NCBI GenBank assembly: GCA_005778355.1
Contig: SXON01000021.1
Location: 1-64,000, forward strand
Length of the DNA stretch: 64,000 nucleotides
Direction of reading: 5' to 3'
DNA from: Pseudomonadota bacterium
GTDB lineage: Bacteria > Myxococcota_A > UBA796 > SXON01
Part shown: positions 1 to 64,000 of the stretch, piece after piece
Numbering within the stretch: position 1 is the stretch's first letter
How the letters are laid out: the number at the start of each line of letters is the position of its first letter
Translations under genes and position numbers: made by a program
Notes under the pieces: generated by a model
The model's database searches: none
Seen by the model: only the letters and a program-made list of their open reading frames with translations
What the model was told of the DNA's origin: nothing

Positions 1-882
1 CTGCTGGAGGAGGAGAATCCCTATGCGCGGCTCGACGCCCTCGGCCGCCAGCTGCGCGACGCCGTGCTCGCTGCCTGCCGCACCAAGCAGGCGCCGCTCG
101 GCGATGTCGAGGCTGGACATGATCTTCAAACGCGAGGTGATCGCGTGCTTCAGCCGCAGCGGCGGCTTCATGACCTCGTACAGCATGCCGTCGATGCGGT
201 AGCGGATGCGGAGTTGCTTCTCGTAGGGCTCGATGTGGATGTCGCTCGCGCCCTTGCGAATCGCGTCGAGGAGCACCAGGTTCACGAGCTTGACCACGGG
301 CGCGTCGCCCGCCGACTTCTCGAGGTCGAGGACGTTGATGTCTTCATCCACGTCGCTCGAGAGCTCGAGGTCTTCCTCGCCACTGTTGAAGTCGATCATC
401 ACGTCTTCGAACGTGACGTTGCTCGTGTAGTACTTCTCGATGGCCTCGGCGATCTGGCCCTCGGAGGCCACCACGACGTCGATGTTGAAGTTGGTGATGA
501 ACTTGATGTCGTCGACCGCGTAGATGTTCGACGGGTCGGCCATGGCAACAATCAGGGTGTTTCCTGACTTGTTGATGGGGATCACCTGATGACGAACCAC
601 CACTTCCTTCGGGATGAGCTTCAGGACCTCGGCCTCGATCTCGAAATCGCTGAGGTTGATGCTGGGTACGCCATACTGCTTGGACAGGAAGGCGGTGAGC
701 TCGTTCTCCTCGATGTAGCCGAGCTTGGTGAGCTGGTGGCCGAGGCGACCGCCGGTGCTCCGCTGCGTTTCCATCGCCTTCTGGAGCTGGAGCGGCGAGA
801 TGAGCTTCTCGCGCACCAACAGCTCGCCAAGGCGCGCCCCGGTGGCGGCCCCGCTGGCGGTGGATTTACGTTCGTCAGCCAT
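1..882 (-). CDS. pilB: Type IV pilus assembly ATPase PilB, 5' part (runs off the window, possibly chimeric at its end)
   Basis: The 294 visible codons begin MADERKSTASG. They contain the N-terminal T2SS/T4P ATPase domain (LGELLVREKLIS; FLSKQYGVPSINL), then the linker AMADPSNIYAVDDIKF, and the start of the ATPase core (GASDIHIEPYEK; RYRIDGMLYEV). PilB powers extension of type IV pili at the cytoplasmic face of the inner membrane. Homology is good up to MSSLDIAERRL at about position 88. Relatives continue with PQDGRIK, but here the frame stays open and reads unrelated residues (LGAAGSEHG), so the last ~90 bases look foreign (see findings). Walker A and B boxes would lie outside the window. The gene sits 78 bp downstream of the sigma-like membrane protein on the same strand. 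Confidence 0.85.
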   Translation of the reverse strand, partial: MADERKSTASGAATGARLGELLVREKLISPLQLQKAMETQRSTGGRLGHQLTKLGYIEENELTAFLSKQYGVPSINLSDFEIEAEVLKLIPKEVVVRHQVIPINKSGNTLIVAMADPSNIYAVDDIKFITNFNIDVVVASEGQIAEAIEKYYTSNVTFEDVMIDFNSGEEDLELSSDVDEDINVLDLEKSAGDAPVVKLVNLVLLDAIRKGASDIHIEPYEKQLRIRYRIDGMLYEVMKPPLRLKHAITSRLKIMSSLDIAERRLLGAAGSEHGVAQLAAEGVEPRIGILLLQQ

Positions 883-960
883 ACGCGTGTACCTCGCGAG
901 GGCGGAGCTTAGCGCAAGCTGCGCCCCGCCGGGAACCCGGCACGCCGCACTCCTGGCGCT

Positions 961-1587
961 CTAGTGCAGGGACCACGCCAGCACCGCGAGGATCAAGGCA
1001 CCGCCAGCTGCGGCGATCAGGAGGCTGATGCGGCGTTTCGCGGGCGGCGCGGGCGGACGGGGTGGTAGCCCGGGCGGAAAGATGAGCGCCTCCACGGGCG
1101 GCGAGCGCAGGCAGGCGGCGTACACCACGAGGCGCGCGTTGGTGTCGGCCGCCGGTTCGAGCAGGCGGTAGGCGGTGCGAACGGCGGGGTCTGGGGGCGT
1201 CCAGTCGAAGAAGATGTCGACGAGGTAGCCGAGCCGCACCCGCGGCGGCAGCACCGCCACCCCTTCCGGCGTGGGCGGCAGGCGCGAGGCCGGGAGTTGG
1301 CTCCCGGGCGGCAGCCCATCCCGCAAGTGACGGTAGAGCGCGCGACCCACCTGCGCCCCCAGCGCCTCTTCCAGGTTGAAGCTTGCGGCCTCCTCGGCCA
1401 GGTCGATGCGGAAGGAGGCCAGCCAGCCGAGGGCCTCGGCGTCGGAGCGCACCACCCCGCGCACCACCGACCACAGATGCCCCGCCTGGGCGTTCCACAA
1501 CTGCGTGAACGGCCCCTCCCCCTCACGCGCACGCAGCGCGCGGACGAGGCGGAACTCGGCAAGGTCCAGTGGCGGCGCGGTCGTCAT
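961..1587 (-). CDS. Membrane-anchored protein with sigma-70 region-2-like N-terminus
   Basis: This 208-residue protein has no clear family. Residues ~25-95 (FTQLWNAQAGHLW, SDAEALGWLASF, ALYRHLR) have the hydrophobic and acidic spacing of an ECF sigma-factor region 2, but no region 4 follows. The middle is Pro-rich. The C-terminus is basic (KRR) followed by one hydrophobic helix (LLIAAAGGALILAVLAW), so it is probably a tail-anchored inner-membrane protein. It is immediately upstream of pilB and may be co-transcribed with it. The sigma resemblance is by eye and could be coincidental. An adaptor or anti-sigma-type role is only a guess. Confidence 0.55.
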   Translation of the reverse strand: MTTAPPLDLAEFRLVRALRAREGEGPFTQLWNAQAGHLWSVVRGVVRSDAEALGWLASFRIDLAEEAASFNLEEALGAQVGRALYRHLRDGLPPGSQLPASRLPPTPEGVAVLPPRVRLGYLVDIFFDWTPPDPAVRTAYRLLEPAADTNARLVVYAACLRSPPVEALIFPPGLPPRPPAPPAKRRISLLIAAAGGALILAVLAWSLH

Positions 1588-1615
1588 CCAGCGCTAATTG
1601 TGGCACGATGGCGGC

Positions 1616-2623
1616 GTGCTGATCGCCCTCGCCGCCTGCGCCCGCTGGGATGTCCTTCCCGACGAGGACTTCACCCCCGACCCGGTGCACGAGCCATATC
1701 CAAGTCGCGACGAGCTCGGCGCCTACCCGCCGGATGGCGACGAGACCCACGGCGTGAAGGTGGACATGCCGCCGCAGTCCGTGGTGCGCTTCGTGGCGCT
1801 CGGCGACGCCGGCACCGCGTACCCCGAGCAGTTCGAGGTGGCCGACGCGATGCGCGACGTGTGCGCCGAGCGGGGCTGCGACTTCGCCGTGTACATGGGC
1901 GACAATTTCTACAACACGGGCGTGGAGGCCGTGGACGACCCGCAATTCGACGAGAAGTTCGAGGTGCCGTACGCGGAGATCACCTTTCCGTTCTGGACCG
2001 TGACCGGCAACCACGACTACGGCGGCGGGGGCGCCGGCTACGAGTTCTGGAAGGGCCAGGTGTACATCGACTACGCCGAGCGCTCCGAGAAGTGGAAGTT
2101 CCCCGACCTCTTCTACACGGTAGACTACGGGCTCCTCGATCTGTTCGGGCTCGACACCAACGCGATGATGTGGGGCTTCTACGAGGGACAGCAGCAATGG
2201 CTCGACGCGGCCGTCGCGGCCAGCGATGCCGAGTGGAAGATCGCCTACGGGCACCACCCCATCCTCTCCAATGGCCCCCACGGCAACGCGGGCGTGTACG
2301 ACGGCTACTCGTCGCCGATCCCGATCTGGGACGGCGCCTTCGTGAAGGACTTCATGGACCAGTCGGTCTGTGGCAAGATCGACGTGTACCTCTGCGGTCA
2401 CGACCACAGCCGCCAGTGGCTCGAAGACACCTGTGGCGGCACGGAGCTGATCGTGAGCGGCGCGGGCGGGAAGGTGAGCTACCTCGATGGCGAGAACCCC
2501 ACCTGGTACGAGATGGACACCGAGGGCTTCCTCTGGGTGGAGCTCGACGGCAAGTCCTTCAAGGGCGCCTTCTATGATGCCTTCGGAAACCTCGAGTACG
2601 AGCGCGAATTCACCAAGGAATAG
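1616..2623 (+). CDS. Calcineurin-like metallophosphoesterase lipoprotein (acid-phosphatase type)
   Basis: A secreted metal-dependent phosphatase resembling the purple/tartrate-resistant acid phosphatase branch. The dinuclear-metal motifs appear in order: GDAG, MGDNFYNTG, TGNHDY, GHHP and GHDHSRQ. Together these form the full set of metal and phosphate ligands. I chose the GTG at 1616, giving MLIALAAC, a very short lipoprotein signal with Cys8. A TTG at 1598 would add six hydrophilic residues (WHDGG) and break the signal. About 60 linker residues precede the catalytic domain. It is divergent from the sigma-like gene, with 28 bp between starts. Substrate is unknown: phosphomonoesters or phosphoproteins are typical of the family. 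Confidence 0.85.
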   Translation: MLIALAACARWDVLPDEDFTPDPVHEPYPSRDELGAYPPDGDETHGVKVDMPPQSVVRFVALGDAGTAYPEQFEVADAMRDVCAERGCDFAVYMGDNFYNTGVEAVDDPQFDEKFEVPYAEITFPFWTVTGNHDYGGGGAGYEFWKGQVYIDYAERSEKWKFPDLFYTVDYGLLDLFGLDTNAMMWGFYEGQQQWLDAAVAASDAEWKIAYGHHPILSNGPHGNAGVYDGYSSPIPIWDGAFVKDFMDQSVCGKIDVYLCGHDHSRQWLEDTCGGTELIVSGAGGKVSYLDGENPTWYEMDTEGFLWVELDGKSFKGAFYDAFGNLEYEREFTKE

Positions 2624-2632
2624 GCATCGCGT

Positions 2633-3682
2633 CTAGTGAATCGTGCCGTCAGGTCCCGTGAACTCGTCCTCCGGCGCGCAGCACTCGATCACCAGCGGGC
2701 TGCCCTCCGAGTCGTGGGCCTGGCCGTCCACCCCTGTCCATCGGGCCGTGGGCGCGAAGCCGACGCCGCGGTTCGCGCAGTCGTTCTCGTAGTCCAGGGC
2801 GTAACGCAAGAGCGCGACGTCGTACTCGGAGGGATCGCTGGTGCTGTCGCCGTTGATCGCGCCCTGGAGCGTGACGGCCCAGGTGATGACGGTGCTCCCG
2901 TCGCCGGGCCGCGTCACCGAAGCCGGCTCCGGATCGTAGGCGGAGGGTGTCCACCCGGGCGGCAGCGTTTCTGACACCATCGCCGTGCCGTCAGCGCGCC
3001 CAAGGTTGGTGACCCTCACCGCCACGGCGGCCGTCCGGACCTCGCTCAGGTCGAACCAATTCATCTCGCGACCGACGAGGAAGAGAACCTCGTCCTGGAC
3101 CTCGTCCCAGACATTGTGTTGGGTGCGCACCAGGCCGTCGTCCTCGCCGTCGACGTGGTCCTCCACGAGGTCGCCGTCCTGGTCGGTCTCATCGTTGGCG
3201 AAAGTAAACAATCGATCAGGGGCACGCGCACCGTCGTAGTCGTAGGAACCCGAGCGGCTGGTGACCTGGTTCTCCTCCACGCACCACCAGGTCTCACGGG
3301 TCTCATCGAACAACCCGTACGGAATAGACAACGAGCTACCGGCCGGAATCTCGCTGCTCCCCGGGATGCCCGCGAGCGCGTCTTGTGAGTCGTCACTGAA
3401 GAAGACGTACCAGTCCTCGAAACACACCGGGTAGGGCCCGGTGTTGTCGATGCGCAGGTACATGATTCCGTAGCTCACCTGTGCGAAGCCGCGATCGACC
3501 GCCTCGGCCACCTCGATGCAGCCCTCGGGCTCGCAGGCGTCGTACTCCTCCTCGACCTCGGGGACCGACGCCTCCGGGGGCACCCCCGAGTCTACGGCGT
3601 CGCCCTGCTCCCACTCGGGCCAGGCCTCGTCGGACTTGTCCACCTCGCCCGAGCCGGGGCAGCCGAGAAAGGCCAGGATCAT
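2633..3682 (-). CDS. Acidic lipoprotein with DUF11-like beta-sandwich, function unknown
   Basis: A 349-residue protein starting MILAFLGCPGSG, a miniature lipoprotein signal with Cys8 and no in-frame start upstream. An acidic linker follows. The C-terminal half has features of bacterial extracellular Ig/DUF11-type repeats: VAVRVTNLGRADGTAMVSETLPPGW and a statement of type TVITWAVTLQ, the usual pattern of a cell-surface beta-sandwich. A short Asp-rich stretch (NDETDQDGDLVEDHVDGEDDG) could bind calcium. Eight Cys are present in the mature part. It converges with the phosphoesterase gene, with only 9 bp between stop codons, and lies upstream of nothing obviously related. No enzymatic motif was seen. 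Confidence 0.7.
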   Translation of the reverse strand: MILAFLGCPGSGEVDKSDEAWPEWEQGDAVDSGVPPEASVPEVEEEYDACEPEGCIEVAEAVDRGFAQVSYGIMYLRIDNTGPYPVCFEDWYVFFSDDSQDALAGIPGSSEIPAGSSLSIPYGLFDETRETWWCVEENQVTSRSGSYDYDGARAPDRLFTFANDETDQDGDLVEDHVDGEDDGLVRTQHNVWDEVQDEVLFLVGREMNWFDLSEVRTAAVAVRVTNLGRADGTAMVSETLPPGWTPSAYDPEPASVTRPGDGSTVITWAVTLQGAINGDSTSDPSEYDVALLRYALDYENDCANRGVGFAPTARWTGVDGQAHDSEGSPLVIECCAPEDEFTGPDGTIH

Positions 3683-3720
3683 GGGGGGCGCGCTCCTGCC
3701 GCCCAGTCTGACACGCGACG

Positions 3721-6700
3721 CTACTCGCCGCTACCGCGGATGAGCCAGGCGCCGCCGTAGCTGCTGCTGGCGGTGCCCATGTCCCAGCCCGTGGCGCCGA
3801 CGAGGAAGTCATCGAAGCCGTCGGCGTCGGTGTCGCCGGCGAAGGCGAGTTGGCCACCGAGGGCGTCGGAACTGAACACGCCCGTGACGGCGAAATCAGC
3901 CTCGTCGAGGGCGTAGCTGCCGCTGGCGACGGGACCATACCAGAGGAAGGCACCACCCGCGTTGCTGGCGGGGGAGTCGTATCCGGAGGCGCCCACGATC
4001 AGGTCGTCGGTGCCGTTGCCGTCGAAGTCGCCACCACCGGCCACGGAGCGGCCGAAGTTGAGGCTGCCCGCGTTGCCCGTGAGGGTGACCGCCGCGCTCG
4101 ACGTGGACATCGAGCTCGACAGGGGCGAGGCGAACACGTAGGCGGCGCCGGCATCGCTGTAGGTGGACGAGTCGATGGTGACCGACTCCTGGTGTGCGCC
4201 CACGATGAGGTCGTTGTCGCCGTCGCCGTCGTAGTCGCCCGCGCTATCGACCGAGCGACAGAGCTCGGCGTCGGTGGTGCCGGAGCCCTCGATGACCACG
4301 TCGGCCACGGTCGACAGGTTGCCGCTCGCCAGCGCACTGTCGCCGTAGACCACGTAGGCCATGCCGTCGTTGCTGCCGTTGCCGTCGCCCTTGTAGGCGC
4401 AGATCACCATCTCGTCGCGACCGTCGCCGCCGAGGTCGGGCACCATCGCCAGCACCTGGCCCGTCTGGTCGCTCGCGGTGCTGGTGTAGAAGAGAACGTC
4501 GGCCGCCGAGAAGAGCACCGTGCCGCTGCTCCCGCCGTACCAGACACCTGCCGCGCCGGTGTTGGTGGTGCTGCTGTAGTCGTAACCGTAGGCGCCCACC
4601 AGCACATCGGGGAGGCCGTCGGCATCCACGTCCTGCCCACCGGACACGTCGTAACCGACGTACTCGCTGGAGCTATTGCCCTGGACCACGAGCACGGCCG
4701 AGGAGGAGCCGCGCGTCAGGTCGCCCGACGGCGCAGAGAAGATGATCGCCTCGCCGGCGGCGCCGTAGCTCGTCCCGTTGTTGACACGGGTGTTGTACGC
4801 GCCCACGACGACGTCGTTTGCGCCGTCGTCGTCGAAGTCACCGGCGCCGTCGAGCTGGTAGCCCATGTAGTCGACGGAGCTGAGCCGGTAGACACCGCGC
4901 ACCGTCGCGATCGCGCTGACGGTCGAGGTGAGCTGGACGTCGCCCGAGGCGGTGGCCCCGCTCATGAACCAGGCCGCGCCGGTGTTTGACGCGTAGGTGG
5001 TGTCGTAGAGGTGGGCGCCGAGGCCGATGTCGTCGGCACCGTCGCCGTCGAGGTCGCCCACGCCGGCCACCGCGGAGGCCACCTGGTCGCTGCTGGTGAC
5101 GCCGTACCACAACGCGTCGTCGTAGTCGGTGACCACGCCCTCGCCGTAGTTGTAGCAGTCGCTGTCGTTGCGATCGCCGTCGCAGTCGCTGTCGGTGCCA
5201 TCGACGCAGACCTCCTCGGCGCCGAGGTAGATCGTGTCGTCGGTGTCGTCGCAGTCGGTGGCGTTGGCCACGTAGCCACTGGGCGCCGAGCAGCTGGTCT
5301 CGGTGACGGTGGCGTCGCCCTGGCCGTCGCCGTCGGCGTCGGCGTACTGGGTGAGCGTTCCGGTCACGCTGGGGTCGGCATCGTCGGCCAGGCCGTCGCA
5401 ATCCTCGTCGGCGTCGGTGGCATCACACACCTCGGTGCCACCGGGGTTCACGCTCGACTCGCTGTCGTCGCAGTCGGTGTCGTCGGCCACGTAGCCAACG
5501 TCCGCGTCGCAGGTGCTCGTGCCGACGGCGGCGTCGCCGTAAGTGTCGCTGTCGGCGTCGTAGTACCAGGAGCTCTGGCCGAGGGCGCTCGCGTCGGCAT
5601 CGTCGCTCAGGCCGTCGCAGTCCTCGTCGGTGTCGCTGGCGTCGCAGACTTCCTGGGCGCCGGGGTTGACGTCGACCTCGAAGGGATCGCAGTCGTCGGC
5701 ATTGTCGACGTAGTCGGCCGGCTGGTTGCAGGCGTCGACGTCGAGGAAGTTGTCGCCGTAGCCGTCGCCATCGCGGTCCCAGTGCCAGGTGTCCTGGCCG
5801 GTGGCGCTCAGGTCGTCGTCGTCGCTGTCGCCATCGCAGTCCTCGTCGGTGTCGGCGTCGTCGCACACCTCTTGCTCGCCGGGGTTGATATCGTCGTCGA
5901 GGTCGTCGCAATCGGTGTTGTCGGCCACGTAGCCGCTCGGCTGGTCGCAGTCGGTGTCGCGAACCAGCGAGTAGCCGTAGCCGTCGCCGTCGGTGTCGCG
6001 GTGCCAGAGCTGCACGTCGGCGGCCGTGTCTTCGTCGACCTCGCCATCGCAGTTGTCGTCGTCACCGTCGCAGTACTCGGTAGCGCCGGGGTACTCGTTG
6101 CCGTCGGTGTCGTCGCAGTCGGTGTCGTCGGCCACGAAGCCGCTCGGCTGGTCGCAATCGATGTCGCTGGCGGTGGCGTTGCCGAAGCTGTCGAGATCGG
6201 TGTCGGCGAACCACGTGAGCACGTCAAGGGCGGCGTCCTCGTCGATATCGCCGTCGCAATTGTCGTCGTAACTGTTGCAATACTCGTCGGCGCCCGGGTA
6301 AGTCCGGGGGGCGCTGTCGTCGCAATCCGTGTTGTCGGCCACGTGGCCGGTGGGCTGGTAACAATCGAGGTCGGGGGTGGCGGGGTCGCCGAAGCTGTCG
6401 TTGTCGCCGTCGGCGTACCAAGTGGCCACGTCGGCGGCCGTGTCTTCGTCGACCTCGCCATCGCAGTTGTCGTCGTCACCGTCGCAGTATTCGGTAGCGC
6501 CGGGGAACTCGTTCTCGTCGGTGTCGTCGCAGTCGGTGTCGTCGGCCACGTAGCCACTGGGTTGGGTGCACGCGGCCACGCCGATACCCGCGTCACCGTA
6601 GCCGTCGGTGTCGCCGTCGGCGAAGAAGGTGGCCGCGTCGATGGCGGTGGACTCGTCCGCCTCGCCGTCGCAGTCGTCGTCGTAGCCGTTGCACATCTCG

Positions 6701-8154
6701 GTGCCGACGGGCGACACGAGCACGTCGGTGTCGTCGCAGTCGGTGTCGTCGGCGGTGTAGCCGCTCGGCACCGCGCACGCGGCGTAGGTACTGGCCGGGT
6801 CGCCGTAGCCGTCGGTGTCGGTGTCGGCATACCAGGTGAGCGCGTCGGCGGCGGCGTCCTCGTCGGTGGTGCCGTCGCAGTCGTCGTCGGTGCCGTTGCA
6901 GTACTCGGTGGCGGTGGGCGACACCTGGTCGGTGGTGTCGTCGCAGTCGGTGTTGTCGGCGAGGTAGCCCTCGGGCTTGTCGCACGCGACGAGGGTGGTG
7001 ACCGCGTCGCCGTAGCCGTCGCTGTCGGCGTCGGCGTACCAGATCGACGCGTCGAGCGCCGTGTCCTCGTCGACCGTGCCATCGCAGTTGTCGTCTTCAC
7101 CGTCGCAATACTCGGGCGCGCCGGGGTACACCTCCACGTCGGTGTCGTCGCAGTCGGTGTTGTCGGCCACGTAGTTGAGCGGCGCGTCGCACGCGACCGC
7201 GGAGAAGGCCGCGGCCCCGTAGCCATCACGATCGTCGTCGGCGTACCAGGTCGACGCGTCGACCGCGGTGGACTCGTCGGCGGCACCGTCGCAGTTGTTG
7301 TCGGCACCGTCGCAGTACTCGGTGGCGCCCGGGTAGGTGGTGGCCACGGTGTCGTCGCACTCCTGGCAGGCGGCGTAGCCGTCGCTGTCGGCGTCGGCGT
7401 AGCCCACGGAACCGTCGCAATTGTAGTCGTTCGGATTCGCGCAATCCACCTCGTCGGCACCGGGGTGGAAGCGGCTGGTGGTGTCGTCGCAATCACCGCT
7501 CTGGGCGGCGTAGCCCTCCGGCTGATCGCAGGTGACAAGTGTGCTTTCCACGCCGTAGCCGTCGCTGTCGGCGTCGAGGTACCAGGTGGGGGCGTCGGTG
7601 GCCTCCTCGTCGATGTCGCCGTCGCAGTCGTCGTCGATGTCGTTGCAGGCCTCGGTCAAGAGCGGCGAGCGGGTGGCGTCGCCATCGTCGCAGTCCTCGC
7701 AGGCGGGGCTGCCGTCGGCGTCGTCGTCGGCGTAGGCGACCGATCCGTCGCAATTGTAGTCGTTCGGGTCGGTGCAGTCGGACTCGTCGGCGCCAGGGTT
7801 GTACGCGGCGTCGGCGTCGTCGCAATCCTCGGCATTGTCGACGTGGCCAGTGGGCGTTTCGCAGGCCTCCGTCGGCGCCGCCGCGTCGCCGTAGCCGTCG
7901 GCGTCGTTGTCCGCGTAGAAGGTGGCCATGTCCGTGGCCTCCTCGTCGGTGCTGCCGTCGCAGTCGTTGTCGACGCCGTCGCACAGCTCCTGCGCGCCCA
8001 CGTTGACGGTGCCGTCGCCCTCGTCGCAGTCGTCTTCGCCGATGTAGCCATCGCCGTCCTGGTCGAAGTCCTCCTCGCCGGTTTCCTTGCCGGGATCCGT
8101 GGAGATTGCGTCGGGACAACCAGCCAGGAACAGCACGAGGGAAAGCAGACGCAT
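3721..8154 (-). CDS. Giant MopE-repeat / FG-GAP beta-propeller surface lipoprotein
   Basis: The 1477-residue product starts at MRLLSLVLFLAGC, a lipoprotein signal with Cys13. A longer frame start would only add 55 non-homologous residues from the intergenic repeat. About 15 Asp/Cys-rich units follow, each of the form DCDDxD..PGxxEYCDGxDxNCDGxxDE plus WYADxDxDGYGD. This is the putative metal-binding motif of the MopE family, and the D-x-D-x-D-G loops resemble thrombospondin type-3/calcium loops. The last ~420 residues carry seven FG-GAP/integrin-type units (for example AGDFDDDGANDVVVGA, GGDFDGNGTDDLIVGA), enough for one seven-bladed propeller. Probable role: calcium- or copper-loaded surface adhesin. 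The DNA repeats are reflected in long spurious frames on the opposite strand. Confidence 0.88.
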   Translation of the reverse strand: MRLLSLVLFLAGCPDAISTDPGKETGEEDFDQDGDGYIGEDDCDEGDGTVNVGAQELCDGVDNDCDGSTDEEATDMATFYADNDADGYGDAAAPTEACETPTGHVDNAEDCDDADAAYNPGADESDCTDPNDYNCDGSVAYADDDADGSPACEDCDDGDATRSPLLTEACNDIDDDCDGDIDEEATDAPTWYLDADSDGYGVESTLVTCDQPEGYAAQSGDCDDTTSRFHPGADEVDCANPNDYNCDGSVGYADADSDGYAACQECDDTVATTYPGATEYCDGADNNCDGAADESTAVDASTWYADDDRDGYGAAAFSAVACDAPLNYVADNTDCDDTDVEVYPGAPEYCDGEDDNCDGTVDEDTALDASIWYADADSDGYGDAVTTLVACDKPEGYLADNTDCDDTTDQVSPTATEYCNGTDDDCDGTTDEDAAADALTWYADTDTDGYGDPASTYAACAVPSGYTADDTDCDDTDVLVSPVGTEMCNGYDDDCDGEADESTAIDAATFFADGDTDGYGDAGIGVAACTQPSGYVADDTDCDDTDENEFPGATEYCDGDDDNCDGEVDEDTAADVATWYADGDNDSFGDPATPDLDCYQPTGHVADNTDCDDSAPRTYPGADEYCNSYDDNCDGDIDEDAALDVLTWFADTDLDSFGNATASDIDCDQPSGFVADDTDCDDTDGNEYPGATEYCDGDDDNCDGEVDEDTAADVQLWHRDTDGDGYGYSLVRDTDCDQPSGYVADNTDCDDLDDDINPGEQEVCDDADTDEDCDGDSDDDDLSATGQDTWHWDRDGDGYGDNFLDVDACNQPADYVDNADDCDPFEVDVNPGAQEVCDASDTDEDCDGLSDDADASALGQSSWYYDADSDTYGDAAVGTSTCDADVGYVADDTDCDDSESSVNPGGTEVCDATDADEDCDGLADDADPSVTGTLTQYADADGDGQGDATVTETSCSAPSGYVANATDCDDTDDTIYLGAEEVCVDGTDSDCDGDRNDSDCYNYGEGVVTDYDDALWYGVTSSDQVASAVAGVGDLDGDGADDIGLGAHLYDTTYASNTGAAWFMSGATASGDVQLTSTVSAIATVRGVYRLSSVDYMGYQLDGAGDFDDDGANDVVVGAYNTRVNNGTSYGAAGEAIIFSAPSGDLTRGSSSAVLVVQGNSSSEYVGYDVSGGQDVDADGLPDVLVGAYGYDYSSTTNTGAAGVWYGGSSGTVLFSAADVLFYTSTASDQTGQVLAMVPDLGGDGRDEMVICAYKGDGNGSNDGMAYVVYGDSALASGNLSTVADVVIEGSGTTDAELCRSVDSAGDYDGDGDNDLIVGAHQESVTIDSSTYSDAGAAYVFASPLSSSMSTSSAAVTLTGNAGSLNFGRSVAGGGDFDGNGTDDLIVGASGYDSPASNAGGAFLWYGPVASGSYALDEADFAVTGVFSSDALGGQLAFAGDTDADGFDDFLVGATGWDMGTASSSYGGAWLIRGSGE

Positions 8155-8210
8155 GGGGACCCCGGGAGGAGCCGACGTTAGCCGGCTGGGCGGCGCCTTG
8201 CCACCTTCGT

Positions 8211-8454
8211 GACGGTCACGCCCGGCCCTATCTCGCGACGCGGGGGCCCCCCGATCTCCAGGCGATTCCGGTGCCCGCCAGTTTCGTGCACGGCCTTCGG
8301 CCGCCGGGTCCTGCCGCACCTGGCGCCTCCATCGACTCCGCTTCGCTCCGCGATGGAGTTCGCCAGGCGCGTCACCCGGTGGTCTTGTGACAGGGGGGCG
8401 GGCACCTCGCTCACGTCGGCTCGACCCCGCTGTGAGCGGGCCGGGCGCGCCCTC
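8211..8454. repeat. Intergenic structured repeat, copy 1 (with covarying hairpin)
   Basis: The gene-free stretch 8155-8500 holds a sequence homologous to 45070-45294, in the same orientation. The copies share long blocks such as ATCTCCAGGCGAT, CGGGTCCTGCC, GCTCCGCGATGG and CACGTCGGCTCGACCCCGCT, with indels between them. Its centre folds into a two-part hairpin. The outer stem is CCTGGCG (8319-8325) with CGCCAGG (8361-8367). The inner stem is CTCCATCG (8327-8334) with CGATGGAG (8351-8358). The other copy changes both sides of a pair and keeps the stem. It lies upstream of the MopE gene on the minus strand. Frames on either strand are not conserved between copies, so a structured RNA or a mobile palindromic repeat is likelier than a peptide. 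Confidence 0.75.
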
Positions 8455-8500
8455 CCTTCGCGGCTGTCACTCGGGGACGGTGGAGAACGGGAGGGGCAAT

Positions 8501-9772
8501 CTACCGCCGGATGTACACGTCCACCGTGACGGAGCCCGTGTTGTCGGACGTGTTGCAGCCCGCGAGGGCCTCGGCAGTGGCGAGTTCGAAGGGGTCGCTG
8601 GCCTCGGCGCGGCTCATGAAGATGTCGAAGCCGCTGACGGTGTAGGCCGAGGAGTAGTCGGTGTAGGCCTGGCCGCACACGTCGATACTGGGGCTCATGA
8701 GGCCGAGGCCCTCACCGCCGATCTGGGTGGCCAGCGCGACGCAACTACCGGTGTCGTCGGGGTAGGCGCAGCCGGCGGAGAGGTTGCCGGCGCCGTAGGC
8801 GATCCAGAGCTCGCTCCAGCGAAGGAAGCCGTCGTTGAGTTGGGTGCCACTGGTCGTGGCCGCGTCGATGGCGTGGTCGTTGGCCACACGCGTCCAGCCG
8901 CCGCCGCTGGTGCTCATCTCGCAGTAGGTGAAGCCCATGTTCAAATAGAACTCGCCGGAGGGGGCGGTCGGATTATCGAGGATCACCGCAGCGCAGTCCT
9001 CCGCCGGGCAGGTTTCGCCGGTGCCGACCACGCCGTCGTCGATCACGAAGTCGCAGTCGTTGTCGAGGCCGTCGCACTGCTCCACCGCCGCGGGCGACAC
9101 CGTGCCGTCGGCGTCGTTGCAGTCGCCCCCCTCCGAGGAGTAGCCCTCCCCCGCGCAGCCAGTGGCGGCGGTGCTGCTGTCGCCGTAGCCGTCGTTGTCG
9201 GCATCGACGAAGGTGGTCTCGGTGCCGAGGCCCTCGTCGATCTCGCTGTCGCAGTCGTCATCGACGCCGTTGCACACCTCCCGCTCCGAGGGCGACACCG
9301 TCGCATCCGCGTCGTTGCAATCCTCACAGGAGGCCACGCCGTCGCCGTCGCCATCGACGCCATTGAAGAGGCCGTCGCAGTCGAAGTCGGAAAGCGCACA
9401 CTCGCTCTCGTCGATCCCGGGGTTGATCACCGGGTTCTGGTCGTCGCAATCGCCGCCCTGCGTGGTGTAGCCCTCGATCACGGTGCAACCTGGGACGGTG
9501 TGCGCGTCGTCGCCGTACTCATCGTCGTCGACGTCGCGGTACAGCGTAATGGGATCGACCACCGAGTCATCGAGCTGGTCGTTGCAGTCGTTGTCGATGC
9601 CATCGCAATATTCCTCGGCGCCGGGGTGCACCTCGGCGTCGGCATCGTCGCAGTCGTCGACGCTGGCGAGGTAGCCGTCGCCGTCGGCGTCGTCGCTCGG
9701 GGCGGTGTCGTCGCCGCTGTCGCCGTCCTTGGGGCCGATGGTCGTGCAGGCGAAGAGGAGGGAGAGCAGCAT
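8501..9772 (-). CDS. MopE-repeat lipoprotein with C-terminal fibrinogen-like domain
   Basis: A 423-residue lipoprotein (MLLSLLFACTT, Cys9; no upstream start). Four MopE-type Asp/Cys units occupy residues ~35-245 (VDDCDDADAEVHPGAEEYC, GGDCDDQNPVINPG, EDCNDADATVSP, GGDCNDADGTVSP). From ~258 the protein switches to a fibrinogen C-terminal-like domain, recognised by GEFYLNMGFTYCEMSTSGGGWTRVAN (compare YCDMxTDGGGWTLV), with further Cys residues that could form the family's disulfides. Fibrinogen-like domains generally bind glycans or acetylated ligands, so the protein probably acts as a surface lectin on an Asp-rich stalk. It is on the same strand as the larger MopE protein, from which the structured repeat separates it. 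Confidence 0.82.
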   Translation of the reverse strand: MLLSLLFACTTIGPKDGDSGDDTAPSDDADGDGYLASVDDCDDADAEVHPGAEEYCDGIDNDCNDQLDDSVVDPITLYRDVDDDEYGDDAHTVPGCTVIEGYTTQGGDCDDQNPVINPGIDESECALSDFDCDGLFNGVDGDGDGVASCEDCNDADATVSPSEREVCNGVDDDCDSEIDEGLGTETTFVDADNDGYGDSSTAATGCAGEGYSSEGGDCNDADGTVSPAAVEQCDGLDNDCDFVIDDGVVGTGETCPAEDCAAVILDNPTAPSGEFYLNMGFTYCEMSTSGGGWTRVANDHAIDAATTSGTQLNDGFLRWSELWIAYGAGNLSAGCAYPDDTGSCVALATQIGGEGLGLMSPSIDVCGQAYTDYSSAYTVSGFDIFMSRAEASDPFELATAEALAGCNTSDNTGSVTVDVYIRR

Positions 9773-9781
9773 GGGAACAGT

Positions 9782-10432
9782 TTAGCCCGGGGCGACGCTC
9801 ATCCGATCGAGCAGGGTGGTGGTCAAGAGCGCCGGGTGTCCCCGCCAGGCGATGCGCCCCTCGCGCACAATCACCAGCGCGGGTATGCCCTCGATGCCGA
9901 AGGCCTCGGTGAGCGAGCCCTCGTCTTCCCGGGCAATCGCGAAGGTGGCGTGGCGCTCGTCGACGAAGGCGGCCAGCTGCTCGGGCGTGGTGTCGCGACT
10001 CATCTTGGTGACGCCCACGACGCTGATGCCGGGGTAGCGCTCATGCACCTCCTGGAACAGCGAGAACTCCGCTTGGCAGTGAGGGCACCAGGCCTCGAAG
10101 AACACCAGCAGGACCGGCTTGTCCCCCGAGGGCGGCGCGCCGCGCACCCACTCGGCCACGTGGAGCTCAGGCGCGGGCTGGCCGAAGGTGGCCAGCAAGC
10201 CGAGCCATTCCTGGGCGAGCGGCGCGTACTGGGAGGTGGGATGGGTGGCCGTCATGTCGCGACCGAGGCGCGTGGCCTCCACCGCGTCGCCGTTGCCGTA
10301 GGCGACAGCCATCGCCTCCATGATGAGCACGGCGGCCGCCTCGTCGGGGGGCGCAGGGGCAAGCTCGGGCACCTCGGCCACCGGCTCGGGCAGGGGCGCG
10401 GTGGCGTGCACACACGCCAGGAAAAGGAACAA
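9782..10432 (-). CDS. TlpA-like thioredoxin-fold lipoprotein
   Basis: A 216-residue periplasmic thiol-disulfide protein. It starts at a TTG (MFLFLACVHA, Cys7), 3 bp after the stop of the radical SAM gene, so the two are translationally close. Residues 30-80 are a helical (TPR-like) segment. Residues ~85-210 form a TlpA/AhpC-TSA domain with active site WCPHC (Cys116, Cys119) and the expected cis-proline in GIEGIPALVIV (Pro184). The CPHC dipeptide suits a reductase such as ResA/TlpA or an isomerase. It ends 9 bp upstream of the fibrinogen-like gene on the same strand. The partner protein is unknown. Confidence 0.85.
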   Translation of the reverse strand: MFLFLACVHATAPLPEPVAEVPELAPAPPDEAAAVLIMEAMAVAYGNGDAVEATRLGRDMTATHPTSQYAPLAQEWLGLLATFGQPAPELHVAEWVRGAPPSGDKPVLLVFFEAWCPHCQAEFSLFQEVHERYPGISVVGVTKMSRDTTPEQLAAFVDERHATFAIAREDEGSLTEAFGIEGIPALVIVREGRIAWRGHPALLTTTLLDRMSVAPG

Positions 10433-10435
10433 GGG

Positions 10436-11794
10436 CTACTCGCGGACGACGGAGTCGAAGGTGTTGCCGCGGGCTTTCCGCCAGGACTGGCGCGCGTCGT
10501 AGAGCGTGTGCGCGGCGGCCTGGATGCCGGCGGTGGCGTACTGCATCAGTCCCGGGTTCCAGAACTGGCCCTCCACCAGCTCGTGATCACGGTCGATCAG
10601 CCCCGTTTCACGCGCAAGCTCGTGCAGCCGCGTGTGGGGGTACAAACGAATGGGCTGCATCATCAGCAAAGTGAACAGTCGAAGCTGACCGCCCAGTTCC
10701 CAGCGCGCGTGGGCGAGGAACTTCACGATCTCGAACAAGGAGCGTGCGTCCTCGCCGGGACTGTTGAGGAAGAAGCTGTACTCCACGTCCATCCCGTGCT
10801 TCTTCGCCACCGCCACGGTGTAGAGCATGTCTTCCTTGCGGAAGTTCTTGTCGAGGTTGCGAAGCATGCGGTCGTCGACATGATCGGGGGAGAAGCTCAA
10901 GAGTCCACAACCAGCGCGCTTGAGCGCCACCATCAGCTCGTCGGGCAGGGTGTTACGATGCTCGTTGAACCAGGCCGACCAGCGGATATCGAGCTTACGA
11001 CGGGTGATCTCGTCGCAGATGGCGATGGCGTGCGACACCGGGATGTTGAAGATCTGGTCGCACATGAACATCTGGTTCACGGCGTGTTCTTTCTTGAGGA
11101 ACTCCATCTCGTCGACCACGTCGACCGGGTTGCGCATCCGCACGCGGTGGCCGAGGAGGAAGGTGTCGGAGCAGTGGATACAATGCAAGGAGCAGCCGCG
11201 CTTGGCTTGCACGCCTACCGAAACGAAGCTCGACTGCATGTACGGCGCGTGGTCGACATACTGCCGCGCCGGCCGGCGGTTCTGTTTCCAGTCCACGCCC
11301 CCGGGCTGCCCGGTGTACACGAGCTCCCCGCCTTTCCAGAAGTACATCCCCTTGAGTTTCTCGGGATGGTCAATGTCGTCGAGCAGGTCGCGAAAGCGCA
11401 GCTCGGCCTCGCCCCACACGCCGATGTCGACCTCGGGGAGGCGCCGCATCATCGTGTCGCTGTAGAGCGAGAAGGCCGTGCCCCCCGCGACGATCTTCAC
11501 GCCCGGCGACACGCGCTTGATGAGTTGGATCGCCTTCTGTTGCGGCTCGAAGTCGTCGGTGTGCAGGTGGGGCATGCCCACCTTCATGTTGCGCAGCGAA
11601 ATGCCGACCACGTCGGGTCGGAAGGCGCGGACCTTGGCCTCGAGCGCGGAGTAAGGATCGGCGCGGTGCAGGTTGACGTCGAAGATGTCGACGGCGTGCC
11701 GGTCTTCGAGGTGCGCCGCGAGATAGGCAAGTCCGAGCGGGTAAACCAGCTCCATGTCGAGCGCGGTGAAGGCCTGGACGAGCAAGACACGCAT
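10436..11794 (-). CDS. B12-binding-type radical SAM enzyme
   Basis: The 452-residue form starts at MRVLLVQAF. An ATG 15 bp upstream adds MVAPA and spoils the usual N-terminus. Residues 1-140 have the Rossmann layout of a cobalamin-binding domain (PLGLAYLAAHLE, RPDVVGISLRN, VKIVAGGTAFS, DIGVWGEAE), although the histidine of DxHxxG is not evident. The radical SAM motif is GCSLHCIHC, a Cx3Cx2C set at residues 201, 205 and 208. The C-terminus resembles B12-dependent methyltransferase or oxidoreductase members. Such enzymes modify lipids, peptides or natural products; the substrate cannot be deduced. Its downstream neighbour is the TlpA-like protein. Confidence 0.82.
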   Translation of the reverse strand: MRVLLVQAFTALDMELVYPLGLAYLAAHLEDRHAVDIFDVNLHRADPYSALEAKVRAFRPDVVGISLRNMKVGMPHLHTDDFEPQQKAIQLIKRVSPGVKIVAGGTAFSLYSDTMMRRLPEVDIGVWGEAELRFRDLLDDIDHPEKLKGMYFWKGGELVYTGQPGGVDWKQNRRPARQYVDHAPYMQSSFVSVGVQAKRGCSLHCIHCSDTFLLGHRVRMRNPVDVVDEMEFLKKEHAVNQMFMCDQIFNIPVSHAIAICDEITRRKLDIRWSAWFNEHRNTLPDELMVALKRAGCGLLSFSPDHVDDRMLRNLDKNFRKEDMLYTVAVAKKHGMDVEYSFFLNSPGEDARSLFEIVKFLAHARWELGGQLRLFTLLMMQPIRLYPHTRLHELARETGLIDRDHELVEGQFWNPGLMQYATAGIQAAAHTLYDARQSWRKARGNTFDSVVRE

Positions 11795-11870
11795 GGCAGG
11801 CGCGACCATAGCCCGAGGTCCCGAGGCTCGCTGTCGGGACGGCTACCGGCGGGCGCGGTAGGCTGGCCGC

Positions 11871-12803
11871 ATGTTGCTCGCCCTCTGCTTCGCCCTGCCC
11901 GTGTTTGCCGCCGATCCTGCCCCCACCACGCCGCCCGACGACCCGGTGATCGCCAAGGTCGAAGGCATGGAGATCCACGCCAGCGAGTTCGCGGCCGTGG
12001 CCGCCAAGAAGAAGCCGGCCGACGGCAAGGCGCACACCGAGGCGGAGCGGATGGCGATCGTCGACCAGCTCGTCACCCAGCGGCTCCTGGTGGCGGAGGC
12101 GAAGAAGAGCCCCGAGGTGCTCGACGACAAGAAGGTGCAGCAGGCGCTGGTCTCGGCGCTCATCGCGAAGGACATCGCGGCCGACGTCGCCAAGCCCACC
12201 GAGGCTCAACTCAAGCAGTTCTACGACGGCAACAAGGCGCTCTTCATGACGCCGGAGCAATCGCGCGTGAGCCGAATCCTCGTGAAGGCCGGGGGCGGCG
12301 TGACCCCCCAGCAAGCCAAGGCCGAGGCTGAGAAGCTCCGCGCCGTCGTGGCGAAGGATCCCAAGACCAGCTTCGCAGCCACCGCGACGAAGTCGTCGCA
12401 AGACAGCTTCGCCGACGAGGGCGGGGACATGGGTCTGGTGTCGAAGAACGACAAGAAGGTCGACGCCGCGATCCGCAAGGCGGCTTTCGCCCAGAAGGCG
12501 GGCACCGTCTCTGAGGTCTTCATCACCAAGGAGGGCGCCAACATCATCTGGGTTCAGTCACGACGCCAGCCCACCCAGAAGACCTTCGAGCAGGCCGAGA
12601 AAGAGGTCGCCAAGGCCTACCGCCAGGACGCGGTGGCCAAGGCCACCGCCGCGCGCGTGGAGTCGCTCAAGAAGACCGCCAAGATCAAGATCGACGACAA
12701 GGCCGTCGCCGCCGTGTCGATCCCCGAGAAGGGCGCGAAGAAGGCGGCCAGCGGAAAGGGTGCACCGGATGACGACGAGGACGAGGACGAGGACGAGGAG
12801 TAG
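11871..12803 (+). CDS. Periplasmic parvulin-type peptidyl-prolyl isomerase
   Basis: A 310-residue protein with a classical signal peptide (MLLALCFALPVFAA, likely signal peptidase I cleavage near residue 13-14). A SurA/PrsA-like helical N-domain (residues 30-115) precedes a PpiC/parvulin domain (~120-215: SRVSRILVKAGGGVTPQQAKAEAEKL, DEGGDMGLV, AAFAQKAGTVSEVF). A helical region follows, then a very acidic tail (DDDEDEDEDEE). It likely chaperones outer-membrane or secreted proteins. It is divergent from the radical SAM operon and converges with the PDZ lipoprotein, 5 bp apart. The Asp/Glu tail is not a general feature of the family. Confidence 0.85.
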   Translation: MLLALCFALPVFAADPAPTTPPDDPVIAKVEGMEIHASEFAAVAAKKKPADGKAHTEAERMAIVDQLVTQRLLVAEAKKSPEVLDDKKVQQALVSALIAKDIAADVAKPTEAQLKQFYDGNKALFMTPEQSRVSRILVKAGGGVTPQQAKAEAEKLRAVVAKDPKTSFAATATKSSQDSFADEGGDMGLVSKNDKKVDAAIRKAAFAQKAGTVSEVFITKEGANIIWVQSRRQPTQKTFEQAEKEVAKAYRQDAVAKATAARVESLKKTAKIKIDDKAVAAVSIPEKGAKKAASGKGAPDDDEDEDEDEE

Positions 12804-12808
12804 GCGCC

Positions 12809-13360
12809 TCAGTCCGGCCAGCGGTAGCGAATCGACAGTGGCTCGCCGCGGCGTTCCAACTCCATCGCAAAGGCCTTGTCGTCGCGGGACTTCTGCCAGG
12901 CGCGAAGGCTCTGGTCGGGGTTGGTCACCGGCAGGCCGGCGACGGTGAACAAGAGGTCGCCGTTGCGCAGGCCGCAGCTGTCGGCGAGGCGGCCCCTGCG
13001 GATCGCCGCGACGCGGAAACCATCCACCTCCCCCTTGTCGCTCTTGTGGGGCACCACGCGGGCCTCCTTCGCGAGGGCCTCGGGGGAGAGCTCGTCGCGA
13101 GTGGGTAAGACGTAGGTGTCGCCGTCTTGAGTGCAGAGCGCCGTGCCGACCGCTGCGGCGTCGGTCGCTGTCGTGCCGTAGGTGGCGGGGGACTGAGTTG
13201 CCGCCTCGGCGATCTCGAGGATGGCGTCGAGCCGCGCCGCCTGGGCCTCCAGAGCGGCGATGCGGGCGAGGTCGGCCTCATGCTGGGCCTCGAGCACGGC
13301 CACGCGGGCCTCGAGGGCGGGGTTGGCGGTGCAGGCCAGCAGAAGTAGCGAGAGCAACAT
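12809..13360 (-). CDS. Coiled-coil lipoprotein with GspC-type PDZ domain
   Basis: A 183-residue protein (MLLSLLLLACTANP, Cys10). Residues 13-50 are a heptad-rich coiled coil (LEARVAVLEAQHEADLARIA). Residues ~112-180 match the PDZ domain found at the end of type II secretion GspC proteins: VDGFRVAAIRRGRLADSCGLRNGDLLFTVAGLPV. It therefore looks like a lipid-anchored GspC-like periplasmic scaffold. No other secretion genes adjoin it, so recruitment to a different envelope complex is possible. It is divergent from the vapB-like gene, with 64 bp between starts. Confidence 0.8.
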   Translation of the reverse strand: MLLSLLLLACTANPALEARVAVLEAQHEADLARIAALEAQAARLDAILEIAEAATQSPATYGTTATDAAAVGTALCTQDGDTYVLPTRDELSPEALAKEARVVPHKSDKGEVDGFRVAAIRRGRLADSCGLRNGDLLFTVAGLPVTNPDQSLRAWQKSRDDKAFAMELERRGEPLSIRYRWPD

Positions 13361-13424
13361 CGACCAACGATAACCGCTGCCGATCCCCTTGACGGCGGGC
13401 CGACTGCATCACATCATCAGATGC

Positions 13425-13661
13425 GTGCGCACCACGCTAACCATCGACGACGACGTGCTCAACGCGGCACACGAGCTGGCCCGGCGGGAGCGCCGCACCG
13501 CCGGTCAGGTGATCTCCGACCTCGCGCGGCGCGCGCTGCAAACACCTCCGAACGAAACACAGGGCAGCGCCATTGTTCTTGGTTTCCGCCCGTTCCCCCC
13601 TCGCGGAGTGGTGGTGACAAACGAGGACGTGGAGCGACTGCGAGAGGAGGGCGAGTACTGA
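13425..13661 (+). CDS. vapB: Ribbon-helix-helix antitoxin (VapB-like)
   Basis: A 78-residue protein beginning MRTTLTIDDDVL, the standard opening of a ribbon-helix-helix DNA-binding antitoxin. The GTG at 13425 is chosen because an upstream TTG (13389) adds residues that do not fit the fold. HELARRERRTAGQVISDLARRALQ forms the two helices. The C-terminal part (VLGFRPFPPRGVVVTNEDVERLREEGEY) is the toxin-neutralising tail. The stop TGA shares its A with the toxin start (TGATG), so translation is coupled. Such antitoxins normally repress their own operon through the upstream promoter. Confidence 0.85.
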   Translation: MRTTLTIDDDVLNAAHELARRERRTAGQVISDLARRALQTPPNETQGSAIVLGFRPFPPRGVVVTNEDVERLREEGEY

Positions 13662-14089
13662 TGCGAGCCCTCCTCGACGTCAACGTGCTGATCGCGGCGC
13701 TCGACGCCGGACACGCCCACCACGGCCGGGTTTCTGCGTGGCTAGGCTCGGAGGCGGCCAACGGCTGGGCATCGTCGCCGCTCACCCAGAACGGCTGCGT
13801 CCGCGTCATGTCCTTGCCGGCCTACCCGTCGCCTATGCCGCCGTCTGCGGTGATCGCGCGTCTCCGCGAGGCGGCGCAGCACCCGAGCCACGAGTTCTGG
13901 CCCGACGACCTGTCATTACTCGACGAGACCCGAATTCGCGGTGATCGAATTCTCGGACCCCGGCAGGTGACCGACCTCTACCTCCTCGCGCTCGCCGTGG
14001 GCCGCGGTGGCCGCCTCGTGACGATCGACGGCCGGATCGCGCTCGACGCGGTCGCGGGGGCCAAGCCGGGACACATCGTCGTGCTCTGA
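13661..14089 (+). CDS. vapC: PIN-domain ribonuclease toxin (VapC-like)
   Basis: A 142-residue PIN-domain nuclease starting MRALLDVNVLIAALDAGHAHH, with the first catalytic Asp at residue 6. Further acidic positions lie in the C-terminal half (TDLYLLALAVGRGGRLVTIDGRIA), consistent with the Mg-binding cluster that cleaves RNA. WLGSEAANGWASSPLTQNGCVRVMS is typical of VapC proteins of the Mycobacterium/Myxococcus type. It is coupled to the antitoxin by a 1-bp overlap and converges with the methyltransferase gene, 8 bp apart. Target RNA is unknown; family members cut tRNA or rRNA. Confidence 0.87.
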   Translation: MRALLDVNVLIAALDAGHAHHGRVSAWLGSEAANGWASSPLTQNGCVRVMSLPAYPSPMPPSAVIARLREAAQHPSHEFWPDDLSLLDETRIRGDRILGPRQVTDLYLLALAVGRGGRLVTIDGRIALDAVAGAKPGHIVVL

Positions 14090-14097
14090 GCCGCGGC

Positions 14098-14751
14098 TCA
14101 CCTCGTGGCGACAATGACCTCCGACGGGAATCCCACCTGGACGGTGAGCTCGCGAGACACCTCGCTGAACCCGGCCGCCCGCACGTGCTCCGCCATCGCC
14201 ACGCCGCGACAGCCGCCCATCAACCTCGGCGACAGCTGGTAGAGCCCGTCGTAGAGGCGATGTTGCCAGGCCTCGCCCTGGGCCATGTTCACCAGGACGA
14301 GACGGCCGCCGGGGCGAAGGACGCGGCGGAACTCCGCGAGCACGGTCGCAAAGTCGCGCTCGGCGAGCAGGTCGAACATGTAGTTGTTGAGGAGCAGGTC
14401 GAAGGACGCGTCGGCAAAGGGGAGCGCGGTCGCGTCACCCACGGAGAGGGCGTAGTTCCCGGGTAGTTTCGCGGCGCTCATGCGCGATTCGGCGCGCGCC
14501 AGCATCGCCGGGGTGAGGTCGAGGCCAGTGGTCGTGCCGGTGGGGTTCTGCCGCACCAGCTCGATGAAGGCGAGGCCGGTGCCGACCGCCACCTCGAGGA
14601 TCGCCTCGCCGTCGCGCACGGCCGCCAGCTCCAGCGCCCGGCTCCGCGCGCGCACCTCGGTGATGTCGGCCCAGAAGTCGTAGATCGGGGCAAGGCCCTC
14701 GTACACGTCGCGGACGGCGTCTTTGTCGAGGCGGGCTTCGAGGGGAGTCAT
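14098..14751 (-). CDS. Class I SAM-dependent methyltransferase (UbiE-like)
   Basis: A 217-residue protein with SAM-binding motif I EVAVGTGLAFIELV, the acidic loop TGLDLTPAMLARA, DATALPFADASFD (motif II) and LAEFRRVLRPGGRLVLVNM (motif III), as in UbiE/COQ5-type enzymes. The start ATG (14751) overlaps the stop of the ArsR-family gene by 4 bp (ATGA). The upstream in-frame extension is the ArsR gene read in another frame, so the shorter start is right. Pairing with an ArsR-type sensor suggests regulated methylation, possibly of a metalloid or small molecule, but this is not proven by sequence. Confidence 0.83.
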   Translation of the reverse strand: MTPLEARLDKDAVRDVYEGLAPIYDFWADITEVRARSRALELAAVRDGEAILEVAVGTGLAFIELVRQNPTGTTTGLDLTPAMLARAESRMSAAKLPGNYALSVGDATALPFADASFDLLLNNYMFDLLAERDFATVLAEFRRVLRPGGRLVLVNMAQGEAWQHRLYDGLYQLSPRLMGGCRGVAMAEHVRAAGFSEVSRELTVQVGFPSEVIVATR

Positions 14752-15092
14752 TCGGGGTTGTCCTTGGTTGAAGGGGAAACGCAGCAGGATTCGAGCGCGT
14801 CGGCGAGGTCGCGCAGGGTGCGGACCACGGCGGCGGCCTGGAAGCTGTAGAAGACCTCCCGCCCGCGGCGCGTGGCGCCGAGCACGCCTGCGTCGCGCAG
14901 GGTGGCGAGGTGTCGCGACACTACGCTCAAGTCGACCGGGCAAGCCCCGGAGGCCGCGACCTCCGACACGGTGCGCGGCGCCCGCTCCGTGGCGAGCCAG
15001 CCGAGGATGGCGAGGCGCGTGGGGTCGCAGAGGGCACGGAAGAGGTCTGGCCGGAGCGCCGCGCCGAGGTGATGCTTGCGTGTTTGCGTCAT
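14748..15092 (-). CDS. ArsR/SmtB-family transcriptional regulator
   Basis: A 114-residue winged-helix protein (start MTQTRKHHLG; an upstream start adds 12 residues). The core is LFRALCDPTRLAILGWLA, the recognition helix VDLSVVSRHLATLRDAGVL, and the wing GREVFYSF. Cys residues lie at the recognition region (SGACPVDLS) and in a C-terminal CC pair (ESCCVSPS), positions where family members bind arsenite or soft metals, so an inducer of that kind is plausible. It is first in a two-gene operon with the methyltransferase, overlapping it by 4 bp, and probably autoregulates. Confidence 0.85.
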   Translation of the reverse strand: MTQTRKHHLGAALRPDLFRALCDPTRLAILGWLATERAPRTVSEVAASGACPVDLSVVSRHLATLRDAGVLGATRRGREVFYSFQAAAVVRTLRDLADALESCCVSPSTKDNPE

Positions 15093-15141
15093 CGTGCAAG
15101 TATTGAGCACGGGTGACGCGGGTGACAAGGGGTGTCGCGCT

Positions 15142-16236
15142 CTACCGCCGCCGAATCGCCTCCGGCTCCCCCTCGGGAAAGCGCATCAGCTCGAACACGA
15201 TGAACAACCTCGGGTCGGCTGCGGGCTCGAGCGCCGCGCCGATGCTGAGGTGGGTACAGTCGCGACAGAGGAGGTTGGCGAGGTGTCCCGGGGAGGCCCG
15301 TAGCCCCGCCCAGGCCTCGGCCGCCCCGCTGGCCACGGCCACGTCCTCGTGGAAGGCGCCGCGCGGGTACCAGCCCTGCGCCGCGCGCGCTGCCACGCCG
15401 GGACAGAGGTCGCTGCGGTGCAGCGCCTCACCGCCCGCGGCGATGCAGGCCGCCTGCTCGCGCACCAGGGGCTCGAACTCGGGGAAGCGTGCGAGCGCAC
15501 CGAGGCCGTTGGCGGCCCGAAGCGCGTCGACCGCGTCGTAGAGGCGCGGGGGCACGTCCATCGGCGACTCCACGCCGCGCTCGCTGGGCAAGGCGGTCAG
15601 CACCGGGGGGGAGCTGGCGGCGAAATGTGTCCACACCAGTTCTACGCGGTCGTGGTCCACCACCTCGAAGCGCCACTCGCCCGGCTCGTCGAGACCACCC
15701 ACCCAGCGGGTGCTGCCCGCCGCGAGGTCGTACTCGGTGACCACGCCGCGCGGCGAGGCGACGAACAAGCGCGCCGCAGGCGCACCGGTCACCCGCACGC
15801 CCACGCCGCCGCCCGGGGCGAGGTCGCGCGGGAGCGGATCGAGGGTGGCCCGGCGGGGCGCCCAGCCGAGCACCCACCACCGCCGCCCATCCCCGAAGTC
15901 GCGCCAGGCCCATCCCACGTCGATCGGCTCGCCCCGCGGCACGTTGTCGAGCAGGCCGGCGGGCAGGTCGGTGCCCGCCACCACCTTCACGAAGCGCGCC
16001 GCGCCCGGGTAGCCCGCGAGGTCGAGCGCCGAGCGCACGGCGCCCTGCGTGAGCCGTGCCTCGGGGCTGGTGGCGGCCGCAGCGAGGCGCTCGGCGGCGT
16101 CGCGCAGGCCGCGATCCACGAGGGCACCAGGACCGAGCGCGGGGAGCTCGTCGCCCGGTCGCGAGCGGATCTCCACGCGATCGGTCGCAACGGGCTCATG
16201 CCGAGGCGCACACGCTAAGAAAACACCGAGGATCAC
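15142..16236 (-). CDS. Lipoprotein with C-terminal CAP-like domain
   Basis: A 364-residue protein starting at a GTG (MILGVFLACAPRHE, Cys9), overlapping the previous stop by 4 bp (GTGA). The C-terminal ~120 residues look like a CAP/SCP domain: LYDAVDALRAANGLGALARFPE, the His of EALHRSD, HEDVAVASG, and GHLANLLCRDCTHLSIG. These are the places where CAP proteins have their H...E...H cleft. The N-terminal 230 residues are an uncharacterised beta-rich region (VRVTGAPAARLFVASPRG, GLDEPGEWRFEVV) shared in outline with the next gene. Tandem paralogue, see next entry. Confidence 0.72.
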   Translation of the reverse strand: MILGVFLACAPRHEPVATDRVEIRSRPGDELPALGPGALVDRGLRDAAERLAAAATSPEARLTQGAVRSALDLAGYPGAARFVKVVAGTDLPAGLLDNVPRGEPIDVGWAWRDFGDGRRWWVLGWAPRRATLDPLPRDLAPGGGVGVRVTGAPAARLFVASPRGVVTEYDLAAGSTRWVGGLDEPGEWRFEVVDHDRVELVWTHFAASSPPVLTALPSERGVESPMDVPPRLYDAVDALRAANGLGALARFPEFEPLVREQAACIAAGGEALHRSDLCPGVAARAAQGWYPRGAFHEDVAVASGAAEAWAGLRASPGHLANLLCRDCTHLSIGAALEPAADPRLFIVFELMRFPEGEPEAIRRR

Positions 16237-17261
16237 CGCCGGTCTGCCCCCGCCACCACCACGTGCACCACGCCGCCGCTGTTGAGCGCCGCCATCCCGA
16301 TGGTCTGGTAGGGGCCGGACAAGGGGCCACGGTCAGACACCGACCACCACATCGCGTCGAGGCAGGCTGCCACCGACGACCCGCGGCAGGCGCCCGCATC
16401 GGCGTCGGAAAAGCCGCCCGCGGCGAGCTGCACCGGGGCCGGCGAGAGGGGTTTGTTGGCCACGAAGTCGCGAAGGCGCGCGCGCGCGACCGCGTCGAGC
16501 ATCGGGTCGCGCTCGGCCGGCGGCCGCTTGTACCAGGCGTCGAGCGCGTCGAGCCTCACCAGGAGCTCCTCGTCGATGTCGCCGGCGTTCTCCGCGCTGG
16601 CCGAGCCCGCGAAGGGCGACGCGGACGGGGTCCTCGTGCCCACGTAGAGCGGGAAGGTCGCGACCACGCCCTGCGCGTCGGCCAGCTCCACCAGCCACTC
16701 GCCCGCCTGGTCCACCCGGAGGCCGTCGCGACTCTGGACCAGGTCGCCCGCCGGCGAGGACGCCCGCACCTCGAAGCCAGGGAACGGGAGATCGGTGCCC
16801 GGCGGCGGCTCGCGCGGCGTGGCGGGGATCGTCCCCCGGCGCTCGCCCTCCATCAAGACCCAGATGTCGCCCGAGGTCCCGCGCGCCCGGATCAAGCCCA
16901 CGTCGCGCGTGGCCAACGCGGCCTGCGCCTGGGCGAGCAGATCGGCAGGCACGCCGTCCACCTCGGTGCGCGCCGAGGATGCGCCGCGCACCGGCCACGG
17001 GTAGCCAGCCAGGACGGCCTTCCACCGCAGGTCGCCAGGGTCGAGCTGGGACGAGACGAGGAGCGCCAGGGCCAGGCCCGTCGCGGCGCCCGACAGGCTC
17101 TCGTCGACCGCGCCGGGGAACGCGCTCCGCACGAGAGGATCGCGGGCCGGCTCGGCGGCGTGCGCGTAGACCGGGGCGACGGGGCTCGGCACGCGCGGGG
17201 GCGCGCCGGGCTCGAGCTGCGCACCGTCGCGCGGGCAAGCCAGGAAGAGGGCGAGGATCAC
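16233..17261 (-). CDS. Lipoprotein paralogous to the CAP-like lipoprotein downstream
   Basis: A 342-residue protein starting at GTG (MILALFLACPRDG, Cys9). Layout parallels the downstream gene: signal, Pro/Ala linker, helical block (AATGLALALLVSSQLDPGDLRWKAVLAGYPW), beta-rich block (GFEVRASSPAGDLVQSRDG, DQAGEWLVEL) and a C-terminal helical domain beginning LLVRLDALDAWYKRPPAERD. The CAP histidines are not preserved, so it looks like a degenerate sister copy from tandem duplication. The two genes are coupled by a GTGA overlap. Function unknown; a pair of envelope proteins that act together is the simplest reading. Confidence 0.65.
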   Translation of the reverse strand: MILALFLACPRDGAQLEPGAPPRVPSPVAPVYAHAAEPARDPLVRSAFPGAVDESLSGAATGLALALLVSSQLDPGDLRWKAVLAGYPWPVRGASSARTEVDGVPADLLAQAQAALATRDVGLIRARGTSGDIWVLMEGERRGTIPATPREPPPGTDLPFPGFEVRASSPAGDLVQSRDGLRVDQAGEWLVELADAQGVVATFPLYVGTRTPSASPFAGSASAENAGDIDEELLVRLDALDAWYKRPPAERDPMLDAVARARLRDFVANKPLSPAPVQLAAGGFSDADAGACRGSSVAACLDAMWWSVSDRGPLSGPYQTIGMAALNSGGVVHVVVAGADRR

Positions 17262-17380
17262 CGCCCGCCGTTATCGCGCGGCGACTCGGCGCCGGGCGCC
17301 CGCGACGACGAATCACCACCCGCGACGCCTCGCGATGTCAGCTTGGCACGGGTTAGACCCGCCGCCCCCCGGGAGCGCCC

Positions 17381-17662
17381 ATGGCCGACATCGAAGTCTA
17401 CGCCGCCGAGATCGACAACCACCGCGTGCGTGCCCTCAAGGTCCGCTTCAAGGGCACGGGCGAGCGCACCATCGATCGCGACACCGCCCTGGCCTGGCTG
17501 CTCGGTGGCCACTCGCTCATCACCCACGCGGGCAGCCCACACCACCCCGTCCGGGGACACGCCATCGAGCGCGTGGAAGTAGGCGACGAGGCCTACTTGC
17601 GCACCGACGTCAAGCTCGAGGGGGCCGACCACATCGAGTTCCCGGGCGCCGGTCACCACTAG
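17381..17662 (+). CDS. Small DUF3892-like protein
   Basis: A 93-residue cytoplasmic protein, MADIEVYAAEIDNHRV onward. The arrangement of short beta strands with IDRDTALAWLLGGH, a strand pair AIERVEVGDEAYLRTDV and a final acidic-hydrophobic strand recalls the DUF3892 family, whose members end in YLRTxxD...DNLxxLP. Here the family's last motif reads ADHIEFPG. Function is unknown for the family. It is divergent from the lipoprotein pair (119-bp gap) and converges with the ABC transporter gene. Confidence 0.6.
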   Translation: MADIEVYAAEIDNHRVRALKVRFKGTGERTIDRDTALAWLLGGHSLITHAGSPHHPVRGHAIERVEVGDEAYLRTDVKLEGADHIEFPGAGHH

Positions 17663-17685
17663 GTCGCGCCCACGCCCGCCGTTGC

Positions 17686-20229
17686 TCACTCCCGCCGTCG
17701 CTGAACCGTGGCGAGCGCGCCAAGAAGGAAGAGCACCGCGAAGAGGAGGAGTCGCCCCACGAGCTGGCTCATCGACAGGCCGAGGTCGTCGGCGCCGTCG
17801 CCCTTGAAACCCAGGTTGTAGAGCGTGCCGTTGAGCGGCATCGAATCCCAGTCCATGCCGCGCGTCTGGGGGGCACCGAGCTTCTCGCCCGTCTTGATGA
17901 GCGCGTTGTAGGCGAAACGTGCCGGGTTCCACCACGATAGTTCACGAGCGAACTCGGGCATCCGCCGCAGCGACAAGAGGATCCCGGAGAACGCGATCTG
18001 CGGGATGAGCAGGAGCGGCAAGGTGCCGACCGCGCCCTCGCTCGACACGTTGATCGCCGAGACCAAGAGCCCGAGCGCCATCCCCACGAAACCAGTGAGC
18101 GCGCAGACGGCGGTGAAGTCGAAGAGGCCGAAGCCGTAGTCGCGCAAGAACTCGCCGTGCATCGCGAGGTTGAGCAGGGCGAAAACCGCGCATTGCACGC
18201 CCACGAGCCCGCCGAGCACGTAGGTCTTGCTCCACAAGTAGGGCGCGGGACGCACGCCGATCCGGCGCTCGCGCAGCCAGATCACGCGGTCGGCGATGAG
18301 CTCGCGCACCGCCGCGCTCATGCCGAACCAGAGACACGAGAGCGAGAGCATGAACAACATCTCGCGCGTGGGGTGCGGGAAGACGATCTTCATCACCACC
18401 GCGAGGATCGGCGCCTGCAACAGCAAGACCGCTAACCCTCCAAGATCTCGACGTTTGACCTTGAGGTAGCGGCGTACCAGCGTGTAGGTTTGCGCCCATC
18501 CGCTCCGATGTCGCTTCCGGACGGCCCGCGGCGCCTCGGGCACCCGTCCCTCGTCGGTGCGCAGTTTGAGCAACTGCTCCCGCATCGCCACGTAGGTGCG
18601 CGCGTCGGCCGAGGCCTTCCACACCTCGCCAAGTTCGCGTGGGTCGCGACCCGAGAACTGGTTGAAGATGGCGTCGGGCGTCTCCACGCCAAAGAACTTG
18701 CAGGCCTCGGTGGGGGGGCCAAAGAACGCCACGCGCCCGCCCGGAGCGAGCACGAGGAGGTGATCTACCTGGGCGACCACCTGCGCCGAGAGATCGTGCG
18801 TGACCACGAAGACGATGCGGCCACGGTCGGCGATCTGCCGCACGAGTCGCACGATGTCTTGCGAGGCACGCGGGTCGAGTCCGCTGGTGGGCTCGTCGAG
18901 GAAGAGCACGCGCGTGGTACGCGCGAGCAGCTCCTGCCCCAGATTGACGCGCTTTCGCTGCCCGCCCGAGATGCCACGTCGTAAGGCGTCACCGATCCGT
19001 GACCCGCGGATATGCTCGATCCCAAGCTCCTCAAGCACGCGATCGACCTCGACCCAAACTGCCTCGTCGCTGGTGCCCACCGGCAGCCGAAGCTTGGCGC
19101 CGAAGTAGAGGCTCTCCGCGACGGTGAGCTCGGGGTGGACGATATCGTCCTGGGGCACGATGCCCACGCTCTCGCGCTCCGCGCGTAGCTCGGTGTGGAA
19201 GTCGCGACCATCAAGCCGCACGGTACCCGAGTCGGCCGGGGTGACGCCGGCGATGGCATTGAGCAGCGTTGTCTTCCCGCAGCCCGAGGGGCCGATCATC
19301 GCCACCACCTCGCCGGAGAAGACTGTGAAGCTCACGTCGTCCAGGAGCGAGATCTTTCCGATTTGCCTCGTGAGATGCGACACGGAGAGCGTGGCGAAGG
19401 CGCGGCTCGCCTCGACGAAGACCTCCTGTCCGGCGCTGTCGACCTTCACGACGAAGGGACCGACACGAAGCTCGTCGTTCGGTCCAAGTGGCGCCGCGTT
19501 GACGGGACGCCCGTTCACCACGGTCGGGCGGCCACTCTTCGCGTCTTGCACCCGCCAGCCACCATCGCCGTGCACCAGCGTTGCGTGCACCCCCGCCACC
19601 TGCGGGTCGGGCAAGAGTACTTCGCAGGCCAGTGAGCGACCGAGCGTGAGCACCGGTCGTTTCGCCGTCACCGTCCAGCGCCCGCGCGCGAGATCGCGGT
19701 CGTGCTTCTGCAAGAGCGCGGTGAACAGCACGGCGTCGATGCCGAGCGCTGCGGCGCACTCCTCGAGGCGACGGAGCTCGTCGCGGTCGACGTCCTCGTC
19801 GACGGTGAGCACGGCGAAGATGCTGTCGAGCAGCAAGAGCGCCTGGTCGCCGCCGTAGGCGGGTCCGAAGGCCGCGAGGTCGACGTCGACCGCCGCTGAG
19901 CTCACCAGCGCCTGACCGGCTTTGCTGCCGAAGCGGGCAACGAAGGCCTCGAGATGGCGAGGCGGCAGGCCGCTGCGGAACTCGGGCGCCTCCACGATGC
20001 GCAACAGCTCACGCGCCGCCGCAGGCGACAAGGCGGTGCGCCGCTCCAGCACGTCGACCAGCGCGGTGCGGCGCGCGGCCATCAGGTCCGACGACGGCAC
20101 CGCCACCTGCACGAGGAGGCGCAGGAAGTCGATGGCAAAGGCCACGGCCTCGGGCGTGGGCAGCGGCACGCCGGTCGCGACGAGACGCTCCGCGATCCGC
20201 GCGCGGCGAGACTCCGGCTGGGCGGTCAC
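17686..20229 (-). CDS. FHA-domain ABC-2/ABCG-type transporter (TerB-like + FHA + ATPase + permease)
   Basis: An 847-residue half-transporter. Residues ~130-185 resemble a TerB-like acidic helical domain (LLLLDSIFAVLTVDEDVDRDELRRLEE). Next comes an FHA domain (VLTLGRSLACEVLLPDPQVAGVHATLV, GRPTVVNGRPVN), which reads phospho-threonine. The ABC ATPase has Walker A GPSGCGKTT, signature ISGGQRKRVN, Walker B VLFLDEPTSGLD and H-loop VTHD. The C-terminal ~240 residues contain about six membrane helices of the ABC2/ABCG type. Phospho-dependent control by a Ser/Thr kinase, such as the one at 38.8-41.8 kb, is a reasonable inference. Cargo unknown. Confidence 0.88.
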   Translation of the reverse strand: MTAQPESRRARIAERLVATGVPLPTPEAVAFAIDFLRLLVQVAVPSSDLMAARRTALVDVLERRTALSPAAARELLRIVEAPEFRSGLPPRHLEAFVARFGSKAGQALVSSAAVDVDLAAFGPAYGGDQALLLLDSIFAVLTVDEDVDRDELRRLEECAAALGIDAVLFTALLQKHDRDLARGRWTVTAKRPVLTLGRSLACEVLLPDPQVAGVHATLVHGDGGWRVQDAKSGRPTVVNGRPVNAAPLGPNDELRVGPFVVKVDSAGQEVFVEASRAFATLSVSHLTRQIGKISLLDDVSFTVFSGEVVAMIGPSGCGKTTLLNAIAGVTPADSGTVRLDGRDFHTELRAERESVGIVPQDDIVHPELTVAESLYFGAKLRLPVGTSDEAVWVEVDRVLEELGIEHIRGSRIGDALRRGISGGQRKRVNLGQELLARTTRVLFLDEPTSGLDPRASQDIVRLVRQIADRGRIVFVVTHDLSAQVVAQVDHLLVLAPGGRVAFFGPPTEACKFFGVETPDAIFNQFSGRDPRELGEVWKASADARTYVAMREQLLKLRTDEGRVPEAPRAVRKRHRSGWAQTYTLVRRYLKVKRRDLGGLAVLLLQAPILAVVMKIVFPHPTREMLFMLSLSCLWFGMSAAVRELIADRVIWLRERRIGVRPAPYLWSKTYVLGGLVGVQCAVFALLNLAMHGEFLRDYGFGLFDFTAVCALTGFVGMALGLLVSAINVSSEGAVGTLPLLLIPQIAFSGILLSLRRMPEFARELSWWNPARFAYNALIKTGEKLGAPQTRGMDWDSMPLNGTLYNLGFKGDGADDLGLSMSQLVGRLLLFAVLFLLGALATVQRRRE

Positions 20230-20260
20230 GCGCGGGTCCTGGGGGGCCGGAGGGGCGCCG

Positions 20261-20674
20261 CTACTTGTACGTGACCGCCGTGGCCACGCCGCCCTTGACG
20301 GCCTGCCCGTTCAACTCGGTGGCATGCACCGCGATGTAGAAGGTGTCGGTGGCGCTGGCCTTGTAGGAGAGCGAGGGCTCGCGGTCGCGGTGGGTGTCGC
20401 GCATCACTTCGTTGCCGAGCGAGTCGTAGAGCACCAGGTCGACGTTCGACACGTCGGTGTCGCCGCAGGCCATGATCTTGTACTCGTTTCCCGCGTAGAG
20501 CGTCACGAGGTAGATGCGGTGCTCGGCCTTGGCGAGCGTGGCCGCGGTGGCGGTACGGACCGCCCAGCCGCTGTTGTAGCCCTCCCAGATCTTCGTCTTG
20601 AGGCAGGACTCGGCGGCCGCCTCGTCGGCGAGGGCGGCAGTGGAAAGCGCGAGGACGAGGGAGCTAAGCATCAT
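20261..20674 (-). CDS. Small secreted protein, pre-peptidase C-terminal-like fold
   Basis: A 137-residue protein with signal peptide MMLSSLVLALSTAALA and probable cleavage before DEAAAES. The mature part (EHRIYLVTLYAGNEYKIMACGDTDVSNVDLVLYDSLGNEV, TFYIAVHATEL) has the strand pattern of PPC-type beta-sandwich domains found in secreted proteins: Y-x-V-x-L near the start, then a D-x-D-L turn. Two Cys could form a disulfide. It follows a lipoprotein gene by 6 bp on the same strand and precedes the FHA-ABC transporter by 31 bp, so it may be co-transcribed with both. No catalytic motif. Confidence 0.6.
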   Translation of the reverse strand: MMLSSLVLALSTAALADEAAAESCLKTKIWEGYNSGWAVRTATAATLAKAEHRIYLVTLYAGNEYKIMACGDTDVSNVDLVLYDSLGNEVMRDTHRDREPSLSYKASATDTFYIAVHATELNGQAVKGGVATAVTYK

Positions 20675-20680
20675 GGACTC

Positions 20681-21508
20681 CTAGAGCAGCCCGAGGACGG
20701 CGTCGGTCTGGGCCTTGACTTCGTTGACGTCGTCGATGGTCAGGGAGGGCTTGCTCGCGATCTCCTTGAGCTTCTTCAAGGTGCCGTCGAGCTGCTTGAT
20801 CACCTCGTCGGGGGCCTTGCCCTCGCCCTCGGTGGCGACGTATTTCAGGAAGTAGTCGGCAACCTGAGGCTGCCGGAGCATCTCGGTGGCGGCGTTGGTG
20901 TTGTTGGCCTGGGCCAGTGCGGCGGCCACGAGGTTCGATCCCGCGAGCCAGCTCCCCGCCTGGATGAGGGGCACGCAGCGCTCGCCCGCCTCGTACTTGA
21001 GCTCGGGGATGATGGCGCCGTGCATCTCGTCGAGCTCCTTCACGAGGTCGTCGCGAGACACAGAATCGTTGGTAATGCGCGAGGTGAGGTCGTCGATGAT
21101 CGCGCCGATGTCGCCGCCAGCGCCGAGCGCGGTGACGCCCGCCTTCACCGCGGCGAGGCGCTCCACCAGCTTCTCCTTGGGCGCGTCCTTCACGGTGAGG
21201 AGGGCGTCGGCCAGCACCACGCCGGTGCGAACGGCGATCACGTCCTTGTTGTCGATGTCCATCTTGAGCTTGCGGCCGGGCACCATGGCGCTGAGCCCGG
21301 CTTGGATGCCGTTCTTCTCGAGCGCGCGCTGCATCTCGGCCGGGGAGGGCACGAGGGCGATGTTCTCCGCGGCCGCCTTCAGCGCCGCAGGGTCGAGCTT
21401 GGGCGCCGCGACGGCCTCCACCTTCGACTCTTCCTTGACTTGCTCAGGCGGCTTCTCGCCGTCGGAACAACCAGAGAGTGCGAAGGCGACGATCAGGGAC
21501 GACAGCAT
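20681..21508 (-). CDS. Helical lipoprotein of unknown function
   Basis: A 275-residue protein, MLSSLIVAFALSGCSDGE (Cys14), with a lipobox of the usual L-S-G-C form. The remainder is almost entirely alpha-helical and rich in Ala, Lys and Glu (LKAAAENIALVPSPAEMQRALEKNGIQAG, EKLVERLAAVKAGVTALGAGGDIGAIIDDL). Similar lipoproteins with a conserved helical bundle occur in Myxococcota, but no function is established to my knowledge. It is first in a likely operon with the small secreted protein. No start exists further upstream that would lengthen the signal. Confidence 0.65.
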   Translation of the reverse strand: MLSSLIVAFALSGCSDGEKPPEQVKEESKVEAVAAPKLDPAALKAAAENIALVPSPAEMQRALEKNGIQAGLSAMVPGRKLKMDIDNKDVIAVRTGVVLADALLTVKDAPKEKLVERLAAVKAGVTALGAGGDIGAIIDDLTSRITNDSVSRDDLVKELDEMHGAIIPELKYEAGERCVPLIQAGSWLAGSNLVAAALAQANNTNAATEMLRQPQVADYFLKYVATEGEGKAPDEVIKQLDGTLKKLKEIASKPSLTIDDVNEVKAQTDAVLGLL

Positions 21509-21637
21509 GAATCCTCCAGCAACGGGGACGTGGGCAAGGCAGCCCGAGGGTTGCGAAGGCTACGCCAGCCCCCGCAGTTGTGCAAGGGTGCGGAACCCTT
21601 CCTGGCGAGACCCTTTCGCATGCTCACGCGCGCGCCC

Positions 21638-23032
21638 TCACGACTCGCGCCGAGCGACGACCACCAGGCCAGCGCTCCCAGCGTCGTAGGCGCGCACGCC
21701 CGCGAAGCCCGCGCTCTCCACGAGATCGGCGAATGCGGCACGGCTGCGACGGATGGTGGGCCACTTGAAGCAATATCGGTACACGAGCTCGTCGTCCGAA
21801 GGGGCCAGCGCAGTGACGACGACGTGCCCACCGGGGGCGAGCATGCCGCGCAGCAGGCGCAGGAAGGTCACAGCCGCGGTTTCCGGAAGGTACTCGAGCA
21901 CGCAGTCGCCCACGATCACGTGCTTGTCGACGTGACGGTGCAGCGTGTGGCCGTTCACCACCGCGGCGAGGTCTTCGCGAAGGCGGTTGAGCCGGAGAGA
22001 CCGGGGACGCGCCGCGAGGTCGGAATCGACCACTCCACGCGCGTCGTCGGAGCTATCGATACAGGTGATCTCCCCGCCCATGCGGCCGAGGAAGTCGAGG
22101 TGTGGGGCCAGCAACGACGCGCTGTTCGCGCCCACGGCGAGGACGCGCAAGGGCGGCGAGGCGGGCAGGCACTCGGTGACGAGCGAACCCGCGAGCGCAC
22201 GGCGTTCCCGGAGCCCCCGCGAGGTGGGCAAGTCGAGCCCCCACTCGTCAAGCATCTCGCCCAGGGGGCCGTCGCCCATCGGCTTGCGGGAGGCGATGTG
22301 CCCGATGGTCCAGAAGTCTGCACACCAGCCCTCCACGCGGTCGTTGGCGAGCTCGCCGAGGTGGGAGCGCATCAGGTAGGGCAGCAGTTCCTGTGCGATC
22401 AACGCACCGGCGGCGTCTTGTTCCTCCGCGGATACCCGGCCGAAGCGGGCGTTGATGTCGATCGTGAGCTGCCGCATCACGCGGAGCACCTCGTCGTGGG
22501 CCGCCTGCCGGTCGCGGCGAATGACCGGCTCCAGCCGTGCCATCGCCTGGCGAATGCCGTTTGCCAGGTCGCGGGCGCGGGCCACGACCGACTCGCTCCC
22601 GCCCTTGCTGCCGCCGAGGGTGCCGGTCATGGCGGTGGTGGTGATGGCGCGCGCGCGGTGGACGGCAAAGCCCGCCAGCGCCTTGTAGAAGTTGGCGGCG
22701 AAAGACGGGTCGCCCTCGAGCACCCGCAGGAGCGAACCGCGATCCCAGCGCTGGCACACCGTCGCATCGGCCGCGCGCACGTCGGCGGTGCGGACGAGGT
22801 CTTCGAGGAAGCCCATCTCGCCCACCATCTCGCCCTTGCCGATCACGTTGAGCACCACGGCCGGCTGCTGCCGGTTGTCGATGATCTCGAGCTCGCCCTC
22901 GGCCACGCGGTACACGTCGCCACCGCGCTCGCCGCGCCGCATGAGGTACTCGCCACGGGCCAGCCGAACGACACTCGCAGCGCCAGCGAAACGTTCGCGG
23001 TCACGGTCGGAGAGTCGCTCGAGGAAGTCCAC
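21638..23032 (-). CDS. Cyclic-nucleotide-binding domain fused to SAM methyltransferase
   Basis: A 464-residue fusion. Residues 10-125 are a cNMP-binding (CAP_ED) domain with the phosphate-binding cassette GEMVGEMGFLEDLVRTADVRA (residues 67-88), in which Gly67, Glu72 and Arg81 are the nucleotide contacts. A helical linker follows. Residues ~290-464 are a class I methyltransferase (LRVLAVGANSASLLAPHLDFLG, GEITCIDSSDDARG, EYLPETAAVTFLRLLRGMLAPGGHVVVTALAP). The layout suggests a methyltransferase gated by cAMP or cGMP. It is monocistronic, divergent from the 178-residue gene at 23098. Substrate unknown. Confidence 0.82.
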   Translation of the reverse strand: MDFLERLSDRDRERFAGAASVVRLARGEYLMRRGERGGDVYRVAEGELEIIDNRQQPAVVLNVIGKGEMVGEMGFLEDLVRTADVRAADATVCQRWDRGSLLRVLEGDPSFAANFYKALAGFAVHRARAITTTAMTGTLGGSKGGSESVVARARDLANGIRQAMARLEPVIRRDRQAAHDEVLRVMRQLTIDINARFGRVSAEEQDAAGALIAQELLPYLMRSHLGELANDRVEGWCADFWTIGHIASRKPMGDGPLGEMLDEWGLDLPTSRGLRERRALAGSLVTECLPASPPLRVLAVGANSASLLAPHLDFLGRMGGEITCIDSSDDARGVVDSDLAARPRSLRLNRLREDLAAVVNGHTLHRHVDKHVIVGDCVLEYLPETAAVTFLRLLRGMLAPGGHVVVTALAPSDDELVYRYCFKWPTIRRSRAAFADLVESAGFAGVRAYDAGSAGLVVVARRES

Positions 23033-23097
23033 GGTGAGGCCCAGGACACGCTCCCTATCTCACCGGCGGGTTAGGCCAGCGCTCAGGAGTCAGGCCG

Positions 23098-23634
23098 ATG
23101 CAAGAGGTGAACACGCTCGTGGAGCGGCTCCGCGCCGCCAAATACAACGAGCGCGAGAGCATCAAGGAAGAGCTGCTGGCCCTCTGCCGGGGCCCGGGCG
23201 GACCGGCGATCCGCGAGCAGGTCGATGGCTCGCGCCGCGGCGAGTTGCTCGAGATCCAGTGGGAGCTCGAAGAGGTGCTCGAGCGCTCGGCGCCGCCGAA
23301 GCCTCAGGCCGCCGCCGCGCCGCCGCCGCCGCCGCCCAAGCCCGAGGAGAAGCCGGATCCCAACCGTCCCCTCACCTCGAAAGACCTCACCCTGGTCTAC
23401 GACGACCCGCGCGGCCTCCTGCTCCACAAGAGCAAGGTGGGCGACCGCTGGTTCGCGACGCAGGTCGATCCCCGCACCCAGCAACCCCAGACCTTCGAGC
23501 TGCACCCTCAGGAAGTCGCGCAACTGAAGCAGCAGCTCGCGGGAAGCCCATACTGGGTGCTCGGCAGTGGCGCCCTCGCCACCCCCGCTGCCGCGCCGCC
23601 GAAGGCCCCCGTCGGTCGGCCTCCGGGTCGATAG
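23098..23634 (+). CDS. Small cytoplasmic protein with Pro-rich linker, unknown
   Basis: A 178-residue protein. Residues 1-60 are helical (LVERLRAAKYNERESIKEELLALC, ELLEIQWELEEVLE), followed by a Pro/Ala linker (PPKPQAAAAPPPPPPKPEEK). Residues 90-160 form a small beta-rich domain beginning LTSKDLTLVYDDPRGLLLHKSKVGDRWFATQ, with strand-turn repeats. No known motif. AGGAG lies about ten bases before the ATG at 23098, supporting that start. The next gene follows after 14 bp and is probably translated from the same mRNA. Confidence 0.6.
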   Translation: MQEVNTLVERLRAAKYNERESIKEELLALCRGPGGPAIREQVDGSRRGELLEIQWELEEVLERSAPPKPQAAAAPPPPPPKPEEKPDPNRPLTSKDLTLVYDDPRGLLLHKSKVGDRWFATQVDPRTQQPQTFELHPQEVAQLKQQLAGSPYWVLGSGALATPAAAPPKAPVGRPPGR

Positions 23635-23648
23635 GCAGGGGGCGCACG

Positions 23649-24122
23649 GTGTCTAGTCGCGACGACTACGTGACTGCCGCCCGCGCCTACGCCGAGCGGC
23701 TCTACCTCGGCGACGAGGTGGCCCACCGTTCATGTGGCATCGCGCTGGCGCTCACCTTCGGGCTCGACCATCACGCCTACCAGTCCCTTCGCCGGGGCGG
23801 CCTCCTCGGCCTGGGCCCCTGCGGGGCGCTCCAGGCGGGCGTGCTGGTGCTCGGCGAGCTCCTCGGCGATCCCGACCCTGCCGGCCCGCCCACCGCCGAA
23901 CTGCGCGAGGCGGTGCGACGTTATCGCGAGATCATCGTGGCCGAGGTGGGCGGAGGGTTCGACGACAGCTGCAACGCCCGCACGGCGGCGTTCACCGACT
24001 TCGCCTCGCGACCGCGGCTATTGTCCTGCACCCGGCTGGCCGGCGTCGCCGCCGCGGGGATCGCGACAGTACTTCACGAGTTGGGCAGGGCGCCGAGCTT
24101 GCCGCCGCCCCCGGACCGCTAG
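23649..24122 (+). CDS. C-GCAxxG-C-C-family putative redox protein
   Basis: A 157-residue protein starting at a GTG (MSSRDDYVTAARAYAERLYLG). The Cys pattern suggests the C-GCAxxG-C-C putative redox family: Cys early in HRSCGIALALTF, then GPCGALQAGVLVLGELL, DDSCNARTAAF and LLSCTRLAGVAAAG. Family members are small helical proteins thought to carry electrons or metals. The spacing departs from the strict motif (CGALQAG in place of GCAxxG), so the assignment is tentative. It is in an operon with the preceding gene and converges with the pseudokinase gene, 9 bp apart. Confidence 0.6.
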   Translation: MSSRDDYVTAARAYAERLYLGDEVAHRSCGIALALTFGLDHHAYQSLRRGGLLGLGPCGALQAGVLVLGELLGDPDPAGPPTAELREAVRRYREIIVAEVGGGFDDSCNARTAAFTDFASRPRLLSCTRLAGVAAAGIATVLHELGRAPSLPPPPDR

Positions 24123-24131
24123 GCCGTCTGG

Positions 24132-25343
24132 CTAGGAGCCGACGAGCAGCGGAAAGATCCGCTCTCGAAGCGAACGTCGACGAGGCGGCGCGACGTCGAG
24201 CAGCGAGGGCACGATGGGCATCTCGAAGGCCGGCGGCAGCGTGATCATCGGCTCGGTGGGCACGCGGTCGGGGTCGTCGCACGGCGCGGCGACGACTGGC
24301 GCCTGCTGGGCCACGGGCGGGGGCGAGACCGCTGGTGGAGGATCGATCCCCGCGAGCCGAGCGGGACGATCCGACGGCACCGGGTCGTTCTCGATCACCG
24401 GCACGTAGGCCTGGAGCGAGGGCAACGACGGGGCCAGCATCGCGACCACGGCCTCGGCGTCGCTCACGGTCGGCCGGTGTCCCGGGGGCAGGCCGCGGAC
24501 CGCGTCGGAGAGGGCGCGACTCCAGGCCGGGTCGACCCGCCCGGCGAGCGGCGGGCCCACGAAACGTTCGAACTCCGCGCGCACCACCGTCATCGAGGGC
24601 AAGAATCCCTGCGGATTCAGGAGCAAAAGGGACTGGAGGAATCGGCGGAAACTCAGCGGGTAGCGGGCCGCGTGCTCAGGTCGATCGAGGGTGGCCGAGA
24701 GCGTGCGAAGGCTGGCGATGGTTGCCCCCCTTGGGTCGGGCACCATGCCCACCGCCGCGCTCGCGATGACCGCACCCAGCCCCATCGCGTCGGGCAAGAC
24801 ACCGCCTACGCCGACGGGTAGCGGAAAGCCGCACACCCGCGCGCGCCCGGTGACCTCGACCACCACGTGAGTGAGGCCAAGACGGCCGTGGGCCACGCCG
24901 AAGGGCCGACCCACCTCGTGGAGGAAAGCAAGGGCATCGGCGATCTCGGCGCCGAGCGCGGCAAGTCGCGACACCGAGAAGCTGAGGCCGCGGCGGCCGA
25001 GCAGCGAGCGCAGCGTCCACCCGTGGATGCCCTCCATGACGATCGTACGAAGCTCGCCGCGCTGGGCCACCTCGTATACGCGAGGAATCGCCGGGTGACG
25101 ACCCGCCGCCATCGCCTCGCCCAGCGCGAGGAACTGCGCGTCGTCGAGGTCGCGCGGCCCCACGGTCGCCACCTCCACCACCCGCCGGCCACCCGCCTGA
25201 CCGCGATCGAGCTCGAAGAGGCCGCCCCGGAGGGTGCGCCCCAGCACCCGGCCCACGCGGAGGCCGCGAACATCCATGTCCCAGTCGCTGTCGAGCAGAC
25301 GGCTCGGCGACGGGGGTCGGGGGGATGGCGTCCGGGGGCCCAC
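24132..25343 (-). CDS. Ser/Thr protein kinase-like pseudokinase
   Basis: A 403-residue (GTG, 25343) or 381-residue (ATG, 25277) protein with the outline of a protein kinase but no catalytic residues. The Gly loop is GRVLGRTLRGGLFELDR. The VAIK lysine is missing (VVEVATV). The catalytic loop reads HGRLGLTHVVVE where HRDLKPxNILL is expected, so the Asp is lost, and DFG is GFP. The C-terminus is a Pro-rich segment ending EPMITLPPAFEMPIVP and a basic tail. It is therefore probably a signalling scaffold. An apparent promoter is just upstream (25350-25377), leaving almost no leader for the GTG start. Confidence 0.75.
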   Translation of the reverse strand: MGPRTPSPRPPSPSRLLDSDWDMDVRGLRVGRVLGRTLRGGLFELDRGQAGGRRVVEVATVGPRDLDDAQFLALGEAMAAGRHPAIPRVYEVAQRGELRTIVMEGIHGWTLRSLLGRRGLSFSVSRLAALGAEIADALAFLHEVGRPFGVAHGRLGLTHVVVEVTGRARVCGFPLPVGVGGVLPDAMGLGAVIASAAVGMVPDPRGATIASLRTLSATLDRPEHAARYPLSFRRFLQSLLLLNPQGFLPSMTVVRAEFERFVGPPLAGRVDPAWSRALSDAVRGLPPGHRPTVSDAEAVVAMLAPSLPSLQAYVPVIENDPVPSDRPARLAGIDPPPAVSPPPVAQQAPVVAAPCDDPDRVPTEPMITLPPAFEMPIVPSLLDVAPPRRRSLRERIFPLLVGS

Positions 25344-25349
25344 GAAAAC

Positions 25350-25377
25350 ATCATATGCCCAAAAACGAAAAACTCAA
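25350..25377 (-). promoter_or_regulatory. Probable sigma-70 promoter for the pseudokinase gene
   Basis: On the minus strand, TTGAGT (25377-25372) and TATGAT (25355-25350) are separated by 16 bp inside the only AT-rich patch of the neighbourhood (about 25344-25390). The expected start point falls at the GTG at 25343, so that start would be leaderless. Otherwise translation begins at the ATG at 25277. Base composition and box spacing support it; there is no experimental evidence. Confidence 0.55.
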
Positions 25378-25458
25378 GAATCCGTAAAATCTGCCGCGCG
25401 AGCGACCGCGCCCGGGTTCGGGCACGGCCGACATCACCACGGCGAGAACGAAGCCCTC

Positions 25459-26910
25459 CTAGAAACCCATCTCTTCCGGTCGGCGATACCGGTACAGGCG
25501 CAGCAAGGCGCGCAGCTCCACGGGCGCGGCGTAGCGGCCCAGCCGCCATCGGGGTGCCGCCAGAGCCTGGACGAGGCGGCGGCGGCGGGCGGAGAGGTTG
25601 AGATCGGTCGCGGTGGGGAAGCGCGCGTTGAGCACCGTCTCGAAGTCATCGATGCGCTGGCGCAGTCCAGGCGTCATCCACGGCGTCGACTCCACGCGCC
25701 GGTGGTCGAAGTCGGTCCAGGGGGGCGCGAGCCATCCGTCGAGCGTAGTCGGGAAGGAGAACCCCCGCTTCTTGGCCTCGTCCCACTGCCCTGGCAGCGG
25801 CACCGGGGTGTACAGGTAGAGGATGATCTCGCAGTCGGGATTGTCGGCCTTCAAGTCGCGGACGAGTTCCAGGGAGAGCGCCACGTCGCGCTCGGGATCC
25901 GCCGCGTTCCCCAGCACGAAGCTGAACTCGGGCACCACGCCGTGCCGCCGCGCGACGCGGTTGAGCTCGCGGGTGTCGCTCACGCGAAGCCCGCCCTTGT
26001 CCATCGCGTCGAGGGCCGCGTCGTCGCCCGACTCCGCGCCGTAGAACACCATCTTCAAGCCCGACCTCGCCATGGCTGCCCACGTGGCGCCGTCGAACGC
26101 GAGCATGGTGTCGATGCGCCCTTCGCCCCACCAGGCCAGCCCGAGGTCGATGATCCCGTCGGCCACCTCGCGACAACGCCGCTCCCAGGCGAAGAAGTTG
26201 TTGTCGTGGAACTCAAGCGCGTTGGCCCCGTGGTCCCGAGCGAGGGTTCGCGCCGTGGCGATCACGTCGGCGCTGGGGTCGGGGAGCCAGCGGCCCGCGT
26301 AGACGTTCACCACCGCGCAGAAGTTGCACAGATAGGGGCAACCAACGGAACTATGATGATTGAAGGTTCGTGAACCAAGAAACGTGCGAGCGGCGTAGGC
26401 GTTCATCTCCACCCGTTCGTAGGGGACCGGCCCAAAGCGGGACGACACCGCGAGGGCGGGCGCCGTCCCATGCATGATGTTGTCGCGACGCACGACCGTC
26501 CCCGGGAGGCCAGCGGGATCGCCCCCCGAGCGGAGCGCGTCGATCAACGCAGGCAAGACGCTCTCTCCCTGGCTGGTCACCACCACGTCGACCGTCGTCT
26601 CGTCCAGGCAAGACTCCGGGTGCACGCCTGGGAAGTACCCGCCCCAGACCACCACCAGATCCGGGTTCTTCGCCTTCAGTTCGCGGCAAAGCGGCGTGGC
26701 GACCCGGAGCTGGGGGCCGGGCATCACCGTCACCAGCAGGAGCACGCGCCCCGCCGCGCAGAGCGCCCGCAGGCGGTCGGCCGCGGCAGGCTCCACGTTG
26801 CCGTCGATGAGCGTCCATTCCCCTTCGAGAACGCGGGCCACCATCAGGAGCGACAGCGGCAATCGACGGTGCGCCGCGGCCGCCCGCGGGTTGAAGAGGA
26901 CGAGCCTCAT
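25459..26910 (-). CDS. B12-binding-type radical SAM enzyme, second copy in window
   Basis: A 483-residue protein. The N-terminal part (MRLVLFNPRAAAAHRRLPLSLLMVARVLEG, DLVVVWGGYFPGVHPE, VDVVVTSQGE) is the cobalamin-domain-like fold. The radical SAM motif is GCPYLCNFC, followed by LEFHDNNFFAWERRC and MVFYGAESGDD, both typical of B12-dependent methyltransferase or oxidoreductase members such as BchE-like proteins. It ends with a C-terminal helical extension. The ATG overlaps the stop of the methyltransferase gene upstream (ATGA, 26907-26910), so the two enzymes are coupled and may work on one product. Confidence 0.82.
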   Translation of the reverse strand: MRLVLFNPRAAAAHRRLPLSLLMVARVLEGEWTLIDGNVEPAAADRLRALCAAGRVLLLVTVMPGPQLRVATPLCRELKAKNPDLVVVWGGYFPGVHPESCLDETTVDVVVTSQGESVLPALIDALRSGGDPAGLPGTVVRRDNIMHGTAPALAVSSRFGPVPYERVEMNAYAARTFLGSRTFNHHSSVGCPYLCNFCAVVNVYAGRWLPDPSADVIATARTLARDHGANALEFHDNNFFAWERRCREVADGIIDLGLAWWGEGRIDTMLAFDGATWAAMARSGLKMVFYGAESGDDAALDAMDKGGLRVSDTRELNRVARRHGVVPEFSFVLGNAADPERDVALSLELVRDLKADNPDCEIILYLYTPVPLPGQWDEAKKRGFSFPTTLDGWLAPPWTDFDHRRVESTPWMTPGLRQRIDDFETVLNARFPTATDLNLSARRRRLVQALAAPRWRLGRYAAPVELRALLRLYRYRRPEEMGF

Positions 26911-27626
26911 CGTCGCCTCAACACGACGAGCGCGTGGTCGCCGAGGCGCCGCGCGATGGGCAATCTCGATACGAGCGCGTCGAGGCCGGCCAGCCGCGCG
27001 CCCTCGCCACCCTCATCGGGGGGCGGCACCAGGATGCCGATGGCCTCCACCCGCTCCGCCGTGAAGGCTTCGCCAAAAGCCGCGATCAGCTCGCCCGGGT
27101 CGCGGTAGTAGACGGGCACCTGCTCACCGGCAACCCGGGCCACCCCCCCGCGACGCGGCCATCGCCCGCGGGCGAGACGAGCGAGGCTCTCCATGGGCGC
27201 ATGGCGGCACATCGTCACGAGGATCAGCACACCCCCGGGTCGGACCACGCGCGTGGCTTCCCTCACGAGACCGGTGAGCCCATCGAGACAGTTGACGACG
27301 CCGAAGTTGGCCAAGACGATGTCGTACGTCTCCGTCGGCAGGCGTTCGGCTTCGCCCACCTCGGCCTGCACCCCCAGCGCCGATGCGCGCGCCACCATGC
27401 CGGGGGAAATGTCGATCCCGTGCACCTCGTAGCCCGCGGCACCAAAGAGGCAGGCGTCGGCCCCGTCGCCACAACCCACATCGAGCAAGCGCCCTGGTGG
27501 GGGCATCGCGGCGATCGCGGCGGCAGCGATGCGAGCGCGCCAGTGACGCACGCGGAGGCGTGAATTCCACCGTACGGCGTAGCCCTCCGCTTCCCGGTCA
27601 AAGGCGTGTGAGAAACCCGTCGCCAT
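26907..27626 (-). CDS. SAM-dependent methyltransferase
   Basis: A 239-residue class I methyltransferase starting MATGFSHAFDREAEGYA; an ATG at 27638 adds MRVP. Motif I is LLDVGCGDGADACLFGAAGYEVHGIDISPGM, with motif II DIVLANFGVVNCL and motif III ATRVVRPGGVLILVTM. The layout is that of Methyltransf_11/25-type enzymes acting on small molecules. It is translationally coupled to the radical SAM gene. A continuous reading frame extends far upstream across the next gene's complement, but that part is antisense artefact. It is divergent from the large Ig-repeat gene, with 66 bp between starts. Confidence 0.82.
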   Translation of the reverse strand: MATGFSHAFDREAEGYAVRWNSRLRVRHWRARIAAAAIAAMPPPGRLLDVGCGDGADACLFGAAGYEVHGIDISPGMVARASALGVQAEVGEAERLPTETYDIVLANFGVVNCLDGLTGLVREATRVVRPGGVLILVTMCRHAPMESLARLARGRWPRRGGVARVAGEQVPVYYRDPGELIAAFGEAFTAERVEAIGILVPPPDEGGEGARLAGLDALVSRLPIARRLGDHALVVLRRR

Positions 27627-27692
27627 AGGCACCCGCATTGATGGGCCGCGGGAGGCGAAGTACCATGGCCGGCCCCGGACTGGAGCTCGTAC

Positions 27693-30600
27693 ATGCGTTC
27701 GCTGCCGCTCGTCGTACACCTTCTCGCTGCTGGCGTCGTGATGGAGGCGCTGCTTGCGCCCGAGGTCGCGTATGCCCAGGCCCCAGCCACCTTCGAGGGT
27801 ACTGGCCTCGTCGAAATGATCGCGCCCACCGGCATCGTGGGCGACGGTGCCACGCCCGCCGAGCTCTACGTGGTGGCCCTTGGGCCCACCGGGGCCCCGC
27901 TCACGGGCCTCGCGCTCAAAGCCAGCGTGACCACCGGCAGCGTGTCGGCGATGACCGACGCCGGCGGTGGCCTCTGGAAGCTCACGTTCACCCCGCCGAA
28001 GGCCGACGCGAAGGTGGCGGCCACGCTGACGCTGAAGGGCAAGATCGGCAAGGACACCTACCAGAAGTCCTTCAACTTCACGGTTTCGCCGCCCAAGAGC
28101 CGCCAGCTCAGCGCCGCAGCCAACCCCCCGAAGATGACCCTCGGCTCCGACCGCACGGCCACCCTGTCGTTCAACCTGGCTGGCGGCGACCGGCAGAACC
28201 TCGGCGGCATCGAGCTGGCTTTCCTCGCCTCGAGCGGCACCGTGGAGAACGTCACCAACCTTGGCGGCGGCCAGTTCACCGCGCTCTTCACCTCGCCCTC
28301 GGTGAACTACCCCCACGTGGCGATCGTCACCGTGGTGGACAAGCGCGACCCCTCCCGCACCTTCGGCGCCATCCCCATCCCGATGTGGGGCAAGGTCGAT
28401 TTCCCGGTCACGGCCGCCCCGAACAGCAAGGTGATCATCAAGATCGGCGACCAGCAGTTCGGACCGGTACCGGCCGACGCTCAGGGCCGCGCCCGCGTGC
28501 CCATCATGGTGTCGCCCGGTGCGCAGGTGGCCGAGAAGATCTCGGTCAGCTCCGACGGCCAGTCCACCAGTGAGCCGCTGGACCTCAAGGTGCCGGAGGG
28601 CAAGCGCGTGGCGCTCATGCCGCTGCCGGCCGCGATTCCGTCGGACAGTCGCCTCGCGGTCCCCGTACATCTGTACGTCGCGACGCCGGACGGCAAGCCC
28701 GACACGGCGGCCCAGGTGGTCTTCACCGTGACCGCCGGCACGATCAGCACCGCTCGGCACGTGGGCAACGGCGTGTACGAGGGGGTCTACACCCCGCCCA
28801 ACGGCGCTTCCTCGGCCCAGGCAACGCTCTCCGCCAGCCTGACCGACCGCCCGCAGGCCCAGACCGCCTCGCTTCCGATCAACCTCGTCGGCACCCGCCC
28901 GGCCAACGTGTCGCTCACCGCCGAGCCGACCCTGCTCCCCGCCGCGGCCGAAGGCTTCAAGGTGTTCGCCAAGGTCAACGCGCCCGATGGCAGCGGCATC
29001 GGCGGTCGTACCGTCACCTTCGGGGCCAGTGGCGCCCGCGTGAAGGGCGACGTGAAGGACCTGAAGAACGGCGACTACCAGGGCCTCTTCACCACCACGG
29101 GCAGCGGCCCGGTGGAGCTCACCGCCACCGTGTCCACGCCGACCACCGGCAACCCGATGTCGCGCGTCTTGCTCGTGCCTTCGAGGTCCCGGGTCAACAA
29201 CGATGGTCTTTCTTCCTCGATGGTTACCGTGGTCAGCGTCGACGAGTTCGGCTACCCGGTCCCGAACGTGGCAGTGAACCTCAAGCTCACCCAGGGCGAC
29301 GGTGCGCTGCCGGCGACGGCCACCACCGGGGCCGATGGCCTGGCGCAGGTGCACTACACCGCCGGTCGCAAGGCGGGCATCGTGAGCATCGAGGCCCAGT
29401 CGGGCGACGCGGTGTCGGCGGTCTCGCTGGCGCAGGTGCCCGACGAGCTGGCCCTCGCCGGCCTGCCGATCGCGGGCAGCCGCGTGGAAGCGGCGCTGGT
29501 GAACGAGTGGGGGGCCGCGCTCGGCGAACTTCGCATCGAGCGCGAAGGCATGCAGGGGGCGGTCATCGCGCCCATGGTGCCGACGCTCGCCGGGGGCGTG
29601 AAGGCCGCCAAGGCCGCCATGAGCAGCGATCCCGCCTCGGTGAGCGCCGGCGGCAGCGTTCGCCTGCGCATCAACCTCACCGACGACCAGGGCCGCGGCG
29701 TGCCGGGCCAGAAGCTCGACTTCCTCACCTCGGTCGGCTCGGTGGGCACGGTCACCGAGATCGGCGGCGGCGTGTACGAGACGACGCTGGCGGTGCCGAG
29801 CACCGCGGGCGGCGACGTGAAGGTGTCGGTCGCGACGATCGATGGCTCGGTCAGCGCGTTCATGCGCGTGCCCGTCGGCGGTGCCGAGAGCGCCTGGTCG
29901 ACCGAGAGCCCCTTCGCCACCCAGGCCACGGTCGACCCCTATGCCACGCCTGCGCCGGCCCCGGCGCCCACGCCCGCCCCTGCACCCGCGCCGGCCCCGG
30001 CGCCCACCACCACCACCACGACCACCGTGTCGAAGGCGCCCGCGGCGCCGAGTGACCGTCCCTTTCTCCGCGCCCGCGTGGGCTTCACGTTCGGCTACTA
30101 CAGCTACGACCAGCTCCCGCTGAGCAAGACCACCGTGCTCTTCCCGAAGGAGCTGATCCTCGACTCGGGATCGCAGGGCGGGGCCGTCCAGGCACGCTTC
30201 TTCATCCCCGGCGTACCCTACGTTGGCTTGGAGGGCGCTTTCCGCGGCACGGTGTACTCGGTCGACCCGAAGCCGCTCTGCGCCGCGCTCGAGAACGAGT
30301 GCGCCGACGCCGCGCTGGTCTACGACACTGTGCTCAACCAGCACGTCGTGGCCATCGGCCGCTACCCCTTCGACGTGGGGGCGAGCACCTTCCACGTGGG
30401 CGGCCGCGTGGGCTGGGGCAACAGCGACGTGCAGACCTACACGGTGAAGGAAGGCCAGGAGATCCTGCTCGACCAGCTCGCGCTGAACTCGCTCTCGGTG
30501 GGCGCCGAGCTGGGTGCCGAGATTGGCCCGTCCCTGTTCCTCGCAACCACCTTCAATGAGCAGCTCGCGGGGGGCAGCACGCCCTTCAACACCGAGTTCC

Positions 30601-30761
30601 AGTTCGAGGTGGGCTACGCCTTCCTGCCCTTCATGTACGCGAGCTTGGCCTACGACATGTCGCTGCGGCAGATTGGCATCGAGAACCGCGACGGCGACGC
30701 GGTGGGCGAGATCACCGACACCTTCCACGGCGGTACCGCCTCCGTGGGCGTGCAGTTCTGA
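27693..30761 (+). CDS. Ig-repeat outer-membrane beta-barrel (invasin/intimin-like layout)
   Basis: A 1022-residue secreted protein with a signal peptide ending VAYA. Six to seven tandem Ig-like domains of ~90 residues follow, each with a strand pattern like GDGATPAELYVVALGPTGAPLTGLALKA ... GGGLWKLTFTPP. A low-complexity linker of Pro-Ala and Thr runs (residues ~750-785) leads to a C-terminal ~240-residue beta-barrel (FLRARVGFTFGYYSYDQLPL, YVGLEGAFRGTVYSVD) ending in Phe, the usual signature of outer-membrane barrels. The Ig domains precede the barrel, so they are probably periplasmic or loop-displayed. GGAG lies 11 bp before the ATG. No catalytic motif; adhesion or envelope spacing is inferred. 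Confidence 0.82.
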   Translation: MRSLPLVVHLLAAGVVMEALLAPEVAYAQAPATFEGTGLVEMIAPTGIVGDGATPAELYVVALGPTGAPLTGLALKASVTTGSVSAMTDAGGGLWKLTFTPPKADAKVAATLTLKGKIGKDTYQKSFNFTVSPPKSRQLSAAANPPKMTLGSDRTATLSFNLAGGDRQNLGGIELAFLASSGTVENVTNLGGGQFTALFTSPSVNYPHVAIVTVVDKRDPSRTFGAIPIPMWGKVDFPVTAAPNSKVIIKIGDQQFGPVPADAQGRARVPIMVSPGAQVAEKISVSSDGQSTSEPLDLKVPEGKRVALMPLPAAIPSDSRLAVPVHLYVATPDGKPDTAAQVVFTVTAGTISTARHVGNGVYEGVYTPPNGASSAQATLSASLTDRPQAQTASLPINLVGTRPANVSLTAEPTLLPAAAEGFKVFAKVNAPDGSGIGGRTVTFGASGARVKGDVKDLKNGDYQGLFTTTGSGPVELTATVSTPTTGNPMSRVLLVPSRSRVNNDGLSSSMVTVVSVDEFGYPVPNVAVNLKLTQGDGALPATATTGADGLAQVHYTAGRKAGIVSIEAQSGDAVSAVSLAQVPDELALAGLPIAGSRVEAALVNEWGAALGELRIEREGMQGAVIAPMVPTLAGGVKAAKAAMSSDPASVSAGGSVRLRINLTDDQGRGVPGQKLDFLTSVGSVGTVTEIGGGVYETTLAVPSTAGGDVKVSVATIDGSVSAFMRVPVGGAESAWSTESPFATQATVDPYATPAPAPAPTPAPAPAPAPAPTTTTTTTVSKAPAAPSDRPFLRARVGFTFGYYSYDQLPLSKTTVLFPKELILDSGSQGGAVQARFFIPGVPYVGLEGAFRGTVYSVDPKPLCAALENECADAALVYDTVLNQHVVAIGRYPFDVGASTFHVGGRVGWGNSDVQTYTVKEGQEILLDQLALNSLSVGAELGAEIGPSLFLATTFNEQLAGGSTPFNTEFQFEVGYAFLPFMYASLAYDMSLRQIGIENRDGDAVGEITDTFHGGTASVGVQF

Positions 30762-30779
30762 GGCGCTCGCCTCCCTCCG

Positions 30780-32249
30780 CTAGTCGCCCTGGGGGGCCAA
30801 CCAACCCGCGAGTCGTTCGCGCCAGTCCGTCCACTCCGTGCCATTGACCACGGCACGGACGTCGATCGACTCGCCGCCGCGCACGAAGAGTAGCGGCTCG
30901 CCGGGCGAGGTGCTGACCTGCCAGCCGGCCGCAGCGAGGTGCACGCCGAGGGCGAACGCGAGCAGATCCCGGTGACGCCGCGCCTCGGCCATGGGGCTCA
31001 GCACGCGCGGACCCCTCGCGACGAAGAGCACCGCTCGTCGCGACGGGCTCGCGAGCAGCTCGGGAAGTTCCTCTAGACAGCTCCGCCCAAGGCGCTCGGC
31101 CCACGGACCGAGATCGGCACGCCAGCGCGGCAGCCACACGCGCTGGCCCACCTCGTCCCAGCGTACGCGAACGAGGACCGGCACCTGGGGGTCGCCGCCG
31201 CGCAAGGGCTCGTCGATGATTCGCACCAGCGCGGGGTTGGCGAAGAGTCCCCGCACCACTACCTCGACCAGCGCCTCGGGATTGCGAACAAGGCTGAGCG
31301 CGGGCGGCCCGGGCGCCGGCGAGGCGGGCGATCCGAGCGCGGCGATGCGCTCGTGGTCGGGCGGATGCGTGTCCGCCTCGTCGCCCGCAACGCGAACCGT
31401 CGCGTCGGGGAGCACCCCTCGCGCATGGGCCGACGCCACGAAGCGCGAGAAGCCATCGAGCACGGGTGGATAAAAACCCGCCTCGATCACCGGGAGAACT
31501 TCCTGCGTCCAGTAGACGTTCCACAGGGCACCGTCGCGACCCACCACCTCGAGCGCTCGTGCCGCGTGCGCGGCGCTCACCACGTGCGCGGCGTGGGCGT
31601 CCGCCGCGAGCTCCTGCTGTCGCGACACCACCGCGCTGAGACGAAGGAACCAGCGCGTGTACCAGAGGAACGGGAGATGCAAGATTGAGCCCTCTCCGAG
31701 CCGTTCGGTCGCGACCGAGAGCGCTCGCCGCGTGCGGTACACCCACGGGCCGAGGCTCACGTCGCCGGATCGCCGGTGACCGAGCTCGTGCGCGATCACC
31801 GTGCGGAGGCCCTCCACGTCGAGCACGGCAAGCAGGCCGAGGCCGATACCCATGAACTCACGTCGGACAATGCCCATCTTTAGGCGTCGTTCGCCGACGA
31901 AGGCGTTGGCCTGGGGCACAAGGTACACGTCGTGGGGCATGGGCAAGGCGGACGACCGGGCCAGCTCTGCCGCCGTGGCCAGGAGGGCGGCCGCGTGCTC
32001 GGGCGGCAACACGGCCCCGGGGGGCGTGAATGTTTCCCACCGGGGGACGAGTCCCCACGCGATGCGCGCCGCCGCCGCCAGGGCGAGCAGGCCACCCACG
32101 GACGGCGACCCCCGGTAGGCGAAGTCGAGGTAGGGCACCAGGAGCAAGGCCGCGACGAGCGCGAGCGCGAGCAGCCAGAACCCGGCGTAGAGCGCCAGCG
32201 CCTGCGCGGCACGACGGCGGAGGGCGGCGGTGTCGGTCACGGCGGCCAC
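30780..32249 (-). CDS. M48-family membrane zinc metalloprotease
   Basis: A 489-residue protein with two N-terminal membrane helices (ALALYAGFWLLALALVAALLLVP and GGLLALAAAARIAWGLVP). The active site is VIAHELGHRRSGD (His154, Glu155, His158), with third zinc ligand Glu213 in SRQQELAADAHAA. This is the Ste24/HtpX arrangement used for envelope protein quality control or prenyl-protein cleavage. The C-terminal ~220 residues have no known family. Its start overlaps the stop of the TPR protein by 13 bp, and it is last of a four-gene operon. Confidence 0.85.
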   Translation of the reverse strand: MAAVTDTAALRRRAAQALALYAGFWLLALALVAALLLVPYLDFAYRGSPSVGGLLALAAAARIAWGLVPRWETFTPPGAVLPPEHAAALLATAAELARSSALPMPHDVYLVPQANAFVGERRLKMGIVRREFMGIGLGLLAVLDVEGLRTVIAHELGHRRSGDVSLGPWVYRTRRALSVATERLGEGSILHLPFLWYTRWFLRLSAVVSRQQELAADAHAAHVVSAAHAARALEVVGRDGALWNVYWTQEVLPVIEAGFYPPVLDGFSRFVASAHARGVLPDATVRVAGDEADTHPPDHERIAALGSPASPAPGPPALSLVRNPEALVEVVVRGLFANPALVRIIDEPLRGGDPQVPVLVRVRWDEVGQRVWLPRWRADLGPWAERLGRSCLEELPELLASPSRRAVLFVARGPRVLSPMAEARRHRDLLAFALGVHLAAAGWQVSTSPGEPLLFVRGGESIDVRAVVNGTEWTDWRERLAGWLAPQGD

Positions 32250-34348
32250 GTGGAGGCCGCGTGCGACACCAGCCCGTGGAGGGGGTCGTTCGCCTCCGCC
32301 TCGCGTCGCAGGCGCTCAGCCTCGCCACGGCGGAGACTGAGCTGTCGCGACCGAGCGAGCAACGCCGCAGCTTTCTCGGCAGGGACGAGCGAGTTGAAGG
32401 CGTTGTTCTCTCCGTGTCCGCCGATGTACTCGCGGGCCGCGCGCGCGCTGAACGGCGCCAGTGTCGGGACCGCAGGCGGCGGCAGGTCTAGCGCCTCATC
32501 GAGCGCCGTCTGGAGCGCGGTGTTGCCCGCGCGCATCGCCTCGCCGCGGAGCAGGATCCAGCTGGCCGCGTCGAGCCGCGCGAGCTGCGAGGGTGCGAGC
32601 GCCCCGGCCCTGCGAGCGGCCTCGTCGGGGTGGTCGAGCAGGGCGGCGGCGACCTGCACCAGCGGCCGATCGACCTCGGCGACCGTGCTGTCCACACCGG
32701 TCGCGAGGGGGCGCCCCGCCGCGAGGAGCACCAGCGCGGCGGCGGCCTCGCCCTCGTTCGCGCGTAGGGTTTCCAGCCGGGCAGCGAGGTCCTGATTCGC
32801 CGCCGCCGGGTCGCGCGACCGGGGCGCGAGGGCCGCCCAGAGAACGAGGATCGGCGCCGCAGGCCGCTCCGCGTCCAAGCTCGCAGCGAGCAACGGCATC
32901 GCCTCGTCGACCCGTCCCGCGCCGGCGAGGGCCGACACGCGATCCACCAGGTACCCGCCCGCGTTCTCCGGGTCGGCGACGGCGGCACGCGCGAGGGCTT
33001 CCTCCGCTTCGGTCCAACGATGCTGTTGCAGCCGCAGCCAGCCAAGCACGCGCAGGAGCCCCGTGTGCGACGGAGCCCGCTCGAGGCCCGCCATGACCAG
33101 ATCCTCGGTCTCGGCTGGGTCGGCTTCCACGCGCGCGAGGAGATAGATGGCATCCGGATTATCATGGTTTGCCGCGTGTAGCTCACGGTAGCGCGCCAAA
33201 GCCTCGTCGCCACGACCGGCTTGCTGCAACGAGAACGCCAGCTCGCGCTGGATCTGGATCTCGAGCGGGTAAGCATCGGCGATCGGCAGGAGCCAGTCAG
33301 CCGCGGCCGCCGCGGTGTCGGCGCGCTGCGTGAGCCCGGCGGCCATGGCGACGGCGTCGAGATTCTCTGGGAAAAGCCCGGCCACCCGGCGGGCGATCTC
33401 GGCCGCGCGTGCCGCCTCGCCACGTTGCCACAGCTCAGCCGCGCAGGTTCGCCACCCCCCCTCAGCGAGCTGCACCACCCGGCGGCGCTCCTCGCGCGGG
33501 CGCGTCGGCGGGGGGTCCTTCCAGGCATCATCGACGTCGTGAACGCGCACTCTTTCCTCGCCGCAATGCACACGCGGCTCGACGAGGCTCCCAACCTCAC
33601 CGTACACCGCCACCATCGTATAGATCGGGGCTGCGCCGAGCGGGTTCAATGCGACCACCTCGGCGCGCTCCCGGGTGTCGAATTCGATCGCCTCGACCGG
33701 CGTGCCATCGGCGAGCGCGATCACCGCCACCCACTCGCCACGAGGCAGCTCGAAACGCGCCCGCGTCCCCGGCGGGATCGACTTCACCTGGTCGCCGATG
33801 GTCACCCTCAGCGGGGCGTCGAGTGGGTTGACCACGTCGATCTTGGCGTAGGCCCAGGCTTCCAGACCCGCCCAGGTGGCCGATGCGAGGAGTAGCGCGG
33901 CGCTGACCCAGGCGGCGCGGCGCCACGCCCAGACGAGCGCGCCCTCCGGCACCCGGCCGTAGAAGCGGTACGTGGAAGCGCCAGCGTCGGACACCAGGTA
34001 CTGGCCCAGCGGCAAGACCGGCACAAATAGGAAAACGAACCAGTGCGTGGCCACGTACGTTCCGGCCTCTTCATCGGCCTCCACTCGCCCGTAGATGGTG
34101 GTACCGATGCCGTTGACGGTGTGCATCGACGGCACGGAGCCAAGCGGCCGCAGGAAGAGCGACCGTCGTGACAGGAGCATGTCGAGGGTCGCGCACTCTT
34201 CCCCGGTTGTCACCCGGCGGGCAGCACGGAGGGCCCGGTGCACGGCATGCGGGTCGCCGGTGGCGATGGCGGCCTTCAGTCCCGGGTGCGCCCCGGCGAG
34301 CGAGATCAGCTCCGGGACACGCCCGCAGATGCCGGCCGGGTCGCGCAC
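32237..34348 (-). CDS. TPR-rich inner-membrane protein
   Basis: A 703-residue protein. The start is a cytoplasmic segment with a few helices (MRDPAGICGRVPELISLAGAHPG). Two hydrophobic stretches occur near residues ~100-185 (THWFVFLFVPVLPLGQYLV; AAWVSAALLLASATWAGLEAW). A small beta domain follows (VRVTIGDQVKSIPPGTRARFELPRGEWVAVI). Residues ~300-650 are TPR-like helical repeats (AAAADWLLPIADAYPLEIQIQRELAFSLQQAGRGDEALARYRELHAA). It probably acts as an assembly platform for the M48 protease encoded downstream, with which it overlaps by 13 bp. Function is inferred from layout only. Confidence 0.75.
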   Translation of the reverse strand: MRDPAGICGRVPELISLAGAHPGLKAAIATGDPHAVHRALRAARRVTTGEECATLDMLLSRRSLFLRPLGSVPSMHTVNGIGTTIYGRVEADEEAGTYVATHWFVFLFVPVLPLGQYLVSDAGASTYRFYGRVPEGALVWAWRRAAWVSAALLLASATWAGLEAWAYAKIDVVNPLDAPLRVTIGDQVKSIPPGTRARFELPRGEWVAVIALADGTPVEAIEFDTRERAEVVALNPLGAAPIYTMVAVYGEVGSLVEPRVHCGEERVRVHDVDDAWKDPPPTRPREERRRVVQLAEGGWRTCAAELWQRGEAARAAEIARRVAGLFPENLDAVAMAAGLTQRADTAAAAADWLLPIADAYPLEIQIQRELAFSLQQAGRGDEALARYRELHAANHDNPDAIYLLARVEADPAETEDLVMAGLERAPSHTGLLRVLGWLRLQQHRWTEAEEALARAAVADPENAGGYLVDRVSALAGAGRVDEAMPLLAASLDAERPAAPILVLWAALAPRSRDPAAANQDLAARLETLRANEGEAAAALVLLAAGRPLATGVDSTVAEVDRPLVQVAAALLDHPDEAARRAGALAPSQLARLDAASWILLRGEAMRAGNTALQTALDEALDLPPPAVPTLAPFSARAAREYIGGHGENNAFNSLVPAEKAAALLARSRQLSLRRGEAERLRREAEANDPLHGLVSHAASTWPP

Positions 34349-34354
34349 CCGCGT

Positions 34355-35035
34355 TCAGGCCCCGGGCGCCGCGAGCGCCCAGCCGATCCAGGTGTCGTCG
34401 CTGGCATTGTCGGGCACGAGAAAGCCGTCGTACCAGGCCAGCGCCACGTAGCGCCCCGGTTCCAGCTCGAATCGCACTCGGTCGCGACCCGAGGCGAGCG
34501 TCTCCCGGCTCCTTTCCGCTACCCGGGTGCCCTGCGGTTGCCACCAGCTGGTGCCGGGCGCTCGCGACAGCCTGAGCGCGCAGCCGTCGGCGTCGAGCGC
34601 GTACAGCCGCCAGTCAACAGCGTGGACATCGAAAACCTCGACCGGGCCACGCGTCTCGGGCACACCCGCGACATCCACGCAGAAGCGCTGCTCATCGGTC
34701 GTGACCGAACGCTGCACGACCACCGCCGCGAGTGGCTGGAGCGCGGGCTCCAGGTAGAGCCCAGGGGCCTCCGGCCACGGCGTGAGCGTGACCGAGAGCG
34801 GAGGCGGCGACATCGCCCCGCTGGCATCGACGCTGGACTCGCCGCCCGCGTGGGTGGGATGGGTCACCGCGAAGATGTAGGTGTCGCGCACGCAGCGGGT
34901 GAGGAAGCGGCCATCGGCGCCGCTGACCGCGCGGCAGCGGCCATCGCTCAGCTCGGCCCCGGCCACAGGCGTGCCCGCCGGCGTGGCCACCACCCCGGCA
35001 ATCTCCACGTCGCACGCGACGAGCAGGAGAATCAA
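34355..35035 (-). CDS. Lipoprotein with carboxypeptidase-regulatory-like domain
   Basis: A 226-residue protein starting at a TTG (MILLLVACDVE, Cys8), a short signal with no upstream alternative. Residues 10-75 match the CarboxypepD_reg-like fold: IAGVVATPAGTPVAGAELSDGRCRAVSGADGRFLTRC. The C-terminal half is unassigned and beta-rich (GPVEVFDVHAVDWRLYALDADGCALRLSRAPG, RVRFELEPGRYVALAWYDG). It lies 12 bp after the 73-residue gene and 6 bp before the TPR gene, so it belongs to the M48-TPR operon and may be a sensor or structural subunit there. Confidence 0.7.
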   Translation of the reverse strand: MILLLVACDVEIAGVVATPAGTPVAGAELSDGRCRAVSGADGRFLTRCVRDTYIFAVTHPTHAGGESSVDASGAMSPPPLSVTLTPWPEAPGLYLEPALQPLAAVVVQRSVTTDEQRFCVDVAGVPETRGPVEVFDVHAVDWRLYALDADGCALRLSRAPGTSWWQPQGTRVAERSRETLASGRDRVRFELEPGRYVALAWYDGFLVPDNASDDTWIGWALAAPGA

Positions 35036-35047
35036 GTCGCGACTCGC

Positions 35048-35269
35048 CTAGCCAAGTACGAGAACGTGATCGACCTTCGCCGCGGGCAGGATCAGCGTGA
35101 GCGCGGGCCCCTCGAGGCGCCTGCCGCTCTCGTCGGCGTAGGACTCGGCCGCCACGGTGAGGCCGAGGCCGTTGGTGTCCTTCACCTCGCCCTCGACCAC
35201 TGCCGCGCCGCGGGGAACATGCCCCGCGAACGTGAACAGGGGGCCTTTGAGGAACACACGGGCGCGCAT
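35048..35269 (-). CDS. Small conserved-looking 73-residue protein
   Basis: A 73-residue protein MRARVFLKGPLFTFAGHVPRG...VLVLG, with regular hydrophobic/Gly spacing (AAVVEGEVKDTNGLGLTVAAESYADESGRRLEGPALTLILPAAKVDHVLV) that suggests a small beta-barrel. The frame is open much further upstream, but that region is the antisense of the cyclophilin gene, so the ATG at 35269 is preferred. It is first in the operon leading to the carboxypeptidase-like lipoprotein, and it is divergent from the cyclophilin (39 bp between starts). Function not known. Confidence 0.65.
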   Translation of the reverse strand: MRARVFLKGPLFTFAGHVPRGAAVVEGEVKDTNGLGLTVAAESYADESGRRLEGPALTLILPAAKVDHVLVLG

Positions 35270-35308
35270 GAGGGCTCCAATTCCGGGCATGGTGTAACCC
35301 AGGCGAAC

Positions 35309-36025
35309 ATGGCGGACAGACATAGACACTTGACACGTCAAGCCTGGGCGGCAAGACTGCTCGCGGTGACAGGCCTCTTCTTCAGTCTCGCGCTCCCCGC
35401 TTTCGCCGCCCCGCTCGCGGCGGTGAGCGTCCCGAGCCGACCGTCGCTCCCGGCTCCCGAGCCGGCGACACCCGGCCCTGGCCTGCCCGTCCCCGACCTT
35501 GGACTGGCGCCAGGCGAGCGCTTCGTGGCGGTGCTGGTCACCAGCCTCGGCGAGGTGAGCTGCACGCTCGACCACGCGACGTCGCCGATGTCGGTCGCGA
35601 GCTTCGTGGCCCTCGCCCGCGGTGAGCGCGAGTGGGTCGACCCCGTCGACGGCGAGCGCACCCGTCGGCCGTTGTACGACGGCACCGTGTTTCACCGGGT
35701 CATTCCTGGATTTCTCGTACAGGGAGGCGACCCCTCGGGGACGGGTACCGGCGGCCCAGGCTTCTCGATGGTGGACGAGGCGGCGGGCTCGGTTTTCGAC
35801 CGCGCCGGCATCCTCGCCCTCGCCAACCGGGGACCGAACACCGGCGGCTCGCAGTTCTTCGTGACGCTCGGTCCCGCGCGGCACATCGACGGACGCTACA
35901 CGCCACTCGGCACCTGCACCGGCTTGGCCGTGCTCGAGCGCATCGCGCGGGTACCGCGCGGCGAGCGCAACCGTCCACTTTCACCACCCGTCCTCCGCTC
36001 GGTGCGCATCGACAAAGAGGGTTAG
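35309..36025 (+). CDS. Secreted cyclophilin-type peptidyl-prolyl isomerase
   Basis: A 238-residue protein with a signal peptide (MADRHRHLTRQAWAARLLAVTGLFFSLALPAFAA). The catalytic domain shows the cyclophilin motifs: YDGTVFHRVIPGFLVQGGDPSGTGTGGPGF, GILALANRGPNTGGSQFFVTL and IDGRYTPLGTCTG. FHR and GSQFF supply the catalytic Arg and substrate pocket. The signal has a basic n-region (HRHLTR...R), unlike the mini-lipoproteins. It is followed after 12 bp by a second, lipid-anchored cyclophilin, so the pair likely arose by duplication. Confidence 0.9.
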   Translation: MADRHRHLTRQAWAARLLAVTGLFFSLALPAFAAPLAAVSVPSRPSLPAPEPATPGPGLPVPDLGLAPGERFVAVLVTSLGEVSCTLDHATSPMSVASFVALARGEREWVDPVDGERTRRPLYDGTVFHRVIPGFLVQGGDPSGTGTGGPGFSMVDEAAGSVFDRAGILALANRGPNTGGSQFFVTLGPARHIDGRYTPLGTCTGLAVLERIARVPRGERNRPLSPPVLRSVRIDKEG

Positions 36026-36037
36026 AGGCGCGGGGCC

Positions 36038-36760
36038 ATGATCCTCGCCCTCACTCTGCTCGCATGTAAAGACCAGGCCCTCATCGACCAGAACGACAAG
36101 CTCAAGCAGCGTGTCGGCGACCTGGAGCGTGCCAATGAGCGCCTCGAGAAAGACGTTGCCGCCTTGCAGGCGCAGGTCGACCGCGCGCAGGCCGCCAAGG
36201 CCGAGGCGGCCAAGGCCGATCGCGCAGGCGCCCTGGGCTGGCAGCCGGGCCAGAAGATGGTCGCGACCTTCAAGACCTCGATGGGCGACATCCACTGCAC
36301 GCTCCGACCTGAACAGGCGCCGGAGACGGTGGCCAACTTCGTCCAGCTTGCGCGCGGCGAGCGGGAGTGGACTCACCCCGCCACCAACGAGAAGAGCACC
36401 GCGCCGCTGTACGACGGCACCGTCTTCCACCGTGTCATCCCCGACTTCATGATCCAGGGCGGCGACCCTCTCGGTCGCGGCACCGGCGGCCCGGGCTACA
36501 AGTTTGCCGACGAGGTGGGCGACTTCACCACCTTCGACCACCCGGGCATCCTGGCGATGGCCAACTCCGGGCCCGACACCAACGGCTCGCAGTTCTTCAT
36601 CACCGAGGGCACCCCCACGCACCTCAACGGCAAACACACGATCTTCGGCGACTGCGAGGATCTCAACGTCGTGAAGAAGATCGCTCGCGTCGAGGCCGAC
36701 CGTCGCGACAAGCCGGCGACAGACGTGGTGCTGCAGAAGGTCATCATCGAGACGAAGTAG
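36038..36760 (+). CDS. Cyclophilin-type peptidyl-prolyl isomerase lipoprotein
   Basis: A 240-residue paralogue of the previous gene. MILALTLLACKD (Cys10) gives a short lipoprotein signal. Residues 15-60 form a coiled coil (LIDQNDKLKQRVGDLERANERLEKDV), followed by the cyclophilin domain (LYDGTVFHRVIPDFMIQGGDPLGRGTGGPGY, AMANSGPDTNGSQFFIT, HTIFGDCEDLNVVKKIARV). It is anchored in the envelope, probably facing the periplasm, while the paralogue is soluble. It converges with the arylsulfotransferase-like gene, 4 bp apart. Confidence 0.9.
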   Translation: MILALTLLACKDQALIDQNDKLKQRVGDLERANERLEKDVAALQAQVDRAQAAKAEAAKADRAGALGWQPGQKMVATFKTSMGDIHCTLRPEQAPETVANFVQLARGEREWTHPATNEKSTAPLYDGTVFHRVIPDFMIQGGDPLGRGTGGPGYKFADEVGDFTTFDHPGILAMANSGPDTNGSQFFITEGTPTHLNGKHTIFGDCEDLNVVKKIARVEADRRDKPATDVVLQKVIIETK

Positions 36761-36764
36761 GGCG

Positions 36765-38030
36765 CTACTCGGCGTAGAGGCTCGTCCGCGCCTCGACCTT
36801 GCCCACCACGCCCACGTCCTGGCTGTCGATCTCCCATGTGACGTTGCCCGCTGCATCGACGAGGTCGATCTCGCCGTGCTCGCCGAAGGCCACGAGCGCG
36901 CCGCCGTCGTCGCGGCGGTCGACGTCGCCGAGCAGGAAGGACTGGCGGTCGTCGGCGGGGTCGAATCTCCATGCCAGCGAGGCCCTGTCCCCTTCCAACG
37001 TGAAGCAGAGACCTCGGGAACCATCGGGGCCCCCAGCGTTGTCGTATACGCACACGTCGCCATCGGCGGTGACGCTCGGCGCGTGCTGGTGCTCGAAGGT
37101 GTAGCCGTCGGGCAACGCAAAGTCCGAGAGTTCGCCGCCGAGGAACCAGACCACCTCGCCGCTGGCCCGGTCGACCTTCACCACCATGTTGTGGAAGTAC
37201 AAGGAGATCAAGTAGGCGTTGCTGGCCGCGTCGTAGAAGAGCCCGTTGGCGTGCGTCCAGTCCACCCCGAAGGAGTAGAAGGCGGAGTTCCAGCCCTCGT
37301 TCTCCACCACCTCGAGCCAGTCGAAGGCGTTCCACACCTCGCGCTCGGTGCCGTCGGCGTTGCGCTCGATGATCTTGTCGCCCACCACGTCTTCCCCGTT
37401 CACCTCGCGGCCCTCCGCGGCGATGTAGGCGAACTCGATGCCGGGAACCTCCACGAAGTCGTGGTGACCGTAGGGCGCCGGGTACTCCGTGTACTCGCTC
37501 CCTCCGAGCGGCTGGCGCCGCACCACCGCGTTCTCCACGCTGTCCTTGCTGGTGACCATGTAGATCACGCTCTCGCCGTCGCTGGCGAAGCGCGCCGTGG
37601 GCGTGAAACCCCATTCGGGGGTGGCATACCAGGTGGTGCGACCGGACTCGTCGAGGATGACGATGCTCGACTCGCCCTCGTTGCCGGTGATGAGGCTGGT
37701 GAGCACGAAGCCGGGTCCCTCGCCCGCCACCACGGGCGCGAAGACGGCGACGTTGCCGGGCGGGACACCCGTCGTGACCGACACCGGCTCGCTCGCGAGG
37801 CTGTCCGTCTCGGCGACGAGCTCGTAGTCCTGTTGCGCGGCGAGCCCCAGCAGGGTGAACCGGTGCTCCGTGGCAGGCTCGCTCCACGGGGTGACGCGCC
37901 CCTCGCCGTAGCTGACGCGCGCCGACTCGACAGCGGGGGTGGTGAAGGACACGTGCACCAGCGTGTGGAGGTCGGCGTCGACCTCGGCGGCGAGGTCGTC
38001 GATCGAGGCGCAGGCGAGGAGCAGGATCAT
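36765..38030 (-). CDS. Arylsulfotransferase-like beta-propeller lipoprotein
   Basis: A 421-residue protein starting MILLLACASID (Cys7, ATG 38030; its ATGA overlaps the stop of the next gene). An N-terminal Ig-like segment of ~100 residues is followed by a propeller resembling arylsulfate sulfotransferase (ASST): SSIVILDESGRTTWYATPEWG, HHDFVEVPG, DWTHANGLFYDAASNAYLISLYFHNMVVKVDRASGEVVWFLGG. In ASST a conserved His is the catalytic nucleophile. A His is present in these motifs, but I cannot be certain it aligns with the catalytic one. Substrates of ASST proteins are phenolic sulfates. Confidence 0.75.
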   Translation of the reverse strand: MILLLACASIDDLAAEVDADLHTLVHVSFTTPAVESARVSYGEGRVTPWSEPATEHRFTLLGLAAQQDYELVAETDSLASEPVSVTTGVPPGNVAVFAPVVAGEGPGFVLTSLITGNEGESSIVILDESGRTTWYATPEWGFTPTARFASDGESVIYMVTSKDSVENAVVRRQPLGGSEYTEYPAPYGHHDFVEVPGIEFAYIAAEGREVNGEDVVGDKIIERNADGTEREVWNAFDWLEVVENEGWNSAFYSFGVDWTHANGLFYDAASNAYLISLYFHNMVVKVDRASGEVVWFLGGELSDFALPDGYTFEHQHAPSVTADGDVCVYDNAGGPDGSRGLCFTLEGDRASLAWRFDPADDRQSFLLGDVDRRDDGGALVAFGEHGEIDLVDAAGNVTWEIDSQDVGVVGKVEARTSLYAE

Positions 38031-38713
38031 TTCGTTCCCAACAATGCCGCGAGGCTGAGCTTGCCGTCGCGCCGGATGTGGTCGAGCTCGGCGCGCACGC
38101 GGGCCGGCTCGGCCGTTTGCCAATTCGCCCAGGTGGGGAGCACCTCGCGCTCCATCCAGGCGAGGCGCACGTCGAGACGCGTGGCGTCGCCCGGGCAGGC
38201 GAGCCACGGGTCGGCCGAGTCGCGACCGAGGCGGAAGCCAAAGTGGCTGCCCAGCTGGCCGCGGAGCGCGGCGCGGTCGAGGCCCTCGAGCCGCTCGTAC
38301 AACGGCTGCACGATCTGGGACTGCTCGTGTCGCGAGAGCATCAGCGTGGCATCGCTGGCCATCGCCCGCGCCGCCCGCTCGTCGCGCCGGGCCACGAGGT
38401 TCGCCGCGGCGATCACGCCGAAGGGCTGGGCGAAGGCGCCCCCCACCTCGGCGCCAGCCAGCCGCGCGAAGAACGCCGGGGCCACGCTCTCGTAGATGGC
38501 GAGGTTGCCTCGCGCCAGCACGCGCTGTGCGAGCGGCACCCGCGACTCGAGCGCGTCGTGCACGCGACGCGACACGAAAGCGGCGAGCCCACACCAGTCG
38601 TGCTGGATGGGATCGAGCAAGTAGAACGAAGCGTACACCGCCGCGATGCGACGGGCGCGTCGATCGGGGCGACGGTAGCCGGCGATCAGTTTCTTGGCGT
38701 GCTCGGCGGGCAT
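38027..38713 (-). CDS. Unknown protein, helical, 228 residues
   Basis: The product MPAEHAKKLIAGYRRPDRRARRIAAVYASFYLLDPIQHDWCGLAAFVSRRV is rich in Arg and Ala and mostly helical. I recognise no family with confidence. The block YASFYLLDPIQHDWCGLAAFVSRRVHDAL could be a ligand-binding core, with PLYERLEGLDRAALRGQLG later. No signal peptide or TM helix, so it is probably cytoplasmic. It overlaps the next gene's start (ATGA, 38027-38030) and is 45 bp downstream of the kinase gene, so it may belong to the kinase-FAD-exonuclease operon. Confidence 0.6.
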   Translation of the reverse strand: MPAEHAKKLIAGYRRPDRRARRIAAVYASFYLLDPIQHDWCGLAAFVSRRVHDALESRVPLAQRVLARGNLAIYESVAPAFFARLAGAEVGGAFAQPFGVIAAANLVARRDERAARAMASDATLMLSRHEQSQIVQPLYERLEGLDRAALRGQLGSHFGFRLGRDSADPWLACPGDATRLDVRLAWMEREVLPTWANWQTAEPARVRAELDHIRRDGKLSLAALLGTK

Positions 38714-38758
38714 CGGGGCAGGCGGGCTATCCCCGGGGACGCTGGAACGCCCGGGGCT

Positions 38759-41700
38759 TCAGGACTCGTCCTGGCCGAGGGCGAGGGCGGCCTGGTGGGC
38801 AATGTCGTCGGCGTCGAAGGCGTGGCGGCGAGCCAGGGCCGCGTGCCGCGCCGCCGCGAACGCCGCCGTGGCCGCCGGACGTTTCCCCTCGGCGAGTTGC
38901 CACCAGCCTCGCGCGGCCTCGGCGCGGGCGTCCCACCGCGGCGACATCGCCACCAGCGCTCGCAGCCCCCGCAGATCAGGCGCCGGTCCGGCCTGCCCGG
39001 CGAGGCGGGCTTGCGCGGCGGCGATGGTGGCAGGCACGACCACCGCCGCCGTGAGATCGAGGCGGAGGTGCGCCACCTTCACGAGGCGACGGATCTCGGC
39101 CACGTCGACCAGCGCCCGCCGCCAGTCCCCGTGCTGCACCAGCCAGTCGGCGCGCACTCGGCGCGCCACGGCCTCGGCGCGGTCGGAGCGCGCGGCGGCG
39201 TCGCCAATCCACTGGCCGAGCCACTTCTCCGCCTCCTGGTCGCGGCCGGCGTGCATCGCCAGGACCGCGCGCATGGCGAGGATCCAGCCCTGGGCGCGCA
39301 CGTCGCCCACCAGCTCCACCAGTCGCGACAGCTCATCGCACAACCGCGCCATCGGCCCGGGAACGCCGAGGTGCCAGCCAGCGGCGCTCATCGTCGCCGA
39401 GGCGAGCGCCGCCTGGTAGGGGTCGCCGGCGCGGGCGAGGCGCTCGGCGGCATCGGTCGCCGCGCCGTAGGCCACGAGCGTTTCCCCGCGCCAGAGGTCG
39501 GCGATGGCACGATGGAGCAGGACGACGGCGGCGCCGACGGGGTCCTGGTGCTCGGGCACCTCGCCGGCGAGCTGGGCCTCGGCCCTTCGCGCGGCGTCGT
39601 GACGACCGAGCGCCGTCTTCCACACGACGTCCATCGCCCGCGCCCGTGGTTGCGACGGGGCCGCCTCCAGCCAACGCGCGTGCACGTGCAACATCGGCCC
39701 GTGATCCACCGCGAAGTACAGATCGTGCAGGCGCTCGTAGACCCGCGCCAGCCGGGGATCCGGCCGCGCCGCCACGGGACGATCGAGCGCCAGACCGAGC
39801 AAACGCCAGGCCCCGGCGAGCTGCGCGCGCCAACCGCAGAGCACCGGGCGTCCAAGGGCTGCGGCGGCCTGACGGAAGTGCGCGAGCGCTTCCTCGTTGC
39901 GACCGAGCCGAAACAGATACTCCCCCTCCGCCTCGGCCCGGTCAGCCTCCGACACCCCGGGCTGCGCGGCCAGCTCGTCCAGCAGTCGGCGCGCGGCGTC
40001 CATGTCACGGGCCATCACGGCGGCGTCCAGCGCGCGCAGCTGTCGCTCGGGCGTACGCGGACGGGGGTCGGCCAGGGCCAGGCGCAGCGCTTCCGCTGCA
40101 TCGGTACGAATCGCCGCGTCGAAGGCAGCGTCGATGCACGCCGCCAGGCGCGCGTGGTTGCCCGCAGCCATGGCGAAGCGCGCCACCAGCAAGGGATGAG
40201 TCGCGATGTCAAGGCGCTCGGCAGCCGTCTCAAACCAGGCGCGAGCCACCCGATCGTCGCCTTGTGGTCCCGGCTGCGGCACCACCACCTCGCCGTTGAA
40301 CCGCGCCTCGCCCATCGCCTCGGCCTCGAGCGCTGCGCCGAAGAGCGTGTCGTCATCAACCCCGGTCACGGCAGCGAGGAGTCGACCGAAGGGCAAGCCG
40401 AGCACCCGTGCCGCCACCAGCGGTTCCTGCGAGGCCGGCACCCGCGCGCTTGGCCCCACTTCCCCGGGAACCGGGAGCTCCTCCCCGAGTCCGTGAGGCG
40501 CGCCCGGCGCTGCGCTGCCCGCGACCACCACCTCGCGCGCGGCGGCCGCCGTGGCGAGGAAACGCCGGCTGGCGCCGTCGAGCCGATCGAGCCCATCGAC
40601 GACGACGAGGGCGGGGCGCGGCAGGCCAAGCAGAAACCGGTGCAGCGCCGCGATGGTCTGGTCGGAGGTGGGGGCGGCGCCGGGGCCGGGGTCGCCGAGC
40701 CAGGTGCGCGCCGCGGGGGCGAGCGCGGCGATCACCCGGCCGAGGGGGCCAAGGTGCTGGCGGAGGTGGTCGAGAGCCGGGCCCGACAAGCTGTCGCCTG
40801 CGCGGGCGGCGAGCGCGAGCGCGCCCGACATCGGCTCCGCCACCGAGCCCCAGTCGGCGCTCAGCCACAACGACCCCGCCCCGAGGCCCCGGTGCACCGA
40901 CTCGAGCACGGCGCGCGTGGTGTCGGGCTGGCCCACCACCACGACGTCCTGGCCGGCTGTCACCCGTTCCCGGGCTCGACGGGCGAGCGCGGGCGGCGGG
41001 AGGGCCATGGCCACGAAGGCGGGCATCGGGTCGCGACGACCACGACGATAGCGCGCGATGGCCACCCAGCTCCGCCGCGCGCTGTCGAGCTCTCCTCGAA
41101 GCCCCGCGCCCACGAGCGCGCTGAGCTCGGGGTCGGCGAGAGGCAGGAAGGCCGGGATCGTCATCGGCCGGGCGCCACGCAAGTCGGCGACGGCGAAGGG
41201 GCGCCGTCCGCCCACCAGCTCGTAGGCCATCACCCAGGCCGCGAAGCAGTCCGTGGCCGGCGAGGGGGCGCCCCCCGCGAAGAGGTCGGGGTGCATGTAC
41301 GGCGCCGTCCCCGGGAAGGCCCCGGCCCCACCGTAGAGAAAACGCAGCCGTGCCCGGCCGAAGTCCACGAGCCGGAGCCGGTCGCCTGCCCGGATCACGT
41401 TCTCGGGCTTGATATCGCCGTGCACCAGCCCCACGCGGTGGAGCGCGTCGATCGCGTCGAACACCTGGGCGATCCAATCGAGCATCAGCCCGGGCGCAAC
41501 CGCGGATACCCGCAACTGCTCCCGTAGATCCTGTCCATCCACGTGCTCGATGGCGAGCCACGGCGCGCCCTCGTGCATGCCGGCGTCCACCAGCCGCACC
41601 AGTCCCCGGTGCCGCGTCGGGACAGTCGCGCTGGCCTCGCGACGGAACTCCTCGGTGGAAGACCGAATGGGCGGGAAGAACTTCAGCGCCACGCGCTGTC

Positions 41701-41794
41701 CCGCCACGCGATCCTCGGCGAGGAAGACGTTGGCCACGCCGCCCTCGCCCAGCGGGCCGAGGATGGCGTAACGATCCGCGACGATCCCGGTCAT
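38759..41794 (-). CDS. Ser/Thr protein kinase with C-terminal AAA-like and helical-repeat region (PknK-like)
   Basis: A 1011-residue protein. Residues 9-260 are a kinase with Gly loop GPLGEGGVANVFL, Lys38 in VALKFF, catalytic loop HGDIKPENVI (Asp127) and DFGRARL (144-150), so it is probably active, although HGD replaces HRD. Residues ~265-520 look like an ATPase core with a degenerate P-loop (VVVVGQPDTTRAV) but a clear Walker-B-like ALVVVDGLDRLD. From ~520 to 1000 there are Ala/Arg-rich helical repeats similar to TPR. The layout resembles PknK-type kinases of soil bacteria. The stop/start overlaps place it directly after the FAD oxidoreductase. Confidence 0.85.
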   Translation of the reverse strand: MTGIVADRYAILGPLGEGGVANVFLAEDRVAGQRVALKFFPPIRSSTEEFRREASATVPTRHRGLVRLVDAGMHEGAPWLAIEHVDGQDLREQLRVSAVAPGLMLDWIAQVFDAIDALHRVGLVHGDIKPENVIRAGDRLRLVDFGRARLRFLYGGAGAFPGTAPYMHPDLFAGGAPSPATDCFAAWVMAYELVGGRRPFAVADLRGARPMTIPAFLPLADPELSALVGAGLRGELDSARRSWVAIARYRRGRRDPMPAFVAMALPPPALARRARERVTAGQDVVVVGQPDTTRAVLESVHRGLGAGSLWLSADWGSVAEPMSGALALAARAGDSLSGPALDHLRQHLGPLGRVIAALAPAARTWLGDPGPGAAPTSDQTIAALHRFLLGLPRPALVVVDGLDRLDGASRRFLATAAAAREVVVAGSAAPGAPHGLGEELPVPGEVGPSARVPASQEPLVAARVLGLPFGRLLAAVTGVDDDTLFGAALEAEAMGEARFNGEVVVPQPGPQGDDRVARAWFETAAERLDIATHPLLVARFAMAAGNHARLAACIDAAFDAAIRTDAAEALRLALADPRPRTPERQLRALDAAVMARDMDAARRLLDELAAQPGVSEADRAEAEGEYLFRLGRNEEALAHFRQAAAALGRPVLCGWRAQLAGAWRLLGLALDRPVAARPDPRLARVYERLHDLYFAVDHGPMLHVHARWLEAAPSQPRARAMDVVWKTALGRHDAARRAEAQLAGEVPEHQDPVGAAVVLLHRAIADLWRGETLVAYGAATDAAERLARAGDPYQAALASATMSAAGWHLGVPGPMARLCDELSRLVELVGDVRAQGWILAMRAVLAMHAGRDQEAEKWLGQWIGDAAARSDRAEAVARRVRADWLVQHGDWRRALVDVAEIRRLVKVAHLRLDLTAAVVVPATIAAAQARLAGQAGPAPDLRGLRALVAMSPRWDARAEAARGWWQLAEGKRPAATAAFAAARHAALARRHAFDADDIAHQAALALGQDES

Positions 41795-44250
41795 CCGCGC
41801 CTTTCCGAAATCCCACGATCATGCGGGTCGGTGCCCGAGTACCACTGCTGCGGCGGCAGGATCGAGGCATCGAAGCCGGGCGCGCCCTCGGGGATCGAGG
41901 GGCTCACCACCCGCTGCCAGGCGCCCCGCGCCGCTCTCATGCCGGAGAGGCAGGCCGCCTCCATGCAGACGATGTCGAGCCCGTTGCGGGTCCACTCGCC
42001 GGCCGGGAAGATGCGCTCGGCGGCGTCGATCGGCAGCCCCGAAACGTGGCGTTGCGGCCAGGAGCCCACGCCCGGGGCGAAGATCCTGTTTCGCGGCTTG
42101 GCGTTACGCATGACCACATACCGGATGTCGCGACGAAGCTCGGGCGCGGGCTCGAGGATCGCGAGAGGATCGATGCCACGGGGGTCGAGTCGGTTGGCCA
42201 GCTCCCCGAGCTGTCGCACCGCCTGCACCCCGAGTGACTGGATGAGCGAGAGTTGGCGAAGGAATCCCCAGGCCATCCAGCGCGAGGCCACTTGCCAGTC
42301 GGCGAGGCCCTCGGGCGACATCGCGCGCTCGCGCGTCCAGGTGCCGCCGGCCCGCCGCCCACGCCAGCGACCATCGTCGTAGGGCCACGGGCGGTCGTCG
42401 AGCGTGGAGAAGAAGCTCCGCTTGCTCAACAGGTCGCGGATGGCGGTCTTGGCTTCCAGCGGCCAGCCGAAGGCGTCGTCGCGGGTGAGGCAGGCGTAGG
42501 TTTCTTCGAAGCCGCCGCAGCTCTCGATCACCGAGCCCTGGAAGCTCCCTGTCGCCTCGCCGAAGGGGTTCTCCTCGGCCATCGCCCGGGGCGACCAGAG
42601 CCCCATCGAGTAGTCGGCGAGCAGGCAGAACGGTCCTTCCAGGCCGGTGATCGCGCTCTCGCGGAGGGCACGCGCCGCGTGATCGCACCAGCGGATCTTC
42701 TCCCGGGTCCAGATCAAGAGCTCCAACGTCTCGTTGGACGACACGCGAAGGGGTTCCAAGCTTCGCCGCGCGCTCTCATAGGTGCGGCCGCCGAGCACGG
42801 CCTCGAGCGCGCCGGGCGCCATGGTGGGGATCACGGCGCAGGCGTGGATGTCGGGTCGCGACGGGTCGGGCGGCGGGTAGCGGTGATCGATGCTCGGGCT
42901 GTGGGGCATCCCGAGGTCGCCCGAGTGCCCGGTCCAGCCGCCGTGCACCACGCGGACGGTGTCGCTGTCGGCCCGCATTTCTGACACCCGCGAGTCGTGG
43001 AGACGAAGCTTCACTTGCGGGTTCTGCGCCGCCAGCACGTCGATGCGCTGCCAGAGCTTGAGGGCCAGCCTGTTCCATTGGCCGCCGTCGGCGGTGCGCA
43101 CCCGGCTGGCGGCGGGGCTGGTGAAGCAGAAGGCGAGCGAGCGCACCGCCTGCGCCGCGTCGAAGGAGTAGGGCGACGTGAACGTCGCGTCGGGCGCGAA
43201 GCGGAAATGCAAGGAGCGCCAGGCCGGGTAGCTCCCTGCCGCGAGGTGGCCGAGGGCCTCGGGCAGTCGCTCGAGCACGCGCCCGAGGCCGGCCATCACG
43301 TAGTCGCGGGCGGCGCGGCGCTGCCCGTCATCATACACATCGAAGTCGCGACCCGGCGACACCGGGGGCCCGCTCTGATCGAAGAGATCGCGGGCCAATC
43401 GGATCGCGCCGTCCACCTTGTCGTAGAGGGTGCCGCCCACGTCGACCACCGGCTTCCACTGGATGGCCCGGTCGCGGAATGCGCGGCGGGTCCACTCCCG
43501 GTACTCCACCTCGTAGAGCGGCCGGCCGTCGACCGTGGCCGTTTCTGGGTCGATGCTGCGCACCTCGATGGAGGCGAGGATCAAGGCGACTCGCAGCTCC
43601 AGGTCGATCTCGTGGGCGAAGAAGAGGTCGCAAAACGCGAGCGGGTCGATGCCCGGGGCAAGGGCCGCGAAGAGGTGGTGGACGATGGCGAGCGCACCGT
43701 CCACGCGCGCGTCGTGACCGCGCAGGCGGAACAGAAGCGCCGTCTCCTCGCGGAAAGCCTCGCCGGTGGCCGGGTCGCACAAGCCCATGATGCCGACGCC
43801 GGGCCCACCGGGGGTGGGATCGGCGAGGTCGCCCATGAAGCTCGCGATCGCCAGCGATCCCTGGCTCGGGCGCAAGAAGTCGGAGGTGTCGCCCAGCATC
43901 CGGCAGAGGTGCGGGTAGGCCCAGAGCACATGGTAGCCGTGGGGGATCGTGCCCTTGTGGGGCATCATCGGGCCGTAAAACGGCGTTCGATGGTAGTGAC
44001 TTTTCTCGTCGAACTCGCCCTCGAAGGTGCGCGCCATCGCCTTGCCGCCGAGGCCGCTCCCGTTGGACGTGATGCGACCTTCGAGGTCGCGATCCGGCAA
44101 GAGCGGCGCCATCAGGTCGATCTGCAAGGCGCGCGAGGGGTCGGCACTACACAGCTCGAGCAGGTGGATCGTCGCCGACAGGGCCGCCACGCCGCCGCCA
44201 ATCACGACGACGCGTGGGACCTCGTTGACGGGGCCCACGCCGGGTTTCAT
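41791..44250 (-). CDS. FAD-dependent oxidoreductase (amine oxidase/desaturase-like)
   Basis: An 819-residue flavoprotein. It opens with the Rossmann dinucleotide site VVVIGGGVAALSATIHLLE. The C-terminus has RIFPAGEWTRNGLDIVCMEAACLSGMRAA, the FAD-binding end of amine oxidase/phytoene desaturase-type enzymes. The ~500 residues between are longer than in typical desaturases (500 residues in total), so extra domains are present. The start is ATG 44250: the upstream in-frame region is the exonuclease gene in another frame. It is coupled by ATGA overlaps to xth before it and the kinase after it. Substrate unknown. Confidence 0.78.
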   Translation of the reverse strand: MKPGVGPVNEVPRVVVIGGGVAALSATIHLLELCSADPSRALQIDLMAPLLPDRDLEGRITSNGSGLGGKAMARTFEGEFDEKSHYHRTPFYGPMMPHKGTIPHGYHVLWAYPHLCRMLGDTSDFLRPSQGSLAIASFMGDLADPTPGGPGVGIMGLCDPATGEAFREETALLFRLRGHDARVDGALAIVHHLFAALAPGIDPLAFCDLFFAHEIDLELRVALILASIEVRSIDPETATVDGRPLYEVEYREWTRRAFRDRAIQWKPVVDVGGTLYDKVDGAIRLARDLFDQSGPPVSPGRDFDVYDDGQRRAARDYVMAGLGRVLERLPEALGHLAAGSYPAWRSLHFRFAPDATFTSPYSFDAAQAVRSLAFCFTSPAASRVRTADGGQWNRLALKLWQRIDVLAAQNPQVKLRLHDSRVSEMRADSDTVRVVHGGWTGHSGDLGMPHSPSIDHRYPPPDPSRPDIHACAVIPTMAPGALEAVLGGRTYESARRSLEPLRVSSNETLELLIWTREKIRWCDHAARALRESAITGLEGPFCLLADYSMGLWSPRAMAEENPFGEATGSFQGSVIESCGGFEETYACLTRDDAFGWPLEAKTAIRDLLSKRSFFSTLDDRPWPYDDGRWRGRRAGGTWTRERAMSPEGLADWQVASRWMAWGFLRQLSLIQSLGVQAVRQLGELANRLDPRGIDPLAILEPAPELRRDIRYVVMRNAKPRNRIFAPGVGSWPQRHVSGLPIDAAERIFPAGEWTRNGLDIVCMEAACLSGMRAARGAWQRVVSPSIPEGAPGFDASILPPQQWYSGTDPHDRGISERRG

Positions 44251-45017
44251 GGGACCTCGACGACGACGTGCACCGGCGCGTGGTCGGACAGGTTGGCCTC
44301 GCGCTCGATCATCGACGACACGAGTGTCACGCCGGGTGACACCCACGCGTGATCGATTCGCCACCCCACGTCCTTCGCTCGCGCCTGGCCCCGCTGGCTC
44401 CACCAGGAATAGGCCTGCGAGCTCGGGTTTGTCAGCCGGAAGGCATCGCGCCAGCCTCGCGCCACCAGTGTATCGAGCCAGCGCCGCTCCTCGGGGAGGA
44501 AGCCGGAGTTCTTCTCGTTGGGCTTGGCGTTCTTGATATCCATGGGCGTGTGGGCAATGTTGATGTCGCCACACACCATCGTCGGGCGTCCCGAGGCGAG
44601 CAACGTGTCGAGCCACGGCAGCACGTGCTCCATGTACTGGAACTTCCATGCCTGGCGGTCGGGACCGCTCGATCCGCTCGGCATGTACAGCGACCACACG
44701 TCGATCCCGGGCAGGTGCACACCCACCGCGCGGCCCTCCCCGTCGCCGCGGGCGTGACCCGTGCCCACGGTGAACTTCACCGTCTTCCGCTTGCTCCACA
44801 CGGCCGTGCCGCTGTACCCCTTCTTCTCGGCGGGGAAGAAACGAGCCGCGTAGTTCGCGGGCTTCCATAGCTCCGGGGGCGTCGTTTCCTCGTCGGCGCG
44901 CACCTCCTGGAGACAGAGCACATCGGGCTTGGCGCGCTCCAGCCAGGCCGAGAAACCTCGGCGCTCGGCGCTGCGGATACCATTGACGTTGAGCGTGGTG
45001 ACGGTGAGACGGGGCAC
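44247..45017 (-). CDS. xth: Exodeoxyribonuclease III
   Basis: A 256-residue AP endonuclease/exonuclease III (EEP superfamily). Motifs: TTLNVNGIRSAERRGFSAWL, the acidic metal ligand in VLCLQEVRADEE, SLYMPSGSS, MVCGDINIAHTPMDIKN, and the end motif WRIDHAWVSPG and LSDHAPVHV. It removes abasic sites in base-excision repair. It is first in an operon that continues into the FAD oxidoreductase by a 4-bp overlap, an unusual partnership. Its promoter side is the second copy of the structured repeat. Confidence 0.93.
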   Translation of the reverse strand: MPRLTVTTLNVNGIRSAERRGFSAWLERAKPDVLCLQEVRADEETTPPELWKPANYAARFFPAEKKGYSGTAVWSKRKTVKFTVGTGHARGDGEGRAVGVHLPGIDVWSLYMPSGSSGPDRQAWKFQYMEHVLPWLDTLLASGRPTMVCGDINIAHTPMDIKNAKPNEKNSGFLPEERRWLDTLVARGWRDAFRLTNPSSQAYSWWSQRGQARAKDVGWRIDHAWVSPGVTLVSSMIEREANLSDHAPVHVVVEVP

Positions 45018-45069
45018 CGGCGCGGCTTATCGGGGCGGCACACGCTTGGGCACCTCGATCCTCCCCTCG

Positions 45070-45294
45070 GACGGCGACGCCCGGCCCTCTGTCGCGACAC
45101 GGGAGGCCCCAGATCTCCAGGCGATCCGCCGCCCGGAACTCCAACTTTGCGGGTCCTGCCACCCCTGGCGTCCCCATCGGCTGCGCTGCGCTCCGCGATG
45201 GGGCGCGCCAGGGGCGTCACCCGCCTCCCTCACCGTGCCGGGCGGCTCGATCACGTCGGCTCGACCCCGCTGCGATCGGGCCGGGCGTGGCCTC
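45070..45294. repeat. Intergenic structured repeat, copy 2 (with covarying hairpin)
   Basis: The gene-free stretch 45018-45383 separates divergent xth and sucA and is occupied by a homologue of 8211-8454 in the same orientation. The hairpin has outer stem CCCCTGGCG (45162-45170) with CGCCAGGGG (45206-45214) and inner stem CCCCATCG (45172-45179) with CGATGGGG (45196-45203). The one-base/two-base asymmetry between stems is the same as in copy 1. Relative to copy 1, a T-A pair of the inner stem is C-G here. It includes one GTCGCGAC palindrome. No promoter of the neighbours was picked out. Confidence 0.75.
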
Positions 45295-45383
45295 GGTCTC
45301 GTAACTAGCGGCTAGGTTAGCCCAGTCGCGAGGCGCTCGGACGACGACCCCGATTGACCCCGGGCCGCGATACTCCGCCGCCC

Positions 45384-48035
45384 ATGGCCCACGACACCGC
45401 GCTCTCCGGCGACAACGCTGCCTATCTCGAGGCACTCGAAGGCTTCCTTCCTCCACAGTTGCCGACTCGGAGCATCTTCAACCCCACCGCCACCGCCACC
45501 GGCGATTTCGACGACGCCGACCGGCAGGCGAAGGTGTCGCGACTGATCAATAGCTACCGTGTGCGCGGTCACGACGCCGCACGCGTGGATCCCCTCGGCC
45601 TCGAGGCCGGTAAACCCCACCCCGAGCTCGACCCTGCCTATTTCGGCCTCTCTGCCGCCGACATGGACGTCAAAGTCAGCACCGTCCCGATGTACGGCAT
45701 GCCCGAGCACGCCACCGTGCGCCAGGTGCTCGACCGGCTGCGGGCCGTGTACTGCGGCAGCGTGGGCGTCGAATACATGAACATCCGCGACACCAACCAG
45801 AAACACTGGGTGGTCGAGCAGTTTGAGCGACGCTTCGAGCGGCCGGCGCTCGACCACCAGGGCGAGCTGCGCGCGCTCGACCTGCTCACCCGGGCCGACG
45901 GTTTCGAGCGTTTCCTCGGCGTGAAGTTCCAGGGCAACAAACGTTTCTCGCTCGAGGGCGGCGAGTCGCTCATCCCGCTCATGGACATGGTGATCGAGGA
46001 GTCAGCCCGCAACGGCGTGCGCGAGGTGGTGATTGGCATGGCCCACCGCGGGCGGCTCAACGTGCTGCTCAACGTGCTCCGGAAGCCACCCGCCAAGATG
46101 ATCGCCGAGTTTGCCGGCCAACACGACGCGCCGACAGAGGGCTCGGGCGACGTGAAGTACCACCTCGGCTACAGCTCCGAGTACGTCACGCGGGAAGGGG
46201 GCACTGTGCACCTCGCCCTGTGTTTCAACCCCTCCCACCTCGAGGCGGTCAACCCGGTGGTCGTGGGCCGCGTGCGCGCCAAGATGGAGCGCGTGCACGA
46301 CACCGAACGCCGCTCAGGGCTCGCGCTCCGCATCCACGGCGACGCGGCCTGCGCGGGCCAGGGCATCGTCCCCGAGGTGCTCAACCTGTCCGACCTGCCC
46401 GGCTATCGCACCGGCGGCACCGTGCACGTCGTGGTTAACAACCAGATCGGCTTCACGACGACCCCCACCGAGGGAAGGTCGACACCCTACTCGACAGACG
46501 TGGCGCGCATGCTCGGCGTCCCCATCTTCCACGTCAACGGCGAGGACCCGGAGGCGGTGGCAGAGGTGGCGCGGATCGCGGTGGCATGGCGCAACAGGTT
46601 CGGTCGCGATGTCGTGATCGACATGTATTGTTTCAGGCGCCACGGGCACAACGAGACCGACGAGCCCGCCTACACCCAGCCGCTCATGTACCGTCGCATC
46701 GCGGAACACCCCGGCGTGCGCGAGGGCTACCTGCGCCGGCTCATCCAGAAAGGGGCCGTCACCCGCGAGCAAGCCGACAAGATGGAAGCCGACTTCCGCG
46801 CCGAGCTCGACGGCGCGCTCCGCTACGTCAAGGAGGGCAACGGCCGCCCACCGGTGGCCAGCGCCATGCACGACCTCTGGGCCCACTACCACGGGGGAAA
46901 GCATGATCTCGTCGACACTGCCGTGCCGGTCGGGCGGCTGTCCGATTTGCTCCGCGCGCTCAATCACGTGCCCCCCGGCTTCAACCTGCACCCCAAGCTC
47001 GCGCGCAGTGTGTACAAGCTCCGCGAGGAGCAGGCCGAGGGCAAGAAACCCCTCGACTGGGCGGCCGGCGAGCTCTTGGCCTACGCTTCGCTGGTGTCAC
47101 AGGGTCACCGGGTGCGCCTCTCCGGGCAGGACTGCGGCCGCGGCACTTTTTCCCACCGCCACGCGGTGGTGCGCGACCAGACCACCGGCGCGGCCTGGTG
47201 CCCGCTCCAACACATCGACAGTCGACAGGGTTCCTTCGACGTCTTCAACTCGCTCCTGAGCGAGGCCGCCGTGCTCGGTTTCGAGTACGGCTACTCGCTG
47301 GACTACCCCGAGGCGCTGGTGATCTGGGAGGCCCAGTTTGGCGACTTCGCCAATGGTGCCCAGATCATCTTCGACAACTTCATCAGCTCCGGCGAGGCGA
47401 AGTGGAACCGACTCTCGGGGCTCACGCTGTTTCTGCCCCACGGCTACGAGGGGCAAGGCCCCGAGCACAGCTCCGCCCGCATCGAGCGGTTCCTCCAGAT
47501 GTGCGCCGAGGGCAACATGCAGTGTGTCAACGCCACGACACCCGCGCAGATCTTCCACCTCTTGCGTCGCCAGGTGATGCGAAGGGTGCGCGACCCGCTC
47601 GTGGTGTTCACCCCGAAGTCGCTGTTGCGAACGGTGTCCTCGCCGCTCGACGACCTCGCACGGGGCGGCTTCTCTGAGCTCATCGGCGACGGCACGGGTC
47701 ACAAGCGCGTGGTCTTGTGTTCGGGCAAGGTGTACTACGACCTCCTGGCGGCGCGCGGCGATCGCGACGTGGCGCTGGTGCGCGTGGAGCAACTCTACCC
47801 CTTCCCCCTCGACGCCCTGCGCGGCGAGTTGGCACGACACCCGGGCGCCGGGGTGATCTGGTGCCAAGAGGAGCCCAAGAACATGGGCGGCTGGCCGAGC
47901 GTGGCGATGTGGTGCCTGGAGGCGGGGATCACCCTGCGCTACGCCGGTCGCAAGGCGGGCTCGGCGCCGGCCACCGGCTACATGGACCGTCACCTCGCCG
48001 AGCAGGCGCAGCTCGTCGAGGAGGCACTGGGATAA
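45384..48035 (+). CDS. sucA: 2-oxoglutarate dehydrogenase E1 component
   Basis: An 883-residue thiamine-diphosphate enzyme of the citric acid cycle. Typical blocks: FLGVKFQGNKRFSLEGGESLIPLMD, MAHRGRLNVLLNVL, GDAACAGQGIVPEVLNLSDLPGY...NNQIGF (TPP motif), DMYCFRRHGHNETDEPAYTQPLMY, and the C-terminal AEGNMQCVNATTPAQIFHLLRRQ. The N-terminal region is somewhat shorter than the ~930 residues of E. coli SucA, starting at ATG 45384. The E2 (sucB) and E3 (lpd) partners are not adjacent, so the complex is assembled from separate loci. A lipoprotein gene follows after 3 bp. Confidence 0.95.
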   Translation: MAHDTALSGDNAAYLEALEGFLPPQLPTRSIFNPTATATGDFDDADRQAKVSRLINSYRVRGHDAARVDPLGLEAGKPHPELDPAYFGLSAADMDVKVSTVPMYGMPEHATVRQVLDRLRAVYCGSVGVEYMNIRDTNQKHWVVEQFERRFERPALDHQGELRALDLLTRADGFERFLGVKFQGNKRFSLEGGESLIPLMDMVIEESARNGVREVVIGMAHRGRLNVLLNVLRKPPAKMIAEFAGQHDAPTEGSGDVKYHLGYSSEYVTREGGTVHLALCFNPSHLEAVNPVVVGRVRAKMERVHDTERRSGLALRIHGDAACAGQGIVPEVLNLSDLPGYRTGGTVHVVVNNQIGFTTTPTEGRSTPYSTDVARMLGVPIFHVNGEDPEAVAEVARIAVAWRNRFGRDVVIDMYCFRRHGHNETDEPAYTQPLMYRRIAEHPGVREGYLRRLIQKGAVTREQADKMEADFRAELDGALRYVKEGNGRPPVASAMHDLWAHYHGGKHDLVDTAVPVGRLSDLLRALNHVPPGFNLHPKLARSVYKLREEQAEGKKPLDWAAGELLAYASLVSQGHRVRLSGQDCGRGTFSHRHAVVRDQTTGAAWCPLQHIDSRQGSFDVFNSLLSEAAVLGFEYGYSLDYPEALVIWEAQFGDFANGAQIIFDNFISSGEAKWNRLSGLTLFLPHGYEGQGPEHSSARIERFLQMCAEGNMQCVNATTPAQIFHLLRRQVMRRVRDPLVVFTPKSLLRTVSSPLDDLARGGFSELIGDGTGHKRVVLCSGKVYYDLLAARGDRDVALVRVEQLYPFPLDALRGELARHPGAGVIWCQEEPKNMGGWPSVAMWCLEAGITLRYAGRKAGSAPATGYMDRHLAEQAQLVEEALG

Positions 48036-48038
48036 GCC

Positions 48039-48968
48039 ATGTTCTACCTACTTGCTTGCATCCAGGAAGGACCCGAAAAAGACAGCGCCGACACCGGCGA
48101 AAGTGACACCGACACTGACGCGGACTCAGACACCGACGCCGATTCTGACACCGACACCGACACCGGTTCCTCGTTGTCCTTCGACGACTTCGTGTACCTC
48201 GAGGCGCCCTATGACGCCGACGACAGCTGCCTCGACACCAGCTGGGACTCCCCGATGGCGGTGTGCATGACCGACCACTCGGTGGAGGGACGGGTCATCG
48301 ATTTCCAGACCAGCGATCCCGTGGCCCAGGCTGACGTCTCGGCCTGGACGAGCGACGACATCAGCCTCGGGGCCGACGCCGAGACGAGGAGCGACGACGC
48401 GGGCGCGTGGGCGATGACCCTGCCGGCGTGCACGCCGCTGTCGGTGGCGAGCGAGGCGGCCGACGCGGTCCCCACCTACCGCCAGCACGTCGTCTTGGCG
48501 TGGGAGCACCTCGCGCGGGCGAACCTCGACGCGCCTTCGCTGTCCAACACGACGGTCGCGATCATCCCGGCGCTCCTCGGGGTTGAATGGGACGACACCA
48601 CCGCGATGATCTTCGGCCAGGCTTACGACTGCGAGGGCGAGCCCGTGGTCAACGCGCAGGTATTCATCCACGACGGCAGCGGCGCGGTGGTGGGCGAGCC
48701 GCGGGCCTACTACTTCGACGACAGCTCGCTCCCCTCGGCCACCGAACCGGGGACGACCGGCAACGGGGGCTTTCTCTTGCTCGACGTACCCCAGGGCGAC
48801 TTCACACTGGAAGTCTGGGGCTGGGATGGTGGCGAGCACGTGGAGCTCGCCAGCGCGCCCGTGTCGACGCTGCCCGGGAGTGTCACGATCATCAACCAGC
48901 ACGTCGGTCACGACGACGGGCTCGTGTTTCCAGAGACGTGCTTCTGGGAATGTGATGAGATTGACTGA
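48039..48968 (+). CDS. Asp-rich surface lipoprotein
   Basis: A 309-residue protein with signal MFYLLACIQEG (Cys7). Residues ~15-45 are Asp/Thr/Ser repeats (SDTDTDADSDTDADSDTDTDTG) typical of surface anchors that bind calcium. The rest contains two Ig/transthyretin-like segments: EGRVIDFQTSDPVAQADVSAWTSDD, IFGQAYDCEGEPVVNAQVFIHDGSGAVVG. The second resembles carboxypeptidase-regulatory-like domains. It follows sucA by 3 bp and shares the A of its TGA with the methyltransferase ATG (TGATG, 48966-48970). No link to metabolism is apparent; it may be translated with sucA simply by position. Confidence 0.75.
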   Translation: MFYLLACIQEGPEKDSADTGESDTDTDADSDTDADSDTDTDTGSSLSFDDFVYLEAPYDADDSCLDTSWDSPMAVCMTDHSVEGRVIDFQTSDPVAQADVSAWTSDDISLGADAETRSDDAGAWAMTLPACTPLSVASEAADAVPTYRQHVVLAWEHLARANLDAPSLSNTTVAIIPALLGVEWDDTTAMIFGQAYDCEGEPVVNAQVFIHDGSGAVVGEPRAYYFDDSSLPSATEPGTTGNGGFLLLDVPQGDFTLEVWGWDGGEHVELASAPVSTLPGSVTIINQHVGHDDGLVFPETCFWECDEID

Positions 48969-50680
48969 TGGGTGTCACCTTCATCGACCTCTTCGCCGGT
49001 GCCGGCGGCTTCTCCGAGGGCTTCCTCCAGGCCGACGGGGGCGCCCGCTACGACTTCCTCGCCGCGAGTGACATCAACGAGAACTGCGAGCTCACGCACC
49101 TCCTTCGCTACAACCACCAGCTCGGTCTCGACCTGCCCTTCCTCCGCTCGGATGTGAAGGCGCCCGATTTTGTGGACCGGCTCAGCGCCCTGGTGACCCG
49201 CCCCGTCGACGTGGTGTGCGGCGGGCCTCCCTGCCAGAGCTTCAGCCTCGCCGGGCGCCGTCGGAAGAACGACAAGAAAGACGACCTTTTCGCGGGCTAC
49301 CTCCGCGTGATCGAGCGGCTACGGCCGAAGTACTTCGTGATGGAGAACGTGCCCGGGATCCTCACGAAGGACGGCGGCGCCCACAAGGAACGCATCCTCC
49401 GCGAGATCGGGGCGATGGTCGACGACCGCGCCGTGCGGGAGGTGGCAAGCAAGCTCGGCGACGGCGAGGAAGCCTGGATCCGCCTACGTCTCACGCGCGA
49501 CGCCGACGGCTACGCCACCGCGCTGGGGGACGCCTTCCGCGACGCGACGCGGACTAACCTGGACTATCGCACCAGCAAGACGAGTCGCGACGTGGCGACC
49601 GTGCGGCACGGGATTAGGATGCTCGGGCGTGTGAGCGACCTCGCGCGCCTTGTGGACACGATCACGCGGGAGAAGGGCCACGCCGACATCGACAACGACG
49701 CCTTCGTCGACGAGTTCGACCGTTTCATCGATGTGCTCCAGCCCGACGCGATCGTGGAGCGGTGCCTCGAGGCACTGAAGCGTCTACCGGCCGTCGACCT
49801 GGCCATGCCGCTGCGCACGGCGCTCCTCACGCCGGCCGAGTGCCTCGATCGGGTGGCGGTCTTGCGTCCCGACCTGCAGCGCGCCTGCGCCGACGCCCGC
49901 CTCTATCGCTGTGCTGATGCGCTCACGCTGGACGCGAGCGACTACGGCGTCCCGCAGCGACGCAAGCGCGTGGTGTTCATCGGCTGCCGCCGCGACCAGA
50001 AGCTCATCCACGAGGTGCCCCGGCGCGTGGCCGCGGGCGAGCGCGTGACGGTGGAGGAGGCCCTCTGGGACCTCGACTTCCTCCAGTCGGGACAGGCCAG
50101 CAGCGAGTACCGTCCGGTGCGGGAGGCAGCGGTGGCGTCGCGACAGGCCGACGGTCGCGCCGGCGGGGATCGCACCTATGCGGCATGGTCGCGACAGGGC
50201 CGCGTGCCCGGCTGCCGCCCGGCGGCCTACGTGTACGACAGGGAGGACTACGACGCCGGGAAACTGACAGTCGCACCCCTGCACAACCACCAGGCGGCCA
50301 CCCACAACGCCAAGGTCACCGCACGCCTCCAGGCGATCATGGACGCCGGGCGCTTCGAAGCCGACACCGCGGCCGACCTCGCGGCAATGGGCCTCGGCAC
50401 CGGCAAGCGCGACTACACGCCCTTGCAGGCCAACCAGCCCGCGCCCACGATTGTCACGATCCCCGACGACTACGTGCACTACCGCGTCCCCCGCGCCCCC
50501 ACCGTGCGCGAGATGGCTCGCCTGCAGTCCTTCGACGACAGCTTCGTCTTCCAGGGCAAGCGCACCACCGGCGGGAATCGTCGCAAGGACGAGGTGCCCC
50601 AGTACACGCTGGTCGGCAACGCCGTCCCACCGCTCCTGGCACGGGCCATCGGCGAGGAGATCCTGAAGGTCATCGAGTAG
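48968..50680 (+). CDS. Solitary cytosine-5 DNA methyltransferase with ~150-residue insertion
   Basis: A 570-residue enzyme with the m5C motif series: I DLFAGAGGFSEGF (8-20), IV GGPPCQSFSLAGRR with nucleophile Cys89, VI MENVPG (125-130), VIII QRRKRVVFIG (330-339), and X VGNAVPP near the end. Motifs VI and VIII are usually ~40-50 residues apart; here ~200 residues separate them, so a helical insertion of ~150 residues (about 155-310) is present. No restriction endonuclease neighbours it, so it is an orphan. Target site unknown. Three GTCGCGAC sites lie inside this gene, and a DNA glycosylase follows on the same strand 548 bp downstream. Confidence 0.9.
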   Translation: MGVTFIDLFAGAGGFSEGFLQADGGARYDFLAASDINENCELTHLLRYNHQLGLDLPFLRSDVKAPDFVDRLSALVTRPVDVVCGGPPCQSFSLAGRRRKNDKKDDLFAGYLRVIERLRPKYFVMENVPGILTKDGGAHKERILREIGAMVDDRAVREVASKLGDGEEAWIRLRLTRDADGYATALGDAFRDATRTNLDYRTSKTSRDVATVRHGIRMLGRVSDLARLVDTITREKGHADIDNDAFVDEFDRFIDVLQPDAIVERCLEALKRLPAVDLAMPLRTALLTPAECLDRVAVLRPDLQRACADARLYRCADALTLDASDYGVPQRRKRVVFIGCRRDQKLIHEVPRRVAAGERVTVEEALWDLDFLQSGQASSEYRPVREAAVASRQADGRAGGDRTYAAWSRQGRVPGCRPAAYVYDREDYDAGKLTVAPLHNHQAATHNAKVTARLQAIMDAGRFEADTAADLAAMGLGTGKRDYTPLQANQPAPTIVTIPDDYVHYRVPRAPTVREMARLQSFDDSFVFQGKRTTGGNRRKDEVPQYTLVGNAVPPLLARAIGEEILKVIE

Positions 50681-50725
50681 GTGCAGCGACCGCTCAGCTA
50701 GACCCGGCTGCGCGGCGCCGATCAC

Positions 50726-50748
50726 CGGGGTGCGACCGCAGCACCCCG
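50726..50748 (+). terminator. Hairpin after the methyltransferase gene
   Basis: CGGGGTGC (50726-50733) and GCACCCCG (50741-50748) form a perfect 8-bp stem with a 7-base loop, 46 bp after the stop codon of the DNA methyltransferase. There is no T-tract, so it is not a canonical intrinsic terminator, but it may stabilise the 3' end or pause RNA polymerase. Confidence 0.35.
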
Positions 50749-50830
50749 CCGGTAGACCCGACGGAAGGCAAGTCGCAAGATCCGGTGCGGATCGTTCCCT
50801 TTCGGTGCGCCAGCGAAGCCGCCGGCGCGT

Positions 50831-51062
50831 CGTCGTGAGCGGTCACTGCTTGAACGCCCGACGTCGTGAGCGGTCGCTCTTCGAGTGCACAGACAACGGG
50901 CCGGAGGCGCTCGGAGCGCGAGGTGCTGAACGAGAGAAGCTGGATAATCCGGGACCCGCTGCGGCCGGCGGCGGGGGACAACGCCGGCGCGGTGGCTCGA
51001 TTGTGCACGCAAACTGCTACCGCTTACGACGCGAGGCGTTCGCGTGCTCTCCGCTTACGACG
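50831..51062. repeat. Inverted-repeat island with paired 31-bp-spaced 12-mers
   Basis: The gene-free region 50681-51228 contains CGTCGTGAGCGG at 50831 and again at 50862 (31 bp apart), and its near-complement CCGCTTACGACG at 51020 and 51051 (again 31 bp apart). The right arm read in reverse matches the left arm over ~48 bp with substitutions, including a shared GAACGCC between the two 12-mers. The whole is a 232-bp imperfect inverted repeat with arms of about 48 bp. It could be a MITE-like element or a cluster of protein-binding sites. The centre (50879-51019) has no gene I can support. Confidence 0.6.
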
Positions 51063-51193
51063 GAGGGCCAGGCACCACGAAATCCTGCTGCCTCGCGATC
51101 AGCCGGTCCACCATCGGGATCCGGGCCTCGGGGGGGGAGCGGGTAGTGGCGCTGCGGGTCGCAGGGCCCGGTGGTGTTGAAGAAACGTTCCAT
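51063..51193 (-). pseudogene. 5' relic of an AAA ATPase gene (MERFFNT-family)
   Basis: On the minus strand from ATG 51193 the sequence reads MERFFNTTGPCDPQRHYPLPP. After one frame change at a run of C residues (near 51133-51140) it continues EARIPMVDRLIARQQDFVVPGPPS. Intact family members begin MERFFNTAGPCDPxxHYxLPPxxRLPxVxxLIxxxQYFVLHAPRQTGKTT. The relic stops just before the P-loop, exactly where the right arm of the inverted-repeat island begins. This suggests truncation by insertion or deletion plus a frameshift. Upstream is the DNA glycosylase in divergent orientation. Confidence 0.65.
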
Positions 51194-51228
51194 CCGCCCC
51201 GACGATAACCCCGGGCTAGGTCGCTCCG

Positions 51229-51939
51229 GTGCCCGCCCGCACCCGCACCCGCACCCACGAACACATCGCTCGCGCCGTGGTGAGCGAGCGCTCGGCCGCG
51301 ATCGAGGCGGTGCCGCGCCTCCTGGAAGACTGGTACCGGCAGAACGCGCGCGACTTCCGCTGGCGACGAGGGGAGCTGTCGCCCTGGCAGTTGCTCGTGG
51401 CCGAGGTCTGCCTTCAACAGACCATGAGCCCGCGGGTCGACGCCTTTCTCCCCGGCTTCCTGTCGCGTTTCCCCGACGCAGCGGCACTCGCCGCCGCGCC
51501 GCGCGCCGAGGTTGAATCGGCCCTACGCCCACTTGGGTTCCAACGTAAGCGCGCCGCGGTGCTCCAAGGTCTGGCGGAGGCGCTCGCCGGTCGCGACATA
51601 CCGCGCACACGGGACGCTCTCCTCGCCCTCCCCGGCGTGGGCCAGTACGTCGCCAGCGCGTACTTGTGCGCGGTGCACGGCGAGCCCACCTTCCTGCTCG
51701 ACGTGAACTTCGCCCGCATCGTGGAGCGCGTCTTCGCGCCGCGCCTGCGCCCAGACCTTCGCGACGACCCGGTGCTCGAAACCGTGGGACGGGCCCTCGC
51801 CGGGGCCGCCCACGATCCCCGGCGCTTCAACTGGGCGATGCTGGATCTCGGCGCGCTCGTGTGTCGCCCCACGGCGCCCCGCTGCGACCGCTGCCCGCTG
51901 GTGGTTCACTGCGCGTACGCAGCCGCAGTGGAAGAATGA
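51229..51939 (+). CDS. HhH-GPD DNA glycosylase with [4Fe-4S] cluster (MutY/Mig-like, no C-terminal domain)
   Basis: A 236-residue base-excision glycosylase starting at a GTG. It has the helix-hairpin-helix LPGVGQYVASAYL (Tyr140 where endonuclease III has the lyase Lys), catalytic Asp158 in FLLDVNFARI, Glu59 in AEVCLQQT, and the cluster Cys212-x6-Cys219-x2-Cys222-x5-Cys228. MutY proteins (~350 residues) carry an extra 8-oxoG-reading domain that is absent here. The short form next to an m5C methyltransferase recalls Mig of Methanothermobacter, a T:G mismatch glycosylase that repairs deaminated 5-methylcytosine. MutY-type activity is the alternative. Confidence 0.8.
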   Translation: MPARTRTRTHEHIARAVVSERSAAIEAVPRLLEDWYRQNARDFRWRRGELSPWQLLVAEVCLQQTMSPRVDAFLPGFLSRFPDAAALAAAPRAEVESALRPLGFQRKRAAVLQGLAEALAGRDIPRTRDALLALPGVGQYVASAYLCAVHGEPTFLLDVNFARIVERVFAPRLRPDLRDDPVLETVGRALAGAAHDPRRFNWAMLDLGALVCRPTAPRCDRCPLVVHCAYAAAVEE

Positions 51940-51946
51940 GCGACCG

Positions 51947-52483
51947 ATGAACATCGTCATCCCGAACGGCGCTTACCGTCGCATGCCGTGGAAAAACGGC
52001 GGCGGCACCACCGAGCTGGTGGCGACCTCGGGCGACGACCCACCCGGCTGGCGTGTCAGTCGCGCGAGCGTAGCCAGTGACGGCCCCTTCTCCGACTTCG
52101 CTGGCTACGATCGCTTCATCGTGCTCCTCGAAGGCGAGGGCTGCCTGCTCACCGTGCGCGGCAAGCTAGTGATGCTCGACGACTGGCTCGTCCCCTTCCG
52201 CTTCAAGGGCGAAGATCCTGTCGACTGCGTGCTGGTAGACGGGCCCTGTGTCGACTTCAACTGGATGGTGCGTCGCGAGCATTTCGAGGGGAACGTGGCG
52301 GTGCTCCGGCCAGGAGAGAGCGCTGAGGCGGTGGCGATCTACGCGGTCGGCGATGCCCTCTTGCACGCGGGGGAGAGCGCCGAGGTGCCCGCCGGTCACA
52401 CGCTGGTGTGTCGACGCCAGCACGTTCGGCTGGATTTCGGCGGGCCCGTCATCGCCTGTGACGCGAGGCCACTACTCCCATAG
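51947..52483 (+). CDS. hutD: HutD/Ves-family protein
   Basis: A 178-residue cupin-like protein: MPWKNGGGTTELVATSGDDPPGWRVSRASVASDGPFSDFAGYDRF is the signature of the HutD/Ves family. In Pseudomonas HutD is encoded with histidine utilisation genes and may regulate urocanate level; here no hut genes adjoin it, so its role is uncertain. It lies 7 bp after the glycosylase gene. Its 3' end overlaps the convergent copper monooxygenase-like gene by 12 bp (52472-52483). Confidence 0.85.
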   Translation: MNIVIPNGAYRRMPWKNGGGTTELVATSGDDPPGWRVSRASVASDGPFSDFAGYDRFIVLLEGEGCLLTVRGKLVMLDDWLVPFRFKGEDPVDCVLVDGPCVDFNWMVRREHFEGNVAVLRPGESAEAVAIYAVGDALLHAGESAEVPAGHTLVCRRQHVRLDFGGPVIACDARPLLP

Positions 52484-53401
52484 AACGCCGTCGCTGGTCT
52501 GTACGACCTGGCACTCGGCGGTGGTGCTCCCCGGTGTGAACACGATTGTCAGGTTGCACATCTCGTCGGCCGCCGTGTAGCCGTAGCTCACGTCGGTGTC
52601 GCCATCGTTCTGGTAGTCGCAGGCGTACTCGAAGCCGCTCCCGGCGGGCACCACCAGCGGGGGGTTGTACTGAGTGATGAGCGGGTCGTGCCAATCGTTG
52701 TTGGTGTAGAAGACCTCGCCCGCAGCGGTACCGTCGAAGGGCGCCACGCGGAACTCGGTCGCGAGCGCATGGGTATGCGAGCCGAGGAAGTGAACCTCCA
52801 CGTCTTCGTTGAAGGCACAGCGAGTCCACTCGGTGGCGGTCGCCCCGGCGGGCACGACGATGGTCTCGTCGCGCACCTGGCCGCCCCAGATGCTGTCCGT
52901 CACTTCCTCAGCCGGGATCGTGTACGCGTTCAGATAGGAATAAAGCTCGATCTCCTCGTCGTTTGGGTTCACGTAGTGCAGCTCGTGCACCACCTGGATT
53001 CCGGCCGGTACCATCGCCACCACGCCCCCGGGGAGGGCGAGGATGCCTTCGCCGGCGCCCTGTGTGCCGAACATCATCACCGCGTCTTCCATGAGGCTAC
53101 TGTCGGTGTAGAGCTCGTTGCAGTCGTACATACCAGGTTCGAGCGGTGTTTCAGCCAGCACGGTGGTGGAGAGGGTCATGTGGTGGGTGCCCTCGTTCTG
53201 GAGGTACTCCACCCAGTTGACCGGAGAGAGCTCCGTCGTGTCGAGGTCGTACACCGCGCAAAGCCAGGCCTCGCTGTAGGGCGCCACCCTGCCGCTCATC
53301 TTGGCCTGGAATCCCTCGCCCGCTGCGGGCGGGTCGAGGCTTGGCAGCGCCGCTGCGCCGGTGTCGACCGTCTCTGCGGTGCAGGCCAGGAAGAAGAACA
53401 T
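52472..53401 (-). CDS. Copper type II monooxygenase-like lipoprotein (PHM/DBH type)
   Basis: A 309-residue protein starting MFFFLACTAE (Cys7). It appears to carry the full ligand set of the two-copper ascorbate-dependent monooxygenases: HH at residues 73-74 (EGTHHMTL) and His142 (VVHELHYVNP) for CuH, and His209/His211 (GSHTHALA) and Met281 (ADEMC) for CuM. In eukaryotes such enzymes hydroxylate peptides or dopamine. Bacterial relatives are uncharacterised lipoproteins. The two domains are present in normal order, though a canonical substrate pocket cannot be checked. It is divergent from the VWA gene. Confidence 0.75.
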   Translation of the reverse strand: MFFFLACTAETVDTGAAALPSLDPPAAGEGFQAKMSGRVAPYSEAWLCAVYDLDTTELSPVNWVEYLQNEGTHHMTLSTTVLAETPLEPGMYDCNELYTDSSLMEDAVMMFGTQGAGEGILALPGGVVAMVPAGIQVVHELHYVNPNDEEIELYSYLNAYTIPAEEVTDSIWGGQVRDETIVVPAGATATEWTRCAFNEDVEVHFLGSHTHALATEFRVAPFDGTAAGEVFYTNNDWHDPLITQYNPPLVVPAGSGFEYACDYQNDGDTDVSYGYTAADEMCNLTIVFTPGSTTAECQVVQTSDGVLWE

Positions 53402-53453
53402 CGGTCACCTCGCCGACCTGCGTATCGCGCGTCGCCAGCGGATAGACGTACGC

Positions 53454-54419
53454 ATGCGCACTACGCTCGGCTTGCTCGCGCTCTCGGTCCTGGCCTGCGC
53501 CGGCACCAAGGACACCGGGAACGGCGACGACGACGACCTCGATCTGGGCCCGCCCCAGCTCGACCTCCTGCTGGTGATCGACACCTCGGGCTCGATGAAG
53601 GAGGAGTCGTCTGCGCTCGCCGTGGGCCTCGACGCCATCATCGACGCGCTGGGCAGCGCCGACTGGCAGATCGGCGTGACCACCGCGTCCGCCGATCCGC
53701 AGGCCGGCGGCACCACCGGCGTTGACCCGGGCGAGGCCGGGAGCCTCGTGGGGCCGGTGATCACCTCGGCCGGCGACAACGCGGTGGAGACACTGCGCGC
53801 ACAATTGCTCTGCGACACCATCTACTGGAAGGACAACGACCTCGAATCCGATCCGAACTACGCGGGCGACGCGGGCGACTGTCCCGTGCCGACCGTCGTG
53901 AGCCGGGAGTACCTCGGCTGCGTGTGCGGCGAGGAAACTTGGAACACCGACGAAGGCACGGGCAACGAGGAAGGACTGGAAGCCATCTACGCCGCGATCT
54001 GCCGCGCCGACGGCGACCAGCCAGACGCCTGCTGGGACCCCACCGGCGCGCTCACCACCGCCGACGCGGGGAGCAACGCGGAGCTGTGGCGCGAGGGCGT
54101 CCCGGCCGCCGCCTTGATCGTGAGCGACGAAGGCGACGGCTCCCGACGGCTGACCAACGGTGACCCCGATCCCACCGCCTACGTGGAGCTCTACGCCGGA
54201 ACCAGTCGCGACCTCGAAGTCTACGTCCTCGGCCCGCCGTACCACGATTCCGACGGGTCATGCCTCGCCAGCGCGCAGACCTGGGGCGTGGAGCGCTACC
54301 AGGCGGCGGCCGAGGCGACCGGTGGCGAGTACGCGGACCTCACCGAGCTCGACGAGGACTGCACCGAGCTCGACGTGGCAACCCAGGTGGCGGGACTGCT
54401 GGCCGCGGCGGTGGAGTGA
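53454..54419 (+). CDS. VWA-domain lipoprotein
   Basis: A 321-residue protein starting at ATG 53454 (MRTTLGLLALSVLACAGT, Cys15), preferred over an upstream start that adds 51 residues antisense to the neighbour. The MIDAS motif DTSGSM lies in LLLVIDTSGSMKEESSALAVGLDAI and a later Asp in VSDEGDGS. The von Willebrand A domain (residues ~35-310) contains several Cys (DCPVPT, GCVCGEE, AACW-like), suggesting an extracellular disulfide-stabilised fold. This type is common in Myxococcota, but its ligands are unknown. It shares one base with the following start (TGATG). Confidence 0.82.
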   Translation: MRTTLGLLALSVLACAGTKDTGNGDDDDLDLGPPQLDLLLVIDTSGSMKEESSALAVGLDAIIDALGSADWQIGVTTASADPQAGGTTGVDPGEAGSLVGPVITSAGDNAVETLRAQLLCDTIYWKDNDLESDPNYAGDAGDCPVPTVVSREYLGCVCGEETWNTDEGTGNEEGLEAIYAAICRADGDQPDACWDPTGALTTADAGSNAELWREGVPAAALIVSDEGDGSRRLTNGDPDPTAYVELYAGTSRDLEVYVLGPPYHDSDGSCLASAQTWGVERYQAAAEATGGEYADLTELDEDCTELDVATQVAGLLAAAVE

Positions 54420-54880
54420 TGCTCGCGCTCCTCGTGGCCTGCGCGCCATCCTCTGAGCTCGCCGAGCTGGAGGTGGTGGGCGCCACCCTCACCGAGCTCG
54501 TCGACGTGCGGGTCGGTGCGGGCCTGGGCATCGCGTTCGCGAGCGCGACGCTGGAAGTCCAGGAGGCCGGCGGCGACACCCAGGATTTCGCCGTCACCCT
54601 CTCGGGCCCCCGGCTCGGGCTCGTCGCCGAGGGGGCCGTGGGCGTGGGCTACCTCGAAACCCCGCTGGTCTGGTATGACGGCAGCCGCCCCGGCAGCGAC
54701 CTGCTCGGCACCTACGCGGGCATCGAGTACGGCGCGGCCACCGGGGTGGGCGCCAGCGCGGCCCTCCTCGAGAACGAGTTCGGGGTGGGCATGATCATCG
54801 GCACCATCGACCTCGGGGCGAGCATGACCGTCGGCTACGAGTGGCTCACGCTCTCAGCGGGCGAGAGCGAGCTGCCGTAG
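54419..54880 (+). CDS. Small beta-rich lipoprotein
   Basis: A 153-residue protein, MLALLVACAPSSE (Cys8), whose start is coupled to the VWA gene through TGATG. The mature part is beta-strand rich and Gly-rich (GATLTELVDVRVGAGLGIAFASATLEVQEAGGD, VGYLETPLVWYDGSRPG, GVGMIIGTIDLGASMTVGYEWL). Two strand-rich halves may be a small barrel or sandwich. No family recognised. Coupled translation with the VWA protein suggests that the two form one envelope module. It converges with feoB, 9 bp apart. Confidence 0.65.
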   Translation: MLALLVACAPSSELAELEVVGATLTELVDVRVGAGLGIAFASATLEVQEAGGDTQDFAVTLSGPRLGLVAEGAVGVGYLETPLVWYDGSRPGSDLLGTYAGIEYGAATGVGASAALLENEFGVGMIIGTIDLGASMTVGYEWLTLSAGESELP

Positions 54881-54889
54881 TCCGACGGG

Positions 54890-57028
54890 TCAGACGGCGG
54901 GGGCGAGCGCCGCAACCACGCGGAAGGTGACAAAGGCGCCCACCCAGGCGAGCACGGTCATGTAGGCAAACAAGAAGGCCGCCCAGCGCCAGGACCCCGA
55001 CTCGCGCCGCACCACCGCCAGGGTGGACAAACACTGCGCCGACAGTGCGAAGAAGACCATCAACGAGGCCCCCACCGCCGGCGTCCACAGGGGAGTGCCG
55101 TCAGGGCGACGCTCGGCGCGCATGCGGTCGCGCAGGGGCTCGCTCGCCTCGTCGGCGCCGTCGCCGATGCCGTAGATCACGCCCATCGTGGCCACGAAAA
55201 CCTCGCGCGCCGCGAAGGCGCCCACCACGCCCACGCCGATTTTCCAGTCGTAGCCCAGGGGCGCGATGAGCGGCTCGATCGCCTTCCCCATGCGACCGCC
55301 GTAGCTCTGGGCGAGGCGCTCGGCCGACTCCTCGGCGTCGAGCTGGGCGGCCACCTCGGCGCTCGCGCCCGCCCGGAGCGAGTCGTAGTCGCGACCAAGC
55401 TCCACGTCGCGCGGGAAGTACAAGAGCGCCCACAACACCACCGTCACCGCCATGATCGTGGTGCCCGCCTCGGTGAGGAAGGTCTTGGCGCGCATCCACA
55501 TCTGCCGAATCACCGTCGCGAGTCGCGGCATGCGGTAGGGGGGCAGCTCGAGCAGGAGCGGCACCCGCGGTCCCTTGAGCAGCGTGCGCCCCAGCACCCC
55601 GGCGGCGAGGAGCGCCATGCCCGTCGTGAAGAGGTACATGGCCACCATCACCGCCACCCGCGCGTCAACGCCCAGCCAGGTGGCCCCCGGCGTGAAAACG
55701 GTCGCGACCACGAGCGTGTACACCGGCAGCCGCGCCGAGCACGACATGAGCGGCACCACCATCATCGTGAGCAGGCGGTCGCGACGCCGCTCGAGCGTGC
55801 GCGTGGCCATGATCGCCGGCACGGCACAGGCGTAGCCCGAGAGCATGGGTACAAACGCGCGGCCGTGCAGGCCGATGGCGCGCATCGCGCGATCGACGAG
55901 GAAGGCCACGCGGGCCATGTAGCCACTGTCTTCCAGGAAGCCGAGCAGGAAGAAAAGCAGCATGATCTGCGGCAAGAACACCACGACGCTGCCCACGCCG
56001 TTGATGACGCCATCCACGAGGAGGTCGGTGAAGACGCCCGCGCCGAGCACATTGGCCACGGCGTCGCCCAGCCAGGCGAAAACGCCCTCGATGGCGCCGA
56101 TGGCCGGCTCCGACCAGCTGAAAAGGGCCTGGAAGAGCACCCCCATCACCAGCAGGAAAACGAGGCCGCCGCTCAAGGGGTGCAAGAGCACCCGGTCCGC
56201 TCGGTCGGACAGGGCAGGCCCCTCGATCCGGCGCCCCACGCCGAACTCCCTCGCGGCCAGCCAGTCGTACCGTGTGCCGACGATCTCGCCGTCGATGTCG
56301 CGGGCACCCGCGCCCGCCCGGATCGCGGCCACCTCGCGACGGACGGTATCGGGGATGTCGATGAGCTCGTCGGTGTCGTCGACCGAGAGCAGGTGCCAGA
56401 GCGCGAGCGCGCGCGCCTCGCCCGGCGAGGAGGCGGCGGCGTAGGGCTCGAGGCGCGCCGCGTCGGCGAGGAGCGGCGCCGGGTACGGCAGGACCAGGTG
56501 GGGTCGCGGTGGCCTGTCGATCGCCGCCGCCACCAGTCGCCCCAGGTCCGGCAGCCCCTCGCCCGTGTGGGCGCTCACCGGCACGCAGGGCACGCCGAAT
56601 GCGGCGGCAACACGCTGCGGGTCGGGGAGGATGCCCTGCGCGCGCGCCACGTCGGCGAGGTTCAGCGCGATGAGGAAGGGCACCTCCGCCTCGGCGAGCT
56701 GCACCGCCAGGTAGAGATTGCGGACGAGCTGCGTGGCGTCGACCACCAGGAGCACGAGGTGAGGCCGAGGCTCGCCATCCAGTCCAAACAGCGCACGCAC
56801 CGCCACCTGCTCCTCCGCGGAGCGCGCCGCCAGCGAGTAGGTGCCCGGGACGTCGATCACCTCGACGTCGCGACCCGCGAGCCGCCATGTCCGGCTCTCG
56901 CGCTCGACGGTGACCCCCGGGTAGTTGCCCACCCGGGCGTTGGCGCCGGTCAGGCGGTTGAAGAGGCTGGTCTTTCCGGTGTTGGGGTTACCGGCGACGG
57001 CCACTCGGGGGGCGGCGTGCGCGACCAC
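54890..57028 (-). CDS. feoB: Ferrous iron transporter FeoB
   Basis: A 712-residue protein. N-terminal G-domain: G1 GNPNTGKTS, G2 GNYPGVTVE, G3 DVPGTYSL, G4 NLAD. The membrane part has the Gate domains (LVFLLVMGVLFQALFSW, MARVAFLVDRAMRAIGLHGRAFVPMLSGYACAVPAIMATRTLERRRDRLL) with the conserved Cys/Pro elements, and several helices follow. A GTG at 57028 (MVAHAAPRVAVAGNPN) is chosen; an upstream start would be antisense to feoA. It lies 8 bp after feoA. FeoB imports Fe(II) across the inner membrane, probably using GTP hydrolysis as a switch. Fur-controlled, see next entries. Confidence 0.95.
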   Translation of the reverse strand: MVAHAAPRVAVAGNPNTGKTSLFNRLTGANARVGNYPGVTVERESRTWRLAGRDVEVIDVPGTYSLAARSAEEQVAVRALFGLDGEPRPHLVLLVVDATQLVRNLYLAVQLAEAEVPFLIALNLADVARAQGILPDPQRVAAAFGVPCVPVSAHTGEGLPDLGRLVAAAIDRPPRPHLVLPYPAPLLADAARLEPYAAASSPGEARALALWHLLSVDDTDELIDIPDTVRREVAAIRAGAGARDIDGEIVGTRYDWLAAREFGVGRRIEGPALSDRADRVLLHPLSGGLVFLLVMGVLFQALFSWSEPAIGAIEGVFAWLGDAVANVLGAGVFTDLLVDGVINGVGSVVVFLPQIMLLFFLLGFLEDSGYMARVAFLVDRAMRAIGLHGRAFVPMLSGYACAVPAIMATRTLERRRDRLLTMMVVPLMSCSARLPVYTLVVATVFTPGATWLGVDARVAVMVAMYLFTTGMALLAAGVLGRTLLKGPRVPLLLELPPYRMPRLATVIRQMWMRAKTFLTEAGTTIMAVTVVLWALLYFPRDVELGRDYDSLRAGASAEVAAQLDAEESAERLAQSYGGRMGKAIEPLIAPLGYDWKIGVGVVGAFAAREVFVATMGVIYGIGDGADEASEPLRDRMRAERRPDGTPLWTPAVGASLMVFFALSAQCLSTLAVVRRESGSWRWAAFLFAYMTVLAWVGAFVTFRVVAALAPAV

Positions 57029-57036
57029 GAACTCGC

Positions 57037-57303
57037 CTATTTCGCTGCGGCGAGTTCCAGCGCCGGGCCTGCTTGCGCGGTGCTTGAGAGCACGACCGCC
57101 TCGGCCTCGGCGCGCCGCAGGGAGAAGCGACAACCCGCGATGTCGACGTCGAGCGGATCGCCCATCGGCGCCACGCCGCGCAGGCGAACCACCGAGCCAG
57201 GGAGAAATCCCAGCTCAAGCAGGCGGCGACGGTAGCCGCGCTCACCGCCCACCGACTCGATTCGGGCAGACTCGCCCACTGCCAAGCTCGCCAGGGTGCT
57301 CAT
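57037..57303 (-). CDS. feoA: Ferrous iron transport protein FeoA
   Basis: An 88-residue SH3-like protein: MSTLASLAVGESARIESVGGERGYRRRLLELGFLPGSVVRLRGVAPMGDPLDVDIAGCRFSLRRAEAEAVVL. The LLELGFLPGSxV and GDP(L)xVxxxGxxxSLR motifs are FeoA hallmarks. It stimulates FeoB. It is first gene in the feoAB operon and has a candidate Fur site 21-39 bp upstream. The -10 box ends 6 bp before the ATG, so the message may be leaderless or nearly so. Confidence 0.93.
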   Translation of the reverse strand: MSTLASLAVGESARIESVGGERGYRRRLLELGFLPGSVVRLRGVAPMGDPLDVDIAGCRFSLRRAEAEAVVLSSTAQAGPALELAAAK

Positions 57304-57309
57304 GCATCA

Positions 57310-57338
57310 TGTGTAGCCGTATTGATAATGAACGTCAA
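57310..57338 (-). promoter_or_regulatory. feoAB promoter
   Basis: On the minus strand TTGACG (57338-57333) and TACACA (57315-57310) are 17 bp apart. The expected transcription start is at or next to the feoA ATG (57303). The Fur-like site overlaps the spacer and the -35 box, where a repressor would block polymerase. Confidence 0.5.
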
Positions 57339-57342
57339 CTTC
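57324..57342. promoter_or_regulatory. Candidate Fur-binding site upstream of feoA
   Basis: The 19-mer GATAATGAACGTCAACTTC matches the Fur consensus GATAATGATAATCATTATC at 13 of 19 positions by my alignment, with an intact left half (GATAATGA). It overlaps the -35 region of the feoAB promoter, in an AT-rich patch. Repression by Fur-Fe(II) is the expected control of feo operons in many proteobacteria. It also lies ~40 bp upstream of the divergent MBOAT start, so could affect both. Confidence 0.65.
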
Positions 57343-57383
57343 AAAAAGGAGGGCTTTCGCACATCTGCTAGGCTTCGGCGCGC

Positions 57384-58736
57384 GTGCTCTTCAACTCGCT
57401 GGCGTTCGTCGTTTTCCTCGGCGTGGTGTACGGCGCGTGGCGGCTCTTGCCCCTCTGGTTGGGGCGCTACTGGCTGCTCCTGGCCTCGCTGGTGTTCTAC
57501 GGCTGGTGGGACTGGCGTTTCCTCGGGCTATTGCTGGCCACGGCCACGCTCGACTGGGCGCTCGCTCTCGGCATGGAGCGATGGGTCGAACGTCGCAAGA
57601 TGCTCGTCACCATCTCGGTGGTGTCGAACCTGGGCACGCTGGCGCTCTTCAAGTACGCCGGCTTCTTCTCGCGCGAGCTGGCCGACGCCCTGGGGATGAC
57701 GGCGCCCTCGCGCTTGCTCGACATCGTGCTCCCCGTCGGCATCAGCTTCTACACGTTCCAGGCGATGGCGTACACCATCGACGTGTACCGCGCGCAGGTG
57801 ACAGCGTGCCGGAGTCTCCCCGACTTCCTCCTCTTCATCACCTTCTTCCCGCAGCTGGTGGCCGGCCCCATCGAGCGATCAGCTCACCTGATGCCGCAGC
57901 TCTTGCAGATGCGACGTCCGGCAGCTCGCGAGCACAGCGAGGCCCTATGGTTCATCACCTGGGGCTACGTGAAGAAGGTCGTGGTGGCCGACAACCTCGC
58001 CCCCATCGTCGCCGCCGGCTTCGACAAGAACAGCCCGAGCGGCGCCGTGGTGGTGCTCGCCGCCTACGCCTTCACCTGGCAGATCTACTGCGACTTCTCG
58101 GGCTACTCCGACATCGCCCGAGGCGTGGCGCGCCTGTTCGGCGTGGAGCTGATGGAGAACTTCGCACGGCCGTTCTTCGCAGCTTCCCCGCGGGAGATCT
58201 GGCACCGCTGGCACGTGAGCCTGAGCCAGTGGCTCCGCGACTACCTCTACGTGCCCCTCGGCGGCAACCGGTCGCGACCGGGGGCCAACCTGATGGCGAC
58301 CATGGTGCTCGGCGGCCTCTGGCACGGCGCCAACTACACCTACCTCGCGTGGGGGGCCTGGCACGGCGCGGCGCTCGCGCTCGGAAGAAAGCTGCCGCAG
58401 CCTCGCGTTCCCCGCTGGCTCCTGGTCGTCGCCACCTTCCACATCACGTGCCTCGGATTCGTCGTGTTTCGTACTCACTCGCTGGCCCAGCTTGGCCAGA
58501 TGATGTCGAGCTTGTCGTCGCCCGACATCAACTCGACAGCGACGGCGTACCTCCGCACTTTCCTCTGGCTGGCGGTGCCCGTCGCCCTGTTCGAGTGGGT
58601 GCAGGAACGCCAGGGCACGCTCGCCGTGCTCGGCTGGCCCCGCTGGGCGCAGGCGCTGGTCTACGCGCTACTCTGGGCATCAATCCTCGTTCTTGGCTCC
58701 TCGTATGGCTACGAGTTCATCTACTTCCAGTTCTAG
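57384..58736 (+). CDS. MBOAT-family O-acyltransferase (AlgI/PatA-like)
   Basis: A 450-residue polytopic membrane protein starting at GTG 57384. Hallmarks: FYGWWDWRF, KYAGFF near residue 92, SFYTFQAMAYTIDVYR, FFPQLVAGPIERSAHLMPQL, WQIYCDFSGYSDIARG, WHRWHVSLSQWLRDYLYVPLGGNR and GGLWHGANYTYLAWGAWHG. The His within GLWHGANYTY is the expected catalytic residue. Such proteins transfer acetyl groups onto extracellular polysaccharides, for example AlgI in alginate or PatA in peptidoglycan. The overlapping next gene encodes an SGNH-like partner, so acetylation of a cell-surface polymer is likely. Confidence 0.88.
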   Translation: MLFNSLAFVVFLGVVYGAWRLLPLWLGRYWLLLASLVFYGWWDWRFLGLLLATATLDWALALGMERWVERRKMLVTISVVSNLGTLALFKYAGFFSRELADALGMTAPSRLLDIVLPVGISFYTFQAMAYTIDVYRAQVTACRSLPDFLLFITFFPQLVAGPIERSAHLMPQLLQMRRPAAREHSEALWFITWGYVKKVVVADNLAPIVAAGFDKNSPSGAVVVLAAYAFTWQIYCDFSGYSDIARGVARLFGVELMENFARPFFAASPREIWHRWHVSLSQWLRDYLYVPLGGNRSRPGANLMATMVLGGLWHGANYTYLAWGAWHGAALALGRKLPQPRVPRWLLVVATFHITCLGFVVFRTHSLAQLGQMMSSLSSPDINSTATAYLRTFLWLAVPVALFEWVQERQGTLAVLGWPRWAQALVYALLWASILVLGSSYGYEFIYFQF

Positions 58737-59628
58737 CCCCCTCCCGGGCTGGCTCGCGACGCTCCTGGCGCTCGGGGTGCTCCTCGGACTGGAGGGCTTC
58801 GCGCGGTTCGCCTACCAGGCGCCGGGGGAGATGGCGGCGCGCGCGCTCAAAGCCGCGGGCGACATGCGGGAAGACGCGCTGGACGTCACGCTCTACGGCA
58901 CCTGCCTCGGTGAACAGACGCTGGACACCCACCGACTGGGCGAGGCGCTCGGGACGGCTGGAAAGATCCACAACCTCTCCGCGGCCGGCACCGGGCCCCT
59001 CGACTGGTACCTCGCGCAATCCAACATCATCGATCCGCGACGCCTCGACGCCTCGGTGATCCTCTACCTGCCCGGCGACCTCACCCGTGCCCCCGCGCCC
59101 TGGCAGAGCCAGGCCATGGACCTGGCCCGCTGGTCGGACGTGCCCGACATCGCCGCCTGGAGCTGTCTCGACGCGGCTTGCCGCGCGGAGTTCTACCTTC
59201 GCCGCGGCTCGTTCTTCTATCGTTATCGCGGCTACCTCGGAAACTGGCTCTGGTCGCAGCTCGGAACCCGGGCGCCGCCCTCGAACCACCGCGATTTCTC
59301 GCCGCTCGACGGCCGCCGTGAGAAGACCCAGGAGGCGGCGCTGCACTACCTTGGGCGACTGGTCACCATCAGCCGAGACGCAAAGATCCCGGTCTTCTTT
59401 GTTCGGATGCCCGAACGTCACCGGGCTGGGTCGCAAGGCGGCCTCGACGGGCAGCACGCCCAGACCGAGGCCTGGCTCAAGGGGCTCGGCGCGAGCTTCC
59501 TCCCATCGCCCGTTCTCGAGGCGAACGCCTACGTCGATGACGTGCACCTCAACGCCGGTGGGCGGGCGCACTTCAGCGACGCGATTGGCGAGATGATCGC
59601 GGCCGAGTTGACGTCGGCGCCGCGATAG
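58705..59628 (+). CDS. SGNH-hydrolase-like partner of the MBOAT transferase
   Basis: A 307-residue protein starting at ATG 58705, overlapping the MBOAT 3' end by 32 bp; a TTG at 58693 adds four residues. After a hydrophobic N-terminal anchor (LPGWLATLLALGVLLGLEGFARFAYQ), the hydrolase signals are DVTLYGTCLGEQTLDTHRL (in the position of the GDS block, with no clear catalytic Ser), NLSAAGTGPLDWYL and the C-terminal DDVHLNAGGRAHFSDAIG (Asp-x-x-His). These match AlgJ/AlgX/DltD-like partners that complete acetyl transfer. The weak GDS box leaves catalysis uncertain. Confidence 0.7.
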   Translation: MATSSSTSSSSPLPGWLATLLALGVLLGLEGFARFAYQAPGEMAARALKAAGDMREDALDVTLYGTCLGEQTLDTHRLGEALGTAGKIHNLSAAGTGPLDWYLAQSNIIDPRRLDASVILYLPGDLTRAPAPWQSQAMDLARWSDVPDIAAWSCLDAACRAEFYLRRGSFFYRYRGYLGNWLWSQLGTRAPPSNHRDFSPLDGRREKTQEAALHYLGRLVTISRDAKIPVFFVRMPERHRAGSQGGLDGQHAQTEAWLKGLGASFLPSPVLEANAYVDDVHLNAGGRAHFSDAIGEMIAAELTSAPR

Positions 59629-59638
59629 GGCCGCTGCC

Positions 59639-60988
59639 GTGCGCGACCCGGTGCCGGTGACCATCGATGGCCTCGACGCCGACGGCGTGGCCACCGGTCT
59701 CGACGCCCGGGGACGCCGCTGGACCGTGCGCGGGGCGGTCCCTGGGAGCGCGGTGCTGGTCGGCGGGCGGCCCGCGACCGGGGCGCTCCTGGAGGTCACC
59801 GGCCCCCACGCCGACGCGGTCCCTCCCCGCTGCGCGCTCTTCGGCACCTGCGGCGGCTGCCTCTACCAGTCCCTCCCCGTGTCGCGACAGCGCGAGGAGA
59901 AGCTCAAGGCGCTCAGCGCCCTGCTCGGTCCCGGTGGCTCCATTCGTGGTGCCGAGGCCGAGGGCTACGGCTACCGCAACAAGATCGAGCTGAGCTTCGG
60001 CCCCCAGCGCTACATGACCCGAGCCGAGATGGCCGCCGGGATCACCGGGGAGGCGGGCCACTTCCTGGGCTTCCACGGCCCCGGGCGCTTCGACCGCGTG
60101 GTGGATGTCCCCGCCTGTGCCATCGCCGACCCGCGGATCAACGCCGTGCTCGAGCGAGTCCGCAGCGACGTCCTGGCCTCGCCGTTCCCGCCCCACGATC
60201 CCCGCGCGCACACCGGCTTCTTCCGGCACCTCGTGCTCCGTGCCGGTCGCGATGGTGTCCTCGCGCTCCTGTACACCGCCCTCGCTGGCCCCGAGCAGGA
60301 GGCCTGGCTGCGCGCGCACGCGCCCAGGTGGGGGGCAGCCGGGGTGCTCTGGTACACCACCGACCGCCTGTCCGACGCCGCGGTCGGCGAGCTCCGCGAA
60401 GTGCTGCACGGTCGCGACACCCTCGCCGTCGCCATCGGCGATGCGACCATGCTCCTGTCGCCCACCGCCTTCTTCCAGGTCAACGACACCGGCGCCGCCG
60501 TGCTCTTCGACACCATCGCCGAGGCGCTCGGCCACGGCGGCACCCTCCTGGATCTCTACGCCGGCGTAGGCGCGCTCGGCCTCGCCCTCGCGGCCCGTTT
60601 CGACCGCGTGATCGGGGTGGAGTTGAACGCCGAGGCCGTCGCCGAGGCCAATCGCAACGCGGCCACCCTAGGCATCGCCGCCGAGTACCGCGCTGGCAAG
60701 GTCGAGGACACGCTGCCGGCCGTGCTCGCCGAAGCAGGGCGGCCCGTGAAAGTGCTGGTCGACCCGCCTCGGGGGGGCTTGCACCCGGCCGCGCTGCGTC
60801 CCCTGTTGACGCTCGACGCCGACACGCTGGTCTACGTGGCCTGTCGCCCCACTTCGCTCGCACGCGACGGCGCGCTCCTGAAGGCAGCCGGTTGGCGCCG
60901 CGAGGGCTGGACGGCGGTCGACCTCTTCCCGCACACCGCCCACGTGGAGGTCGTCGCGCGCTTCACTCGCGATAGGTCGCCGGCGTGA
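59639..60988 (+). CDS. rlmD: 23S rRNA (uracil-5-)-methyltransferase RlmD-type
   Basis: A 449-residue RNA m5U methyltransferase (GTG start). N-terminal TRAM-like domain (DPVPVTIDGLDADGVATGLDARGRRWTVRGAVPGSAVLV). Fe-S cluster Cys set in CALFGTCGGCLYQSL and, later, ACAIADPRI. SAM core LLDLYAGVGALGLALAARFDRVIGVELN, the motif VDPPRGGLHPAALRPLL, and the catalytic Cys in LVYVACRPTSLARDGALL. It modifies 23S rRNA (U1939 in E. coli); RlmC or TrmA relatives are alternatives. Its stop overlaps the next gene's GTG (GTGA). Confidence 0.9.
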   Translation: MRDPVPVTIDGLDADGVATGLDARGRRWTVRGAVPGSAVLVGGRPATGALLEVTGPHADAVPPRCALFGTCGGCLYQSLPVSRQREEKLKALSALLGPGGSIRGAEAEGYGYRNKIELSFGPQRYMTRAEMAAGITGEAGHFLGFHGPGRFDRVVDVPACAIADPRINAVLERVRSDVLASPFPPHDPRAHTGFFRHLVLRAGRDGVLALLYTALAGPEQEAWLRAHAPRWGAAGVLWYTTDRLSDAAVGELREVLHGRDTLAVAIGDATMLLSPTAFFQVNDTGAAVLFDTIAEALGHGGTLLDLYAGVGALGLALAARFDRVIGVELNAEAVAEANRNAATLGIAAEYRAGKVEDTLPAVLAEAGRPVKVLVDPPRGGLHPAALRPLLTLDADTLVYVACRPTSLARDGALLKAAGWRREGWTAVDLFPHTAHVEVVARFTRDRSPA

Positions 60989-61911
60989 TCGTCGCCCTGC
61001 TCGCCTGCGCCGCCGCCGGCACGCCGGAACCACCGCTGCCCGAGGCATTCTGGCCCACCTGGGGCGACGGCAACGCGGAACTGTCGAGCTACGACGTGGT
61101 GCAGCCGCGGTACGGCGAGGCGCGCGCCGGTTCCATGGTGAACATCGTGGTGACCGAGGACTTCAGCCATCGCGAGCGGGTGAAGGCCGACCCGGGCGAA
61201 CACCCCGAGAACGACATCCGCAAGGTGCTCAAGCTCAACAGCCATCGCCAGTTCCAGACTGGCTTGTACCCCTACAGCGTGCTCACCAGCGCCTTCCTCC
61301 GCGTGGAGCCCGGCGACGGCCAGGCCCGCGGCCAGCCGCTGAAGATCGCGTTCTCCGCCCAGGAGTGGTGTGGCATGGTGTACGACGAGATGATCGTCGA
61401 TGCCGGCCGCATCAAGCTCACCGCACACACCTATTTCGATAGCGACAACGGGCCGCCGCAGAGCTTCAACATTGGCGCACCCGCGTTGTTTGGCGACGCG
61501 ATGATGGTAGCCGTCCGCGAGTTGACCGGAAGTTGGATCCCCTCGGAGCCGACGGCGTTCCCGTACTTCCCCTCCTCGATCGCGACACGCTTCGGTCACC
61601 GCGCACCTGAGGTCACGACGCTCACCGTGCACCGAGGCCCCGGCACCTCGCGCGACACCGCTCTCGGTGGGCTCGAGGCCCACCCCGTGCACACCGCGAC
61701 GGTCGACGGCGTCACCACCACCTACTGGGTGGAGGAGGCCTGGCCGCATCGCCTCCTCGGCTACGAGACCAACGATGGCGAGTCCGCCACCCTCCGGGGC
61801 GTGTCGCGACTGCCCTACTGGCAGCTCAACCACCCGGGCGACGAGGCGCGCCGCGCCGACTTCGGCCTCGATCCTTCCGCCTTCCCCCTCCCCTCTCCGG
61901 TGAACCCATGA
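60985..61911 (+). CDS. Lipoprotein of a family sometimes labelled septum formation inhibitor
   Basis: A 308-residue protein starting at GTG (MIVALLACAAAG, Cys8). The block FWPTWGDGNAELSSYDVVQPRYGEARAGSMVNIVVTEDFSHRERVKAD and then KLNSHRQFQTGLYPYSVLTSAF resembles a family I know from Bacteroidota annotation, where it is often mislabelled septum formation inhibitor Maf. Actual function is not established. The rest is beta-strand rich. Coupled upstream to rlmD (GTGA) and downstream to the next lipoprotein (ATGA). Confidence 0.65.
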   Translation: MIVALLACAAAGTPEPPLPEAFWPTWGDGNAELSSYDVVQPRYGEARAGSMVNIVVTEDFSHRERVKADPGEHPENDIRKVLKLNSHRQFQTGLYPYSVLTSAFLRVEPGDGQARGQPLKIAFSAQEWCGMVYDEMIVDAGRIKLTAHTYFDSDNGPPQSFNIGAPALFGDAMMVAVRELTGSWIPSEPTAFPYFPSSIATRFGHRAPEVTTLTVHRGPGTSRDTALGGLEAHPVHTATVDGVTTTYWVEEAWPHRLLGYETNDGESATLRGVSRLPYWQLNHPGDEARRADFGLDPSAFPLPSPVNP

Positions 61912-62945
61912 TCCTGGCGCTCCTGCTTGCTTGCCCCGACGACGAGGGCACCGACAAGGTTGGACCGATCGACACCAGCAGCCTCAGCTGCGACCGCATC
62001 CACGGCACCGGTGGCGTGGTGATCTGGGAAGACATTGGCTCCACGCCGCACTTTCCCGACGAGGCGCCCGACGCCGAGACCAAGATGAGCAGCGTGGCCG
62101 GCCCGCTGAGCGACGGCGCGTCGTGGATCGGGATGTTCGGCCCCCAGGTGATGATCTCCGACGACAGCGGCTGCAACTGGGACTTCAACGGCAGCGGGCT
62201 GCCCGTGGGCGGCGACTGGGACCTCGTGGCGGCGGGAAACACGGTCTACGCCTTCGATCGCCTCTCCTCGCAGGGCGGCTACTCCAAGGACGATGGAATG
62301 AGCTGGACCGCCTTCGACAGCGGTGGCACCTGGCTCGGCGAGGTGGTGGCCGACCCGGCAGTGGCCGGCCGCTTGCGCGGGGTGCAAGCGCGTGGGGTGG
62401 TGACGAGCGAGGACGATGGCGCCAACTGGACGCTGAGCGGTCCCGCGCCGGCGGAGGGCCTCCTGGGGGGCGCGGTCTGGTCCACCGGCCTCGACACCGC
62501 CTTCGTGGTGACGGCGACAGGCGGCTACCTCAGCAAGACCGGCGGGCAGACCTGGGACGATCTCTCGGCGAGCGTCGTGACCGACAGCTTCGTGCCGTCC
62601 CGCGCCGCGATCCACCCGGACAACGCCGACGTGCTCTTCATGTCCGGTCAGGACGACGACGGCGCCGTCATCGTGCGCAGCACCGACGGCGGCGCGAGTT
62701 GGGACGACGCCGCGAGCACCCGGCAGGTCGACCTCGACATCGGGGCGCCGCTCTGGCCGGTGCCTGGGACGGGCACCACCGTGGCCTCGGCCTATGGCAC
62801 GAGCGAAGGCGACCTCAGCATCAACCTCTACGAGATCACGCCGTCAAACGTGGCGACCTCGCACGTGGGCGCCTACGTCGGGGTGACCGACCTCGCCTTC
62901 CGCGACGACGGCGCGTGGGTGGGGGCGGTGCACGGGGTGGAGTAA
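61908..62945 (+). CDS. BNR/Asp-box beta-propeller lipoprotein
   Basis: A 345-residue protein, MILALLLACPDDE (Cys9), coupled to the previous gene by ATGA. The body carries five Asp-box/BNR-like turns (SDDSGCNWDF, SKDDGMSWTAF, SEDDGANWTLS, SKTGGQTWDDL, STDGGASWDDA), as in sialidase/VPS10/photosystem-stability-type propellers. No catalytic residues of sialidase are visible, so ligand binding is more likely than hydrolysis. The rlmD-lipoprotein-lipoprotein chain is a single tight unit without a visible functional link. Confidence 0.75.
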   Translation: MILALLLACPDDEGTDKVGPIDTSSLSCDRIHGTGGVVIWEDIGSTPHFPDEAPDAETKMSSVAGPLSDGASWIGMFGPQVMISDDSGCNWDFNGSGLPVGGDWDLVAAGNTVYAFDRLSSQGGYSKDDGMSWTAFDSGGTWLGEVVADPAVAGRLRGVQARGVVTSEDDGANWTLSGPAPAEGLLGGAVWSTGLDTAFVVTATGGYLSKTGGQTWDDLSASVVTDSFVPSRAAIHPDNADVLFMSGQDDDGAVIVRSTDGGASWDDAASTRQVDLDIGAPLWPVPGTGTTVASAYGTSEGDLSINLYEITPSNVATSHVGAYVGVTDLAFRDDGAWVGAVHGVE

Positions 62946-62951
62946 GGCACG

Positions 62952-63599
62952 TCAGTCAAGCGCATCCACCGCATAGCCGTCCCGGGCCTCGGTGCAGAAT
63001 GGGTCGGTCGTGTCGATCGGCTCCTGCACCCAGCCGCAGTCGCCGTCGCCGTCGCCCCCTTCCTCATCCGTTAGAGTATGGCAGCCTACACCAGTGATGT
63101 CCAGATTGGTCTTTCCCTCGAAGGTCCCGCTGTAGTCGCGGAAGACGAGGCCGGAGAGTGACACCACAGCCGTGGCTGCGGCCTTGTCGAGTTCCACCTC
63201 TCCCGTCCCGCTGATCGCCGGGTAGAGCACCCCGCCCGCAGCCAGCGTGACCATGTGGGTGTACTTCGCCGGGTCCGCGTCTCCGACATCGCCCTCGATC
63301 ACGCCCATGACATCGAACTCGCCCGGCGAGACCCCCTCGAAGTACACCTTGAAGTACAGCAGGGGATCGACGGTGCTGTCGGCGAATCCGAGTGCCACGC
63401 TTGCAGGGGCCTCACACACGTCCTCCTCCGACTCGTAGTACGCGACACCCAGCCCCAGGATTTCGTCGAGAACGAGTCCGCCGCCGAGGTCCCACGACGT
63501 GGTGACCGCAGGGTCGGCCGCCCGCACAGCGGAGTCTGCGCCACCTCCAACGGAGCCCGAGCACGCAAACAGGAGGAAGATAGAAACTAGAACCGACAT
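62952..63599 (-). CDS. Lipoprotein of unknown function
   Basis: A 215-residue protein starting MSVLVSIFLLFACSGSV (Cys13, ATG 63599; a start 18 bp upstream adds six residues). The mature part is acidic and beta-rich (TTSWDLGGGLVLDEILGLGVAYYESEEDVCEAPASVALGFADS, PLLYFKVYFEGVSPGEFDVMGVIEGDVGD) with paired Cys residues. No family recognised. It converges with the BNR lipoprotein (6 bp). The next gene on the same strand ends just before, so they may be an operon. Confidence 0.65.
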   Translation of the reverse strand: MSVLVSIFLLFACSGSVGGGADSAVRAADPAVTTSWDLGGGLVLDEILGLGVAYYESEEDVCEAPASVALGFADSTVDPLLYFKVYFEGVSPGEFDVMGVIEGDVGDADPAKYTHMVTLAAGGVLYPAISGTGEVELDKAAATAVVSLSGLVFRDYSGTFEGKTNLDITGVGCHTLTDEEGGDGDGDCGWVQEPIDTTDPFCTEARDGYAVDALD

Positions 63600-63623
63600 C
63601 AGGCCTCCGGCGGACATTTGTCC

Positions 63624-64000
63624 TCAGTACACAGTGAACTGCTGCGCGTCCCGCACCAGGTTGTTCGCTTCGATTGTTTCCGAGATCGCGTCAGCCGGAT
63701 CGATGATCGCACCAATCCAGTACGCACCTGGAACCGTGCCCGACGGAATGGTAAGTGTTCGCTCGGGACAGTACGGGTCGCTGTTCGGCGTGATGGAGGG
63801 CGTGAAGGTGCCCAGAACGACATCGGAAGTCTCGATGTGCGAGTCGTCAACCGACAGATAGACCTTGAACGTGACGTTCGACTGCGTGGTGGTCCCCAGG
63901 TTGTGGAGGCAGTACGCCCGCACAATATTGGCGCCCGCCCACGCCGCGAAGGCCTCCTGCGGCCCGCCCCCGGTGTTCCAGAACGGGATGAACTCCGTCT
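63624..64000 (-). CDS. CARDB-domain secreted protein, 3' part only (runs off the window)
   Basis: The visible C-terminal ~125 residues contain one CARDB-like Ig domain: RAYCLHNLGTTTQSNVTFKVYLSVDDSHIETSDVVLGTFTPSITPNSD ... SGTVPGAYWIGAIIDPADAISETIEANNLVRD. That N-N-x-V-x-V...ETxExNN pattern is typical of CARDB modules in large adhesins and hydrolases. The open frame continues upstream past 64000, so an N-terminal portion lies outside. Further modules are likely but not seen. Stop at 63624, close to the lipoprotein start at 63599. Confidence 0.75.
   Translation of the reverse strand, partial: TEFIPFWNTGGGPQEAFAAWAGANIVRAYCLHNLGTTTQSNVTFKVYLSVDDSHIETSDVVLGTFTPSITPNSDPYCPERTLTIPSGTVPGAYWIGAIIDPADAISETIEANNLVRDAQQFTVY

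Follow-up and report, generated by a model that had tools for sequence, protein, structure and literature searches.

A solitary cytosine methyltransferase and a Mig-like short glycosylase as the probable remnant of a mobile type II restriction-modification module

The methyltransferase-glycosylase locus

The window, the whole stretch of 64,000 nucleotides analyzed here, carries an m5C DNA methyltransferase gene followed by a gene for a short glycosylase (Table 1). The first had been described from the letters alone as a solitary m5C methyltransferase, and its reading frame indeed scores far above the Pfam cut-off for PF00145 (171.8 bits versus 22). Motif I reads FIDLFAGAGGFSEG, the catalytic PCQ occupies residues 88 to 90 and ENV residues 126 to 128, and the motif residues are invariant in alignments of four and of nine family members. 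Among 63 genomes of the order, full-length relatives of the gene in the window's own genome (G000) occur in G041 (81% identity), G042 (71%), and G029 (53%); 36 other genomes have partial m5C-methylase matches only. Judged by the PCQ and ENV motifs and by family-wide similarity, the protein is an m5C enzyme from a type II restriction-modification family linked to MvaI/BcnI nucleases.

Table 1. Features of the locus, with the support for each
Feature	Position	Strand	Support
Flanking lipoprotein-like gene with Asp/Thr repeats (context only)	48039..48968	+	PF13620
Solitary m5C DNA methyltransferase	48968..50680	+	570 aa; PF00145, 3.3e-50
Inserted stretch between two alignable blocks	50681..51242		562 bases versus 13 in G041/G042 (blastn against both relatives)
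Short HhH-GPD [4Fe-4S] glycosylase, most likely Mig-like	51280..51939	+	PF00730, PF00633; start of relatives; tree; residue table
Flanking HutD-like gene (context only)	51947..52483	+	PF05962, 1.6e-37

A search of 12 genomes for the MvaI/BcnI nuclease family (PF15515) found it in G042 and G029 only. In G042 its gene lies directly upstream of the methyltransferase gene (7.5e-38), on the flank of the lipoprotein-like gene, and G029 likewise has both methyltransferase and nuclease. Neither G000 nor G041 gave a family match. The label of orphan thus holds for the 85%-complete G000 assembly, in which no complete type II restriction-modification system with a PF15515 cognate nuclease is found.

Positions and order of the two genes are as claimed in the preliminary description, but their coupling is loose here: from the methyltransferase stop to the GTG at 51280 there are 599 bases, versus 47 in G041 and G042. 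The wide spacing is due to about 550 extra bases. Within this insert are two inverted repeats, one perfect (12 nt) and one imperfect (30 nt), and it has partial matches of 63 to 72 bases in G041 and G042. Neither an Rfam match nor a strong repeat partner turned up; the genome sample searched for the latter comprised 434 kb and gave a single match of 27 bases. The HutD-like gene adjoins the glycosylase gene in all three genomes.

The glycosylase reading frame opens at 51229 and ends at 51939 (forward strand, 236 aa). Since the relatives begin at the residue equivalent to GTG 51280, the protein is probably 219 aa long and starts there. With this change of start, the short [4Fe-4S] HhH-GPD protein that had been proposed on the same strand as the methyltransferase is confirmed by Pfam (HhH-GPD, 52.3 bits versus a cut-off of 26.2), which detects HhH-GPD and HHH domains only. 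The C-terminal domain of MutY is absent, as had been stated: the protein ends shortly past the four FeS cysteines, and the genome's own MutY extends 150 residues beyond the matched part. In its HhH-GPD fold, its FeS cysteines, and its lack of a C-terminal 8-oxoG domain, the protein agrees with the Mig type. The AlphaFold2 model has a pLDDT of 91 and a pTM of 0.84.

Placement of the glycosylase and recurrence of the pair

G000 also encodes a full-length MutY and an Nth, and the glycosylase is a third HhH-GPD paralogue, separate from both. In the tree, it groups with Mig and other short proteins (93/77), and full MutYs stand apart (100/98). At three sites of the residue table, it has Phe, DVN, and Trp versus Leu, DGN, and Gln or Glu in the MutYs, so the reported replacement of DGN was correct. 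Equivalents of Mig Phe27, Glu42, Tyr126, and Asp144 are present, of which those of Tyr126 and Asp144 are shared with the tabulated MutYs (the roles of the Mig residues are treated in PMC2714593). The Ser at the Mig A50 site and the Trp at the L187 site differ from both Mig and MutY. At the A50 and R47 sites, Ser and Gln set this protein apart from the 14 further short proteins in the table that come from outside its genus (7 Bacteroidota, 6 plasmid, and Mig), every one of which has Ala together with Arg or Lys.

It is unlikely, in our estimate, that the protein is a truncated MutY-like adenine glycosylase lying beside the methyltransferase by chance. Such a reading could draw on mutY being the best NCBIfam family, on the Gln at the R47 site, which is shared with MutY, and on the fold comparison, in which MutY cores rank above Mig (E, 9e-13 versus 9e-12; TM, 0.84 versus 0.83), a search that gave no separation of Mig from MutY for this protein. 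By sequence, the top PDB match is Mig (1kea, 6.7e-28), with MutY close behind (4.7e-27). A tree with the glycosylase as sister to MutY survives the AU test (p 0.264), and one that joins it to Mig alone does worse than the free tree (p 0.084). However, a position nested within MutY fails the AU test (p 0.003), the genome already has a full MutY, and the MutY Val/Ile, DGN, and Gln/Glu sites are all changed. Measured against what defines MutY (C-terminal NUDIX-like domain, DGN, V45/Q182 pocket, NCBIfam cut-off), the protein has DVN, Ser, and Trp and scores 129 bits where 286.5 are required. Finally, the close form was found solely with the methyltransferase, and the linkage is repeated in other phyla. 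The tree and the active-site residues suggest that the glycosylase most likely belongs outside MutY, with Mig. Of the Mig/MutY-like identity first given to it, context, tree, and residues favor the Mig-like side, although a place beside MutY is not rejected. Firm clustering with MutY combined with conservation without the methyltransferase, which the preliminary description had named as the outcome that would count against it, was not what we found among the 63 genomes.

In those 63 genomes, the close glycosylase is present in three (G000, G041, and G042), always beside the full-length methyltransferase, and a wider sample of the phylum, 377 genomes in all, yielded the same three only. We also inspected the fetched flanks of the best 80 of 435 methyltransferase relatives. 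A nuclease homologue lies in the flank of 63 of these 80, and an HhH-GPD gene in that of 7, versus 0.53 expected at three such genes per 4 Mb; no glycosylase was present in the fetched flank of the remaining 73. In each of the three loci of the seven that were read gene by gene, the HhH-GPD gene adjoins the methyltransferase or nuclease gene. The MvaI/BcnI nuclease accompanies the glycosylase kin in all three Bacteroidota loci read, as it does in G042. Of nine annotated plasmid records examined, eight show a DNA cytosine methyltransferase no more than 1.4 kb from the glycosylase (in six the two are neighbors, in one they are 0.5 kb apart, and in one an MvaI/BcnI nuclease lies between them); a Gloeothece plasmid carries a short glycosylase with no methyltransferase nearby. 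Short glycosylases lie near m5C methyltransferases not only in the three species of the order, as in Mig-type systems, but also in Bacteroidota, Thermus, Caldicellulosiruptor, haloarchaea, and an alphaproteobacterium, some with an MvaI/BcnI nuclease. A literature search for MvaI/BcnI together with a glycosylase revealed no such module in the portions of text it covered, and one for a mismatch glycosylase with a cytosine methyltransferase returned no match.

The octamer and its relation to the pair

The palindrome GTCGCGAC occurs 46 times in the window versus 7.5 expected from dinucleotide shuffles, 3410 times in the 6.6-Mb genome versus 194 for the reversed word, and 186 times in coding DNA versus 26.2 expected under a codon-aware null. 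The excess noticed at the outset is therefore real and, according to the null chosen, amounts to about 4- to 9-fold. Spacing is as random (CV, 1.00), and the species of the genus differ in density, with extremes of about 0.5 and 0.02 copies per kb. Raw counts of octamer and reversed word are also high in G034 to G036 (895/141, 1009/136, and 929/122), but the codon-aware null gave only 1.2 for G034, which shows that little weight can be put on the reversed word as a control. Between G046 and G048, the octamer is conserved at 5 of 10 sites versus 122 of 624 NNCGCGNN sites (p 0.03; versus NTCGCGAN, p 0.10). As an over-represented and conserved palindrome, it resembles the HIP type. Judged by titles and abstract openings, a literature search for GTCGCGAC returned nothing on a genomic element. 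Other enriched words, such as GTCGCAGTC, look to us like codons for repeats of the Asp-Cys-Asp type. Two other candidate owners of the octamer were set aside: a small m5C methyltransferase is present in 11 of 11 genus genomes, octamer-rich and octamer-poor alike, and a PF01555 methylase was not found in the octamer-rich G042.

The preliminary description had proposed that the pair itself writes the octamer, the methyltransferase methylating GTCGCGAC or its core and T:G repair converting near-matches. We regard this as highly improbable. In its favor, the three pair genomes have the three highest octamer counts among 11 in the genus and the top codon-aware excess of 9 sampled (7.1-, 6.2-, and 9.3-fold; 6.4, 6.6, and 7.5 in another run). 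These genomes form a single clade, however, so the association counts as one event, and G046, G048, and G040 show a weaker 2.6- to 4.1-fold excess (two runs) with no pair found, G046 and G048 even tending toward keeping the word. G029, with its 53%-identical methyltransferase, has no octamer excess. Nor does the substitution spectrum agree: change is suppressed at all eight octamer positions, C-to-T no more than others. The depletion of C-to-T neighbors that marks Vsr-type repair was sought and not found; pair genomes have 1.6 to 2.2 times as many of these neighbors as expected, and in four controls from the genus the factor is 1.4 to 1.8 (observed/expected, three genomes pooled: GTTGCGAC 35/16, GTCGTGAC 72/41, and ATCGCGAC 81/52). 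No word with enriched C and depleted T, of the kind that would give away the methyltransferase target, emerged in the three genomes, where C-to-T pairs behave like C-to-G and C-to-A pairs. Spectrum, neighbors, and distribution all show that the octamer excess does not stem mainly from a bias in T:G repair.

The strongest contrast seen among words sets an enriched GTCGAC against a depleted GTGGAC; it is of the C-to-G kind and in our reading reflects codon choice before GAC, the null fixing the preceding base and not the next codon. CCCGGG, which a low-order model had suggested as a methylation target, loses its standing once the codon-aware null is applied (0.89 versus 0.72).

Elhai is said to have postulated an m5C-dependent mismatch-repair process behind HIP. 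Conceivably, the octamer is kept in this way, with the methylase marking the word and the glycosylase offsetting the mutational cost, which would give the highest density of the genus; we consider this quite unlikely. Rather, the octamer looks like a HIP-type element whose upkeep depends on something other than the pair.

A remnant module and its known counterparts

In our view, the pair is what is left of a mobile type II restriction-modification module; it would serve methylation and repair, with a predicted T:G glycosylase, and is not the source of the octamer through T:G repair. We assign this reading a probability of about 0.72. The original module would have comprised the m5C methyltransferase, an MvaI/BcnI-family nuclease, and the small glycosylase. 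The methyltransferase would place m5C in its target, deamination of m5C to T would create T:G mismatches that are invisible to uracil glycosylase, and the glycosylase, if active on T:G, would remove the mismatched T and so allow C to be restored. The nuclease, absent from G000 and G041 and still present in G042, was probably lost rather than gained late, and modification may continue without restriction. The pairing of methylation with repair is well supported by context, the T:G activity itself being predicted.

Could the glycosylase instead be a base-excision restriction enzyme that replaces the missing nuclease and attacks the unmethylated target? Restriction glycosylases exist in the R.PabI family, as described in PMC10273834, and G000 does lack the nuclease. 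Yet in G042 and the three Bacteroidota loci, the glycosylase kin sit with an MvaI/BcnI nuclease, which would make a restriction role redundant, and the Pfam content is confined to HhH-GPD and HHH. We find this very hard to credit.

The remnant-module reading has its closest counterpart in Mig, which is linked to an m5C methyltransferase and known mainly from methanogen plasmids. Like Mig (Mig.MthI, the T:G mismatch glycosylase of Methanothermobacter), the window glycosylase is a short HhH-GPD [4Fe-4S] protein without the MutY C-terminal domain, encoded near an m5C methyltransferase. It differs in sequence (24% identity in the fold alignment; Ser and Trp versus A50 and L187), in its partner methyltransferase and nuclease families, in the absence of the nuclease from G000, and in that its T:G activity is predicted. 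With MutY, the A/G-specific adenine glycosylase, it shares fold and catalytic core but not the C-terminal domain, the DGN, or the Val/Ile and Gln/Glu pocket, and a separate MutY exists in the genome. In E. coli, Vsr accompanies Dcm and repairs deaminated m5C of the cognate methylase, as the window pair is predicted to do; unlike the glycosylase, Vsr is a nicking endonuclease of a different fold.

Mig-like short glycosylases occur near m5C methyltransferases in Bacteroidota, Deinococcota, Bacillota, Pseudomonadota, haloarchaea, and, by inference, Myxococcota, several with one nuclease family. Such linkage suggests that restriction-modification systems of this type can come with insurance of their own, in addition to Vsr, against mutation. 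One survey of archaeal restriction-modification systems, from 2023, includes a Vsr class, and a term search of its text did not return the word "glycosylase."

The octamer, in turn, represents a conserved HIP-like word outside the cyanobacteria, and its density gradient within the genus offers a natural series for testing competing ideas on HIP upkeep. Like cyanobacterial HIP1 (GCGATCGC), for which orphan methyltransferases are described (PMC4390886), it is palindromic, dispersed, and over-represented in coding and intergenic DNA, in the presence of orphan m5C methyltransferases; unlike HIP1, GTCGCGAC is a different word in a different phylum.

Locus and kinship of the glycosylase

The preliminary description had proposed that an m5C methyltransferase and a short HhH-GPD glycosylase in the window form a methylate-and-repair pair. 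Both genes are present (see table), and as judged from their genomic context such a pair is very probably real. The genome of the window (G000; 6.60 Mb, 252 contigs, 85% complete) holds three HhH-GPD matches: contig 15 carries a full-length MutY (A/G adenine glycosylase) and contig 151 an Nth, and the third is the window glycosylase, which is distinct from the cell's own MutY and Nth.

Features of the pair's locus and examples of the octamer
Feature	Position	Strand	Remark
m5C methyltransferase ORF	48968-50680	+	
HhH-GPD glycosylase ORF	51229-51939	+	In relatives G041 and G042 the protein starts at the residue corresponding to GTG 51280
Lipoprotein-like gene			Upstream of both
HutD-like gene			Downstream of both
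Extra bases	50681-51242		~550 more than in G041/G042 between the two genes; inverted repeats; possible small mobile element
Octamer GTCGCGAC	49584, 50137, 50188, 51590		Examples

Among 63 genomes of the order, all have some glycosylase match and 40 some methyltransferase match. The close glycosylase form occurs only in G000, G041, and G042 (85% in both relatives), and a full-length methyltransferase relative only in these (81% in G041, 71% in G042) and in G029 (53%), which belongs to the same family as G000. When 377 genomes were sampled evenly across the phylum, the close form again appeared in the same three alone (E about 1e-104), with 66 further genomes matching at 1e-40 or better (best, 1.2e-44). 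Four of the 66 (G083, G091, G134, and G186), all from one other family of the phylum, have short glycosylase frames of 231-249 aa that may be further genes resembling Mig, the T:G mismatch glycosylase of Methanothermobacter.

A tree built from 53 proteins placed the window and G041 glycosylases with Bacteroidota, plasmid, and Mig proteins at 93/77, while the 28 full MutYs of the order with Bst MutY (100/98) and eight Nths (100/100) were separate. Without Nth, short and full forms split at 100/100 and the window protein joined MvaI/BcnI-linked proteins at 92/82, on a branch that is not starred. Nesting inside MutY was rejected (p 0.003); a position next to all MutYs was not (p 0.264). At the Mig sites F27, E42, R47, A50, Y126, D144-x-N, and L187, taken from the published account (PMC2714593), the window protein has Phe, Glu, Gln, Ser, Tyr, DVN, and Trp, and three MutYs have Leu, Glu, Gln, Val/Ile, Tyr, DGN, and Gln/Glu, respectively; Tyr126 does not separate the groups in this comparison because the three MutYs share it. 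An AlphaFold2 model (pLDDT 91) matched MutY cores and Mig about equally.

Association with restriction-modification genes and plasmids

The pair appears to originate from a restriction-modification module. A nuclease gene of the MvaI/BcnI family lies directly upstream of the methyltransferase in G042, and a homologue lies downstream on the opposite strand in G029, these being the only 2 of 12 genomes searched to carry the family. For the best 80 of 435 methyltransferase relatives, mostly Bacteroidota by title, the fetched flanks, often cut by contig ends, contained a nuclease homologue in 63 cases and an HhH-GPD gene in 7. Three of these seven loci were read gene by gene: the order is methyltransferase, nuclease, glycosylase in L210 (Mucilaginibacter) and L204, and glycosylase, methyltransferase, nuclease in L234. 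From the methyltransferase end through the glycosylase, G041 and G042 (L104 on C219 and L120 on C138) are 99.9% identical over 2375 bases, against about 92% for their aligned DNA and 75% for the methyltransferases themselves, a contrast that reflects either recent recombination (allele swapping at a restriction-modification locus) or a mixed assembly.

A search of 72,556 plasmid records with the glycosylase gave 88 matches, of which 30 were listed. We examined 11 of those listed, chosen with a bias towards short proteins and mostly with a match that was unannotated, was labeled as hypothetical or as a small repair protein, or overlapped a methylase; two lacked usable annotation. A DNA cytosine methyltransferase lay ≤1.4 kb from the glycosylase in eight of the nine annotated plasmids, cases that are not all independent since the Thermus plasmids are of one replicon type. 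The two genes were neighbors in Caldicellulosiruptor, four Thermus plasmids, and Halomicrobium; the gap was 0.5 kb in Halobaculum, and in Alisedimentitalea an annotated MvaI/BcnI nuclease lay between them. The annotated Gloeothece record had no such methyltransferase near the glycosylase. In phages, 27 records match the glycosylase.

The octamer and its conservation

The palindrome GTCGCGAC is over-represented in the window and its genome. With a codon-aware null that preserves the proteins and conditions codon choice on the preceding base (156-434 kb per genome), the coding excess was 7.1 (186/26.2), 6.2, and 9.3 in the pair-bearing G000, G041, and G042, and 3.6, 3.8, 3.4, 1.6, 1.2, and 1.1 in G046, G048, G040, G043, G034, and G029. 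A rerun with a pseudocount and another seed gave 6.4, 6.6, and 7.5, and 3.5, 4.1, 2.6, 1.8, 1.2, and 1.0, in the same order. Intergenic densities were 0.69, 0.56, 0.69, 0.43, and 0.30 per kb in G000, G041, G042, G046, and G048, with none within 28 kb in G040. In a three-gene tree, whose root is not firm, the pair-bearing genomes make up a clade that excludes the genus's other eight species, so that pair and highest density coincide as a single event.

As a palindrome, GTCGCGAC is HIP-like and strongly conserved in the genus, at about 0.5 to 0.02 per kb across 11 species. Relative to the other genomes sampled, those with the pair favored GTCGAC and avoided GTGGAC, CGGAC, and CGTACG, perhaps a context-dependent codon preference.

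It had been suggested that T:G repair by the pair raises the frequency of the octamer, and this role is not supported. In aligned DNA, GTCGCGAC was identical in both genomes at 27/33 (G041/G042), 22/32 (G000/G041), and 21/30 (G000/G042) places, against 440/950, 162/867, and 160/874 for other NNCGCGNN places and 18/38, 8/40, and 6/39 for NTCGCGAN. A T:G enzyme would be expected to protect from C-to-T changes alone, but all positions of GTCGCGAC are protected (difference rates of 0.012-0.052 versus 0.059-0.160 for NTCGCGAN), and in its core the rate relative to NNCGCGNN is 0.17 for C-to-T changes and 0.13 for the others. Nor were C-to-T neighbors of GTCGCGAC depleted (observed/expected, 35/16, 72/41, and 81/52). 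Moreover, G046 and G048, which show the excess and yielded no pair, keep GTCGCGAC at 5/10 versus 122/624 (p 0.03; p 0.10 against NTCGCGAN). Binding-site selection or a repair of the GmeC-dependent type fits the protection from all changes better than a T:G glycosylase does.

Each of the 11 genomes in the genus carries one small m5C methyltransferase (for example, G000:C190, G046:C10, and G040:C132), and G039, G040, G046, G047, and G048 yielded no other m5C methyltransferase. This small enzyme is possibly a core orphan methylase; as octamer determinant it was rejected, since its presence throughout does not track octamer density.

Comparison with HIP1 and Mig

The octamer resembles HIP1, the dispersed octamer of cyanobacteria, for which Elhai proposed that a mismatch repair dependent on GmeC maintains the words and noted some HIP1-rich genomes without a CGATCG methylase (PMC4390886). 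The predicted pair itself would be a variant of the Mig kind, new in the methyltransferase and nuclease family to which it is linked, and in the window the system is reduced to methylase and glycosylase.
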